A DNA stretch of 64,000 nucleotides, taken from NCBI GenBank assembly GCA_002794785.1, contig NBBA01000003.1, positions 310,001 to 374,000 of the forward strand, in the 5' to 3' direction. How positions within the stretch are numbered: the first letter of the stretch is position 1; the number at the start of each line of letters is the position of its first letter. The notes beneath the pieces were generated by a model. The model saw only the letters and a program-made list of their open reading frames with translations. It was not told the origin of the DNA and did no database searches. Positions 1 through 64,000 of the stretch are shown piece after piece. Origin of the DNA: Coniferiporia sulphurascens (taxonomy: Eukaryota > Basidiomycota > Agaricomycetes > Hymenochaetales > Hymenochaetaceae). The position numbers and the translations under genes were made by a program.

Positions 1-1318
1 TTCATTGAGGTTCACCTGCTCTTTTCCTTTCCGCGAATCTTCGGATACAACGGAAGTCGAATCAGAATCAGTGTCATTGTCTACCTCTGAGTCGTCATTA
101 TCCTGCGTTGATGGCGCATCATCATCGACCTGTGGCGAAAATCCTCCTTTCCCCCGACGTTCACAAGTCTCACAAAGACAATGACGATTGTTCTTCCCGA
201 CTTATAAGAGGTGCGCAATAGCCATAAGATAAGTAAGCAGACACTACGAATTGAAAAGGTTAAGGACGCACAGTAACCTTCCCCATAGTGCGCAGTCAAC
301 TCCTGACCAAGGGCTATAGGCTTGATTGCACGAAAGGTTATATATCGACCATTTCGAAAGAGCTCGCAATTGTTGTCGCAGTCGTGCTGCTCAGAAGAGT
401 AAGCTCAAACTATCCACCGTTAGAAATGCCACGACCTTGACTAACATTCACGAATCGGGCCGGCCCCAAAAACAAATGGTTTTTCTTCAGTTGCTTGGAA
501 TGAATTACACTAAAGTCGCGACGCATGCCCCCGTCGTTTCGTGACCCCGCCCGTTTCAGCTCCCTGTCCTCTTCCTCAGTCAGGTCCGCCATCGAGCCCT
601 TCAGCTCTGAAATCAGGAAACCGGGTTGCATTGGACGCATTGCCAGTATGCAAAGCTCATTTTTTCCCGTGATTCCGGAGTAACGGGACGTTTGGGCAAT
701 TTCGATAGAACCAGTGGGCAAAAACAGCTCCAAGTAACGGGACGCGTGACTACCGTGGGCGATTAGCTGTGTGTTACATATGAACAATGGGCGGTAAAAA
801 AGAACACACGTGGCAAACGCGTTGATTTGACTCTGCTCGTAGTCCCTGATAAAATAGAGGACGGACGGAAGCCTGTGTAGGACGTTCGGGAATTAATAGC
901 AGACGCGACAAGGGCGACGGGGAATACTCGCTCGAGAAGCTCGTTCACGGCTTGCTTGATGGCCATGGAGGCACTTGTACGCGCACGGGTAAGCTGAGGA
1001 CAAGGACACGTCATGTGAGCAGAAACGCATTAGGTATAGCAACGGCAGACGCACCCGCTGAACGATTGCGAGTATGTCGGCCGTATCCGTCTTCGGCAAG
1101 CGACGAAAGGGGTCCATTCTGTGCACGAGCAGAGACGGCGTTGAACCCAGACTACCGAGCTTTTCAATAAAGAGGTGGCTGAGATAGTCATCGTCGCGCG
1201 CGAGGTCGCGCATGTTCATACTCTTGGTGAACTTCCATGCGACGAGGCCGGACACGGTAGACGAGCCGGGCTGTTGGTCTGCCGCGGGGGACGGTTTGTT
1301 GGGTTTGCGCACCATGAG
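1..1318 (-). CDS. SET9: Histone H4-K20 methyltransferase SET9 (Suv4-20 family), 3' end beyond window
   Basis: Family role: methylates lysine 20 of histone H4 in chromatin. The start is the ATG at 1318, beginning MVRKPNKP; a longer in-frame upstream ATG is possible. Exons read as 1055-1318, 932-993, 810-872, 446-749, 272-386 and 1-200, and their lengths keep one frame. The N-terminal helical region has RDLARDDDYLSHL and QINAFATHASRY, followed by the SET core with ELKGSMADLTEEED, RRDFSVIHSKQLKKNHLFLG, the NHDCDNN motif and ELTAHYGEGYF. A post-SET cysteine cluster CLCETCERRGKGGF follows, then an acidic Asp/Ser-rich tail that runs off the window. The intron 873-931 needs a GC donor to keep frame (GA|GCGAGT). 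The catalytic core looks intact. Motifs are seen directly; family assignment is from recalled conservation. Confidence 0.9.
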
Positions 1319-2122
1319 GACGTGTCGTGAGGGGAAGGGATAAGGAAGGGACGGTGTACGCGACACGAGCGCGAAGAGGAAGGGACTGCGCAGCGGCAGG
1401 GGAGAACGACGAGCAGCAGCGGGCGCGGAGATGAGAGGAGAGAAAGGGAGCCTGGCTGTGAAAATGCGAAATCGGGGGCGTTACGTGACCTCGCGTGTCT
1501 CCCTCTCCCATTTGTAGTATTATGACGATTCACAGCCACGTATGGTATGCCGTCGAGACGATCTTGTTGCAGCCCGCAACAGCGACGCCGGGCCACCACC
1601 ACCCGCGCTCTTGTTTGCCCTGCGCACAAGGCCACGGCCACGGCCTCGCCATACGGCTCTGCCGCCCGAAACCGCTCAACAAAAACCCCTGCTGCCTCTG
1701 TATATCAGTGGGCCTAGTGCACCGCCCCTGGTCGGTGGAACGCATCTTGCGACCTTAATCTGCCCGCGTTCTCTTGTGTTCGTGTCTCACCTTAAGGTTC
1801 CTTTCCTGGCGGGGCCCGCACACATCCGGCAGAGCGTGATGTGGCACCCGCTTAAGATCTTTCCTATCTGTCCATTGTCCATTCTATGTATAATCTAAAT
1901 TGCTCTAATGCTTGGCATGTCTAAACTATCATCGTCCATGCGATAGTCAGTTCCGGAAAGTAAACAAAGTAATGAGGCTACCAGGGGACGGGTATATGGG
2001 CAAAAGGCCGAGGTACAGATTTAAAGGGTATAAAGGGGCGCCCGCCGAGATCATCACAGCTCCTACAGGGAGAAAAAAAAAATGCCGCCATTAGTCAGTG
2101 TCCGCTGGCCGAGTTGTCAACT
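1319..2122. other. Intergenic region, SET9 promoter side
   Basis: About 800 bp between the SET9 start and the 3' end of the first UGPase gene, both transcribed leftwards. Short ORFs occur in all frames but none shows splice logic or a recognisable motif. It should hold the SET9 promoter and the UGPase terminator. Confidence 0.5.
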
Positions 2123-4434
<2,312 letters not shown>

Positions 4435-5093
4435 AATGTGCGAGGCGAAGACGAAAGAGAAGGACAACGAAAGTCGAGTTGTAGGAAGGAGAACATCCCG
4501 CCAGGTTCTAACAACCTCAATTTATGCCCGGTCGTGTGAATCTGTCAGTACGCGATGCAGCCCTTCTGCTCTTGGACCCTGTGCCTGGGCCTTGGATATT
4601 CAAAGATCTCAGTATTCTTCATTGCAGTTGGGAAAGGGGTAGTCTGATGGTTCGCTTTACGTCGTCCTACGAGAGCTTGAGAGGGCAAGAGCTCGATTTA
4701 TCACCGCAGGGTTCCATTCCGTCTGCGCAAACGAGTTGCCCGCGCCCTGATTGTAGCCAGAAGCGGGTGCAAGAAACGACAGCAGCGAAGCCCTTCGAAC
4801 AAGGCGAAACCAATCTGGCCGTATCAACTGTTTTCGAACAAGACAGCATCGGAAAAAAACCAGTCATTCCGATAGTTCTCAATCAAGCATTAACCAGCGC
4901 GCATATAAGAAATCTCTGGCAAGTGCACGGCGAAGTATATACTAATTGGTCAACGCCAAAGACCAGCGCCACCGGTACAGTTGATATTTAAGCGGAGATG
5001 GACTTATTTCCATATTTGGATCGATGAACCTTACTTGCGAGCATCACCACAGACTTTTCTCTGCTGTAGTACTCCTCCTCAAGACCGCCAACA
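4435..5093. promoter_or_regulatory. Divergent promoter region, UGP1 copy A / eS8
   Basis: 659 bp separate the two divergent start codons. The ORFs here carry no family signal. I could not pick out a convincing TATA box or ribosomal-protein promoter element by eye. The layout suggests a shared or back-to-back promoter for a sugar-nucleotide gene and a ribosomal-protein gene. Confidence 0.5.
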
Positions 5094-6081
5094 ATGGGTG
5101 CGTCGCCGTCCTCCCGTTGTTCCCGCCGCACTGTTGCTGACTACCCAACCGCTTTCTTTCTATCACCTCATAGGTATTTCGCGCACCTCAAGACACAAGC
5201 GCTCCGCGTCCGGCGCCCAGCGTGCTCACTACCGCAAGAAGCGCAAGTTCGAGCTCGGTCGTCAGCCTGCGAACACCAAGCTTGGTGCAAAGCGCATCCA
5301 CTCTGTGCGTACGCGCGGTGGAAACACTAAATTCCGTGCGCTCCGTCTCGACGGCGGAAACTTCGCCTGGGGCTCCGAGCATGTCACCAAGAAGACGAGG
5401 ATTATTGGTGTGGTGAGTATCGGTATGCGATCACTCGTTTTATACACGAGTGTATACAATGTTTGTACAAATGCTGAGGCGGCCCTATATTTTCCCCGCG
5501 TTCGCCAGGTCTACAACGCTTCGAACAACGAGCTCGTCCGTACAAACACGCTGGTGAAGGGTGCCATCATCCAGATCGATGCAACCCCTTTCAGGCAGTG
5601 GTACGAGTCTCACGTACGTCCTCCTAATTTGTTTTTCCTCCAATATATTTCTTATCGTAAACATATATACAGTACGCCCAACCCGTCACACACAAAACCG
5701 CGAAGTCGGCTCAGCCTGTCGAGGGTGAGGAAGAGAAGAAGAAGTCCAACCACGTCGTCCGCGTCCTCGAAGAGAGGAAGAAAGGTCTGTCGCAATTTCA
5801 TATCCTATGGTTAAATTTCATCTTGCTGAGTCCGTTTGACACTGATAGATGCCAAAATTGAGCCTTCGCTCGCCGCCCAGTTCGGTGCCGGTCGTCTCTA
5901 CGCGACCATCTCCAGCCGGCCTGGTCAGTCCGGCCGTGCTGACGGTTACATTCTTGAGGGCAAAGAACTCGAGGTGCGACTTCATTAATATGAATAAATT
6001 GCTATGCTCACCCACACAACTATTCAGTTCTACATCCGCAAGCTCAGGACGGGCAAGCAGAAGCACGCGCACGGCGCGTAA
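5094..6081 (+). CDS. RPS8: 40S ribosomal protein eS8
   Basis: Component of the small ribosomal subunit. Six exons read cleanly: 5094-5097, 5174-5412, 5509-5613, 5673-5784, 5849-5973 and 6028-6081, totalling 639 nt, or 212 residues plus stop. That is close to the usual 200-210. Exon 1 is only ATGG, a tiny first exon of the sort often seen in intron-rich ribosomal-protein genes. Family motifs are [89 protein letters not shown] and the C-terminal [13 protein letters not shown]. Basic throughout, as expected. It sits between two UGPase genes and is the only eS8 copy in the window. Confidence 0.97.
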
Positions 6082-6628
6082 GCTCCTCTCCGTTTCCCCT
6101 TTTTCTCTCCCTCCCGCGTCTAGGGTTGTGTATTGGTTGGCTCACGGCGTAGGCGACGATGGGCCGGTTTTCTAAAATATGCAATCTATTCATCCGTGTT
6201 ATTCCTGTTATGTAGTACGAACATGCCCATGCCCATAACTGTCTTACTCGTATGACCTCCTGCAATACACTCCCTTCCGCCTCACGTCGTCAACAAGAAA
6301 TACATCCACAAGCCAGGATTGGACAGACGGAAAAGCTTAATAGTGTGGGCCACAGTGAATATATTGAGGACTTCCACGCGTGTCGTAATTACAGGAATAC
6401 GAAAAAAAAAACGATAGCTACGTATACGCTGAAAAGAGAAGGGAGTATAATTGAAGCCCGCACTAACAGGTATAATGCGCGTGTATTCGGAAAGTCCCAA
6501 ATTCATCATGTTTGCGTCCCTTGCTTCTTGGATTAAGATAATAGAACCTAGTACGGAACGAACGTGATCACAATTCCTACAAAGGGACAAAAACTCGTCA
6601 GCTAGTGCCTCTATAATGGAGATATAAA
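6082..6628. other. Convergent intergenic region, eS8 / UGP1 copy B
   Basis: About 550 bp between two 3' ends, so it should hold both terminators. AT-rich with homopolymer runs (a ten-A run near 6402). No gene is seen; the short ORFs here have no recognisable motif. Confidence 0.5.
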
Positions 6629-9207
<2,579 letters not shown>

Positions 9208-10969
9208 CTCATCCAGCTGCTATCAGGTTATAATGTGCGTCCGGAGTCCAGAGGCGAAAAGGTCGAAAGAGGAGATGCGGTAAGGTCTTATAGCTGCGCT
9301 TCCTCCCAGCTACGGCTTACCTCGCCGCACTCCCGTCAACTCAGAAGTGTGCGGCAGGTTCCTGGACTGTTGCCCCCGAGTTCGCTCTGTTACATCCTCC
9401 CCAATCGACTTGTGCTCTAGAGCCTCCGATCTTTAGAAGGCTAATCGTCCACTCAATGCTGCGCGCTGCCTTGCTCGGCCGCGCTTCAAATAGCACAGGG
9501 GCACATCATCTATCTGCGCATTGACGCCCAGTGCCATTATGTGTTCAGTTCTGTCTGTCCTCCACGAAGAAAGCTCACGAATGGAACTTCTGGACGGTCC
9601 GAGGTAGCTGCGAAGCTTGTAGACTTCGCCAAGCTGGCAGAACTCCGGATATCGGGATGGCTGACTGTAGACTGCCAACTTGGGCGGTCTGAGGCGATAA
9701 TCTTGCGTTGTCCGGTCATTTTTATATAAATCATCCGGCCGGCGGGACCCGCACACAAATTGCAAATACACCCCTGCTTCCTGCTTCCGCTGCTTCTTGT
9801 GTACGGCTACTGGGTAGACGAAAACAACAAGGGTTAATTGAAACGCTAAGCCCACCACCTTACGGATTACAATTCATGGACGCCCATCAAATCGAGCTGA
9901 CGTCGCTATCTTCTTGTAGACCGAGCGCCGTTCCTGTAAATCACGAATTTACGTCAACGCCTGCGCTTACGTGTCCTTGGACTGGTCCTCTTTTTCCGCC
10001 CCTTGAAGAAAAAAGATATCGCAGTTAAAGGTGGCATCTTGGAATCCTGGGCGCCCGTGTGCCTGTGGGAGCTTGAAGTATGTGCCTCGACTGCAGGTTT
10101 TTACGACGTCGGCTTAGATTCTTGTTTTTCGATTACGTCGTGCAAGGGCATAGTGGAGTTTTATACGGCTTCTGCAAATCTTTCCCCCTCCTCTTCCATT
10201 CGATCATGAGTGGGCATCCTTGCTACACAGAAGGTCGACTTGTATTCATGTACATATACTTTTGCAATACACAGGAAGGTGCAGTGTATTCATCACTCCG
10301 AGGGATGTTAGTCTCCCGTACCACAAATATCGATCAATTCTCCGGCCAATTACAGTAATGGGGAGACTTCCTGCGATCTGCTTCGTTGAGCCGGTTCCTC
10401 TTCCTCTTGTATTTAAAAAGGGCCCCTTCAGATTTCAATAGGTACCGCTTAACGACCCTATCGCAATGTGCAGCAGAAGTATACACCGAACCTGCTGTAG
10501 ACTTGTCGCGGCCTAGGACCTGGGACTTCCACGACATTTTTGTTCGCGATGTACAATACCAATATTATTCTCCCAGCCATCTTTTCCCCCCTGTCAAGGT
10601 GCCGAGTTCGCCAATTAATTGAAATTAGATTTTTATAGTATCAATTCCTTATGATAACGGAAAGGTTTCAAGATAAATATATACTTGTATATCATACTCG
10701 GGACGTCAGAGAAATTTGCGTCGCGAATGACGTGCGTGCATACATGTGATCGAAAGATGCTTTCAAAGTGTGGTTTTTTTGCATATGCATCTTACCGGGA
10801 GACTTGCTGCTTTGATACATACCAAACGCTGGGCTATGTTCACTTTAGAAGAAGGTACGGAGTAAGGCACATAGGTATATGGGGCTGCGGTGGACCGGAG
10901 CCGGCGCAGAAAATAGATTTTCTAAGAAAGGACTGGTCGCTTCCAAGTTGTCCTCAGCCGCGACCAGCC
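9208..10969. other. Long divergent intergenic region
   Basis: 1.76 kb between UGPase copy B (leftward) and the phosphoesterase gene (rightward). The longest ORF, 9433-9858 on the minus strand, has no recognisable motif and no supporting splice structure. AT-rich stretches occur around 10610-10690. Likely two promoters; no RNA gene was identified. Confidence 0.45.
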
Positions 10970-13256
10970 ATGGACGTGGAGTTCGTGGGCCAGCTCCGCC
11001 CAAGTATCGCTCTTCTGCGCGTCCTCGTCCCGCGGCGCCCGGTGGCAGCTCTCCGTCTCACCTGGGTCCTCATCGTCCTCTGGTATGAGCTCGGTATTTT
11101 CTACTGGAGCGTCGCTGGCTGCCGCTGGCCCGACCCAGTCTCCAAACAGGTAACTATGTCCTGTCCCATTTATCCTGGCTCCTGCTTACGTCTCGTCTCA
11201 TACTCCCCTCTGCTACCTTCAAGGCAAAATCATTATCAGGCACGCAGGCGTCGCCGATCCACGTACTGCTCATCGCGGACCCTCAGGTGATCGACGGTCG
11301 CTCATACCCCGGACGCGCACGCTGGCTCTCCGTACTCTCCCAGCTAATCGTCGACTTCAACCTGCGCAAAAGCTGGGCGGTAGCACGCCGGTTCTCGCCG
11401 GACGCTGTAGTCTTCCTTGGGGATATGATGGACAACGGCCGGCTTGCGTACACGGACGAAGAGTGAGCTGCCTTCGTTTGCTTCTTCTGCCTTCATAAGG
11501 AATAGCCTATTGTTTTTGCCTGTATCCCGCCCACGTTCCTTTTCCATCCAACTGACACCTGCCCACCTCCGTTCAGATATCAAAATTATTACAATCGCTT
11601 CAAGTCCATTTTCCCAACTGATCCTTCCACCGAGGTCTACTATATTCCTGGCAATCATGATGTCGGGTAGGTTTATTTATCCATGAAGACTCGGGTGATT
11701 TAAATCAGACGTCTTATCCTTTATAGCTTGGGAAACTCACACTCGTTCTCTCCGGACTCCCGGAAGCGTTACATAGCAAATTTCGGCCCGCCGAACTATA
11801 AACTGTCCGTGGCAAACCATACACTCGTGATGCTGGACGCGCCGAGTCTAGTCGAAGAAGATTATCGCCGCGTACAGACAGGCCAGAACTTCGAAGAGTG
11901 GTCCGCACCCCGGGGCGGAACCGCTGATTTCATCAATGAGTTTGCCAGTGGTTGGTCGATTTCTTTGCTTTTCTGTTCGTTTGCAATCCCCTGACCTTGT
12001 TCTTGACCAGTTGGAACCGAGCAACCCGTCGTTCTCTTTACACATATACCTTTATCCAGGCCGGACACGGCATCTTGCGGACCGCTCCGAGAACGAGGTA
12101 CAATTCGGCGGGGCGTCGGCTATGGTTATCAGAATACGCTTGGCAGAGATACGTCCAATTATATTCTGAAATACATTCGTCCGGCTGTGGTATTCAGGCA
12201 TGCGTATTCCCTTCTTCATGAGGGCCAATGCTAATGCTAGGTCTGCTTTATAGTGGCGATGACCACGACTATTGCGAGTATACTCACAGTATCCCACTTA
12301 CGTCTGAAGGCGCTGATTCAAAGTTCGGTCATGTACGTGAGGTGACGGTAAAATCTATTTCCATGGCCATGGGAATCCGGAGACCGGGCTTCCAGCTCCT
12401 ATCTCTTGCATCTCCTTCTGAACTTGGACCCAATATGCGGTCCTTCGCGGATGTCCCGTGTCTGCTTCCAGATCAGCTTTCTATTTATTTGAATCGTTAT
12501 CTCCCGCTCTTTCTTGCCAGCCTACTTGTTCTCAGTGTTTCCGGCTGCCGAAGGTCCCGCGCTAGGAAGGCGCGCCCGAAAAATCTCGACCTCAATCTTA
12601 CCTCTCCGATCTACACACGCGCACCGCTAGCTTTTGGATACACCGAAGTGGGGACCTGGAACACAACCACGAAGGATAGCGTGCCGAGTCCCGAGTCCGC
12701 GCCCGTTAGTACCGCGCGTATGCCACGCAACCTGTCCGCACCTGCTCCAAACGGGGTATCGTTGGCGCCAACGTACCGAGCCTCAAGTCATACTACCCCG
12801 AATACACCCGACTTTGGTGTGAACGACGGACGTCTTGCGCCACCGGGTGGACTAGCCGCTCTGCCTGCGCGCCTGCGCGCACCGGGTAGCACCGTGGTTG
12901 ACATGCAAGATTACGAAGCTGGTAGCGACGATGACGACTCTTTCATTGTGCAGACTCAGTCTTCACGGCGTCGAAGTGGGGACTTCAGCTATTTTTCGTT
13001 GTTATCGAACCAATCAGGGCGCCGGCATACTGTGCGGCGGCTGGCATGGACTTGGACATTTGTATTTCACGGGCGGCGACGGCGACTGATCGTGGGCGTG
13101 CCACCTTTACTCGAACGAGCATGTTGTGGCTGGCTAGGGAAGAACAATCGAGATGCGCGACCAGGCCTGCCAAAACTGATTCTGAAGGACTTCCTCGCCA
13201 CTGTATGGTCTCCTATGCTTGTGTTTGTTCTGATTGCGTTTGTTATGTTCCGCTGA
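10970..13256 (+). CDS. Cdc1/Ted1/PGAP5-type membrane metallophosphoesterase
   Basis: Family role: ER/Golgi Mn-dependent phosphodiesterase that removes ethanolamine-phosphate side groups from GPI anchors. Start MDVEFVGQLRPS, followed by an N-terminal membrane segment (LRLTWVLIVLWYELGIFYWSV). The phosphoesterase metal-binding motifs appear in order across exons: LLIADPQV, GDMMDNGR, GNHDVG, LFTHIPLSRP and GDDHDYCEYTH. A membrane segment lies near 12490-12540 (LPLFLASLLVLSV). A long Pro/Ser-rich region follows, then a C-terminal membrane helix (VWSPMLVFVLIAFVMF). The intron at 12198-12253 is best read with a GC donor, which restores FSGDDHDYC; a canonical GT six bases downstream also keeps frame but gives FRHAGDDHDYC. 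The family call is secure; which yeast paralogue it matches (Cdc1 or Ted1) is not. Confidence 0.88.
12198..12253 (+). other. Candidate GC-AG intron in the phosphoesterase gene
   Basis: Exon ...TTCAG, then GCATGC; acceptor TTTATAG. The GC donor gives FSGDDHDYC, matching the SG-DDHDYC block I recall from yeast Cdc1. The alternative GT donor starts at 12204 and adds two residues. Confidence 0.5.
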
Positions 13257-13721
13257 CTTATTGTATGGACGATGGACTTTATTTATTGAAATCGGTAGGT
13301 CATTCTCATTAACATGCATTACCTGAGCATCAATTGTGCATTATATAAATCCTATCTTATATTTGTATTTGACAGACGCGCTGTAAGTGGCTGACAAGAA
13401 AATTGAGAAATATAATCCTCCAGACTGGATCCTTTTACAGTAGTGTTACGTTTGCACCCTTACTATAAGAACAAAGAATAATCATAAAATTGTGCTGAGA
13501 GAATGTATGCACAGGGTTAAAGCAGCGAGAACATGGAAAGCGGACTACCCGAATCGGGCAGTCTAGATCGGCGTGTTGCCATCTCATCCGCTCGGCGGGA
13601 CTGCGCAGCTCTAACCTGCCTACAACCCCAGGCAAACTGCCAATAAGCTACTTGCGTCTTTCATTGCTGTATCGCTTGATTCTCTTCTAATAGACGGCTT
13701 GGTGGACAAGTTGAAATAATC
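13257..13721. other. Intergenic region between phosphoesterase and BSD genes
   Basis: 465 bp, AT-rich in its first half, downstream of one rightward gene and upstream of the next. I checked 13500-13640 for a tRNA because of a short palindrome (CCCGAATCGGG) and found no A-box/B-box pair. Likely terminator plus promoter. Confidence 0.4.
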
Positions 13722-15428
13722 ATGAACTTCTTTGACTTTGAGCTGTCGAGGACTGCGACCGCCACGCCGCCCCAGTCGGCCGAGGAGCTGGGCAGCGTAC
13801 CAGAACCGACGCTGAACGAGGAGGTATCGCAGGTCGTCGGGCAGCTGGGAAGGCTGTGGGGAGGATTCAGAAAGCAGGTATGCTACTCATCGGCCGTATA
13901 ACAATAATTTAAATAAATATTGGAAAAGAGCCAAGTCGCACTTGAATCCGCTCGCAAGGACTTCACTTCCGTCGTCTCCCAAGCTCAGAAGGAGATTGAG
14001 AAGCTGACGGCTGAACCCGTCGCGTCTTCATCGAGGGCCACCGCAGATATACCCCAAGATTCGGAAACATCTACCGGCGAGGCTGGAGCGCCGCCGCCTT
14101 CTTCCACCGAAGGCAACGCCCCGCCACATACAGACTCCTCACCATTCCAGGTCCTCCTTTCACGCGTCCAGGCGTCCATCCCCCCAAATCTTTCGGCAAC
14201 TCTTGAGCATAGCCTCCCCGACGCGCTCCGCGATCCCGCAGCGCATGTGAATGTCGATTTTACGGCACTGCGTACAACGCTCGGCGCTGAGTTCGCGCGC
14301 GTGCAAGGTGTGACGCGCGCACAGGCGGAAGAGTATGCGCACCGAAGCGAAGTGCTTCTACGCGATGCTGGTGCATATATCAAAGAGGCCGTAAAAGTCG
14401 TTCCTCCCGAGGACGGCGATGAGGCAGACGTGGTATTCGATGGCATGGGCGCAGGTATCGTAGTAATGCCACCAGCCCTCAACTCATCAAAGTCCGGAAG
14501 TGCGGAGTACGCACCGGGGCTGAGGGAGAAAGGGAAGGGAAAGGAGACAGCAGCACAGGCGCAGAGAAGATTGGCAGGTTCTCGCGCTGCAGCAATGCTA
14601 GCTCAGCTTAAACGGGACCCCGAGGTAGTCAAGCAGGATCCGCTGGAAGATAACGGCACTAAGGAATTATACGAAACATGGGTCAAGGATGAGGTCGCAT
14701 CCAAGGAGGGTGGTATCGAAGCGGCTTCTTGGTCCGAGCGTATCAAGAGCGCATTAGTGCAAAAGGAAGACGGCGAGGTACTGCGTTCCACGAGGGATGT
14801 ACTAGGTGAGAGAATAGTTGTGTTATTTCGAGTTCTCGAATTGAATTTCGTTTATTTTTCGTTCAGTGCCTGCGGTTATTGACTCAAATACATTTTGGAT
14901 GCGCTATTTCTTTAGAGTACACCAGATTGAGAAGGACGAGGAGAAGCGGAAAGCATTATTGGCAGGTAGGAAGAAATCCCACGTCTTGCTACGCGTAATT
15001 GTTAATCGTACTACTACATGGCCACCCATATTTTCTCAGCTTCTGGTTCGGCGGAGAATGATGAGGACTTCAGCTGGGAAGACGATGACGAGGAAAGCGC
15101 TACGCCTTCGGCTACCTCTTCTGTATCCCCGACCGCCGGTAAACTGTTGGCTTCACCCGGCATGTTAGACAAGGCGCATGAGTCTTGCGACACCCTTCAG
15201 CCCGGAGATAGGATGACCGCGCAGTCTTCGTACCCGAGTTCGCTGGTCACATCGCCTTCGAGCACGAGTCCGAGGGAGAGCACCGATGGGTACGACGTCG
15301 TCTCGGCATCTACCGAGAATGTACCCAGCATGAAAGCTACGACTTTGAAGGAGGCGAGGGTGACTGAGGAGGCTAAGGAAGAGGAGGAGGAGGAGGAGGA
15401 AGAGGAAGGCGACAGTGACTGGGAGTAA
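13722..15428 (+). CDS. BSD-domain protein (Dos2-like)
   Basis: Four exons: 13722-13877 (MNFFDFELSRTAT), 13929 to about 14805, about 14867-14964, and about 15041-15428. The N-terminus carries a short GRLWGGFRKQ motif and a coiled segment (SQVALESARKDFTSVVSQAQ), as in fungal BSD proteins. The BSD domain spans the third intron: WVKDEVASKEGG, then an aromatic core NTFWMRYFFRVHQIEKDEEK with the characteristic Phe-Trp pair. The tail is acidic (FSWEDDDEES, then a run of nine glutamates, ending GDSDWE). BSD domains occur in TFIIH p62, synapse-associated and Dos2-type proteins; this architecture fits Dos2 best, whose biochemical role is poorly defined. No signal peptide; probably cytosolic or nuclear. 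Confidence 0.85.
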
Positions 15429-15897
15429 TCGATCCTAGCCCCTTTTTCTGCGTCTTAGCCACTCCTTTGGAGCTTTACTGCTGATATCCCTAATAAAACC
15501 TTTTTGTATTCCTATTTGTAAGTTCGTATCCTTGAAGCATAGCATAGCGTCGTGCAATGCCAAAGTAACACTACATATATCCAGATGGCTTCAAACGTGG
15601 ACATGACCGCCTCTCATATACCAATTGTGCGGCCTGCGGACAAACCAGACTAAACTGGTAACATTTTTAAAACGATCTATCTTTTGCAGTCCGATATATA
15701 GAGTAGAAATCAAGCTGGCTGCGAACCGATTCCACAGACCAACAAACACGTCATGAATCCAGGTAAAACGTCGCATATGAATAGACCGACTCATTATAGT
15801 ACATTGATACCAAATTGAAACTCCCACTATCTTAACCTAATTTTAAGCACCAAAGCCAACAATCTCTCCTCCAACAATGACACTCTGGTCGATTTTT
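15429..15897. other. Convergent intergenic region, BSD gene / CPA1
   Basis: 469 bp between two 3' ends, with an AATAAA at about 15492 soon after the BSD-gene stop that could serve its polyadenylation. No gene seen. Confidence 0.45.
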
Positions 15898-17362
15898 TCA
15901 AGCAACAACAGCGATAGGGCGTGGGCTCGACAATGTCTCCATACCAAGTGGTAACAGCTCCGGCTCATCGTCGATACGACGCAACATATCTGCACGGCAT
16001 TCAGCAACAAAATCGGTGAACATCTAAACAAGAGTCGACAAGGTAAGTTAAGGTAGAGCGCCGGGAAAGAAGTGGTGCACTCGCCTCAATCGTGTCAAGA
16101 GGACCACCGGCAGATTCAGGGTGAAATTGAACACCCCAGACCTTCTTCCCCGATTCAGCAGTTGACTTAATGCCTTCAACTGAAGAGTCATTGCAGTTGA
16201 TGAAGAAAGGCTCCCATCCAGCAGGGAATGGGTCGGAAAGCTTCAGTGCATACTGATGGTTTTGGCTTTGAAATAAATGTTCAATGAGATAAATTCCGTA
16301 GACAGAAGGATCTCAAACGTCGTACCTTGTTACATAGACTCTGCCAGCCTTTATTGATCCGGACGATGCAAGCGCAAGGACGGGTTGGTTGTGACCACGA
16401 TTACCGAATGTCATCCGATACGCGTCCAAACCAGCCGCCATCCCAATTATCTGGTGTCCCATGCAAATACCGAACACTGGACGATCCCATTCAGTCAACG
16501 TGCGACGTAAAATCAGTGCAGCCTCCATGCACTTTTGGGGGTCACCAGGGCCATTGGTGAGGAAAAGCCCGTCGAACTCGTCGCGCACTGTGTTGAAGTC
16601 AAAATTCCATGGGAAGACAGTGACAGCAGCATTTCGGCGGACGAGTGAGCGTAGGATATTGGCCTTGGCACCAAAATCGAGGACAGCTATCTTGACATCA
16701 CCGGTCGGGTTAAGTACATATGGAACCTTGGTTGAGACCTGGTCCACAAGATTTTCCAATGAAGGGTCCCAGTATTCGCTCTCGGCTGGGGTAGGAGTCG
16801 TGGTATCTGGACCAACAGCCAATCGGCCGAGGGTAGTGCCTTGGTTCCGAAGAATTGTGGTAATTGCACGTGTGTCAACACCGGTGATACCAGGGACATT
16901 ATGACGGAGGCACCACGATGACAGCGACTCGACGGCGGAATGGTGCGAGTACTTCTCGGCGAGATCGGCCACGACAACGGCAGAGCATTGGATATTTTTT
17001 GATTCAAGAAGCACGCCGACGTCACGCGTGTCCGTTGGTGCCCTGTTCAGAGGCACACCGTAATTGCCTATGAGAGGTGTAGTGAAAACAAGAATTTGAC
17101 CACGATATGATGGGTCAGTCATAGACTCGGTGTCTTCAAAACGAGGTTAAGCACATGGTGGTCAAAAAAGATAAGAAGACATACAAGATGTGATGGATGT
17201 CGAAAAGACTGTTTCCCCCCAGATACTGCGAGGAGCGCCGAAGGCTTTTCCCGCAAATGATTCACCAGACTTGAGGTGGAGTACAGCCGGGGTCCTAAGG
17301 GCACTGCCAGTTGCAAACCCGCGAAAAAGGGAAGGGACTCGAGGGATAGAGCGGGCAAACAT
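15898..17362 (-). CDS. CPA1: Carbamoyl-phosphate synthase, arginine-specific small (glutaminase) subunit
   Basis: Hydrolyses glutamine to feed ammonia to the large subunit for carbamoyl phosphate, first committed step to citrulline and arginine. Exon 1 is 17185-17362. It starts MFARSIPRVPSLFRGFATGSA, an arginine-rich presequence suggesting mitochondrial import, then LHLKSGESFAGKAFGA. Exon 2 ends at 17133 upstream and begins TES-MTDPSYRGQILVFT after S-Y. The class I glutamine amidotransferase nucleophile is FGICMGHQI. The His-Glu pair lies in VQFHPESAGGPLDTIE. Other conserved blocks are GITGVDTRAITTILR, AVLDFGAKANI and FLTNGPGDPQ. The last intron, 16024-16084, uses a GC donor (GAG|GCGAGT); a GT reading hits a stop. 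The protein ends SSPRPIAVVA. It diverges from an XPG-like nuclease and carries a probable attenuator uORF in its leader. Confidence 0.95.
16024..16084 (-). other. GC-AG intron in CPA1
   Basis: Exon ends DTIE (GAG), followed by GCGAGT, with acceptor TTGTTTAG before ATGTTCACC. The only nearby GT donor (four bases in) shifts frame into an early stop, so the GC donor is the reading that keeps the conserved C-terminal end open. Confidence 0.7.
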
Positions 17363-17374
17363 GTTCGGGATTTT

Positions 17375-17508
17375 TCAATGGTTGAGGAGAGAGAAAACGA
17401 GGTCGCTAAGATAACTGTGTGTTATAAAGGTAAAAGGTAAGATCGTTTGACAAGAAATAATAGGAAGGAGAGACGCAACTCGTCCCTAGTGTTCTGAGTA
17501 AAAATCAT
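17375..17508 (-). promoter_or_regulatory. Spliced upstream ORF in the CPA1 leader, candidate arginine attenuator peptide
   Basis: ATG at 17508; first exon 17480-17508 (MIFTQNTRD plus two bases), intron 17415-17479 (GTTGCG...CACACAG), second exon 17375-17414. The join gives 22 residues ending DDYLSDLVFSLLNH and a TGA, 12 nt before the CPA1 ATG at 17362. Fungal CPA1/arg-2 messages carry a 24-25 residue attenuator peptide whose conserved block, as I recall it, is DYLSD plus eight residues ending LN-x. Here the pentapeptide and the spacing to the stop match, but the usual Trp is Phe. In that family arginine makes the nascent peptide stall ribosomes and lowers CPA1 synthesis. Unspliced, the DYLSD frame has a stop and no ATG, so the intron is required. 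Splicing is inferred. Confidence 0.7.
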
Positions 17509-17566
17509 GTACTCGAGCTGCGCGCCCCAGTATCGTGCCGTACGGAATTAAGCTATTTGTGAGAGG

Positions 17567-17573
17567 TGAGTCA
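17567..17573. promoter_or_regulatory. Gcn4/CPC1-type TGAGTCA site
   Basis: Perfect TGAGTCA, 58 bp upstream of the uORF ATG, in the CPA1/XPG divergent promoter. It matches the bZIP general amino-acid-control consensus TGA(C/G)TCA, which is expected upstream of arginine biosynthesis genes. A single 7-mer can arise by chance; the position makes function plausible. Confidence 0.55.
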
Positions 17574-17698
17574 AAACGAGCGAGGAAAAAAAGTATTCGT
17601 GAGGTCACGTGTATATCATATAATCTCATGCTGACAGATGCTTCCGCTCAACCTCGCGTTCATCCCGAAAGCCCGAAAGGAATCACTTGTACGGGTGA

Positions 17699-20118
17699 AT
17701 GGGAGTGCAGGGTCTTACACCATTCCTTCAGAAGATCTGGTGGGTTGTTGCAGCCCATTTTTAATCAATAATATACACATGTTGCTTATATTGCAGCCCT
17801 GAAGTCATAAAAACACTTCCCGATCGTCTTCGAGGTTTCAAGGGAAAAACGATCGTTTTGTTCGTCATATTCACGTTTTTGTATATCCTCTTGCTCACGC
17901 TTTCGTTTTATAGTGATGGCACACTCATCACACAGAGATTACATTGGGCGCAGACGCCTCATCAATATAGACACGTCCTCGGATGGTACAGGCTTATGAC
18001 AGAGCTAAAGGACAACGGTGTGAACGCCATCTGTGTATTTGACGGCAAGTCGCGCTCGATTGCAAAAGCACAGGAAGTATGTCATTGATTATCTTCGCGT
18101 CATTTAAGATTCCTCACTAACCCGATAAACTAGAACGAGAGGCGAATGAACGCGCGGCGAGTCATATCCGTCCGCAGTACTTTAGAGGCCGAGCGTCTCA
18201 ACCGACTACAGAAGATGTCTAATATCCTCAAGACGTGCGAGGCTCTTCTGCCTCCGGAACGACCTAAAGCCAAATCGAAGCCGCGTAAGGCTCCATCTCG
18301 GTCTAAATCGAAATGTAAACAGCCACCACAACCGACAGAACCGGCAATAATTCAAGAGGAACAGCGCGCCACGGATAAATTGTGCCATGAGGACCAGTCT
18401 ACCAGTAGTCTGGAATCTGGAAAAGATGGCCGCGACGAAAGCCAGCCCGTTAGACCGAAGCTCAAACAAGATGGCCACGACGAAAACCTACCCTTTACTA
18501 CAGAGTCCAGGCAAGATAGTCACCCTGGTGAAGAGCTCATTGGTTTAAAGTCCGAGCAAATCAGTAACGACAATTTGAAGGACCAGCCCGCTAGCCTCGA
18601 GCAAGGTAACAATATCGGGGACCAGCTCGTTACCCCGGCGCTCGATGGAGGTGATCTCGATGAGGACCAGCTTATTAGTTTACAGTTCGAGCATGCCGAT
18701 CGCGACGAGGACCGACCTACCGGTTCAGAACTCGAGCAAAAAAGTCATGACGTGGCACAGTCCATCAGCTCGGAATCGGAGCAAGGTAGCCGCAGCGAGC
18801 ACCAAATTGTCAGTCCTGAGTCAAGGCGCGATGATAACCAGCTCGTTAGTTCGGAGCGTGATTATCAAGGCGAGGACCAGTGCATCAGATCAGAACCCGG
18901 GCGAGGCAAGGATGTGGTCCTGACGTTGACCAAGCTCTCGGCTGCCGAGTGTCCTCATGAACTTGAAGAACAGGTCGACGAGTCACCCCAAATTAGTCCA
19001 TGTGATGATCTTGGGGGAGGTTTCATGCGCGGGCTATCTACCTTGATTCCTGAAGCACTATCTAACGAGCTTGCTAGTCTACACGAGGAGTACCAGTCGT
19101 CCGTCAGATCAGCATTTTCCGACCCGTATATACAGACGGAATCTCCTGACAGCAGGGATCTTGCGTCTGAACTTCCGGGGTTGGCGTCGGTACCCGATTC
19201 ACTGGTCCCGGCCGAGGCCTCTCCAGCCGAGGTCTCCGAATCAAAGCTCCAACTTATCCTCACACAAGAAGAGGGTCAACTATGGTCGGAGGTTGAAGCG
19301 ATAGTGACACAGCCGGATAGTATAAGCTCATCATCAATACTGACTGATCTCATCGACCGCAGCCAAGCTCTGTCCGAAAATTATGAGAAGCGAAGCAAGC
19401 CACCCACGCGAGAAACATACGAAGAGAGCAAGACCTTGTTAGATGCAATGGGCGTTCCATGCGTGGAGTGCGATGGTCCATATGAGGCAGAGGCGCTTGC
19501 GTCTTCCCTCGTCCACCACGGAATTGCCGACTACGTCGCGAGCGAAGACACTGTAAGCTTGTCTCTTTATTATGCATCTTCGTCATTTTGAGAGAATGTT
19601 CAATATAGGATGTGCTTGTCTATGAAGCCCCGCTCCTTCGCAACATCACTGCGCGGCACGGCGCACTCGTCAGCGTCTCTGGTACTGCCGTCCGTGATGC
19701 GCTGGGCCTAGAGCGTGCGTCTTTCGTCGACTTCGCGCTTCTCCTTGGTACGGATTTCTCCCCGCGCCTGCGTAACGTCGGCCCTAAGCGTGCACTGCGT
19801 TTCATAACTACACATGGTTCTATTGAACGTGTGCTTGAGAACGAATCGCGGTACGCGCCGAACGACGCAGAGACGTACCTCGCTCAAGTGGAACGTGCGC
19901 GACAAGTGTTCTCCGTACTCCCACCCGTACCCCTGATGGAGGAACTTAAAATACGTGAGGGTGATCAGAAGAGGATAACTAATCTACTGAGCCGCTTTGG
20001 ACTGGCGCGCGCCGCGGTCGACGAGGACTGGGACCCTCAAGCTCCACTGGCCGGAAATTATTTTAAAGACAGTCCCCTCGAGAAGGGAAACATAATTATT
20101 GACCCAAGCTTCGGATAA
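17699..20118 (+). CDS. XPG/FEN1-like nuclease (PIN-like fold) with long repeat insert
   Basis: Five exons: 17699-17739, 17797-17859, 17914-18076, 18134-19552 and 19609-20118, totalling 2196 nt or 731 residues. The N region starts MGVQGLTPFLQKICPEVIK, with the metal-ligand context TIVFDGTLITQRLH and CVFDGKSRS. The I region has EESKTLLDAMGVPCVECDGPYEAEALASSL and ADYVASEDTDVLVYEAPLL, carrying the expected acidic residues. A helix-hairpin-helix-like segment follows (FALLLGTDFSPRLRNVGPKRALRFI). Between N and I regions lies a hydrophilic insert of about 350 residues that contains a 15-residue tandem repeat (about 18380-18908). Such nucleases cut flaps or branched DNA. The C-terminus lacks an obvious PCNA box. 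I cannot assign it to FEN1, EXO1 or Rad2; it resembles a separate fungal PIN-domain group. Confidence 0.87.
18380..18908 (+). repeat. Coding 45-bp (15-residue) degenerate tandem repeat
   Basis: Ten consecutive 15-residue units can be laid in register, from LCHEDQSTSSLESGK through DGRDESQPVRPKLKQ, DGHDENLPFTTESRQ, GDLDEDQLISLQFEH and ADRDEDRPTGSELEQ to GSRSEHQIVSPESRR, then less regular units to about 18908. The loose consensus is (G/D)-x-x-x-(E/D)-(D/E)-Q-L-x-S-x-x-x-E-Q. The array is acidic and probably disordered. Confidence 0.75.
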
Positions 20119-20384
20119 TAAGCATCACTGCATACCCCAGTCCTTTTTTGCATTGCATTGTCTCGACTCTCGAACAAGTCCATCTCAGCAATCTGTTACA
20201 TTCGCATTATCGCTAACCATAGAACACTCCATAGTGCCTGGTACTGTAGTATAGACAAAATATTCGAACCATGCAGATCTAGAATGTCCATATAAAATTT
20301 AATAACATACATAACAACCGACTTGTCAAATCTCCGTTAGTGAGGGAAGGTATTCGAGAATTCAGTCAAGAAATTACGAAGGCA

Positions 20385-23300
20385 TTAAGGCCTGGATTCG
20401 AGGAAAGCAAACATAGTCGCAAAACTGCGAGGCTTGGACAATTTATTGCCGGCTCTTTTCTCTTTAGGAATGCTAGATCGGTCGTCACTATCCGAGCCTG
20501 AAGAGGTAGACGAATCATCGCTTTCGTCAGCTCCATTGCTAGGCCCTTCTGCCCGCGCTTCCGAGACGAATGATTTGGCCGACGATAATGCGAAAGATGG
20601 GCGCTGCGTCGCAGCTGGCGAGAAGAGATCTGGGCGCTGCGCAATGGCGTTCAAGCTGCGGAACGCACTTAGCGACGGACGTGGTGCATGCTCGTGCAAC
20701 CGTTTCCCCGACGTACCAACCTCTTCACCATTATCATCTGAGTCGGTTGCAGAAGATGCTGCAGGAGAGTTCGCACGACTGGTGTATGTCTGCTGCTCTG
20801 TCCTACCCTGAGACACCACCGAAGGCAAGACGGGGGAGACGGCATTTGCAAGGGCACCTGCATCGCCATCTTCCCCGTTGGAGGACCCTTCAACTTCTGT
20901 TGTTGATGCGCTTTTTTCTCCAATATCAACAAGCGCATCTACGGCACTGCGCGATGCATTCTCAATTGATGGTCTAGATAGTTCGTCACCCAAACTGCCC
21001 AGCGAATTGGGAACGTCAATACTCGCTTTTAAGCGATCGTCGACCTCAATATTTACTGAGCTCACGCTACGCCTTGCGGACTGTGTCGGGTTCTGTCGTC
21101 CACTTTGTGTATGCGCTGGTGGAGTTATGACCTCGTCCTTTTGTTTCCGTCTGCGCAATCGACTAGCAATACCGAGATCCTTGTTATCTTCGGCCACCGG
21201 TGTGAGAGACCGTTTTTTTCGTTGTCTCGGGGCAACCTCCTTTGACGGCACAGTATTATTACAAGCAGAGCTGTCCATCGAATTAACGGAAACAGAACGG
21301 CGTGTCGCATATCTCGGACGTTTAGAGATAGCAGTTGTTTCCGCGAAATTATTCTCAACTTCATCTGCCTTTTCCGACGCGGAATCCATGGTATTCGTCT
21401 GCACGGGGGCCAGCTCGATAAAAGCGTTTTTCGGCGATGGCGGTTCTTCCAAATGAGCATCCACGAGCCCTTCCGTTCGATGGTCCGCTTTGTTTGACTG
21501 ACTAGACGGAAGGGAGAGGTCCATCGTTATCACAGGGTCATTTGAGATGATATCTAAAAACCCAACTGTCGCTGGTGGCTCAGGGGAATCCATTAATTCA
21601 TCCTCTTGAGAGAGCCCGTCTCCATCCGAATAATCTGAGGTGGATCCTGTATTGACAGACTCGGATGCATCATGTCTTTCGTCTACAACATCCTCCTCGT
21701 CAACAGTTGGGAGGCCTGTGAGCGAGGACTCCGAATCAAACTTGCCAACATTTGCTAAGAAGGTAGTATGATCCTCGACCATAGCCTGTCTCAGCGCGGA
21801 CTCGGCCGCCCCCTGTGTGAGGACACTTTCCCCGCGGGCGCTCACCTCCTTTAAAAGAGGTAAATAAGAAGCTTGCGAGGATTCTTGCTCTCCTTCAGTC
21901 CTTCCTTCAAGCCCGGGAGTGTCTAATGCATAAGGACCAACCCCATCACCCGAAACAGTGTCTACGCATTTGGAAGGCTCCCCCGAATACTCCGCAACAG
22001 TACCATCATTTTCGCTTTTCCTCTTTTGGAGAGTCTCGCAATCGTCAGAGACATTTATGCTAGGAGAGGCCCTAAGAAAATTGATATCCACAGCCTCAGA
22101 CGTATCTTCGTCGTCCTCGCCGTCAGCAGATGGAGTTGATGAAGCGCGTCTGATAATCAAACTACCCCGCGGTGGCTTCTTCTCGCGTTCCTCCTCCTCC
22201 TCCTCCTCTTCATCCGGAGTGAATGCTTCATTTTCATGATCACTGTTGTCTTCGGGGGAAGACGGGATGTCGCGCCAAGAGAGAGAGTCCTTTGGCTTAA
22301 GAAGGGCTTCAAACTCTTCAAAATTGAGGTCACTGAGCGACGATGAGCGTCGGCGCCCCGTGCTTTGCGCTCCTTCCGACAACATCGACTGTAAGGGTAG
22401 ATCCGTTGGAAGTCCTGATAATGTACGCCCATTTTCTTCGGCATCCCCATCGGACTCCGTATCGGATTCAGAGCTGCTGCCCTCATCCTTATGTTCGATG
22501 ACGACCTCCGCCACGTTGGAGCCTGATGGCGTTGAAGGCGCGCCTAGTGACAGTGAATTGACATCCAACACTGAGGAAGCGATCTGTTCAGCAGCAATTT
22601 CGCCACGTACACTCCGCTGCCTGCGTGTGGAGTTGAGACTATCGTGCCGATGCTGAGAAACCCTGCTCTCAGTCAAGCCATTGATAGGCGATTGTGAGTG
22701 TTCAGCACCTTCTGATTTCCTGACGACATCCATCTCACCCTGACCGATTGACTCCATTAGAGAATCGGCTTCGCGCGTCGCATTAAGGGGAGATGTCGGA
22801 GAGGTGCCCTCAACACTTAGCGATGAGCTACCGAAGACGTTCTGACCAACCTTGTCGCCAGTCAAACCGCTCCCTGGAAGGCCAGGGGCACACGATATCC
22901 CCATGATTTTTCCTTCTTTTGTTTTTTCCTTGGCCTTTGTCTTCTTTTTCACCTTTTCGCGGATGGATGCAGGGACGTCTGCGCCGGCGGCCTTTTCAAC
23001 TGCTTGAGCAGGCGAAACTACATCATTTATAGACCCAGAAGCGGTTTTTGTACCCCCGCGCGCCCTTCGCAGGACGGCACCGATGATATCGCCAAGTGCC
23101 ACATCAATATCGTCCTGTGTCCATTTGGTTTCGTCCGTCAACGTGGATTTTCCGGCTTCCATTGTAGATTTACTTTGCGGCCCAGACGGAACAGTGGGAG
23201 AGCGAATTGCAGCCATAGCTGGAGCGTCCAACTCTTTTGAGTTTCCTGCTTTAATATGTACTTTGCAAAGACATTACTCACTACCTGATGCGTGGACAGG

Positions 23301-25059
23301 TTCGCTGTTTGTTTCGATGGCTGGACTTGGGGTACAAGGGAGAACTTCATTAGAGCCGGCAGTAAGTTTCCGTCTTTTAGTCTTGACTTAAAATAAAATA
23401 AGTTATACACAATACGTGATGAGAATAAAGCATAGGATGCGAGAAAAAACACTTACTTGGTCCCCCGGATGGAAGTGGATCGCCCTCGTTCCCCTGCAGA
23501 GCTATTAATTGTGCATCTACTGTTGCAGTATTTGAGATTTGTCCTGAGTCTTTTAATTTTCGCTTCCTTTTTTTGGGATTCGGCAATGGTTGAACGGACG
23601 TCGTAGGAGAGGGCACAGAGGCCGGGGCTGGGGACATTTTTTTACCCTCAGAAATCGGGAGTCGTTTCGATCCTTCGGCATTTATTTCGCCCAGATGATT
23701 AGAAGACGGATATGGCCTAGAAGAGTGAGGCAGTACGGAGTTAGACATCCCTATACTTTTTGTCTTCGGTGACGGCTGCCTAAGGGACGAAGCAATTGCA
23801 GGTGACGGAAGTGGGGTTGGAGAAACGGTGGCAGCAGAGCTCACAATTGCAGGCAAGGCTTCAGCTACAGTATTTTTTTTTCCCGCCTTCTTCCCTTTCC
23901 GCCTCTTTTCTTTCTGTGGCTTAGTCAATTCGGACGAGGATTGCACGGTCTCCTTTAAAGGTAAAGATACTTCTGCTGGTGCATTCCCCTCCTGAGAGAC
24001 TCCGCCAATCGGGGCTTCTACATGTCGAGATGAAACCTTGGGGGCTGCTGCACTGCTCAGAGAAACATTCCCGTCTACAGGGAACGAGAGGCGCACCGTG
24101 TTTGGTTCGAACCTTCTTCAATGGAGGTTCCTCCATAAATTTTGAGGCCAAGTAGTCGGATATTTTACCAGCCTGATTATTCTCCGACGCTGCCTCTGGC
24201 GATGTCCTTTCCACGGGAATGACAGAGTTTGAAGTCGTCGAATCGGCTAAGCCTTGCAATGAGTAAGGACAAAAGACAGCATACAGGGGACAAACCTGGT
24301 TTCGCTTTCTTGACCTTCTTCCGTTTTGGCTTAGGTCTTACCGGAGATTGCGCACGTGTATCCGCCGCAATCTCTCCATCAGGAACATAGGATGCTAATG
24401 GAGCAGCAGAGGCGTCGTGTATTTTCGACCCAGATTTATCCTTCTTAGACGGTAGAGTCACGGGCAGAGAGGCCGGTCCAGGAGTGTTTAAATTTGGACC
24501 GGTAGCATCCGAATGGCCGGTATTCAACTTCTCCCTTCCGCTTGAAAATGAGGACTCTACACGAGGTGCAGAGGGCTGAAAAGAATACGCTTATAAGATC
24601 ACAGAGGCGAACCGCTTTACTGACCGTCACGTACCTCAAGCCGATTTGGTACCTCTGTGGCATTTGACGCGCTCGGGAAACTTACTTTGACCTCTACGGC
24701 TCCATTATGATGTGCAAAAGATCGCAGTGCGTCGAAGTCATCCTCTACAATGAAACAACTATGATCGTCACGCGTTTCACGGCTCAAAGAATTCATGACA
24801 ATCTCACCGTCCTCCAAATCTATATGCCTGCCATCCCGGAGCTGAGACAGTTCCACAGTCGTATTTTCGTCAAGGTGAAGCTTCTTGACTATGGTTGTAG
24901 TCAGAGATTCGAGCGACGTCTCTGCACATTAATGAGCATCGAGACCCAGCTTCGAAGTTCAAATAGCCTACCCTTGAGGAGCCGTTCAAACGTCCTGCTC
25001 GGCGTGATGAACGTAACACGCGGCGGGTCTACTTCGCGTTTCCGCTTCTTGGAATCCAT
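20385..25059 (-). CDS. Large serine-rich protein with ubiquitin-like N-terminus (Dnt1/Net1-like candidate)
   Basis: Start MDSKKRKREVDPPRVTFITP at 25059. Introns are 24922-24971, one after LEDE, one after PNRLE and several further on; the last exon is open from about 23250 to the stop at 20385. In total about 1350 residues. Residues about 15-100 (ITPSRTFERLLK, then LTTTIVKKLHLDENTTVELS, then EDDFDALRSFAHHNGAVEVKV) look like a ubiquitin-like or PB1-like module. The rest is low complexity: Ser/Glu/Asp-rich with basic clusters resembling nuclear signals (KPKRKKVKKAKP, NPKKRKRKLK, KVKKKTKAKEKTKE) and polyglutamate. The C-terminus is KPRSFATMFAFLESRP. The layout recalls basidiomycete proteins annotated with a Dnt1/Net1-like N-terminal domain (nucleolar Cdc14 regulators), but I hold that only as a candidate. 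Probably nuclear. Confidence 0.65.
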
Positions 25060-25893
25060 GACTGCTACCACTGTGAAAGGAGCCGGACAGGCAATAGGCC
25101 GTGTTTAAAGCGATGGGACCATAAGTGGTACGCGATAGAGAGGTGGGCGCGCCCGGCGTGCAAGTGAGTGTTAATCTAAATTTGCCTTTACAGATATACT
25201 TACGTAACCGCCAACCCGTGTATCTCCACCAGCCAACCCGGCTTGGACATTAACGTCGTTATGGCCGCCGCACCTGGTATGTCCCATACCTTCCTTTGAA
25301 TGAAAATGGCAGGTATTGACACAACAATGAATTAAGGAGGCTCGGGTTTCCACCCACACCTGCCTGGTTTTAGATACCAGCTCCTTGCTAAAGGACTGGG
25401 CGCGACAATGTGGTTCTTCATCTTTTACCGCGCACGGTGAGGTCCATTCCTGCTCTACAAGCCCTCGCTCATATCTGTTGTTCAATGTCGGGTAATCTTC
25501 TGCGCGTCACAGCCAAGATGGCTCTAAACTTTTGGTGAGCCTCCTCTCGCTTTCCTTCTTTAACCATGTCTGTTCATTCATATAACTTCTAGGGCCTGAG
25601 TCATCCTTGGGAACACCATGGGCATCATGAGGCGCAGGAGGGACACCATTGATGTGAAACTGGGGGCAATTTTATTGCGTGCACGTATCATACTCACTCC
25701 CATTGTCGTCGCTTTGTGCCAAATAAAACATGAAGAGTCTGTTGCCGTCTCATTTTTCAAGAATTCGAGGGTTGTCAGACTGCTAAATCGCTTGGAATTC
25801 GAGCAATAGTATTTATTAACAACTAATGGATTAAAATATTACAAACTACAGTAAGATTACCTATTCATATTTTCCCTCGAATATTACATGGAT
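25060..25893. other. Intergenic region upstream of the serine-rich gene
   Basis: 834 bp between the start of the serine-rich gene and the 3' end of regulator A, both leftward. Short ORFs (e.g. 25171-25485) carry no motif I recognise. Presumed promoter plus terminator. Confidence 0.4.
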
Positions 25894-28383
25894 TCACTTT
25901 TCAAGGCTCTGCAGCAAGTCGAAAGCGGTTACTTGGGTGTTTGTACCGCTGCCCATCCATTCAGGTGGCCCGTCGAATGTTTGCAGCATGTCCGACGGGT
26001 TTAGGGGCACGGCCGCAGTTAAGGGCATTTCAAGTTGTTGTGGCCAGAAATTCCCAAGCATGTCAATTGAAACAGTGGGCAAGCTTGGGACATTGAAGTC
26101 TTGCAGCTGGAAGGCGACCCCCGCCTTGGACGGCGCAACCTCTCGATCGGGCGAGGGCCTTGTTTTCGGCTTCGCGTCCTGTAACATGCAAAGAACCTGT
26201 ACCGCTTGTGGCACGATGTCTCCAAAATCTCTGCTACGAACACTTTCGAACATGTCTATTGCCTCGTTACGTTCGTGTTGCCACTCCTTTGCGCGTGCAT
26301 TATTTGAGTCCCGCAGCAACACGATGCTTAGCGTAATTGCCGCTTCAAACATAAGGAAGTTGGCCGAGAAACAGATTTGGCGCTGCCACCACATATTTGC
26401 GAGCAAGGCACGCTGAGTATGCAGGAGACTGACCGCGTAGGTCGCGATTTTGTTGTAATCCCATGCGCGATTTTTGGGCCGTACTAAAGTGTCGCTGTCT
26501 GACGGGCTGGGTGGGGGCTGTGCACATGGCAATGACCGATGGAACAACATGCAGCACGCCAGATAGAAACCTCTTAGCATCGTGCGTTGCACAAGGAGTT
26601 TGGGATAAACGCTGTCGAGGGTGCAATCGGCCGACTGCCCAACCGAGAAATGTGTGGGGACGGTATCCTGCCACTCGGATATTCTAGCGTCAAAATTCGC
26701 GCTCCCGTCATTGAGATCCGGGTGTACACTCAAATACTTAAAAGCAGAGGAAATCAGCTACGCTCTGATCGCATGATTCTCTGGTTCGTACCCTATCTTT
26801 TGCTTCGCTGACGGCATCAATTAGCGTAATTAAACAGTGCTGAAATATTATTGCCGTATTGCTACTTCCATCGGCCGCAAGGGTCGTCGAAGGGACTTCG
26901 GGGAACGGCACGTCACAATCTCGAGTGCGAATGATAACCGGCCTTCCGAGTATGAAAGATAGAAACCTGTAGAAAAGTGAGTGAAAATAAGCACTACGCG
27001 AACGAGACGATTGAATCCCCGACCTGTCGGTCATAGCGCATAAATGCCAGGACAGGCATCTGAGGGTCCGTTCGTCTTCCGACATCATCTTCCATTTGCC
27101 TTGCGTCGGGCTCCGGTGCAGGCCCGCGTTCTGTGCATTGCGTAAGGCACAGCCAACGATTTTCCAGGCCTTGAAAAGGATATTAGTAGCAATAAGCGGC
27201 GATCCGGTCAATGCTTACCTCTGTCATTTGCCCCCTGTCCATCATATACTTTCCAAGAAGGGCCGCTGAGAGACAGGCAAATTCCGCACCCTCTGAGCCT
27301 AGCGAACGCTGCACAGAGTTGAATGAAGCGGAAAGCAGGTCTTCCCCTAGCCTTTTTGCCGTAAGGGCCTGGAGAAAATATTTCCGACTCTCTTCCTCAG
27401 TTCCGCAGATTGAAGAAAGCGCAAAGATCGCAAACAGCAACGTTATCCAGTGAAAATTGATCCTATTCATAGACGACATGTCTGTTTGGATCGTTACCCA
27501 CATCTGGTCGTACATTGTAAGTACGAGAGTTTGTGGTACCCCTATGCACCAGTTATCGTGTTCAAAGAAGCCCATGATGAGCTCATCACAATGAGGTTTG
27601 TCGGGAAAACCAGTAACAAGGGCCTGTAGCGAATTGAAGAACGTGGTGGATATGGCGGACGAGTACTGGCTGTTTGTGAAGAAAGGAAGACCTGAAGTCT
27701 TATCGGTGGGAGTTTGGGGGGCATCCGAATCGTCGAGCTGATAGGGGTTAGGAACTCTTTTCTATTTTAATATAGATTAATCGGAACGTACTCTGTGCAG
27801 CGCAGAAACGAGCGAGCCTGTCCCTAGATATTCACCCTAGACATACGTGTCTAGCCATATGTAGGAACTAAAATAAAAACGATAACCGACCTCTCTAGCG
27901 ACAGACAACTGCGCTAGTGCAATGGCTGCCTCTTTGACTTCCTGATCGACGGTCACTACGCTGGGGCTTAGGTTTGGAGGCTTTTGCGACCACGGCCCAG
28001 GCTGCAAATGCGGGAATGAAAGCAGGTTATCGGTTTGCAAACACGCGGACGCTCGAGGTAACGTCTGGATTTGGAGTTGTTTTCGGGCAACACCGCCCAG
28101 CGACCTCGCACCGGGAGGGCGCGCCGGAGGCGGTCGTGCGAAGGGCTCGGTCTCCCAACGACACAAGTGCTCAACACCCCGTGTCCTGCACAATCCGCAG
28201 GGCTGTTGTCTGTCACATTTCTGCAGATAACGTCAGCACAACATGTAGGGGCAGGGACGGCGACCCTACCTGGCGGCGCCTCGTGCACTCGACGCAGCTG
28301 ACCCGCAGCCTACGACGGGTCTTTTTTGTGGAGACCTCTGGGATACTCGATATTACGGGTGGCCTGCTAAGTGCGACGTCCAT
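25894..28383 (-). CDS. Zn2Cys6 transcription factor, tandem copy A
   Basis: Fungal binuclear zinc-cluster regulator, presumably nuclear. Start chosen at 28383 (MDVALSRPPVISS). The cluster is CVECTRRRQ | KCDRQQPCGLCRTRGVEHLC, cysteines about residues 30, 33, 40, 46, 49 and 58 (CX2CX6CX5CX2CX8C), with an intron between Q and K. Basic residues RRRLR precede it and a Pro/Ser linker follows. The middle region is a typical fungal_trans-like domain: DFHW-type NFHWITLLFAIFAL, EEESRKYFLQAL, AWKIVGCALRNAQNAGLH, RFLSFILGRPVIIRTRDCDVPFP and DYNKIATYAVSLLHTQRA. C-terminus QVTAFDLLQSLEK. About 720 residues; all junctions hold frame. Closely related to the next gene upstream, so a tandem duplication. Target genes unknown. 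Confidence 0.88.
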
Positions 28384-28900
28384 GCTTGTTGCCAGTGGGT
28401 GTCGATGGTCAGAATTGCTCGAGTGGGCCGTGTTGATAGCAGAGCAACAAACTTGAGCGGTTTGGAACAGGGGTGAAAGTAGAAAGCGGAAGCCAAGTAT
28501 GGATATAACGTGTACGATAGCCAGCTGCTTGAATGTACTAATGCACGGATCACCGAGTCCGGATGAAATGCAGTGTGAAATTTGAACTGGAAAAGTAGCA
28601 CGAACCAATTAACGAATCTATTACAGCCTGCGCACTGAGAGAGGATAAACTCCCGGTGCCCATCGGCGTACTTGTCAGCACCGAATAGATGGAAGCACCA
28701 GCGTGTGAGCGCACAAACACCGATCCCAATAGCTTGGATCCAACGATCGACGCATAGCTGCTGGCTTCTTTTGGAAACTGTACTCCGACAAAAGATCAAC
28801 AAGAGTAGTGGCACTACCATAGTCAACCCGCGAGCCATACTTCCCCGTATCTACATGATCCGCCCCTATGATACGCAACCGAAAATGATAGCGCCGGAGG
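28384..28900. other. Intergenic region between tandem regulators
   Basis: 517 bp containing the promoter of copy A and the 3' end of copy B. No separate gene is supported; overlapping ORFs in this stretch are antisense or frame shadows. Confidence 0.45.
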
Positions 28901-31310
28901 TCACAAACTTTGCAATAAATCAAAGGCGGTCACTGTGCCGTAAAAATTATCCGTCATCCACTCCTGGGGGATATCCAACGATTGGAAGAACTCGGGTGGG
29001 AGCGTCGACGTCGCCGTCGCAGACGAAATTGGGTCAGGGGGCAGCCAGGACAGCCCAGCCCCTTCCACGCGCTGATCCGTGGACATGCTTGGGGTGCAAC
29101 ATCCCGCACGCTTCGGGATTCGATCCGCTTGTCCTGGCTTCGAGTCCTGCAACACTCGAAGTACTAGAAGCGCCTGCCGAACAATATATCCATGGTCCCT
29201 CTTCTGCGCAGCCTCAAGCAATTCGACCGCAGTATCTCTCTCTTTTCTCCACTCCTCTGCACGCTGGTTATCCGCGTCGCGCAGGAGTGAGATGGTCAGA
29301 GTAATTGCCGCTTCAAATACTAAAAACGAGAGCGAAAGACAGATCTGTCTCCGCCACTTTACAGCCGCGAGGACGTTCTTCTGCGCCTGCAAGAGGTTGA
29401 TTGCAAGGCCCGTCAGTTTGTCGTAATCACACACAAAGTCACCGAGCTGCCCTGCGACGGAACCATCAAGTCTCTCCGATGGCGGTGGTGACACACAGGC
29501 CAGGGATCTGTGGAATAGCATGCGGCATGCGGAAAAATAGCCTGCTATCACGCACCGTTGTGCGCGTAGGTGAGGGTATAGGTGGTCGGAAGAAGTGTCC
29601 GGTTGCCGACAAGCGAAATAATTCGGGAGGGACCCCTCCCACTTTTCCATTATGGCATCGAATTTCGCACCACCATCATCTGTGTCGTGATGCACACTCA
29701 AATACTACGGAACAGTTTTAATCAAGCGCTAAGAAAAATGATATCACTAACCCTGTTTTTTTCCTCGCTAACGGCATCAAGCATTGAACTCATGCAGGCT
29801 TGATAAATTATGTTCGTATTTGTGCTGCCGTCCGAGGCAAGGGAAGTCGGGAAGACTGTTGATAAGGGAACATCGGTATCACGTGCATGGATCATCACCG
29901 GCCTTCCGAGCACGAAGGACAGGAATCTATTATGCAGGAAAAGATTAGGCCGTATAAACACACAAAGGCAACTACCAACTTGTCTTTCTGTGCGCAAAGA
30001 TGCCAAGCAAGACCCCTAAGAGTTTTCTCGTCCTCGTTCATATCCTTCCATTTGGTCCACGCCGGATTGAGATGGAGCCCGCAATTTTGGGCGTTGCGTA
30101 AGGCAGAGCCGATCAATTTCCACGCCTTTGAAGCAGCTGAGTTATAGTAACACTTAAGGAGCAACATCACCATCATACCTCGGTCATCTGTCCCCGCTCG
30201 GACATGTATTCTGCAATGAGGGCCGCCGCAATACATCCATGGGCGGTCCCTTGAGTAAACAGCTCCGGGACCCTTGGGGAAACAAAGGAGGCGCACAGCA
30301 AATCGTCTGCAAGTCGCTTTCCTGCTAAAGCCTGAAGAAAATACTTTCTGCTCTCTTCCTCGGATGTACAAGCTGGAGAAATTGCGAATATCGAGAACAA
30401 AAGAGTTACCCAGTGGAAGTCGATTCTGATCAGAGATGTCAGGTCCGCCTGAATCGTATCCCACATTCCTTTATACGAGTTGAATATGAGCGTTTGAGGA
30501 AGCCCATAGTGCCAGTTTTCGTGTTCAAAAAATTGCGCAATGAGCTGGTCGCAGCGAGGTTTGTCGGGAAATCCAAGGATTAGATTTTGAAGAGAACTAG
30601 TGAATGTGTTCGATATATCGGATGTGTATGGGTTGCTTGTGCAAAAAGGGGGACCAGAGGATTTGTCGGTAGGTATTTGAGGACCAGCAGAATCATCGAG
30701 CTGCTGCTCAGTCAATAAAAGCCGAACGAAGACATCGACCTTGACTAACCCTGTGGAGCGCACAAACTAAAGACCCCGTTCCAAGGAATTCGCCCTGGAA
30801 AAATGAGTCAGACGTAAAGCCGAAATCAAAGCAAAGATTGACATACATGTCTGGCGACCGACAACTGTGCAAGGGCGATGGCCGCTTCCTTTACTTCGTG
30901 GGCCACAGAATTTATAGTCGTCAGGCTGGCAGTACTTGCGAGCGAGGCCGATGGTGAGACCGATCGCCTTGACGCTGCGTCCGTGTTGCTATACGTTTTT
31001 GCAGCGGATCTGGATCCCTTACTGGAGGGTGCATTTGCTGCTGTTTTCTGTGCGCCGGGGGGACGTGCAGGAGATGGACGAGCGAAAGGCTCGAGCTCCC
31101 AGCGGCATAAATGCTCGACTCCACGGCTTCTACACAAACCACATGGCTGCTCTCTGTCGCATTTCTTCGAACGCGTTGGGCTAAGCTTGTGAAAGGCGCA
31201 AGCTGAAGAATTAAACAAGTACTGACCTGCCTTCGTCTAGTGCACTCGACGCAGCTGACCCTTAGTCTCCTTCGAGTCCTTTTCTTAGGTGCCTCTGAAG
31301 CTGTAGACAT
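28901..31310 (-). CDS. Zn2Cys6 transcription factor, tandem copy B
   Basis: Paralogue of copy A. Start at 31310 (MSTASEAPKKRTRRRLRVS). Zinc cluster CVECTRRRQ | KCDREQPCGLCRSRGVEHLC, cysteines about residues 20, 23, 30, 36, 39 and 48, split by an intron at the same Q/K position as copy A. A second AG 21 nt upstream of the chosen acceptor would insert LSPTRSK in frame and spoil the CX6C spacing. The middle domain matches copy A block by block: DFHWVTLLFSIFAI, EEESRKYFLQALAGKRLADDLL, AWKLIGSALRNAQNCGLH, FLSFVLGRPVMIHARDTDVPL and DYDKLTGLAINLLQAQKN. It ends TVTAFDLLQSL. No inactivating change seen, so both copies appear functional. It diverges from the GH63-like gene across 606 bp. Confidence 0.88.
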
Positions 31311-31916
31311 ACTTGCTGCGCGATGCGATCTTGGCTAGGACGTTGGCTTTGAAGGTCCTTTGGATGCTGTAAGCAAATGAGCACGGTGCTGTGATAAGCC
31401 CGAAATGTCGGTGGTAGCACTTACGGGGACCAGTTGCCTGGGAACCGGGATCCCTAAGGGTCTAGTATAATAATATCCGGCTTCTCTCGGAGTCCTTGGC
31501 AGTACAAAATGTCCAGTTTCAGCCCAGCTTTCCCCGATCCAAGAAAAAGATGGGTGGCGACGCCACTCCTTCAGCAGACCTTAGAGATGCAGAGCAACAA
31601 AACAGTGGCAATAGCTTGAGTAATGGAACCGGCAGTGAAATCCTATTTACATAATTTCAAAATAGCCGAGCGGAGCCCCGAAATCTAGAATGTCCCCTTT
31701 TGGTAGCACATATGATACTTATGACGTTGATCAAGTGCTGCTTCTCTACTTCCGCGCTACAGGGCATACTACTTCAGACTCTCGCCACTGCTCGCAATTT
31801 GTCCGCGTCGTCGATTCCTGTCGCCGCCGTTGTATTTGCTCCCATCGTCGGAGTTTCCCCCTCCTACTGAGGTTGTTCAACGTTCCCATCTCTCTGTCAC
31901 CGTACCGCTGCATCCG
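31311..31916. promoter_or_regulatory. Divergent promoter region, regulator B / GH63-like gene
   Basis: 606 bp between divergent starts. No binding site stands out by eye (I looked for paired CGG triplets, the usual Zn2Cys6 target, and found no convincing spaced pair). An upstream in-frame extension of the GH63-like ORF to 31830 lacks an ATG. Confidence 0.4.
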
Positions 31917-34900
31917 ATGAGCACAGCAAAGAACATCCAGGCCAAGGTCTTCGGCAGCCAGGACTCCTCTCCGAACTATACGCGTTCTCCTACTCAAGGG
32001 ATTTCACCACCGTCGGATCCCCCGCCACTGTCGATACACATCCCTAAGCCTCCGCCACTCCAGTTCAAGCAAAGGCCAGTCCAGGATTCGCCACCTTTGA
32101 AACAGAAAGTCACCAATGGGGCCGCCAGAAAGTCCACTACGTTCAAGGAGCGATTGCTAAGAACACTTGGTACCCGTTATGATGGAGTCGAGCGCTATCG
32201 TTTAGAAGAAGACGAGAAGAAGGAGAAACACTGGAAGCGCTGGGGCCCTTATTTGAGCGAGCGTCAATGGGTGAGTGTTGCCTTTCAAGGTGTCCTCTAT
32301 ATGCGCCCTCAACCAGCTCTTCAACGCTGTAGGCCACAGTACGTGAAGATTACTCCTCGAATGGCGATGCCTGGTCGCATTTTCCCCATTCTCAAGCGAG
32401 GTCACGCGCATATAGGTGGGGTGAGGACGGTATCGCAGGTATCTCGGACAATCACCAACGTCTTTGCTTCGCTCTGTCTTTTTGGAACGGCGTCGATCCT
32501 ATCCTAAAGGAACGTCTATTTGGCGTCACAGGACACCAAGGAAATCATGGCGAGGACGTCAAGGAACTCTATTACTATCTAGACTCGACGCCAACGCACT
32601 CTTACATGAAATATCTTTACAAGTATCCACAACGTCCGTATCCTTACGAGCAGCTTGTAGGAGAAAACGCTAGTAGATCTAGAGACGTCTCTGAGTACGA
32701 GATCTTGGACACTGGAATCTTCGATGACAACCGTTATTGGGACATTTTCGTTGAAGTAAGTTTATCGAGACTATCGTGAATTAGAGCCCTTTAACATGTG
32801 ACAATCCAGTACGCTAAGGAAGAAGACAATCCTGATTCTATCTATGTTCGTGTGACAGCGTATAATCGGGGGCCTGACGCCGCCGCATTACATATACTTC
32901 CTCAGCTGTGGTTCCCTAACACATGGTCTTGGTCACTCCCTCGTCCAGAGAAGCCCATTCTTACGGGTCATGGAAACAGTACTGTTACGGCATCTCATCC
33001 AACTTTAGGAAAAACACATATGTATTGTCTATCCTCGCCACTCCCGATTGGTCCAGACGACGAAGCTGAGGTCATACTATCCGACGAGGACGATTCTGTC
33101 TACCCAACACTTCTCTTTACAGAAAATGAAACAAACTTTCAGCGTCTGTATGGGGGGAAGAATGAAAGCGATTATGCGAAAGACGCCTTTCATGACCACG
33201 TAATCGCCTCCCACCGTCCAAAGGTCAAAGGAGATGAATTTTTCGTCAAGATACATTCAAATCCAAGCAACACAGACGACGAAGAGGATGAACAGGGCCC
33301 TCGTACACCCTATCCCGTTGAAAGGGGATTTGTCAACCCAGAGAAGAAAGGGACGAAGTCTGCTGCGCACTACGTTTTTGAGAGTGTACCCGGGAACGGG
33401 GGATGCGCAGTCGTGCGCTTGAAGCTTACGCCGAACAAGCCGAGCAAGGACGAATCGCTATCTGATGAAGGTCTTTTTGACGAAATTATCGAAGAACGCC
33501 GGGAAGAGGCGGACGAATTTTATAACAATTTAGCAGGTAGCGGGATCACTGACGATTTTAGGCAGATCATGAGGCAAGCTCTCGGCGGAATGCTTTGGAG
33601 TAAACAGTTCTACCAGTTCATTCAGAAGCCGTGGATAGAGGGTGATCCCGCTCAGCCCCCACCGCCTCCTGAGCGCAAATGGGTACGGAATCGAGTAAGT
33701 CTCTCAATTTGAATTCTCCCTGCTGACGATGCTCATAGCAATAGGACTGGCGTCATTTACATGTAGCGGATATTTTATCGATGCCGGATAAATGGGAATA
33801 CCCATTCTTTGCAGCCTGGGACACAGCATTCCATTGCATCCCACTCGCGATGGTCGACCCTTCTTTCGCAAAGAACCAACTTAAGCTCTTGGTCCGTGAG
33901 TGGTACATGAAACCAGACGGCCAAATACCCGCATACGAGTGGAATTTTGGTGATGTAAACCCTCCTGTGCATGCCTGGTTTGTCTTATTTTTTGTAACAA
34001 ATTCGACGCGAATGCAGTATGATCTCATTTAATGAGCAGGGCTACTTTCCGGGTTTTCAAGATCGAACGCAAGTTGTTTGGTAAGGAAGATGTTTCTTTC
34101 CTTGAAAGTGTTTTCCAGAAACTGCTCCTGAACTTCACTTGGTGTGTAAGACGGATGCCATCATCGCTGAATTTTATATTAAACATCAATTTTCGATTAC
34201 AGGTGGGTGAACCGAAAGGATGCCGGCGGTCTCAACGTTTTTGAGGGTGGCTTCCTCGGATTGGACAATATTGGTGCATTTAATCGCTCGGAACCCTTAC
34301 CGACCGGAGGGACCCTTCGACAATCGGATGGCACGGCTTGGATGGCATTCTATTGCTTGAATATGTGGGTTGTATTCAAACGATTATTCAATGTTTCAAC
34401 GCCTCACATTTTCACTCAATTAGGCTTAATATGGCTCTTGAGCTTGCAAAGCACAACCCTGTATACGAAGACATAGCGTCCAAATTTTTCGAGCACTTCA
34501 TCTTCATTTCAGATGCCATGACATACAAAGGATCAGACGATGAAGAATTGTCTCTGTGGAACGAGCAGGATGGCTTCTACTACGACGCTATCTCGTTTGG
34601 CCCGGGAAATTCCATGCAAATGCCAGTCAGGAGCCTGGTCGGGCTGATCCCCTTGTATGCTACCCTCACTCTGGAGCCTTCGGTAATCAACAGGTTCCCT
34701 GGATTCAAGAAAAGGATGGAGTGGTTCATTGAAAACAGACCGGAGGTTTCCCAGAGAAATATGGCAAATATGAAATGTACGTCCAGCTGTTTTGTGCTCT
34801 ATATAGGCCTGGCTCAGCTTCTACAGACGGCGGGAAGGGAGATCGCCGGCTACTGGCCTTGACGAGTAAAGATCGGCTTGTCAAAATATTGGAGAAGATG

Positions 34901-35839
34901 TTGGACGAAGACGAGTTCCTCAGTGATTATGGCATTCGTTCGTGAGTTTTATTTATTGCGAGGTATATCCTATACCAATGGCAAATATATAAAGGCTTTC
35001 CAAAATGCACAAAGAACGGCCATGGGGAATGGACGTCAATGGTCAGCGTTACGAAGTCGGTTATTGGCCGGGTGACTCTCTTTCGGGGATGTTTGGTGGG
35101 AATTCAAATTGGCGTGGACCGATTTGGGTGGCTACATTCCATAAAATCTGAAATTTTTTTACATTGTTAATTGATTTTCTCACAGCTTGCGACGAATTTC
35201 CTTCTCATAGAATCCCTGCAACGATATTATCAATACTACGGCGACGATTTACAGGTTGAGTGTCCGACTGGCAGTGGAGATTTTATGAACCTTGCCTCTG
35301 TTGCCGAAGAAATTCAGCACCGAATAATACACATTTTTGGACGCGACATAGAAGGAAAGCGAGCTGCGAATGGAGGTAGTGAGAAACTCGATGACGACTC
35401 CCACTTCCGGGACTATCTGCAATTTTACGAAGTAGGTCTGAAATTCTGCACGCAATAAGCTGTACTAATACCGGCATCTGGCAGTTCTTCCATGCAGATG
35501 ACGGGCGGGGATTAGGAGCGTCGCACCAGACGGGATGGACGGGGCTTGTCGCATTCCACATAATGCAGAGCGGCGTTACTTGTCGTTTACCCAGGACGCC
35601 TAAAAGTATGTTTTTATTTATTTTTATGACCACTACCATTCTGATTCGGTTGTCCAGCTCCACGTAGCCTTGCCAAGCATTACTTCGATGTAAGTTCGCA
35701 CTCAGACAAAAATGTTTCCTAATTATGCTTATACTGCACGAAGGAAAATATCGACTCTCGGTCAGAATACGGAGATGACTCAGCGATCCCCCAGACGCCA
35801 TACAGTGCTCTGGGAGACACCTCGCCTGACGCGCTATGA
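31917..35839 (+). CDS. Glycoside hydrolase family 63-like protein (six-hairpin fold)
   Basis: Start [15 protein letters not shown]; ends GDTSPDAL at 35839. At least twelve exons, with canonical junctions checked for most (e.g. RQW|ATVRED, FVE|YAKEED, VRNR|DWRHL, IW|LATNFLL). Conserved blocks are [176 protein letters not shown] and [11 protein letters not shown]. These match fungal proteins assigned to GH63 or the MGH1-like hydrolase group. There is no signal peptide, so unlike ER glucosidase I it is probably cytosolic. Substrate unknown; glucosidic or mannosylated oligosaccharides are possible. Confidence 0.85.
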
Positions 35840-36470
35840 TAGATTCTTAGACTTACAGACATTTAGATTTTTACATATACACGCCGCTGTCGAATCTGTT
35901 GTCCCCAACAAGAACGAGCTATGGACCGTAACAAACATATATACTATGTCACTTTGCGGTAGCTATGCCGCTAGAACATGTATTACGAAATTCTGCCGGT
36001 GTCCTTGACATTTTGAATCTTGACCAAAGCGTTATTTATGTTTTTCCTGTAACTGTTCTGTGAATGACGTTCTCGCACCCACTTGAAGACATAGCGCGGA
36101 TCGAATAATGCTTTGAGACTCGACGTCTCGAAATACAGCATGGTCCTACATGTATTGGGTTTCGAGTATTTCTACCTCGAGATGGTCCCCAGTGAAATAA
36201 CTCACATCGTCCCGTCCGATATAAAAGAGTAGTAACATCAGAGCAAATGGAACAACACTCAGACTGTCCCATTCATGCGTGTAATAGTACGATAATGATA
36301 CAGTATATTGGGCATGTTAATTTATCTATGGAAATAATCAACAATATCAAGTGCATTAGCGGCTCCAGAATACAAGTGGATAGAAAATTGCTGGCAAAGA
36401 AAGAATGTGTGTCTCTTGTGTATGTACTAAAACTTAAAAGAAATAGGGATGCTCAAAGGGAAAAAGGACG
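35840..36470. other. Convergent intergenic region
   Basis: 631 bp between two 3' ends. AT-rich with scattered direct short repeats; no gene or structured RNA recognised. Confidence 0.45.
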
Positions 36471-38822
36471 TTACTCGTCAGCTTGGTTAGCAACTCGAAG
36501 AGTCCTTTGGGATGCTTCTGGACGAATTGAAGGCAGCGGAGGAGGCGCCTGAACAGAGAACACTTCCCGTCAGCAACATTCACTGGTTTGAAAGTTTTTT
36601 GTCAAGACAGCTTACTTCGGTCACAGGAGATAATGTTGTTGCAGGCCGTTCGGATATCTCACTCGTCAGCACTGTGGATGGCGCATATGCCGAACCTGAG
36701 CTGCTCGAGCCCGGCTTCGCAAAGAAGAAGTTGTATCCTGTCCGTACAATGCGTGAGTTGCGCAGGGAGCGCTTCCTCTTTTTCTTTGCGCCGTCAGACG
36801 ACTTCTGTTGTGATACGGTCTGGCCCGGGACCACTGGCAAAGGATGGCGACCCAATCGAATCGGATCCCCGGTCCGGTCCTTACCGGATGCCTTCTTCGG
36901 GCGACGCGATTGCGACTTGTCTCCCGAACCGGATTTACGATGGGAGCCGTCACGTGGTGAATGCCGTCGGTGTTTTCTGTTTCTAGTGGTGGAATCGGAG
37001 CCGTTGTGTGGTGACTTGCCATTCGATTTGGCTTTACTCGAAGAGCCATCATACGGCGACCCACCATTTGATACATTTTTGCCAGCTTGGTTGCTATAAG
37101 GCACCCTGCTGCTCGATGCATCCCTGCTTGAGCCGCGGTCGTAAGATGCCCTGCCACTGGATGTACTGTCCCTGGAATTGAGGTTGTAGGGCACAATTAC
37201 GGCGAATTGGTTACCCTTGTGGTTGGATGAATCGGAGTGACTGTCGCGGGCGATGCGTGAACCAGACGTCACGCTGCCAAATGCTGACGTTCGTCCAGTT
37301 CGCGAGTGCGTTTGCAAGGGAATATCGTCGTCAATATCAAATTTGTCAAGGTTTGAAATCGTGACATGTTTCAGCGAATGACCCAGTCGCCGCCTTCGCA
37401 GCCACAGCCAAAGACCCAGGAGAAGGATGGCCATGAAGACCAGTGCACCACAAAGACCTCCAATTAAGGCCGATTTTGTACTGCAATTTCATCCAAATCA
37501 ATTGTTTAATCGACGGAATGAAGTATTTGTGGACCTACTTTTTGGGGCCAGATCCTGCAGACCCACTCGTGGTGTCCCGCCGAACGCTATCGTGACAGAC
37601 ACAACTGCGTAAGCGATTTAAATATACAATGAATCTGGATTAAGCACACACTGGGTTAGAGCATTTACGGTTACAATCTCAGCATGGTCAATCGACAACA
37701 TGTGATTCACTGAGTCTCTAGAGTCGGAAGGACCATTTGTAATCCGCACGACATGTTGTCCAGACCCAAGATTAACCCCGTAATATAACAATTGGCTAGT
37801 TTCGTTGGCTTGTCGGGTCGCATTGTACGTGGTGGCCACCCCGCCATCCATCTGAACATCGTAAAAGCCACATGACGGACCTATGGACCCGAATACAGAG
37901 ACAGCATCGCCTAAAAAAGTGCGCGTGTTAGTTCACGGACGAAGACTTTCAGCAGAAACCAAATTCCCATTTACCCTGAATAAAGTCATCAGTACAGGAT
38001 TACTTAAGGTGAGAAAGCACGTACTTCAAATTCGAGGGCAACATAGTCCCCAGGCACATCTGTGGACCTAGGATTTGCAAAGTTAGCTCTTGGAGAGAAT
38101 AGAGCTGACTTGGTGGCTCACAAGCCTGCCTCGTCTTTGGCGTTATTCCAGCCCGAGCCAGAGATCCGAAAAGGAGAGGAACTTGTTGCTGGTACTGCTG
38201 TTTGATTCAGCGTGTAATTATCTTGGCCCAACTCTGTCTCCCATCTAATCTGAGTACAATGATATTAGGCTAGTCCATTGTAAAGGGTAGCTATAGACAT
38301 AGTTTAGTGGAATTTAACGTACAAAGTCAATATCGAGAAACGTCTCGGTGCCACTTCCCTCGTTCTTCAGCACGACCTCGTGCGTACCCAAGACTAGGTT
38401 TGACGCCCCAAAAAGGACTACCTGGAATTCATCCTCTGCGCATGCGTATGATCAGTACCGGCGGTACAAAGTAACGGCTGCGAAGCGTACTAACCTCCTT
38501 CTGGGACGTTTCCCGAGTAAAACTCCCGGTCCGCCCCGTCAAGGGTCACGGAGTAGGTTCCATGGTTGGATCTTCTCGTACCATATAGCCATACGCCAGT
38601 ACCGTTAAATGCGAAGGTTGCAGTAGCATTCGGCAAGTCGGTCAGAGTGGAAGTGCCTCCCGTATAACTGCCGGATTATGGGTCAAAGAGTCAATGGCCG
38701 AACTAGAACACTCACTTCGCTGCCCCAGGGTCAGCCGCAGACGTCCCAAGATGCCATTGCTCCGCCGGACTAAAGGTAATTAGCGGGTTCGTGTCGTCTA
38801 TGGTCGTATTTAATCTAGTCAT
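36471..38822 (-). CDS. Single-pass membrane protein with beta-sandwich-like ectodomains and basic cytoplasmic tail
   Basis: Minimal start is the ATG at 38822 (MTRLNTTIDDTNPLITFSP). The family normally has a signal peptide, so a further 5' exon in 38945-39070 is possible; I could not fix its frame. Ectodomain blocks are EQWHLGTSAADPGAAK, FNGTGVWLYGTRRSNHGTYSV, GTHEVVLKNEGSGTETFLDI, GDAVSVFGSIGPSCGFYDVQ and LLYYGVNLGSGQHVVRITNG, with several N-glycosylation sequons. A 16-nt exon encodes EGKWEFG at the junctions. The TM segment is ALIGGLCGALVFMAILLLGLWLW followed by RRRR. The tail is Ser/Arg/Lys-rich. The last exon (36471-36548) adds PPPLPSIRPEASQR. Common in Agaricomycetes as an uncharacterised family; role unknown, perhaps wall or surface sensing. 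Confidence 0.75.
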
Positions 38823-39242
38823 TTACGGGTGCCAGATCTCCTCGGATGGTGGGCACCGATGCTAAGCGTGAAGGATCCAGCGCGTGAGCGACCAGCGGTC
38901 CTACTTAATACTTACTTTGGGTGCGCCCCGTCTGAGATCCGCACAGCCCGGTACCATGATAGTAGCGTTCGCCGCTTCCCTGAGATCGCCTTGATGGAGG
39001 AGGCACTGGACGAAAACCATCAACTGTTCCATTGTCGTGAAGGTCTCAGCAGGGAACCATTGGCAGGGTCGCACCTGAGAAACCGGGTATGAAAGAAAAC
39101 GAGTTACTAATAGATAGTAAAGATATCATAACACAGGCAATACAGCAAGAACCAAAGGGATAATAAAGGAGAACAAATCTCGAGTCGTTTCGTGGCACCC
39201 CCCCTTTCACCTGCATTTTTTAGTGATGACGAACGTGCACGA
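38823..39242. other. Region upstream of the membrane protein gene, possible missing 5' exon
   Basis: About 420 bp. On the minus strand a stretch at roughly 38923-39060 ends in a GTAAGT donor, and an AG directly precedes the ATTAAATACG at the minimal start region. Joining them in phase 2 reads RAVRISDGAHPKLNTTIDD without a clear start. Left unresolved. Confidence 0.35.
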
Positions 39243-41399
39243 TTACTCTTGAGTTACCGGCTGATCGCCTGTCGCTACCCCTCTGCCGCGTGCGCCTGAA
39301 TAGACGGAATCAGTCATGATACCATCACATCTTGATCCACAAGGATGAATGCCAAACATACCACGATCCCGGTCAAATCCTCCCCGCCCACGACCTCGCC
39401 CACGACCCCTGTGCTCGCCGTCCGAATTGCCTCTCCAGCTGCCGCCCTCACCATCCTGATGGGGTCGCCCACGCCCACCTTTGAATTCGATTTTTCCATT
39501 AGCTTCATCGCAACACGAGAACGAGTTGCTTACCGCGACCGCCACGGAAATTGCCGCGCTCGCCGCCCCGGTCACCGCCCCGGAAGGCACCACGATCACC
39601 GCCACGGAAGCTACCACGCTCTCCGCCACGGAAAGCGCCTCGCTCTCCACCGCGCTCGCCACCACGGAAACCACGGCCACGACCACGCCCGCGCCCACCT
39701 TTCGCTTGCGTGAAACCATCATCGTCAGCAGAAGGTTGTAAGGGGACGCTTGATGCAGCGTTCGTCGCGGCCAACTCAGATGACTCGGCCACTGTTGATG
39801 ACTTCCAGGCTTTCTGAGACTCCACCGGCGCAGGTTCAACGATTGGAGTCGCAGATCCTGATGTGCCAAAACTAGCATGCAGGCCGTCAATAGAGGGAAG
39901 ACCGCCTTCGTCGTCAGCCCAATCAAGGGCACCGTTGGTAGGCGCAACGTGAACCTGAGCCTTCACATAGTCAGCAAATGTAGGCCAGTAAAGACGAATA
40001 ATATACCTCAGCAACTTCATCGGAAGTATAGGACCCATTAAGGTCTACAGGCGGCTCAACCTGCGTGGGTGTCTCCGCAGCATCTTCCCTTTCCACCCAC
40101 TCCGCGCCATTTTCAAATGAGACCGGTTCGCTGTCGAGTTCACTCTCCTGCATGAAACGGAAGTTCATTGCTCCCGTCCCACCAGAGACACTGCCGGCAC
40201 CACTTGGAAGGATGCCGCCGATTGCCTGTTCCGGTTCGGCTGCAGTCGTTTCTACAGCAGCGCTATCAAACACAGCTTGCGTAACATCCTCAGGTTCAGC
40301 TGGTGTTTCCTCATGAATTGGAGGATTCATAAAGGCATCCACAATTTCAATGAGGCGAATATCTACGCGGACAGGAATTTTTAATATTATGCTGAACACT
40401 GGTTGCCTTATTATATACTCACAGGAGACACCTTCAATATCACCTTCACCGAGTAAGAAACCCGACACAACGCCATGTTTGGACTCCGCTTCCTGGGAAA
40501 GAAGTGCATTTGCAGATGCGTAAATTGCCCTAATTTCATCTTCGGGAAGGTTAAGTGCTTGCACAGACGGCTCAGAATTCGAAAGTGAAGAGTGTAATCG
40601 GATGAAGTCAAGTATCTGCGCAGTGCGTACGGTATGTGCTTTCTGTATACACGGGCAATTGTGAGATATAAACGAAAGCACAAAGAAGACAGACACGCAC
40701 TTGAGCGGCAGCCAATGTGTCCGCAATTCGCTGCCTTTTCACCTCCTCAAACTCGGCTTGCCTGCGCGCAGCTTCCGCCGTGTTCTCAGCCTCCAGTACC
40801 TAATAAGCAGGATTCCAATGAGTAAATGTCGATTAATGTCGAGTAAATCAAACATACTTCCACAGCTTTCCTTGTCTCTTCAAGCTCCCTGCGAACAGCT
40901 TCCAACGAGGGCAAAGTTGCTAGCGTTTTCTTCTGATCATCGTTAAGCTCAGCAGGCGGTTTACCCGAGTATGTATGGATGCGTGTCTAGTATAACAAGA
41001 ACAGGGAAATCAAAGATGATTATTAGCAGAAAGTAAATACTCAACAACATTCAACGAACTCACAATTTTCTTTCCCAAAGCCTTAAGTCTCTTGTTTAGC
41101 AGGTCGACAACAGGGCTGGGCTTTACGGCGAAAATCTCCTCTGTTTCTTCCTTCGGTGGTTCTGGTTGTGCTACCAGCCCTTCCGCGACCGCGCCGGATT
41201 TTATATCCGCCTCCTCGGGCGCCTTTTCCGTCAGCGCTGCAGCATGAATATCGGGTATTTCAATGGGGAGAACAGTGGGCGTAGTCGGCTCGTCTTCCCC
41301 GTCTTTCTTTACTGTCCTGCGCTTTTTCTTCTGCGCCTTGGAGAGCGACGTCACAGGCGGGGCACCGGGAACGATCCTCTGAGCAGCTTCCGCGGACAT
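39243..41399 (-). CDS. RGG-box protein with N-terminal coiled coil (Caprin-like candidate)
   Basis: Start MSAEAAQRIVPGAPPVTSL at 41399. The following SLSKAQKKKRRTVKKDGEDE is basic. A helical block follows: PVVDLLNKRLKALGKKI | TRIHTYSGKPPAELNDDQKKTLATLPSLE, then REELEET-type coiled coil and RRQAEFEEVKRQRIADTLAAAQ. A middle helical part (TVRTAQILDFIRLHSSLS) and an acidic Ala/Glu/Pro-rich linker follow, then SADDDGFTQAKGGRGRG and about eleven RGG/RGx repeats (39534-39703), more RGG in the next exon, and the end ARGRGVATGDQPVTQE. The LNDDQ block next to a coiled coil recalls the Caprin HR1 region; together with RGG boxes this suggests a cytoplasmic mRNA-binding or granule protein. That is inference, since no RRM or KH domain is visible. 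Confidence 0.75.
39534..39703 (-). repeat. RGG-box coding repeat
   Basis: Degenerate tandem array of FRGGERG / FRGGDRG units, 7-10 residues each, visible in DNA as repeated CCACGGAAAG/CGCTCTCC blocks on the plus strand. Arginine-glycine boxes bind RNA and are methylation targets. Confidence 0.8.
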
Positions 41400-41755
41400 T
41401 GTAGAGTTGTCTTCTGTCCTGATCTTCAAGTAAACTGGTTCAAAAGGGGAGTCCGATGGTGGAAAGGTGAGTGCAGTAAGCGGAGTAAGTAGCGGTGAGC
41501 GTGTCTCGATGGTCCTTGTAAAAAGTACTTGGGTTGAAGGCTTGACGCGTAGCACGTCTTGATCTGGAGCGTGAGAAATTTCCTGCAAACTCTAAGACTA
41601 CTGAATCCTAGGATCCGGAATTTAGTCCTTGGTTTTCGAGGCTGTACGTGTACCTAAAGGTCAGCTGGAGGCGCTGGTACGTTCTTTCATCTTATTAAAC
41701 CTACTATGTTACAGTGTATTGAAATCGATTTAAGTCTTCCCAGATTCCATCCTAA
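41400..41755. other. Intergenic region between RGG gene and dehydrogenase
   Basis: 356 bp, RGG-gene promoter plus dehydrogenase 3' end. An in-frame ORF extends upstream of 41399 on the minus strand but crosses to 41588 without conserved content; kept as 5' UTR. Confidence 0.4.
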
Positions 41756-42871
41756 TCAGTATGTGTTGGAGAACAGCCCAAGCCGTCCCCCATCCGTAAT
41801 GTGCACACTGCCATTCACAAACGAACCTGCCTTGCTTACAAGGAACAGTGCCAGCCCGCCAATATCCTCGGGTTTTCCTATACGCTCTAGGGGTACTTCG
41901 TCTGCTGAAATCATTTTCTTTTCCTTGACGAAGCTCTCGGTCATTTCTGCCGACGCAAACCGACAAATCACCCTCGAGTCCAGGTCCATTCAAGAATCGT
42001 ACGCACCTGAAGGGTATATTCCCGGAGCAATTATATTGCTGCGGATCTTCCAGCCTTTTAACGTATTCGCAAGAGTCTTTCCCATATGCGTCACCGCAGC
42101 CTTGCTCGTTGTGTATGAAAGGCTGAATACGTTCTGATCGCGCCGGAACCCGCCAATGCTCGAAACAGTGATTACTTGGCTTGTAGGCTCATCAGGGGAG
42201 CTCGCACGTCTGTTTCCTGCATCTAAAAGCTCGAGGAAGGCAACGGTCGTGTAATATACAGCGGTAACGTTGACATCGAAGGTCCGCTTGAATTCTTCCG
42301 GCGTACCAGCGGACCAAAGCTTCTCCTGAAACGTCTTTATGTCATCTGTGGGCTCTGGCGCTTTCGCTGTGTTATACATGACACCAGAGTTATTGATCAG
42401 CACATTAATAAAGCCTTGCTGCTGCTTGATAGTCTCAACGACCTGTTCAGAGAGAACCTTAGATTGGCACAAAATTAAAAGGCGAGCGGAAGACATGCAG
42501 CAAGTAAATTCTCCCTGGATGTAACATCACATTGCAGTGGAATCAGTTTGCTGTGTTTCTATTTGTAAAAATTTCTCCATGTGTAAGTTGGCCGGCATCG
42601 GACGTAAGCTAGCACTTACAGCATGTTCCTTCGCGGCCTTCTGCAACACCTCAATACGGCGTCCAAGGATATATACAGTGGCACCATTATTCTCCAAGGC
42701 TGTGGCAATCATCAGCCCTATACCTGTATTATGATATCAGAATGGATGCAATCTTCCATGCCGACCACGCATATATGCGTGTAAGACGAGTTCGGTCATA
42801 CCTGTGCCACCGCCAGTGACTACTGCCACTCTTCCCTCAACACTGAACAAAGGTCCGGATTGCAAGGACAT
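41756..42871 (-). CDS. Short-chain dehydrogenase/reductase (SDR)
   Basis: NAD(P)-dependent oxidoreductase of the classical SDR type, about 290 residues. Start MSLQSGPLFSVEGRVAVVTGGGTG at 42871. The Rossmann TGxxxGxG motif is TGGGTG | IG, split by an intron. Then come ENNGATVYILGRR, the NNSG motif (INVLINNSGVMY), the catalytic Ser block ITVSSIGGFRR, the YxxxK motif SYTTSKAAVTHM and NIIAPGIYPS. The C-terminal SERIGKPEDIGG-type block reads PLERIGKPEDIGGLALFLVS, followed by VNGSVHITDGGRL. The catalytic Asn-Ser-Tyr-Lys set is visible. The junction near 42470-42530 (after QCDV) is uncertain because two acceptors fit. Substrate is not predictable; such genes are often in secondary metabolism, but the neighbours here are not. 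Confidence 0.88.
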
Positions 42872-43423
42872 TACGATAAGGAACTGTAAATAAGCGTGTG
42901 TGTGCGGGTCCGGGACGGATGTGTCTATAGATGTAGATGATGAGTGCCGAAGCCCAGAGTTAGAAAGCTGCGTGTCGGGCGTACCAGTTTCGCAGCTGTA
43001 TAGTATATGGTGAACACTAGGAGAGAGAGAGAGAGCTGTAGTTATCCTATTTAGCGCACCTTAACCTTGACCCTAAGATAAGCTTCATCTAATCTACTTT
43101 ACCAGGCCCGATTCCGGTTTTGGCCAAAAGGGGAATGAAAGGCGCACAGATGATGCATGCATTCCTGCAGCCTCAAAGTGCTCCCGCCGCTACTACTGGC
43201 GCCCAGTCGACGCTGCCATTGTACCGTTCTACGTTGCCTCAGTAACTCACAGTAGGTTGTTTGGAAGGGTCCCAGGTACTTGCCCGATATACCATTCCCA
43301 GTATTCCCGCGCGCTTAAGCTCAGGGGGCGGCCGCGCAAGCCTCGTCATCACAGCTGCACTGGCGGGCGGTCTCCGTGATAAACTGCATCTGTTGTTTTC
43401 CGCCGTCGGTTCGCTGAGTCGCT
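42872..43423. promoter_or_regulatory. Divergent promoter region, SDR / RING gene
   Basis: 552 bp between divergent starts. Contains a short (GA) run at 43021-43035 that could be a phasing or GAGA-like element. No gene supported. Confidence 0.45.
43021..43035. repeat. GA dinucleotide microsatellite
   Basis: Seven to eight GA units in the SDR/RING intergenic region. Confidence 0.8.
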
Positions 43424-45631
43424 ATGGACCCCACGTTTATTGGGCCAAGTACCACGCAATCTCCTGCCCGCCGTCATTCGTTGGGCAGCGTCACAGAGTA
43501 TAGCGGGAGGAGAAGACCGATGACGGCGACTCGTCGTTCTGCGGACGCTGCCCCAATTGCTGCAATATCAGGCCCTCGAATTCTATCGGGAGGCAATAGT
43601 ACCATAATCGTACCTCCGCCGCTGTACATGCCGACACTCCGACAGCAGGACTGGGCTCATCGACCGAGTGTACGCGATTCTGGTCTCGCTACAAATTCTC
43701 CAGTTGCACATTATAGCAGCTTCGTCTCGGAACCTTCGCCTCAGATACCTCCGTTTGAACTGCTTCAAGAACATCGGCGCGATCCCTTGAGAGTAGAGCG
43801 CCCGTTGCCCCCTCCGCTGCCCCCATCCCGTGTTCGTAATCCTCAACCGCCGAGAGTATTGGAGGATCGGCGACGGGGACTTCTCGGCCGGGCGAGGATG
43901 GTGCTCGCATTCTTCGGCTATGGGACAGGAAACCGTCTTAGAAGAGAACTGGTATCCCTAATTTGGACTCTCTCTTTCGGCTCCGTGCAAGTGCGTATTT
44001 TCTCTTCGTGTAAACTCCATTCACTCATGTTATGAGATTGATCATACTCTTAGTTTATTGTCGTCGTCGCCATGTTATCGTACTCTAGTGTACACCACAG
44101 CCCAACGCAGCCTTCGATATCCGAATGGAAAGCGTGCGATAAGCCCTTAGGTCTTTGGGGTTGCTTTTGGATAGTAAAGGTTGCATTAGACTGCTGCATA
44201 ACATACTGGGGTTGGAAGCGAGAATGGAAGTTACGTCAGGGAGAAAGGATACGGTCGGAAGGGGACACGGAAGAGGCTTTTCCCAGTCCAGATGACCGTC
44301 TCTCTACCGACGGACAGATCGACTTAACCGCGTTAGATCCTGCCGATGATCGTCGTCGAAGAGAGGCGAGCCTTCCACTATCAAAGTTGTACTCTAGGTT
44401 AGCCTCGTTTCTTACTATACATCATTCTGTGAAGTTGAAGCCCGGCCCACAGACTCTCACTAACACTCTCATTAATCATCATTTCCTGGTTTCTTACATC
44501 AAACATACTCGTATTCACTTCACTCCACTCCTGTCGATTCGCAGCGCCGCATCTTTGGTGGCTGATTTTCAGCATATTATGTCTCCAGTATTTGATCATC
44601 CTTGAAGTATTCGCTATTGCGTTGCTTGTATTTATAATTGGACCTCTAATTTACGTGAGTTTCCGTGTCGCTTCCTCTGCCACTAAGAATTTACCGACTA
44701 ATAATCTTCATTTTGGTGCGTAGCTATTCTGGAACATTGTTCTTCTTTGCCTCGGGAGGCATCCTGTGCAGAATCCACATTATATCAACCCAGAGATCGA
44801 GGGTCTACCCAAAAGGCTGGTCGACCAGATTCCGCTTGTGTTGTACATTCCTTCCCCGCCTGGGGACGATTTGAAGGGCACAGATGGACTTGTGGTAGGT
44901 GACGGTGCTATTACAAAACCAGATCCCGCGCACGCAACGGGAGAACATACATACCCGCCGAAATCACCGCCACCTAAACGGCGCTTCACGTTCCTCAGGA
45001 AAAGTTCGTCAAGATCGTTTGCGGCTCTCGGCGGGTCGGGTGCGCACGATGAAAAGGCTGACAGCGATCCACGCGTCTGGGAGGACTGCTGGGAGCATGG
45101 CGAGTTCCCATTCGTGCGCCTGACAGAGAACCGCGCATCATGTGCAATCTGTCTACTTGACTTCGAGGAGCCGCGGCGCCGTGTTGCGCGAGAGGTAATC
45201 AAGCTGTGGGCGCAAAATAATGGTGGTAACGTCAATGGGGAAACTGTGGCTGCAAAAACGGAAGCACTCCAAAAGGATGGTACTAACGTAACCTCGTCGG
45301 ACTCGCCCACTCCCGATTCCAATGGTCGGGCGGAAGGTCAACATGACATACAAGAGGTCCCCGCTTCTAGGAATGTTGGGGCTAGAGCCTCCGTCTCCTC
45401 GCTACGTCTTGAGGATGCGGGTGAGGGTCCACAACCTTTGCGACTCCTCGAATGTGGACACGTCTTTCATGTGAGCTAAGCCCATATCTTAATGGATCGC
45501 GCGCTGACAAGCCCAATTAGAAAACGTGCGTAGATCCGTGGTTAGTAGACGTCTCTGGCCGCTGTCCAACGTGTCAGCGTCCTGTCGTCATACGGACATC
45601 ACAAAAGAAGCGCGACAGAGATAGGTCTTGA
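43424..45631 (+). CDS. Membrane-anchored RING-H2 E3 ubiquitin ligase with stretched RING
   Basis: Start MDPTFIGPSTTQSPARR, then a Pro/Ser/Arg-rich disordered region. Membrane segments are ELVSLIWTLSFGSVQ | FIVVVAML, LWGCFWIVKVALDCCITYW and EVFAIALLVFIIGPLIY | LFWNIVLLCLG. A cytosolic region follows (PHYINPEIEGLPKRL), then the RING: CAIC at about 45142 and CGHVFH | KTCVDPWL then CPTCQRPV, giving C3H2C3. The stretch between the second and third metal ligands is about 100 residues, against the usual 9-39, and is mostly Ser/Thr/Asn-rich. Ends SQKKRDRDRS. The architecture (several TMs, then RING) fits ER or Golgi/vacuole quality-control ligases that recruit an E2. Substrates unknown. Confidence 0.88.
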
Positions 45632-45988
45632 TTCTATCTACGAACTTAATGACCATTCAACTTCAACTTCGAACTTTTGCCGCGACTGGACCCTTATTTC
45701 TTCTGTAGCCTATTCTATATCTTCGATTCACTCGTCTGTATCTCACGCTATTCACAATTTGTACCGATATCACCACGCAGACAGAGGGAAAGAGGGTATC
45801 TGAAAACAATGTGTATCATTGATTTGTTAGAGAAGATGAAACAAAAACAATGAGAGTGATGTGTCTACTTATACAAATTATACTGTAAGACCAATGCAAA
45901 AGAACGACAACAGCGAGTACACTAATAGATTCAAGTCCTTCCGTGTGCAAGCGTTTCTTGAAAACCGCTTACAGTATATGCATCCATT
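45632..45988. other. Convergent intergenic region
   Basis: 357 bp between two 3' ends; AT-rich, no feature recognised beyond likely terminators. Confidence 0.45.
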
Positions 45989-48284
45989 TTATCTTCCCGT
46001 TACTTCCTGCCAGAGCGGAGTCAGAGCCTGAGCGACAGTATTCGCTGCAACCTCCAAACATTCCTTTTCCTCATCATCTTCGACACAGTGTAGGACTCGT
46101 CGTGAGCGCCAACGATCTGGATGAAAACGTTTATGGCTTTTCTCCACTAGCTTCACAAACTCCTGGTTGGGCATGTATGTGCGCACTTGACGGAAGAACG
46201 CCTCCACGGTTGCCCAGTCGACATCCTCAACACCGAACGCTCCCGGACGCAGCAGCACGGGCCACGGCACCGTCTCAAACACCACCACGTCGCCCCGTAA
46301 GAAGTTGAGTCGATCAAATGCGTCGGAAAACAACCTGTAACGCTCAAGCGCCGTGCGCGCGTTCCATCCCCGCGAAAGCCATCCGCGGGCATCGCGCATT
46401 GCTGCCTCGCGTGCCTGCTTGCGCTTGGCGCGCACATCCGCAGCTGCAGCCTCCTGCTTGCGTTGTGCAGCCTCTTCTGCGTGTTTCTGAGCGCGCTGCT
46501 CCTTTTGTTCAGCTTCGGCTGCCTGGCTAGCCGCCCTCGCTTTCCGTACAGCCTCGGCCTCTTCTGCAGCGCGGCGCTGTGCTTGGGCGTCCCATAAGGG
46601 TTTGTCCTTTTCGAGCTCGGCGATCTTGCGCCTGGATTCTTCCAGCAAGGCTTTTCTGTGCGCTTCCTCATCCATTGCCTCATCCGGAGTTGTCTGCTGA
46701 TGAGTGCTCGTTGATGATTCGCCTGAAGTTTGCAATTTTATTTTTAATATCAACCCTCAGACACTCAATTTAGCATCTAAAGGACTAACCATTCGGTGAT
46801 TTTGACTGAGATGAATGTAATTTCGCCCCCTCTTCATATAACTGCTCCATTTCATCCTCATGCCTGGCTTCAGTGCGCTTTTTGGCGCGTTGAACAAGTT
46901 CTTCCTTACGCCTATTCCCTCGCTTGTTTCTCCTTAGCTCCATAGCACGCCTGGCTGCACCTGGGGAAGCAGTACGTGTGCGCTTCGAAGTCCCAGCTTT
47001 TTCGTAAACCCTAAAGCGAGGCCTTGTGGGGTCATCGGAAAAGTCATCGAATGCGTCACTTTCTCCGCTAAGCACGCTAACTAAGAAACAATAAGACCAC
47101 AGTATAGAATGACAGTATAGAAATAACCAACCCTTTCTTTTAGAGGCAGGGGTTTCCGTTTTATTAGGACGCTTTGGAGTGGTGTTTATTTCGGACCAAG
47201 ACATCATGCTTTCGTCCTCATCTTCGACCGTCGTAGGTAATCCCAATTTCTCTCGTCTTCGTGTATTCCATTCCCGCCTCTTCCTTCTTGCCTCTTCAAT
47301 GTTAGCACGTACCTTTTTTAGTCTTTCGCTCTGCAGATGTTTCCTCGGAGCGCGCTCATCAATAATCATGTTGACTTCGTCTTCTTCAGCCTCGTCGTCT
47401 TCATCGTCTGACGATGAAGACGACGAAGACGAGAAGTACTCTACGGTTGCAGCGCGAGATTTCTTCCGCCTCCCCTCAGAGTTGCTTCCGGAGAGGCGTC
47501 GAATGGTAACATTGTCAGACAAACGTCGCTTGGACTTGGTGTTCTTGCTTTGGAGGGGGGATATGTGCTCGCGCGGTGGGTCTGCTGAAGGCTCTCGACC
47601 AGATTTTACTATGACACTGTGATCTGGGAAGGGTTTAACCACACAATCATAGCGCCAGTCCAGCTTGTACATATCCCATTGGTCATGCGTAAGGGTCATT
47701 AATTGACTGTAGATACATGAGCGATGCATCCAGGGCAAAGTAACTAACCCAACTCACCCGCAAACGTCGACTATTCTGGGCCAGGACCCTTCGTTCTCGA
47801 CGCCCTCTTCCCAGCGTGCATTGGGGACGAATCTCCATGTGCACTGGCCATCCGGCGTAGTCTCGATTACAACGCGTTTTGGCCGGCACAGTTCATCGTT
47901 GAGCGTGAGTTTGCGGAAGGCAGACGCGTTGGTATGATCACCTGTCGCTGTAGCGGGGTCAAACGAGGCGAAGGCTATTACAGAGCCAGGCTGCCTAAAT
48001 ATCTTCCAGGTGGAGGAGTCGAGCTCATTTGCTCCGCCCGGTGAGGACGAGCTGCCCGCGCGTGAGGTAGGAGTCGTGGGCATCCCTAGTTGCAGAGCCC
48101 GAGTATTTACCTTGACTTGCTGAAGAAACTCCCGACCAGCGGTTACACATACAAACGACGGGGAGATGTGTTCAAGTCGCAAGTCGCGCTTAAGACGCGT
48201 TGGTGGCTTCAACTTGAAGCACTTCCCTTTTGGGTAGCCAACCGACGTTGATCTCGAAAACAAGCCGAAAATACAACGTCGCAT
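45989..48284 (-). CDS. Large charged protein with C-terminal J-like HPD segment
   Basis: Start MRRCIFGLFSRSTSVGYPKG at 48284 (conservative). The first exon runs to DVC, then GG|GTGAGT...CAG|T joins to QLMTLTHDQWDMYKLDWRYDC in frame. A middle region is acidic and serine-rich (SSSSSSSSDDEDDEAEEDE) with basic stretches. After SPNG an intron leads to ESSTSTHQQ, a long alanine/glutamate coiled coil (QRRAAEEAEAVRKARAASQA), then AMRDARGWLSRGWNARTALERY, and EFVKLVEKSHKRFHPDRWRSRRVL ending LTPLWQEVTGR. The HPD inside a helix pair resembles the J-domain signature, as in NFKBIL1-type C-termini, but the segment is short for a full J domain. Function unknown; probably nuclear or cytosolic. Confidence 0.7.
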
Positions 48285-48383
48285 CTATTACGTAACCGAG
48301 AAGACTAATAGTATTACATCAGTACACTACTTATACACTACCACAATCGTGAACACTACTAAAACAAAACCGCACTAGGGCCT

Positions 48384-48914
48384 CTAGACTCCAAACAAGT
48401 GCCTCCAATGCATCCTACAAAAAACATAACAGTCGGTCTCGAATCGATCACGTTGCAAAGATGGCCGACTTACGCTGGAGAGGCTGGACAATCTAGGTCG
48501 GCGTCTGCTTCACCTTCGTGGACTTTCGGCGGAATAGATGCAGCAACAGCCCTTTCCTTCTTGCGGAGATCCGAGGCTGAGCGGTATTGTTGGGTCCGAA
48601 ATCTTCAGTGTTTCGTCGAAGCTTAGCGTATGAAGTGCAAGCACAGCAATACTAGTATGGGGTACTCACAGAGTAGGGGCTGTCCCGTATTCGTCAAGCA
48701 TAGAACGACCCATCCTGGTGTTGAGAGTTGGCGACCTAAGCCTATCCGCCCGGAACTCTCCGTCGCAACAGGGTGCAGCTGGTCGAATTGCAGGTGGCTT
48801 CGACAGGACTGCGCGTCTCTTGGGCGCCCTCGGCGTGTGAATAGCCAGGTTTGCGGAAACCGGTGTAAACGTGTGAGACGGGTACAGAGTCTGCGGGCTG
48901 GCGTGTCCGTCCAT
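48384..48914 (-). CDS. Small unrecognised three-exon gene
   Basis: Exons 48670-48914, 48474-48602 and 48384-48414, joined by GTGAGT...GAAG and GTAAGT...TTTTTTGTAG introns of 67 and 59 bp. The total of 405 nt is divisible by three and encodes 134 residues. It starts MDGHASPQTLYPSHTFTP, has basic patches (RAPKRRAVLSKPPA, RTQQYRSASDLRKKERAVAA) and ends in a short AMHWRHLFGV after DLDCPASP. No family recognised. The stop lies only about 100 bp before the start of the HPD-protein gene on the same strand, so an alternative is that this is its 5' end, with a different third splice. Confidence 0.5.
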
Positions 48915-49758
48915 TAAATGTTTGGAATTTGTTTGATGTCTGGTATCTTTGCTTGCTGCACTACCACCCGCCTAAGTTTCGCTTTATACATATTTCCTGA
49001 GCAGCGGGCCCTGGCCAGTGCGGTGGTGGTTTTTGCCATGGCCAGTTGCGCGGGCAGAGCACACTTCGCTGCTACGTTACGGGCCATCTCATACGAGTTT
49101 GATTTGATTTGCTGTGTAACGAAGATAGTTTGAGAGCACCGCTTTTGAGCATGCACGGATAACATTCAAGCCTGCAACAACTACACCCGACGCCAGAGTG
49201 AGAACGCGTCTCGGTCTTTCAGTCCGCCCTGTGCGTGGTAAGTAGAAATTGCTCGTCGATAATAATTACAACCGTGTTCCCACCTCATCGACATTAGTCC
49301 ACTAGATTGCATAATTGCCTATTCTAAGTAGCAGGCGGGACCAGTTTTGTATTGTTCAGTCCCAAGCCTGCTGTAATGAGTCAACAATTAACCCATGCGG
49401 TACAAGTACACACCTTGCGCACGCACGGGCCCTCGGAGACACGTGTTAATGTAACAGGAGCGACAAAGATAATGTAAAATGTAAAAATAGCTGATTGATA
49501 GGAGTCAGCGACTAGACCTAGAGTCCAGGCTGAACTATGGGGGGTGTATGCGGTGTGCAGGTGGCGCAATAGTGACGCCAATTAGTGACCAAAGACAAAA
49601 TAGGATTTGAAAATGGAAGAGAGTTGAAAGACTGTATAGAATAGATGGACTTTGATATGCATGTGCAATGACAGCGGGTCATATTCTACGAATGCTGGTA
49701 AAGATGAAGTCATGAGGTAATGGAGCGCCAGAGCATGTATACAAGACGGGTCACACAT
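48915..49758. other. Intergenic region between small gene and mitochondrial carrier
   Basis: 844 bp. Short ORFs on both strands have no motif. Presumably promoter of the small gene and 3' region of the carrier. Confidence 0.4.
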
Positions 49759-51245
49759 CTATGATGTTGGCAGGAGCAAGTCTTTGACCAATTCGTAAGT
49801 AAAGAATCTAAACGCATAGTGTCAGTCGTCATTTTTTGAGCCTAAGATTCAATTAACTCACGAAGTCGCTATGCTAGGGGCAACTTTCACTAAGCACAGT
49901 ACGAGGGGTTAGACAAATTGGGGTTCACTCTGTATGCAACACAGAGCGACTCACGCAAGTTCGGCCAGAGGCCCTTGTAGAGCCCGCGCAAGCCGTCCGT
50001 GCGGAGTATGTATCTAAGCGCATCAACTGCTCCAGTGTGTCGCACGCCGAGAGCAGACATACCCGTTACTTGCATCTTTCGGCGCAACACGTCCATAGGG
50101 TATGTCAATGTTTGCGAGATGGAGCCTAGTACGTGTAGCACCGCTGTTGAATATCTTTGAAAAGAGAAGTCAGACTGTAAAGGACGCACCAGCTAAAGCG
50201 CCACATGCTAGTTTGCGCACGACGCTCGTCTTCCCAGGAGGGGTGATAATACCGCGCAGAGCCTCGTAGGCCGCGAAATTTATACCGACATACGGTGCAA
50301 CACCAAACGCAGTTGCGGGCAGTCCGCGATACAGCGCACGGACGCCGCCCTCCTCGCGCATAACCTTTCGTGACATACCCATCATCGTGAGATGCTCGCG
50401 CGCAGATGCCTCCACTTGCGCGAGCGTCTTTGGTACGGAGGCGGTATGGTAGGCAGAGGCAAGTGTGGGCTGCGTAGCATTGAGTAGGGGCCCTTGAGAT
50501 GTGGATTGGGGGTTAACGGGTAGCGTAATCGTTGCCGTGGCTATAGATAGGCGTGATCGGACGAGATCCAGGGGATAGGTTGAACCTGAAGAAACAAAAT
50601 AAACAAAACACTACTTGGAATGGAGCATAGGACTGCTTACAGACTGAAACTATTCCCGCAAGCGCCCCTGACAGCAAGCGTGTTGGTGTATCGAGAGGTC
50701 TTTCCCCATACTTTGTGAACCACTACGTTCCCCCGATGAGAAACGCAGGCTCATTTCTTTGGAAAAAATCACGACACACCTTCTTCAACTGCTCATATGT
50801 TGTAAATTGCACTGCGCTGTAGGGCACAATTCGAATGCAGTTTATGCCATTTCCACGCATGAATCCGCGGAAGCCCTCTTCCTGCCACATGCGCACAAGG
50901 CTGCGCCACACGCCGCGGTACTGTCGGTCGGTCGCGGAAGTTTGAACCTGCCTGGATAGAATCGATCAGAACGACGTATAACCGCTGCACAAACGAGACG
51001 CACTGTATTATTTTGAGGCGTTCGAGAGGGCTGACTACGGTCCTAGACACAGCGCCTGCGACGCCACCGGCGATGAAATATGAGGATACCTGGGGGCTAA
51101 CAAGCGTTGCGCGCTGGGGAGGCACAGTGGTAACTGGCTCAGCACTCTGGCTTGCGTTGCCATTTCCGCTAGCGGATTCGAGTCGCCCAGATGGAGGCGA
51201 AGACGGGTGCTGTATGCCCGAGGTTGCGGAGGATGTGCTAGCCAT
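49759..51245 (-). CDS. Mitochondrial carrier (SLC25), nucleotide/PAPS-type candidate
   Basis: Inner-membrane exchanger with three repeats. Start MASTSSATSGIQHPSS at 51245, with a Ser-rich extension before the first repeat. The signature Px[DE]xx[KR] appears three times: SPLERLKIIQ, YPLDLVRSRLS and YPMDVLRRKMQ. Each is preceded by a small-residue helix (FIAGGVAGAVSRTVV, LLSGALAGIVSV, ACGALAGA). Matrix-helix motifs such as EEGFRGFMRGNGINCIRIVPYSAVQF, EGGVRALYRGLPATAFGVAPYVGINF and DGLRGLYKGLWPNL follow. The C-terminus reads LKVAPSIATSFFTYELVKDLLLPTS after two short introns. The NCIRIVPYSAVQF and ATYPLDLV-type blocks recall yeast YPR011C and the CoA/ADP or APS/PAPS carriers; substrate is not settled by sequence here. 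Confidence 0.88.
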
Positions 51246-52180
51246 GGCGGCGAGGAGCAACTCGAGGACAGCCTACAGGCCGGAGCTACTCCCAAGTTAC
51301 CCTTTTCGGATGCGTGCCAGCAGCAGTGGCTGTCGGTCAGTGACCGATCGCCACCATCCGTTTTGGCTTTGGTTTCCGGAACTTGCACGCTCACAGGCTG
51401 CGTCAGTGCGGCCAGTCGTATCGAGGCGTCTGGGGGATCTGGAGACAGCGATGGGCAGGATGCATTCTGCTGCCTGGCTCGTGGACTCAACTCGGACTCG
51501 TCCGCAGCTCGTCTGCCTGTGGGTTGCGACCCCAATCGAAGAGCAGTTGAATCTGCGCTCGGGGACGGTCCGAACACATCTTCTTTGTAAAAGGTTGCAG
51601 CCGGGAGCCTCAGTCGCCGTTCCCCATGACCAGCCTCCAGTTATTGATAGCGCGCGCTTTGAATGAAATTTGCTTAGTTACAAGGGGAAGATGATAGTGT
51701 TCGGCCCTTGTACAATCAGTAGATTGCTAGTTGTATGTATTGTATTGTCCTTCTGGCGTTGTTCGTCGCCGTATCCGACGGCCACGAAGGCGAAATTTGC
51801 GTGATCTGCTTGCGACGAAGCCGGCCGTTGGGAGCCGAGCCTGACTGCGCCCCACAAAACCCGGCGATCGACAGACTTTCGCTCAAACCACGATCCTCCC
51901 GCGGCGCGTCGTCGTCCACCTTTTGAACAGCCATCCTCAGCAGCGGCGACGGCGACGGCAGCAGCGACACTGAGCCTGACTGAATGCACGGCACTCTTAC
52001 AACGTAGTGGGTGCGTGTAGCAGCCCTTTTCAAGCTGGCTGTATCCGTCGATAACACTATTCGAACCTTGCCTCAATCAGACTCAAGTCCGACGCCGACG
52101 CCGTCTGCCGTGATCCAGTGCCCTCTATAGACTTCCTCGTTGCGACACAGGTAGTCCTCATCACCAGCCAATCCTTTGAT
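51246..52180. promoter_or_regulatory. Divergent promoter region, carrier / RhoGAP
   Basis: 935 bp, GC-rich with long ORFs on both strands that read as low-complexity shadows. A frame-open stretch from 52118 precedes the chosen RhoGAP ATG but lacks its own ATG; the CAG|GTAGTC at about 52148 could be a leader splice donor. Confidence 0.4.
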
Positions 52181-55100
52181 ATGGACCATGATTCATCTCT
52201 CCATGCGTCCGCCGCGAGTTTTCCAACCACTCTTCCTTCTTCCACCCCTAGCCTTTTCTCCTCCTCACGCCATCCTTCCTCCGCCAAATCAGTCATGGGC
52301 CAAGCAGAGAGTGCAGCCAGGGCGTCCCCCGTTCTCGCTCCCGTCGCGCTCCCTCCCTCGCAGCCCACTAACAGATACAGGTTTGCATGGCCTGGCCGGA
52401 GGAAGAAGTCGGAGGATTTTGGTAAGATGACGGGCAGGGTCTCGCCGGCGCCGGCGCCGACGCCTGCACCAAGACCTACGCACCCTGCCGGTAGCGTCGG
52501 CAAGGACAAGGGCAAAGAGCCCGACAAATACGATGCTCGCATTTCCCAGGCCGACAACGATTTACATCTGCATGAACTCGTCCGCCCTCCCTCTCGTAGC
52601 TCAGCCAAGCAGCTCACTTTTCAGTTTGCCTCTAGTACGCTCCATGCACTCAAGGGAAAGCTAAACGCCTCACAGTCCTCCATTCATTCCCTTCGTTCCC
52701 CGACGACACCGCCTCTTCCTCCCCCACTGCCTCCTAAACCTGACAGTATACGTCTCTCGTCGTCTTCTTCACACTCGTGTCGAGATCGCCCCTCTGCGGA
52801 CCTGGACTTATCTGATGGAATCCTAGACCTCACTAGCAAGAGTAATCCTCAAGTCCAGCAATCGGGTGTATCCGCTGCTATTACCGATGTTGAATCGCAG
52901 CCTCAGGTAATACCTGTTGTTACAGGAGATGATGCTAAGGTACCTCAGAGAAGGGAACGACGCGAGGATACTCAGAGTGCGCGTGATATAGCTGAGGATT
53001 GGAGGAAAAGCGACTCGACTCTACGTACTGTGCGACTTGTAGGAGGCGGGACTCCTCGTCCGCTCTCGCTCGCGGAATCGACAAATTCCAGTCATACCGT
53101 TTTACCGTCGGTGGGCTCTCCGTCAGCAAACATTGTGGCCGGAAAACGCCTTAGCGGTCTAATGACGGACGTGGATTTCGGGATGCCGGAGGTTGACAGT
53201 GAGGACGAATCGATGTGCGACTCGGTCCCTCCTTCTGCCTTTTCATCGATGCATGACGTGCGCGAAATGCACCGACGTCATGCGCCGGTTGCCTCGAGCT
53301 CGCGCTCATCATCACCTACGTCCTTGAATCAAACGGACTCTCGTAGGGGGTCATTCTCCCTTCGCATTGGCAGGTTGTCGGGTTCAAAGGGGCGTGTCGT
53401 CCCTTCTGGTCATCTGAGTGGGTCAGACTCTGAAGCGCACTCCTCGGTGTCGACTCACGGCATGCGCACAGCCAACTCTTCTGCGACTTCAGTCACTTCC
53501 TCTCCTAGTGCAAAAGATTCGACTTCGCTAAATACACGACCCTCCGTGGAGATCGCATCGACATCGAGCGTTGGTTCAGATGTGTCCGATACGCATAAGT
53601 ATCGTCACCCACAGCTTCAGGGCAAGGAAGAGTTAGGGTCATGGCACCACACGGACAAGGCTTTGGGGTCTCGGACGTCGCTCTCCACATCGGAGTCGTC
53701 ACAAAGTCTTTCCAAAGAGCAGCCTCCTTCACAACTCAGTATGTCACACGGACCGTCGATCCGCCCGGCGCACCAGCGCACGCGCTTGCAATCGATCCAA
53801 TCGAAAGGCTTCCGACAGACTGCCGTCAGCCTGACAACTGGTCTCGTGCCCGCGGCGGGTTTTGCGAAGAAAGCCGTAGACAAACTCGGTCGGGCTTTGG
53901 GTGGTAGCTCTACGAGCCTCGACGCTTCCTCAATGACAACTAGCCATGCCCCTTCTGCATCGTCTTCGTCGTTCTTTGCCATGATGGGCCGTTCTGCTAC
54001 TCCGGGACGTCATCCATATCCGCAATCCCCAAATAACTCCCACCACCTTGATCGCCAGCAACAAGCATACGGCCAACAGGCGCTTGGTCGTGCACCGCCT
54101 CGTATCTCGAAGAAAATGCCTAACAAGCACGCGCCGAACGCGTCGGGGTCTTGGAGCATTAGCTCGAACTCGAACTCGCTGTCGGATACTGATGGGCCCG
54201 CAAGTCAGGGCTTCAATCTCGGTCGATGCATGCGTGCCCCCCTTCATCCAGGGGCGCGGGGCCTCTTGTTTGGCCGTGACCTTTCGCAGTGCGTACGGGA
54301 CACATCCATCGATGGCGACATTAGCAGTGATGGAGATATGCTCAAGCTAGAAGGCAGGCTCCTCCCTGCGCTTGTGACTCGATGCGCTCAGCACATAATT
54401 AAGTGGGGAGTTCAAGAAGAGGGCTTGTTTCGGTATGTACTACCTACTATCCACAATCCTCTTTTGTTGTCCCTTATTCCCTCCGTATTGTCCACGTATT
54501 CCCTGTTTCCTTTTCCCCTTTCCGTCCGCGCGCCTCTGTCGCTTTCTTCATGGGAATTTCAGCATATTGATTTGTTAATGGTTGCTGACGACTTGGCTTT
54601 CTCCCCCTTTGGGTGCCTACAGGATCTCCGGCCGATCGACGCATGTAGCGAGACTCCGTGCTGAATTCGACTCGGGTGCAGATTATGATATGCGTGAGTG
54701 TGGACCGGGAGAAATCGATCCTCATGCTGTGTCGTCAGTGTTCAAAGCATATTTGCGCGAATGTGAGCTCCCACCGAGTTAAATGACATAATATCAAAGT
54801 TCTGATCTTGTTTTCCCCTGTTAGTGCCTGAACCGCTTTTGACACGCAACCTCATGCCCTACTTTGAAGCGGCCCTATCTGCAGAGTATACCATGGCGAT
54901 CGCTGCTGAGGCTCAGAACGCCCGCAACAATGGCGGCGTCGAGAAAGCTCGTGGCCCAGGGCTACCCTCGAGTCCAAAGAGCGGAATGCAGGTACACAAA
55001 GCTCCATCTCTCTCAACGTTCGCCATCCCCGCCCTTTTGCCCCGCGTGGCATCGGAGTCACTTTTGAGTACTCTTGCGTCGCTCATCGCGCGCCTGCCAC

Positions 55101-56473
55101 GTGAAAACCGCGACTTACTGCTCACTGTAACGGAGCTGATTATGGCGACTGCGCATTGCGCGGCTGAAACAAAGATGCCGCTGAGCAATTTGCTGCTTGT
55201 GTTTTGTCCGAGTCTTGCAATGAGCCCGCCGTTATTGCGCATTTTGTGTGAGGGCGAGGGCATCTGGGACGGCTCACCTAGGATGATGCGCTCAGCTCTG
55301 ATCACGGACGATGTGGTCCTTGATATAAGGTCGCCGAGCCCTGTTGTCACAAAGGTTGAAGGAGTTTCGTCGAATGAGGATACCAGAGAAAGAGATGTCG
55401 CTCCGTCGTCGCGGCCCTCGATGGGACAGGCTTCAGAAGTGAATAAGTCCTCTGAGGACGTAACGAAGCCTAAGGACTTGGCGGAGGATGCCACTCTCGC
55501 CGCATTGGCGAACTCAGCTTTAATTGTTGACAGTCCTTCCACGCCAAGTGACCCATCTGCTGGTGCAGATTCGAAGGCAAAATCTATTCTCAATATCTCA
55601 AATAACCCATACCCTCCTTTCGCTGCAACCAGCTCATCTGAATCGCTGAATACTCCTGCGTCCTCAGGCTCTGATAGCCCAGCCAGTAGGGCAAGCCTCA
55701 GGTCTGAGGCTATAGGGAACCCGGCGATTGCGTCCATACGGACCGATCTGTCCGCGCCTGTAACACGTCGAACCAACTCGTCCGTTGAGGTCGGTGTACC
55801 ATTCCCAGTTGATGATGGCAATGCACCCGTTACATCCCTTGAGCGAGTTAAACCTGGTTCCACACACCTTCGACTCTCGGTGTACTCGTCTTCAAGCCCG
55901 AATTTACGGACACTCAGCCCTGGCCCTGCTTCCCCTGCGAGCCTAAATAGGCGCAAGAGCAAGGCGTCACTGCAGAGCCTCTTCCCGAAGCGCTCGCTCT
56001 CGTCGCTCCTGGGTTTATCACAACAACAGCAGGCGATGGCTGGGTCGACCGAGATGACTCTCGAGGAACTGGAGCCTACGCCTTTGTACAAAAAGCGCGC
56101 GGCTATGGTCTGTCCTGTGCTCAACTTGCCGATGGATACGTCACCTTTGCGCCTTGGACTCAATCTTGACAGTATGGTCTCATCTGACGATGCATGTACG
56201 GCGGATATGGTCACGACCGCTGGTCTAGAGCCGACGCTTCGTCCGCAGGCCGCAGTGATGAATCGTGTATCGTCTGACTCAAGTGGGTTCTCGTCTTCGG
56301 TGTTCTACACTCCACCGACTACTACGCGCTCGCTTGCACCGGTCGTATCGCTCGTATCAAGCGCATCGTCGGGCTCGTACAGCTTCCTTGATTTTAACAT
56401 TAGCAAGAGTGGCGAAGAGGAAGACTGGGCAACAAGTGTGCTGCAGGCAGCTACGAGCGACTCAAAGGCCTAG
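52181..56473 (+). CDS. RhoGAP-domain protein
   Basis: GTPase-activating protein for Rho/Rac/Cdc42-type GTPases, linked to polarity and actin. Start MDHDSSLHASAASFPTT at 52181. Exon 1 runs to 54432, exon 2 is 54623-54762 and exon 3 is 54825-56473. About 1,345 residues. The first 700 are Ser/Pro-rich with short SH3-like PPLPPPLPPKP motifs. The RhoGAP domain crosses both introns: EEGLFR | ISGRSTHVARLRAEFDSG with the catalytic arginine finger in GLFR, then VSSVFKAYLRE | LPEPLLTRNLMPYF, RLPRENRDLLLTVTELI and MPLSNLLLVFCPSL. The last roughly 400 residues are Ser/Thr-rich and disordered. The key Arg and the LPEPLL block are intact. Other Rho-interaction domains are not visible. Confidence 0.92.
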
Positions 56474-57015
56474 TGCGGGCCGGAAATAAGGACTAGATTA
56501 TTATTAGTTGATCTTTTTATTCATCATCTCGACTACCCACTTCCGCATTTGTTTTGGCACCCCGGATCAATTTGTTCATTTTCCATTTTAGCACCTGGTC
56601 GGCTCCGATTGCGTCGCCTGGCTTGCCACGGCGTAGCGGATGCTTGGTCACAGTTATACCTTGAAGCTTACTGTACAAACGCATGTAATAGGTTGGTTGG
56701 ATGGAATCCACGACGCTCATTCTCTGTTTCTCGCTCTCTACTTTATACTGCATTTCGTTTTTGATTTCGCTTGAATATTATCGTAATCGCTGTCTCGCAT
56801 TCTATCAGATTAGATAACCGAGCTTCGCGCATCTCTGTCCTGAAATGGAAGTGTCGATCTAGATAAGATGTCAGCATGGATGACGCAGAATTCTTGCGAA
56901 GGCACGCTACGTTTGCGCCCGCGTCGGGGTGCCTCCGTCTGAGACCCGCTGACAATTGCTATTAAACGGGCATCCGCCTAACGCCCAACTATATCCCCCT
57001 TTCTCCTTTACCTTC
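56474..57015. other. Intergenic region, RhoGAP 3' end / Sng1-like promoter
   Basis: 542 bp between two rightward genes. No gene or structured element recognised. Confidence 0.45.
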
Positions 57016-59099
57016 ATGTCCGGCTTCGAGCACTCCCGCCCCCGCGACGCTGAAGCGGACGCCGGGGTCGGCGCAGATAGCGTAACTCGTACGCAGTCGC
57101 TTGCGAGCGCAAGCTCTGCAGTTTTACGCGACCGACACGCGAACCCACCTCCTCCCCCGCCTTTCACTGCGCGCTTCTGGGATTCCGACCCCGCTTTAGC
57201 AAAATCGCGAAAGACCTTCTTCCGCATCCTGCTCGCGGGAACTCTCCTCACGATATTCGTCATATTTGGCGTCCTCGGTATCTTCTGGGGCTCGCTGTGG
57301 AAGCTGGAAGACTATGTACATAATCTTGATGGATGGGTCGTTGTATGTACTCCTATTCTGTTTTTTTATAGATATCATCACGTCTGACAAGCTCGATAGG
57401 ACTTTGACGGAGGTGTGGTGGGCCAAACCGTCATTGAGGCGTTCCAAAACAATACGGGCCAGCTGCAACAAATGACGTGGAGGGTCGTCGATGCGTCTCA
57501 GTTCGTCAATGGTGCAGAGGATGTCGCAAACGCAGTTGTCCAAGAAAAGACCTGGGCTGCAGTGACGAGTGCGTCCGCTGTTCTATTCCAAGATTTATTC
57601 TGAATCTATCATTGTCTCCAGTCAACTCCAGAGCATCAACCAATCTCAGTGCTGCCCTTACTAGCGCCGATGGGTCATATAATGGTTCCTTAGCCGTAAC
57701 TGCATATGCGGCCGAAGCGCGGAATGAGAACGGCTAGTAAGTGTCAGGTACCGACTCGATTCCGCATAAAACGCTTACATATTCCCGGTTTAGTGCCGAG
57801 TTTTTATATCCAACTGTACGTTGACTACGCTTATAGGCTGAACGTTACTCAGATACTCACCTCCGTGTTTAGATGCTTGTCCCTTTAGAGGCGGCGGCAG
57901 CAGCATTTTCGACTTTGAATGCACAACGAATTGCATCGAACTCGTCTCTTCACCTACAGACGCTACTCGCGCAAGCGCCGAGCGTTGTAACACGTCCCGT
58001 TTACTATACAGTCAACAACATCAGACCATTTGACGCCCTCGTGTAAGCCGCCGCTCTTCACATCTCTATCAATAGAAAACAATGTGCTTAGTGCAGACTT
58101 AACTTTTTAGGGCCACTGCGGTCGACTTCGTCGGCTTGATCTATCTGCTAATCATATCTGTTAGTTCTTATGCTAAAATACGTTATCCGTGCCTGTGCTT
58201 ATTAGCCGCTCAAACCTCAGTTCATTATTTGCGTAAGCACTCCCTGCTTCTTGACATCTAGGCTTCCATCCGACTCCACTCCCGGTGTAGATGATGAACT
58301 ATCAAGCGCGTGTTATCGTGTCCGGTCTAAATCGCCATCTACGCTTACGCTCGCTGCTGCTGCTCCGTATGATTGCGCCTATCATCTTGTACTTTTTCAT
58401 CTCGGTGCGTTAATCCTATTTCTCCTCCCTTTAAGTCCTATCTGAATGTGTGTTCCCCCACACTAGCTTTTCTTCTCACTGCTTAGTGAGGCATTCAAAG
58501 CACCATTTACACGCGTGTTTGGTAAATGGGGCTTTATTATCTATTGGATGATGAACTGGGCAGGGATGTGCGCCATGTAAGACCGGCTTTTGTTTATCCG
58601 AGCAGTTATTTTGCTAATGAGTTAAAAACGAAGGGGTCTGGCGATGGAGGCGGTAATTACTATCCTTACGCCCGCGTTTACTCCATTCTTCCTTGTGCTT
58701 TGGATTATTTGTATGGCCGTCCATTCTCCTATCTTAATCTTCTTGTTGACCTGCGGACAGCGAACGTATCCGTTGCCTCGTTCCCTATCGAACTACTCCC
58801 CGGAGTATTCAAGTACGGATATGCCACGCCCTTCTACAATGTCTCTCGGACCGTGCGGACAGTTTTGTTCAACACACGAAATCAAAGTGCGCTCTCATTT
58901 TTGGGAATTACCGCCCTGCATACTGACCGTCATTCCCCCTCTCATGACTTTAGTCGGACTTAACTTTGGCGTACAGTTCGCATGGATAGGAATTTCCTTG
59001 ATTACAATACCTCTTTTCACGACCATCATCCGCCGACGAGAGGTGCGCGCTTGGCGACTGCAGCAACAGTTACAGGCAGGGATACATGAAAAGCCCTGA
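57016..59099 (+). CDS. Sng1-like (DUF3533) multi-pass membrane protein
   Basis: Start MSGFEHSRPRDAEADAG. About nine exons: 57016-57342, 57400-57568, 57622-57736, 57794-57815 (22 nt), one from 57873, and further short ones. The first TM is RILLAGTLLTIFVIFGVLGIFW, then a large non-cytosolic loop with GGVVGQTVIEAFQNN and sequons. Later membrane helices are VDFVGLIYLLIIS, LLLLRMIAPIILYFFIS | LFFSLLS, KWGFIIYWMMNWAGMCAM, AFTPFFLVLWII and FAWIGISLITIPLFTTII. The RVFGKWGFIIYWMMNWAGM-type segment and NVSVASFPIELLPGVFKYGYATPFYN are family-like. Ends AGIHEKP. Yeast Sng1 gives nitrosoguanidine resistance when overexpressed and affects plasma-membrane lipids; the biochemical role of the family is unclear. 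Confidence 0.88.
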
Positions 59100-59754
59100 G
59101 TGCTGCGATTAGCTGCAGGGGCCTGACGGATGGATAAACTAAATTTCGACACTGATGTCTCTTACATATCATCTTTATTTTGGAAGCATATAATTTAATC
59201 TCACATTTTGTATACCAGCCGTATCTAGTAACATGCATATCGTTCTTTTCAACGATTACATGTAATCGTCCGCCCAACTATCCATGTACTAAACGAAATA
59301 AGATTTATGTGTCGCTGTGACGCATTAATGGTCTTGTATTACAAAAAGATAAAAGTCATAGTGAGACTTTCTGGCCAGCGTGGAGAAAATTGAAAGGAAC
59401 TATTTACGTGGTGAAGGGAACTAACTACCCGATTAAGCGCAAGTGTGAATACACATGTTATAAGTCGCAGTACTAGTGTCACTTCCGTATGCTGTGGCTT
59501 CGAGCATAAGAGACTTTCCGTACAGTACATGCGAATTGGAAAGTCCCAGTTTTATTTACGCCACGCATCAAATTCTCTGGTTAAATGGCACTGCAAGCAT
59601 AAGTGTGAGGAAACGGCGAAATATTAGGAAATAAAGGAACAGACCTTTGCATCACATAACGAGCTAATGAAAAGATTTCCTCGGGAGCCTAGAATCAAGA
59701 TGTCGACTCCGACAGTGACGGGTGCTATGGCGCACAGACAGCGCCGTCTCCCAC

Positions 59755-60055
59755 GGCTTTTGCCAGCAGCCCGGACTGTCGCCCCGCCATAAGCTTAGCG
59801 CTGGACGAGGCTGACTCCATCAGACTGCCACATTATGGAAGACGGACACTGTCCCCGGACACGAACAAGAGCCCAGTTCACACCTCCATGCTGTCGCGGA
59901 CACACCTGGCGACAGCATGGAAGATGACGCCGGATCCAGACGTGAATGAGATGGTAAGTCTCACTTCCGCGGCCTTTGCCAGCAGACCGGACTGTCGGCC
60001 CTCCCGAGCAAGGGGCTGGGGAGGGAGACTCCATCGGAATGCCACATTATGGAAG
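59755..60055 (+). repeat. Degenerate direct repeat pair inside the left arm
   Basis: Units 59755-59842 and 59971-60055 share GGC(T/C)TTTGCCAGCAG(C/A)CCGG, GACTCCATC and TGCCACATTATGGAAG with a diverged middle. Mirrored in the right arm at 61850-61937 and 61637-61721. Confidence 0.7.
59886..59920 (+). other. Perfect 12-bp stem hairpin
   Basis: CCATGCTGTCGC (59886-59897), 11-nt spacer, GCGACAGCATGG (59909-59920). Lies between the two direct repeat units; a mirror copy sits in the right arm at 61772-61806. Confidence 0.75.
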
Positions 60056-61080
60056 TCACGCTGGTCTCGAGTTTATCATCGTCACGGCTGACTGGGACAC
60101 AGACCATTGGGACCGATTTGTTTACGAGCCAAGGGTATCTGTTGCAGGGCGTTCGTGATGTTAGGTAAAGGCGTTATGACGGGCACACCAGACATACGGA
60201 TAAAGGAGAGGCTCGTGATAGGTGGGACAAACAGGCACGCCGTGCCGGGTTGTGCCTGAAAGACAGGTAAGTTAGGCATTGTTGACGGGACCTGAAGGAG
60301 ATAGACTTATGGGATTAGTGTGTCTAAATACCGCATCGATTAAGTTGCATAGTATGGTAATAACATCGAAGTAGCGTGGGCTTGACTGGATGGATGTCAG
60401 AAGGAGGGATGGTAGAGGTTGAATAGGAGTGTGACGGAAGTGTTGATTTAGACTAAGTGTATGCTTGTCGAGTGGGATGGTTGTAGTCGGGGAGTAAGAA
60501 GCCAAGGAGGGGAGGAAGGAGGTGCTCGCCTCTTTATCAAGTCTGGCTTACATTTGAAGCTCCGCTCGAATTCCGGATCCTCTTTTCCCTTTCTTGACGC
60601 GGCTGACAGTTGCGTCGCGAGAACTAAGACAGGATTGAAAAGAGAGGGAAGGCCGTGAATGATATCCCCTATGACTCGACTTGTGGGTGGGAGCATACAG
60701 AGGCTTAAGCTCGAATTAAAGGGAATGGCTGAACGCCTCAGCATCTACACTGTTAATGCTGGTCAGCCATGCATTTCACGTTAACCAAAGATATTAAAAG
60801 GTACCTCTTTCGTCGAAAAACTTCGAGTTCTCCATCCAAGATTTAACTACTTGAATCTACAAAACTGTACAAAAACTGTATGGGTTTCATTCAGGTCTGA
60901 GATCACATGTGATGCATCTCGCATTCCAACAAAAGGTAGCACTTAGAATCACTCAAGGAGCTAGACTACATGGTTAATGAGTACATGCAAGATGTATTAT
61001 TGCTCGGACAGACCCTTAGTCTACCAGATTCAATCTCCCTAAGTCCCCCCAAGATTCATCGTGTCTCTAGTTTGTGACAC

Positions 61081-62164
61081 AACTGTCAGCCGCGTCAAGA
61101 AAGGGAAAAGAGGATCCGGAATTCGAGCGGAGCTTCAAATGTAAGCCAGACTTGATAAAGAGGCGAGCACCTCCTTCCTCCCCTCCTTGGCTTCTTACTC
61201 CCCGACTACAACCATCCCACTCGACAAGCATACACTTAGTCTAAATCAACACTTCCGTCACACTCCTATTCAACCTCTACCATCCCTCCTTCTGACATCC
61301 ATCCAGTCAAGCCCACGCTACTTCGATGTTATTACCATACTATGCAACTTAATCGATGCGGTATTTAGACACACTAATCCCATAAGTCTATCTCCTTCAG
61401 GTCCCGTCAACAATGCCTAACTTACCTGTCTTTCAGGCACAACCCGGCACGGCGTGCCTGTTTGTCCCACCTATCACGAGCCTCTCCTTTATCCGTATGT
61501 CTGGTGTGCCCGTCATAACGCCTTTACCTAACATCACGAACGCCCTGCAACAGATACCCTTGGCTCGTAAACAAATCGGTCCCAATGGTCTGTGTCCCAG
61601 TCAGCCGTGACGATGATAAACTCGAGACCAGCGTGACTTCCATAATGTGGCATTCCGATGGAGTCTCCCTCCCCAGCCCCTTGCTCGGGAGGGCCGACAG
61701 TCCGGTCTGCTGGCAAAGGCCGCGGAAGTGAGACTTACCATCTCATTCACGTCTGGATCCGGCGTCATCTTCCATGCTGTCGCCAGGTGTGTCCGCGACA
61801 GCATGGAGGTGTGAACTGGGCTCTTGTTCGTGTCCGGGGACAGTGTCCGTCTTCCATAATGTGGCAGTCTGATGGAGTCAGCCTCGTCCAGCGCTAAGCT
61901 TATGGCGGGGCGACAGTCCGGGCTGCTGGCAAAAGCCGTGGGAGACGGCGCTGTCTGTGCGCCATAGCACCCGTCACTGTCGGAGTCGACATCTTGATTC
62001 TAGGCTCCCGAGGAAATCTTTTCATTAGCTCGTTATGTGATGCAAAGGTCTGTTCCTTTATTTCCTAATATTTCGCCGTTTCCTCACACTTATGCTTGCA
62101 GTGCCATTTAACCAGAGAATTTGATGCGTGGCGTAAATAAAACCGGGACTTTCCAATTCGCATG
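61081..62164 (-). repeat. Right arm of the inverted repeat
   Basis: 1084 bp, begins AACTGTCAGC and ends CCAATTCGCATG; reverse complement of the left arm apart from rare substitutions. Confidence 0.85.
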
Positions 62165-62330
62165 CATAGAGTTTCTAATACTAAAAGACCCGACATGCGC
62201 ATACATCCGGAAGTACTTATAATATAGTCGGGTAGTTAATTTCCTTTACTATATACTGTAAATAACTCCCTTTATATTTTCCTCGCGGTATCCCCGGAGT
62301 CTCTCTGGCCTTTATTCTTTGTAATGCGGT

Positions 62331-63407
62331 ACCACTGTGTTTGCGACAGCTCATGAATCTTATTTCGTTTCGTATATGGATACAAGACTTTAGTACATCA
62401 ATACGCCCATATGTGGTACGCGTCTTTCAAGTCGATGATTTTCCTAAACGGGCTCTGCGATCGGGATCGACTCCTCCTCGCTCGCTTCCGAGTTTGTTAC
62501 ATTTCTTCCTCAAATATCTTTCTTCGGTACTGCCCACAGAATAGTTCGTCAGTATTAAGGGTATTAAAGAAGACATGCATCTCTTGGCCGTGGCTTGTTC
62601 CCGAACGGATTTTTCCCGGTTTAAAAATCCCAAGGAGACGGTGGAGAGACTGGAGACCATCAACTGCGCTTTTACGAGTCGAATCGCGTAGATCTGTGAT
62701 GATCTACGCGTTATGCCGATCCTTTTTCTCGCAAAACCAGAGACAAAATAACGTCCGAAAGCTCCGCTATTTTTATCCGCCACAGCTTTTTAAGAACGAA
62801 TTTGCCGCATTTCCGAGGCTCGCGGCAGCATGTTCATTCACGCTTCGGAATTCCTAGAGTCTCTCGGACGCGGGTCGTGGTTAACAGCGCCCTAAGGCCG
62901 CAGCTATGCAAAATACTACTGTCGAACATGCGTTAGGCGCGTTGGAGACGTGGTAAGCTCCTTCTCCTGCGGAACCCTGGACAAGCGTACATGTCTGAGG
63001 GTTATGAATACTCACTTTCGTGAGTCTGTTTCCGCTTGCAGAATAATATTCGGCCTGGCAAGGGCGCTGCTTGTCCGATACGATGTTGGTTATCGACATG
63101 CTCAATCTACAAAAAATACACAACTATCCGGCCGGAATGACTTCCCTCATGCCGAACGAACCATGCTGTGGTCTTCTGCGGCCGCCCCATCCCACGTTAT
63201 TCGGCAACGCATCTGTACTTAACCATTGCATCTGCTGCGGATGCTCGAAAACATCCCGTGCCGTCACGCCAAGCCATTCTCGTACAGTAATGGCATGATC
63301 AGAAGTCGCGTCTACTTCATTAAATACGCAGGAGGATTAGTACGTGCGACCGCTTTCCCTTCCGTCCTGCTTTCACCTCCCCCGCTCGCTCGCACGATCT
63401 GCTTGTC
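62331..63407. other. Intergenic region right of the palindrome
   Basis: About 1.1 kb with several short ORFs (e.g. 62411-62857) that have no recognised motif. Promoter of the last gene is expected near its right end. Confidence 0.4.
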
Positions 63408-64000
63408 ATGAAGGCCACCAGGCCCCGTCGACCCGCGCCTAGCACACGACGGCGCCTCGCCGCAGCGGGAATTGTGGGCTCGACGCGCGTACTGGCACAG
63501 TCGAACTGCGAGCACAACTCAAGGTACGCTGTTTCCTCCCGATTTATTGCCGACACCGTTTTCCCCGACTGACATCTACCACTTTCTTTGTGCATCAGCG
63601 ACAGCAGTGACTCGGACTCGGACTCGGACACAGACTCGGATTCCGATGGGGACGACGGGAAAGGAAGCCAAAGCCAGAGCCGGAGCACTAGTACTCATAC
63701 GCACAGCTCGTGTACTATTAACTCGAGCGCCACGGGACATCCAAGCGTAGCAGGAGGTTCGGGTTCGTCAGGAGGTTCGGGCTCATCAGTAAGTCCAGGT
63801 GCGACAGGAAGTTGGGGCGCGTCGAGTGGTCCCAGCGTGACAGACACTTCAGACGAGCACAACGGACACAATGCGGACTTAATCCATAGCAGCGGCAAGC
63901 TCCATGGGGGTTCCATAGCAGGAGTTGTCATCGGTGTTCGTAAGTAATGCGTCGGCATCCTGCTCGGCTTTTTTTGCTACGAAGTGTGAGTGTGTACCGC
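63408..64000 (+). CDS. Ser/Asp-rich single-pass membrane protein, truncated by window end
   Basis: Start MKATRPRRPAPSTRRRLAAA at 63408, with a possible signal or anchor segment ending VLAQSNCEH. A consensus junction AAG|GTACGC...CAG|C joins to SDSSDSDSDSDTDSDSDGDD, an Asp-Ser repeat run. A Gly/Ser/Pro-rich low-complexity region follows (AGGSGSSGGSGSS), then HGGSIAGVVIGV, the beginning of a glycine-rich TM helix of the kind in fungal Mid2/Wsc-type or adhesin-like proteins. The ORF is interrupted by a GTAAGT donor at about 63944 and the rest lies outside the window. Role unknown; an extracellular, heavily O-glycosylated stalk is a reasonable guess. Confidence 0.6.

Follow-up and report, generated by a model that had tools for sequence, protein, structure and literature searches.

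The question raised by this locus is whether the mRNA for the arginine-specific carbamoyl-phosphate synthase small subunit (CPA1) of Coniferiporia sulphurascens carries an arginine attenuator peptide (AAP), the textbook eukaryotic arrest peptide, in an upstream open reading frame (uORF) that is assembled by splicing. The window, that is, the whole 64,000-nucleotide stretch of DNA that was analyzed, contains the gene on the minus strand (Table 1), and an earlier note had proposed for its leader a spliced AAP-type uORF in which the tryptophan of the known peptides is replaced with phenylalanine. The gene behind the leader is CPA1, as that note had assumed: the product contains the PF00988 and PF00117 domains and, among the best named relatives, is 88% identical to the protein of Phellinidium pouzarii and 83-90% identical to proteins of Sanghuangporus, Phellopilus and Pyrrhoderma. 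All four genera belong to Hymenochaetales.

Two features lie outside the leader proper. On the plus strand, at 18146-20118, two ORFs give weak matches to XPG_I and a 5'-3' exonuclease, below the Pfam cut-offs; they probably represent one divergently transcribed nuclease gene, which may share a promoter region with CPA1. Elsewhere in the genome (39.3 Mb in 31 contigs searched), another relative of the carbamoyl-phosphate synthase small subunit, with 44-46% identity, lies at G000:C6:1309819-1310679 (minus strand; loci L002 and L003) in a 701-residue open frame that we take, as a guess, to be the pyrimidine-pathway fusion protein. No second copy of the leader was detected elsewhere in the genome.

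Table 1. Coordinates of the CPA1 leader and gene features, numbered from the first nucleotide of the window
Feature	Position	Strand	Description
uORF exon 1	17508-17480	minus	ATG to GAC GA, encoding M I F T Q N T R D plus 2 bases of an Asp codon
uORF intron (predicted)	17479-17415	minus	65 nt, phase 2, GTTGCG...ACACAG
uORF exon 2	17414-17375	minus	(D)YLSDLVFSLLNH, then TGA at 17377-17375
Spacer between uORF stop and CPA1 ATG	17374-17363	minus	12 nt
CPA1, arginine-specific carbamoyl-phosphate synthase small subunit	15898..17362	minus	430 aa, N-terminal extension
CPA1 intron 1	17184-17134	minus	51 nt, placed by homology
CPA1 intron 2	16325-16266	minus	60 nt, placed by homology
CPA1 intron 3	16084-16024	minus	61 nt, placed by homology; of the GC-AG type (GCGAGT...TTTAG) according to the best alignment with a relative

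When the predicted intron is removed, the two leader exons encode a 22-residue peptide, MIFTQNTRDDYLSDLVFSLLNH, in which the DYLSD core is followed by eight residues and the stop codon. This layout had been proposed in the earlier note (a 65-bp intron, two exons, 22 residues and a stop 12 nt before the main ATG), and its coordinates and counts agree with the minus-strand sequence. Among the 30 GT/GC donors with an ATG-started frame between position 18150 and the acceptor, only the donor at 17479 places Asp ahead of YLSD. The intron interrupts, after the second base, the codon of the Asp residue that aligns with Asp-12 of the Neurospora crassa AAP, so that the unspliced mRNA is unable to encode the DYLSD core. 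The unspliced leader is read as a different uORF of 28 residues, MIFTQNTRDELRLSFLLFLVKRSYLLPL, which lacks the core and stops inside the intron, bearing out the proposal that the core is present in the spliced reading only.

The upstream AUG (uAUG) has T at position -3, a weak context, and the CPA1 AUG has A, a stronger one, as judged from the sequence only. Because a weak uAUG context permits leaky scanning, this is the order of start codons expected under that mechanism. Folding of the unspliced leader (17560-17363) was no better than that of shuffled sequences (z 0.74), and nothing reached the Rfam gathering score within 17200-17900.

The resemblance to AAP leaders might be fortuitous and the leader non-functional, considering that only the core region is common to the ascomycete AAPs and that no Pfam match was obtained: searched with the spliced peptide, Pfam gave no family at E-values up to 10, leaving the peptide below the PF08252 cut-off. 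The N. crassa AAP, used as the positive control, scored 56 bits against that cut-off of 18.5. PDB sequences likewise gave nothing at E-values up to 10. However, none of 6,000 dinucleotide-shuffled 301-nt leaders yielded a comparable ATG-started uORF, unspliced or spliced, where comparable means DY[LI]SD followed by 6-14 residues and a stop, with GT-AG introns of 45-120 nt and a spliced core at most 15 nt from the junction. Given this result and the matches in two relatives described below, we consider a chance resemblance exceedingly improbable. A profile built from seven ascomycete AAPs gave 8.5 bits for the spliced peptide and -1.9 bits for the unspliced reading; the best of 300 shuffled peptides, 236 of which were reported by hmmsearch at all, scored 4.6 bits.

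Across the genome, PF08252 gave only two weak matches, both below the cut-off, on another contig and within 230 nt of each other (G000:C7:1548092-1548319, plus strand; L005 and L006), which are likely due to chance. This search could not reveal the uORF because the spliced peptide itself fails the Pfam test and its core is split in the genome. The genome contained no match to a nucleotide pattern that specifies DYLSD and then CTC, but such a pattern is blind to split codons.

Protein sequences of relatives support the proposal. We inspected the N-termini of 53 CPA1 proteins, comprising the best 50 among 120 listed entries, out of 6,969 matches in all, and three from a second search. One of these, the CPA1 model of Pyrrhoderma noxium (P0007), opens with MIFTQNTRDDYLSDL and then enters CPA1 at SGESF; its first 15 residues are those of the spliced uORF peptide, across the exon junction. 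No such start is present in the other 52. When residues 1-40 of P0007 were used as the query, 13 proteins were retrieved, with no second fused model among them, the other 12 covering just 63% of the query.

Taken at face value, the annotation of P0007 would mean that the coding sequence of an alternative CPA1 product truly begins in the two small exons and bypasses both the N-terminal extension and the uORF stop, and an in-frame join that would yield such a product, MIFTQNTRDDYLSDLSGESF, also exists here (17398-17270, minus strand, 129 nt, GTTTTC...CTCAAG). We regard this coding role as very unlikely: the donor of the join, GTTTTC, fits none of the three consensus positions considered below, the P0007-type start occurs in one of the 53 inspected relatives, and P0121, the body of which is by eye very near that of P0007, begins with MFARSIRSVP like the ordinary main ORF. 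In view of the start of P0121, we read the P0007 fusion as an annotation artefact that still documents the uORF; the gene model appears to have absorbed both exons of the uORF while leaving out its stop codon.

The second relative emerged from a search for short relatives, which returned eight proteins, namely seven ascomycete AAPs, all with PF08252, and P0131, a 48-residue environmental ORF on a 4038-bp contig. P0131 consists of MIFTQNTRDE, 21 further residues, and then SYLSDLVFSLLDPFKTF, which includes SYLSDLVFSLL. The segment MIFTQNTRDE is identical to the unspliced reading of the uORF, and YLSDLVFSLL is identical to the corresponding residues of exon 2. Despite a weak E-value (0.64), we accept the kinship on the grounds of these identical stretches on both flanks of an apparent intron: P0131 seems to read through an in-frame 66-nt intron at the position of the uORF intron, the removal of which would give MIFTQNTRDDYLSDLVFSLLDPFKTF. 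Judging from the E-Y-V and H-S residues, its splice sites could be GA/GTAYGT and YAG/Y (the slash marking the junction). This putative intron is in frame and stop-free, so that its retention would lengthen the peptide, whereas in the CPA1 leader analyzed here the unspliced frame terminates within the intron.

The nine residues of exon 1, MIFTQNTRD, are identical in P0007 and P0131, and P0131 also has Phe at the position of Trp-19, a part that is missing from the P0007 model. Taken together, the two sequences indicate that the uORF peptide is conserved among relatives, over 15 residues in P0007 and, in P0131, on both exon sides, with the same putative intron position and the same Phe. They support the proposal that the leader holds an AAP-type uORF formed by splicing, in which Phe replaces Trp. 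In P0131, 12 residues separate the core from the stop, and the P0007 model lacks the uORF end. No fungal CPA1 leaders were found in viral_contigs, and the nine loci obtained from genome_contigs belong to records titled bacterial or archaeal. The single match of P0131 in viral_contigs (50%, residues 12-43) covers mostly the putative intron part and was taken as a chance match.

The predicted splicing of the uORF intron in C. sulphurascens is supported by the protein sequences of these two relatives. The intron is ordinary in its length, its acceptor and its branch-like site, CTTAC, the A of which lies 23 nt from the 3' splice site. The donor, GTTGCG, fits none of the three informative positions (R+3, G+5 and T+6), and at least one of these is fitted in all 22 unambiguous introns used for comparison, with G at +5 in 20 and a purine at +3 in 19 of the 22. 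The comparison set comprises the 3 CPA1 introns and 19 homology-placed introns between exon pairs of protein families, the latter obtained from 25 stretches, selected from among the neighboring matches separated by short gaps, after three were dropped (L040 and L061 with no option, L044 with options two or more residues off) and three tied ones were set aside (L048, L058 and L059, the last two each including an option that fits none of the positions). The weak donor fits either inefficient splicing or drift, and it makes efficient splicing in this species less certain; it is the sole sequence hint toward the two alternatives that follow.

One of these extends the preferred explanation. The weak donor and the position of the intron in the essential Asp codon could make the share of mRNA that carries the arrest peptide variable and possibly regulated, with the retained-intron mRNAs carrying the 28-residue uORF that lacks the core. 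Splicing may, as the earlier note suggested, switch attenuation on or off. The termination of the unspliced uORF in the intron is in line with this proposal, as is a donor that falls below all 22 comparison introns by the three-position count in an otherwise ordinary intron; however, the weakness is not conserved in P0131, where the donor deduced from the protein fits GTAYGT, and weak donors can also be used constitutively. We consider such gating unlikely. Under the other alternative, which appears distinctly unlikely, the ancestral uORF was functional and the donor has degenerated here, such that the intron is mostly retained and production of the DYLSD peptide has ceased. The complete lack of fit of GTTGCG at a site where P0131 seems to have GTAYGT would be explained by such decay, but a mistake in the assembly at this site would produce the same picture, and the still exact match of exon 1 and YLSDLVFSLL to the relatives suggests continued or very recent constraint.

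The explanation that we prefer, and hold to be probable, is that the CPA1 mRNA bears an orthologous, divergent, one-intron AAP uORF that acts through leaky scanning and arginine-dependent stalling. The gene, the place of the uORF, the core and the spacing all point to an orthologous AAP variant, probably with AAP-like action. Following the removal of the 65-nt intron, some of the scanning ribosomes would initiate at the uAUG in its weak context and translate the 22-residue peptide, and the remaining ribosomes would bypass it and reach the stronger CPA1 AUG. At high arginine, the nascent peptide would hold the ribosome at the uORF stop, where, given the size of the ribosome footprint and the 12-nt spacing, it should cover the CPA1 AUG. 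With a ribosome held at this site, CPA1 translation would fall, possibly with nonsense-mediated decay of the mRNA as a further outcome. These steps parallel those described for N. crassa and yeast, where the AAP stalls ribosomes at the uORF stop at high arginine, leaky-scanning bypass permits CPA1 synthesis at low arginine, and stalling also feeds decay (PMC11550727, PMC3130931).

Variable splicing, if it occurs, would place arginine synthesis under a second layer of control. The full version of this idea, in which splicing gates arginine attenuation through a conserved intron in the essential Asp codon, the weak donor determines the ratio, and arginine is sensed by a peptide that has Phe where the supposedly essential Trp would stand, we judge to be unlikely. 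A lineage that naturally carries Phe for Trp-19, with the other core residues intact, offers a ready test of the requirements of the ribosome tunnel. Furthermore, AAP-like peptides are easily overlooked: Pfam misses the spliced form, and with the core split by an intron in the genome, a six-frame search is unable to see it whole.

In the open-licence literature, searches gave no match for an intron in a uORF and nothing that combined CPA1, uORF, splicing, arginine and Basidiomycota; two papers combined AAP, basidiomycete and intron; the DYLSD strings retrieved only an unrelated title, and Hymenochaetales together with uORF only a mitogenome title. The main survey of the AAP uORF in fungi is reportedly that of Hood (2007), which possibly also covers introns within such uORFs of basidiomycetes; a mutational study of the AAP is said to be that of Spevak (2010).

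Compared with known AAPs, the peptide has the expected place in a CPA1/arg-2 leader uORF (given the predicted splice), the Asp-Tyr-Leu-Ser-Asp core, a stop shortly beyond it and a weak uAUG context. The position of Trp-19 is occupied by Phe, and the PF08252 score falls below the cut-off; we therefore call the peptide an AAP variant and not a certified PF08252 member. The arg-2 AAP of N. crassa (24 aa, PF08252 Leader_CPA1), the sequence of which agrees with PDB 2xl1 and P0124, is likewise encoded by a uORF of the orthologous gene and shares T-x-x-D-Y-L-S-D and the eight residues from the core to the stop. The alignment of the two peptides displays both this common spacing and the Phe at the Trp position, as the earlier note had claimed. 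The peptide described here differs in its length of 22 aa, in having no Pfam match, in the intron that interrupts the codon for the first Asp of the core, and in substitutions that include Phe for Trp-19, Val for Leu-18, Ser for Arg-20 and Asp for Gln-11. The critical residues of the N. crassa AAP include Asp-12, Tyr-13 and Trp-19, as listed in PMC3130931. The CPA1 leader peptide of Saccharomyces cerevisiae (25 aa, DYISD) belongs to the same gene and has the same core, but retains Trp and is 25 aa long; 8 of the 22 residues are identical (Met-1, Gln, Thr, four core residues and the final His).

Among the closer relatives, P0007 differs in being annotated as a CPA1 fusion with the uORF end missing, and P0131 ends with LLDPFKTF, in contrast to LLNH in the uORF peptide. 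The AAP uORF of Cryptococcus CPA1, compared here by its published description, is the counterpart from basidiomycetes. In PMC7049704, this uORF is reported to have strong ribosome occupancy in two species, the CPA1 mRNA of C. deneoformans to be up 5-fold in a upf1 deletion, and, citing Hood et al., conserved AAP uORFs to have been verified as reporter repressors in N. crassa extract; the AAP is also treated in PMC4505036, PMC5487733 and PMC13183943.
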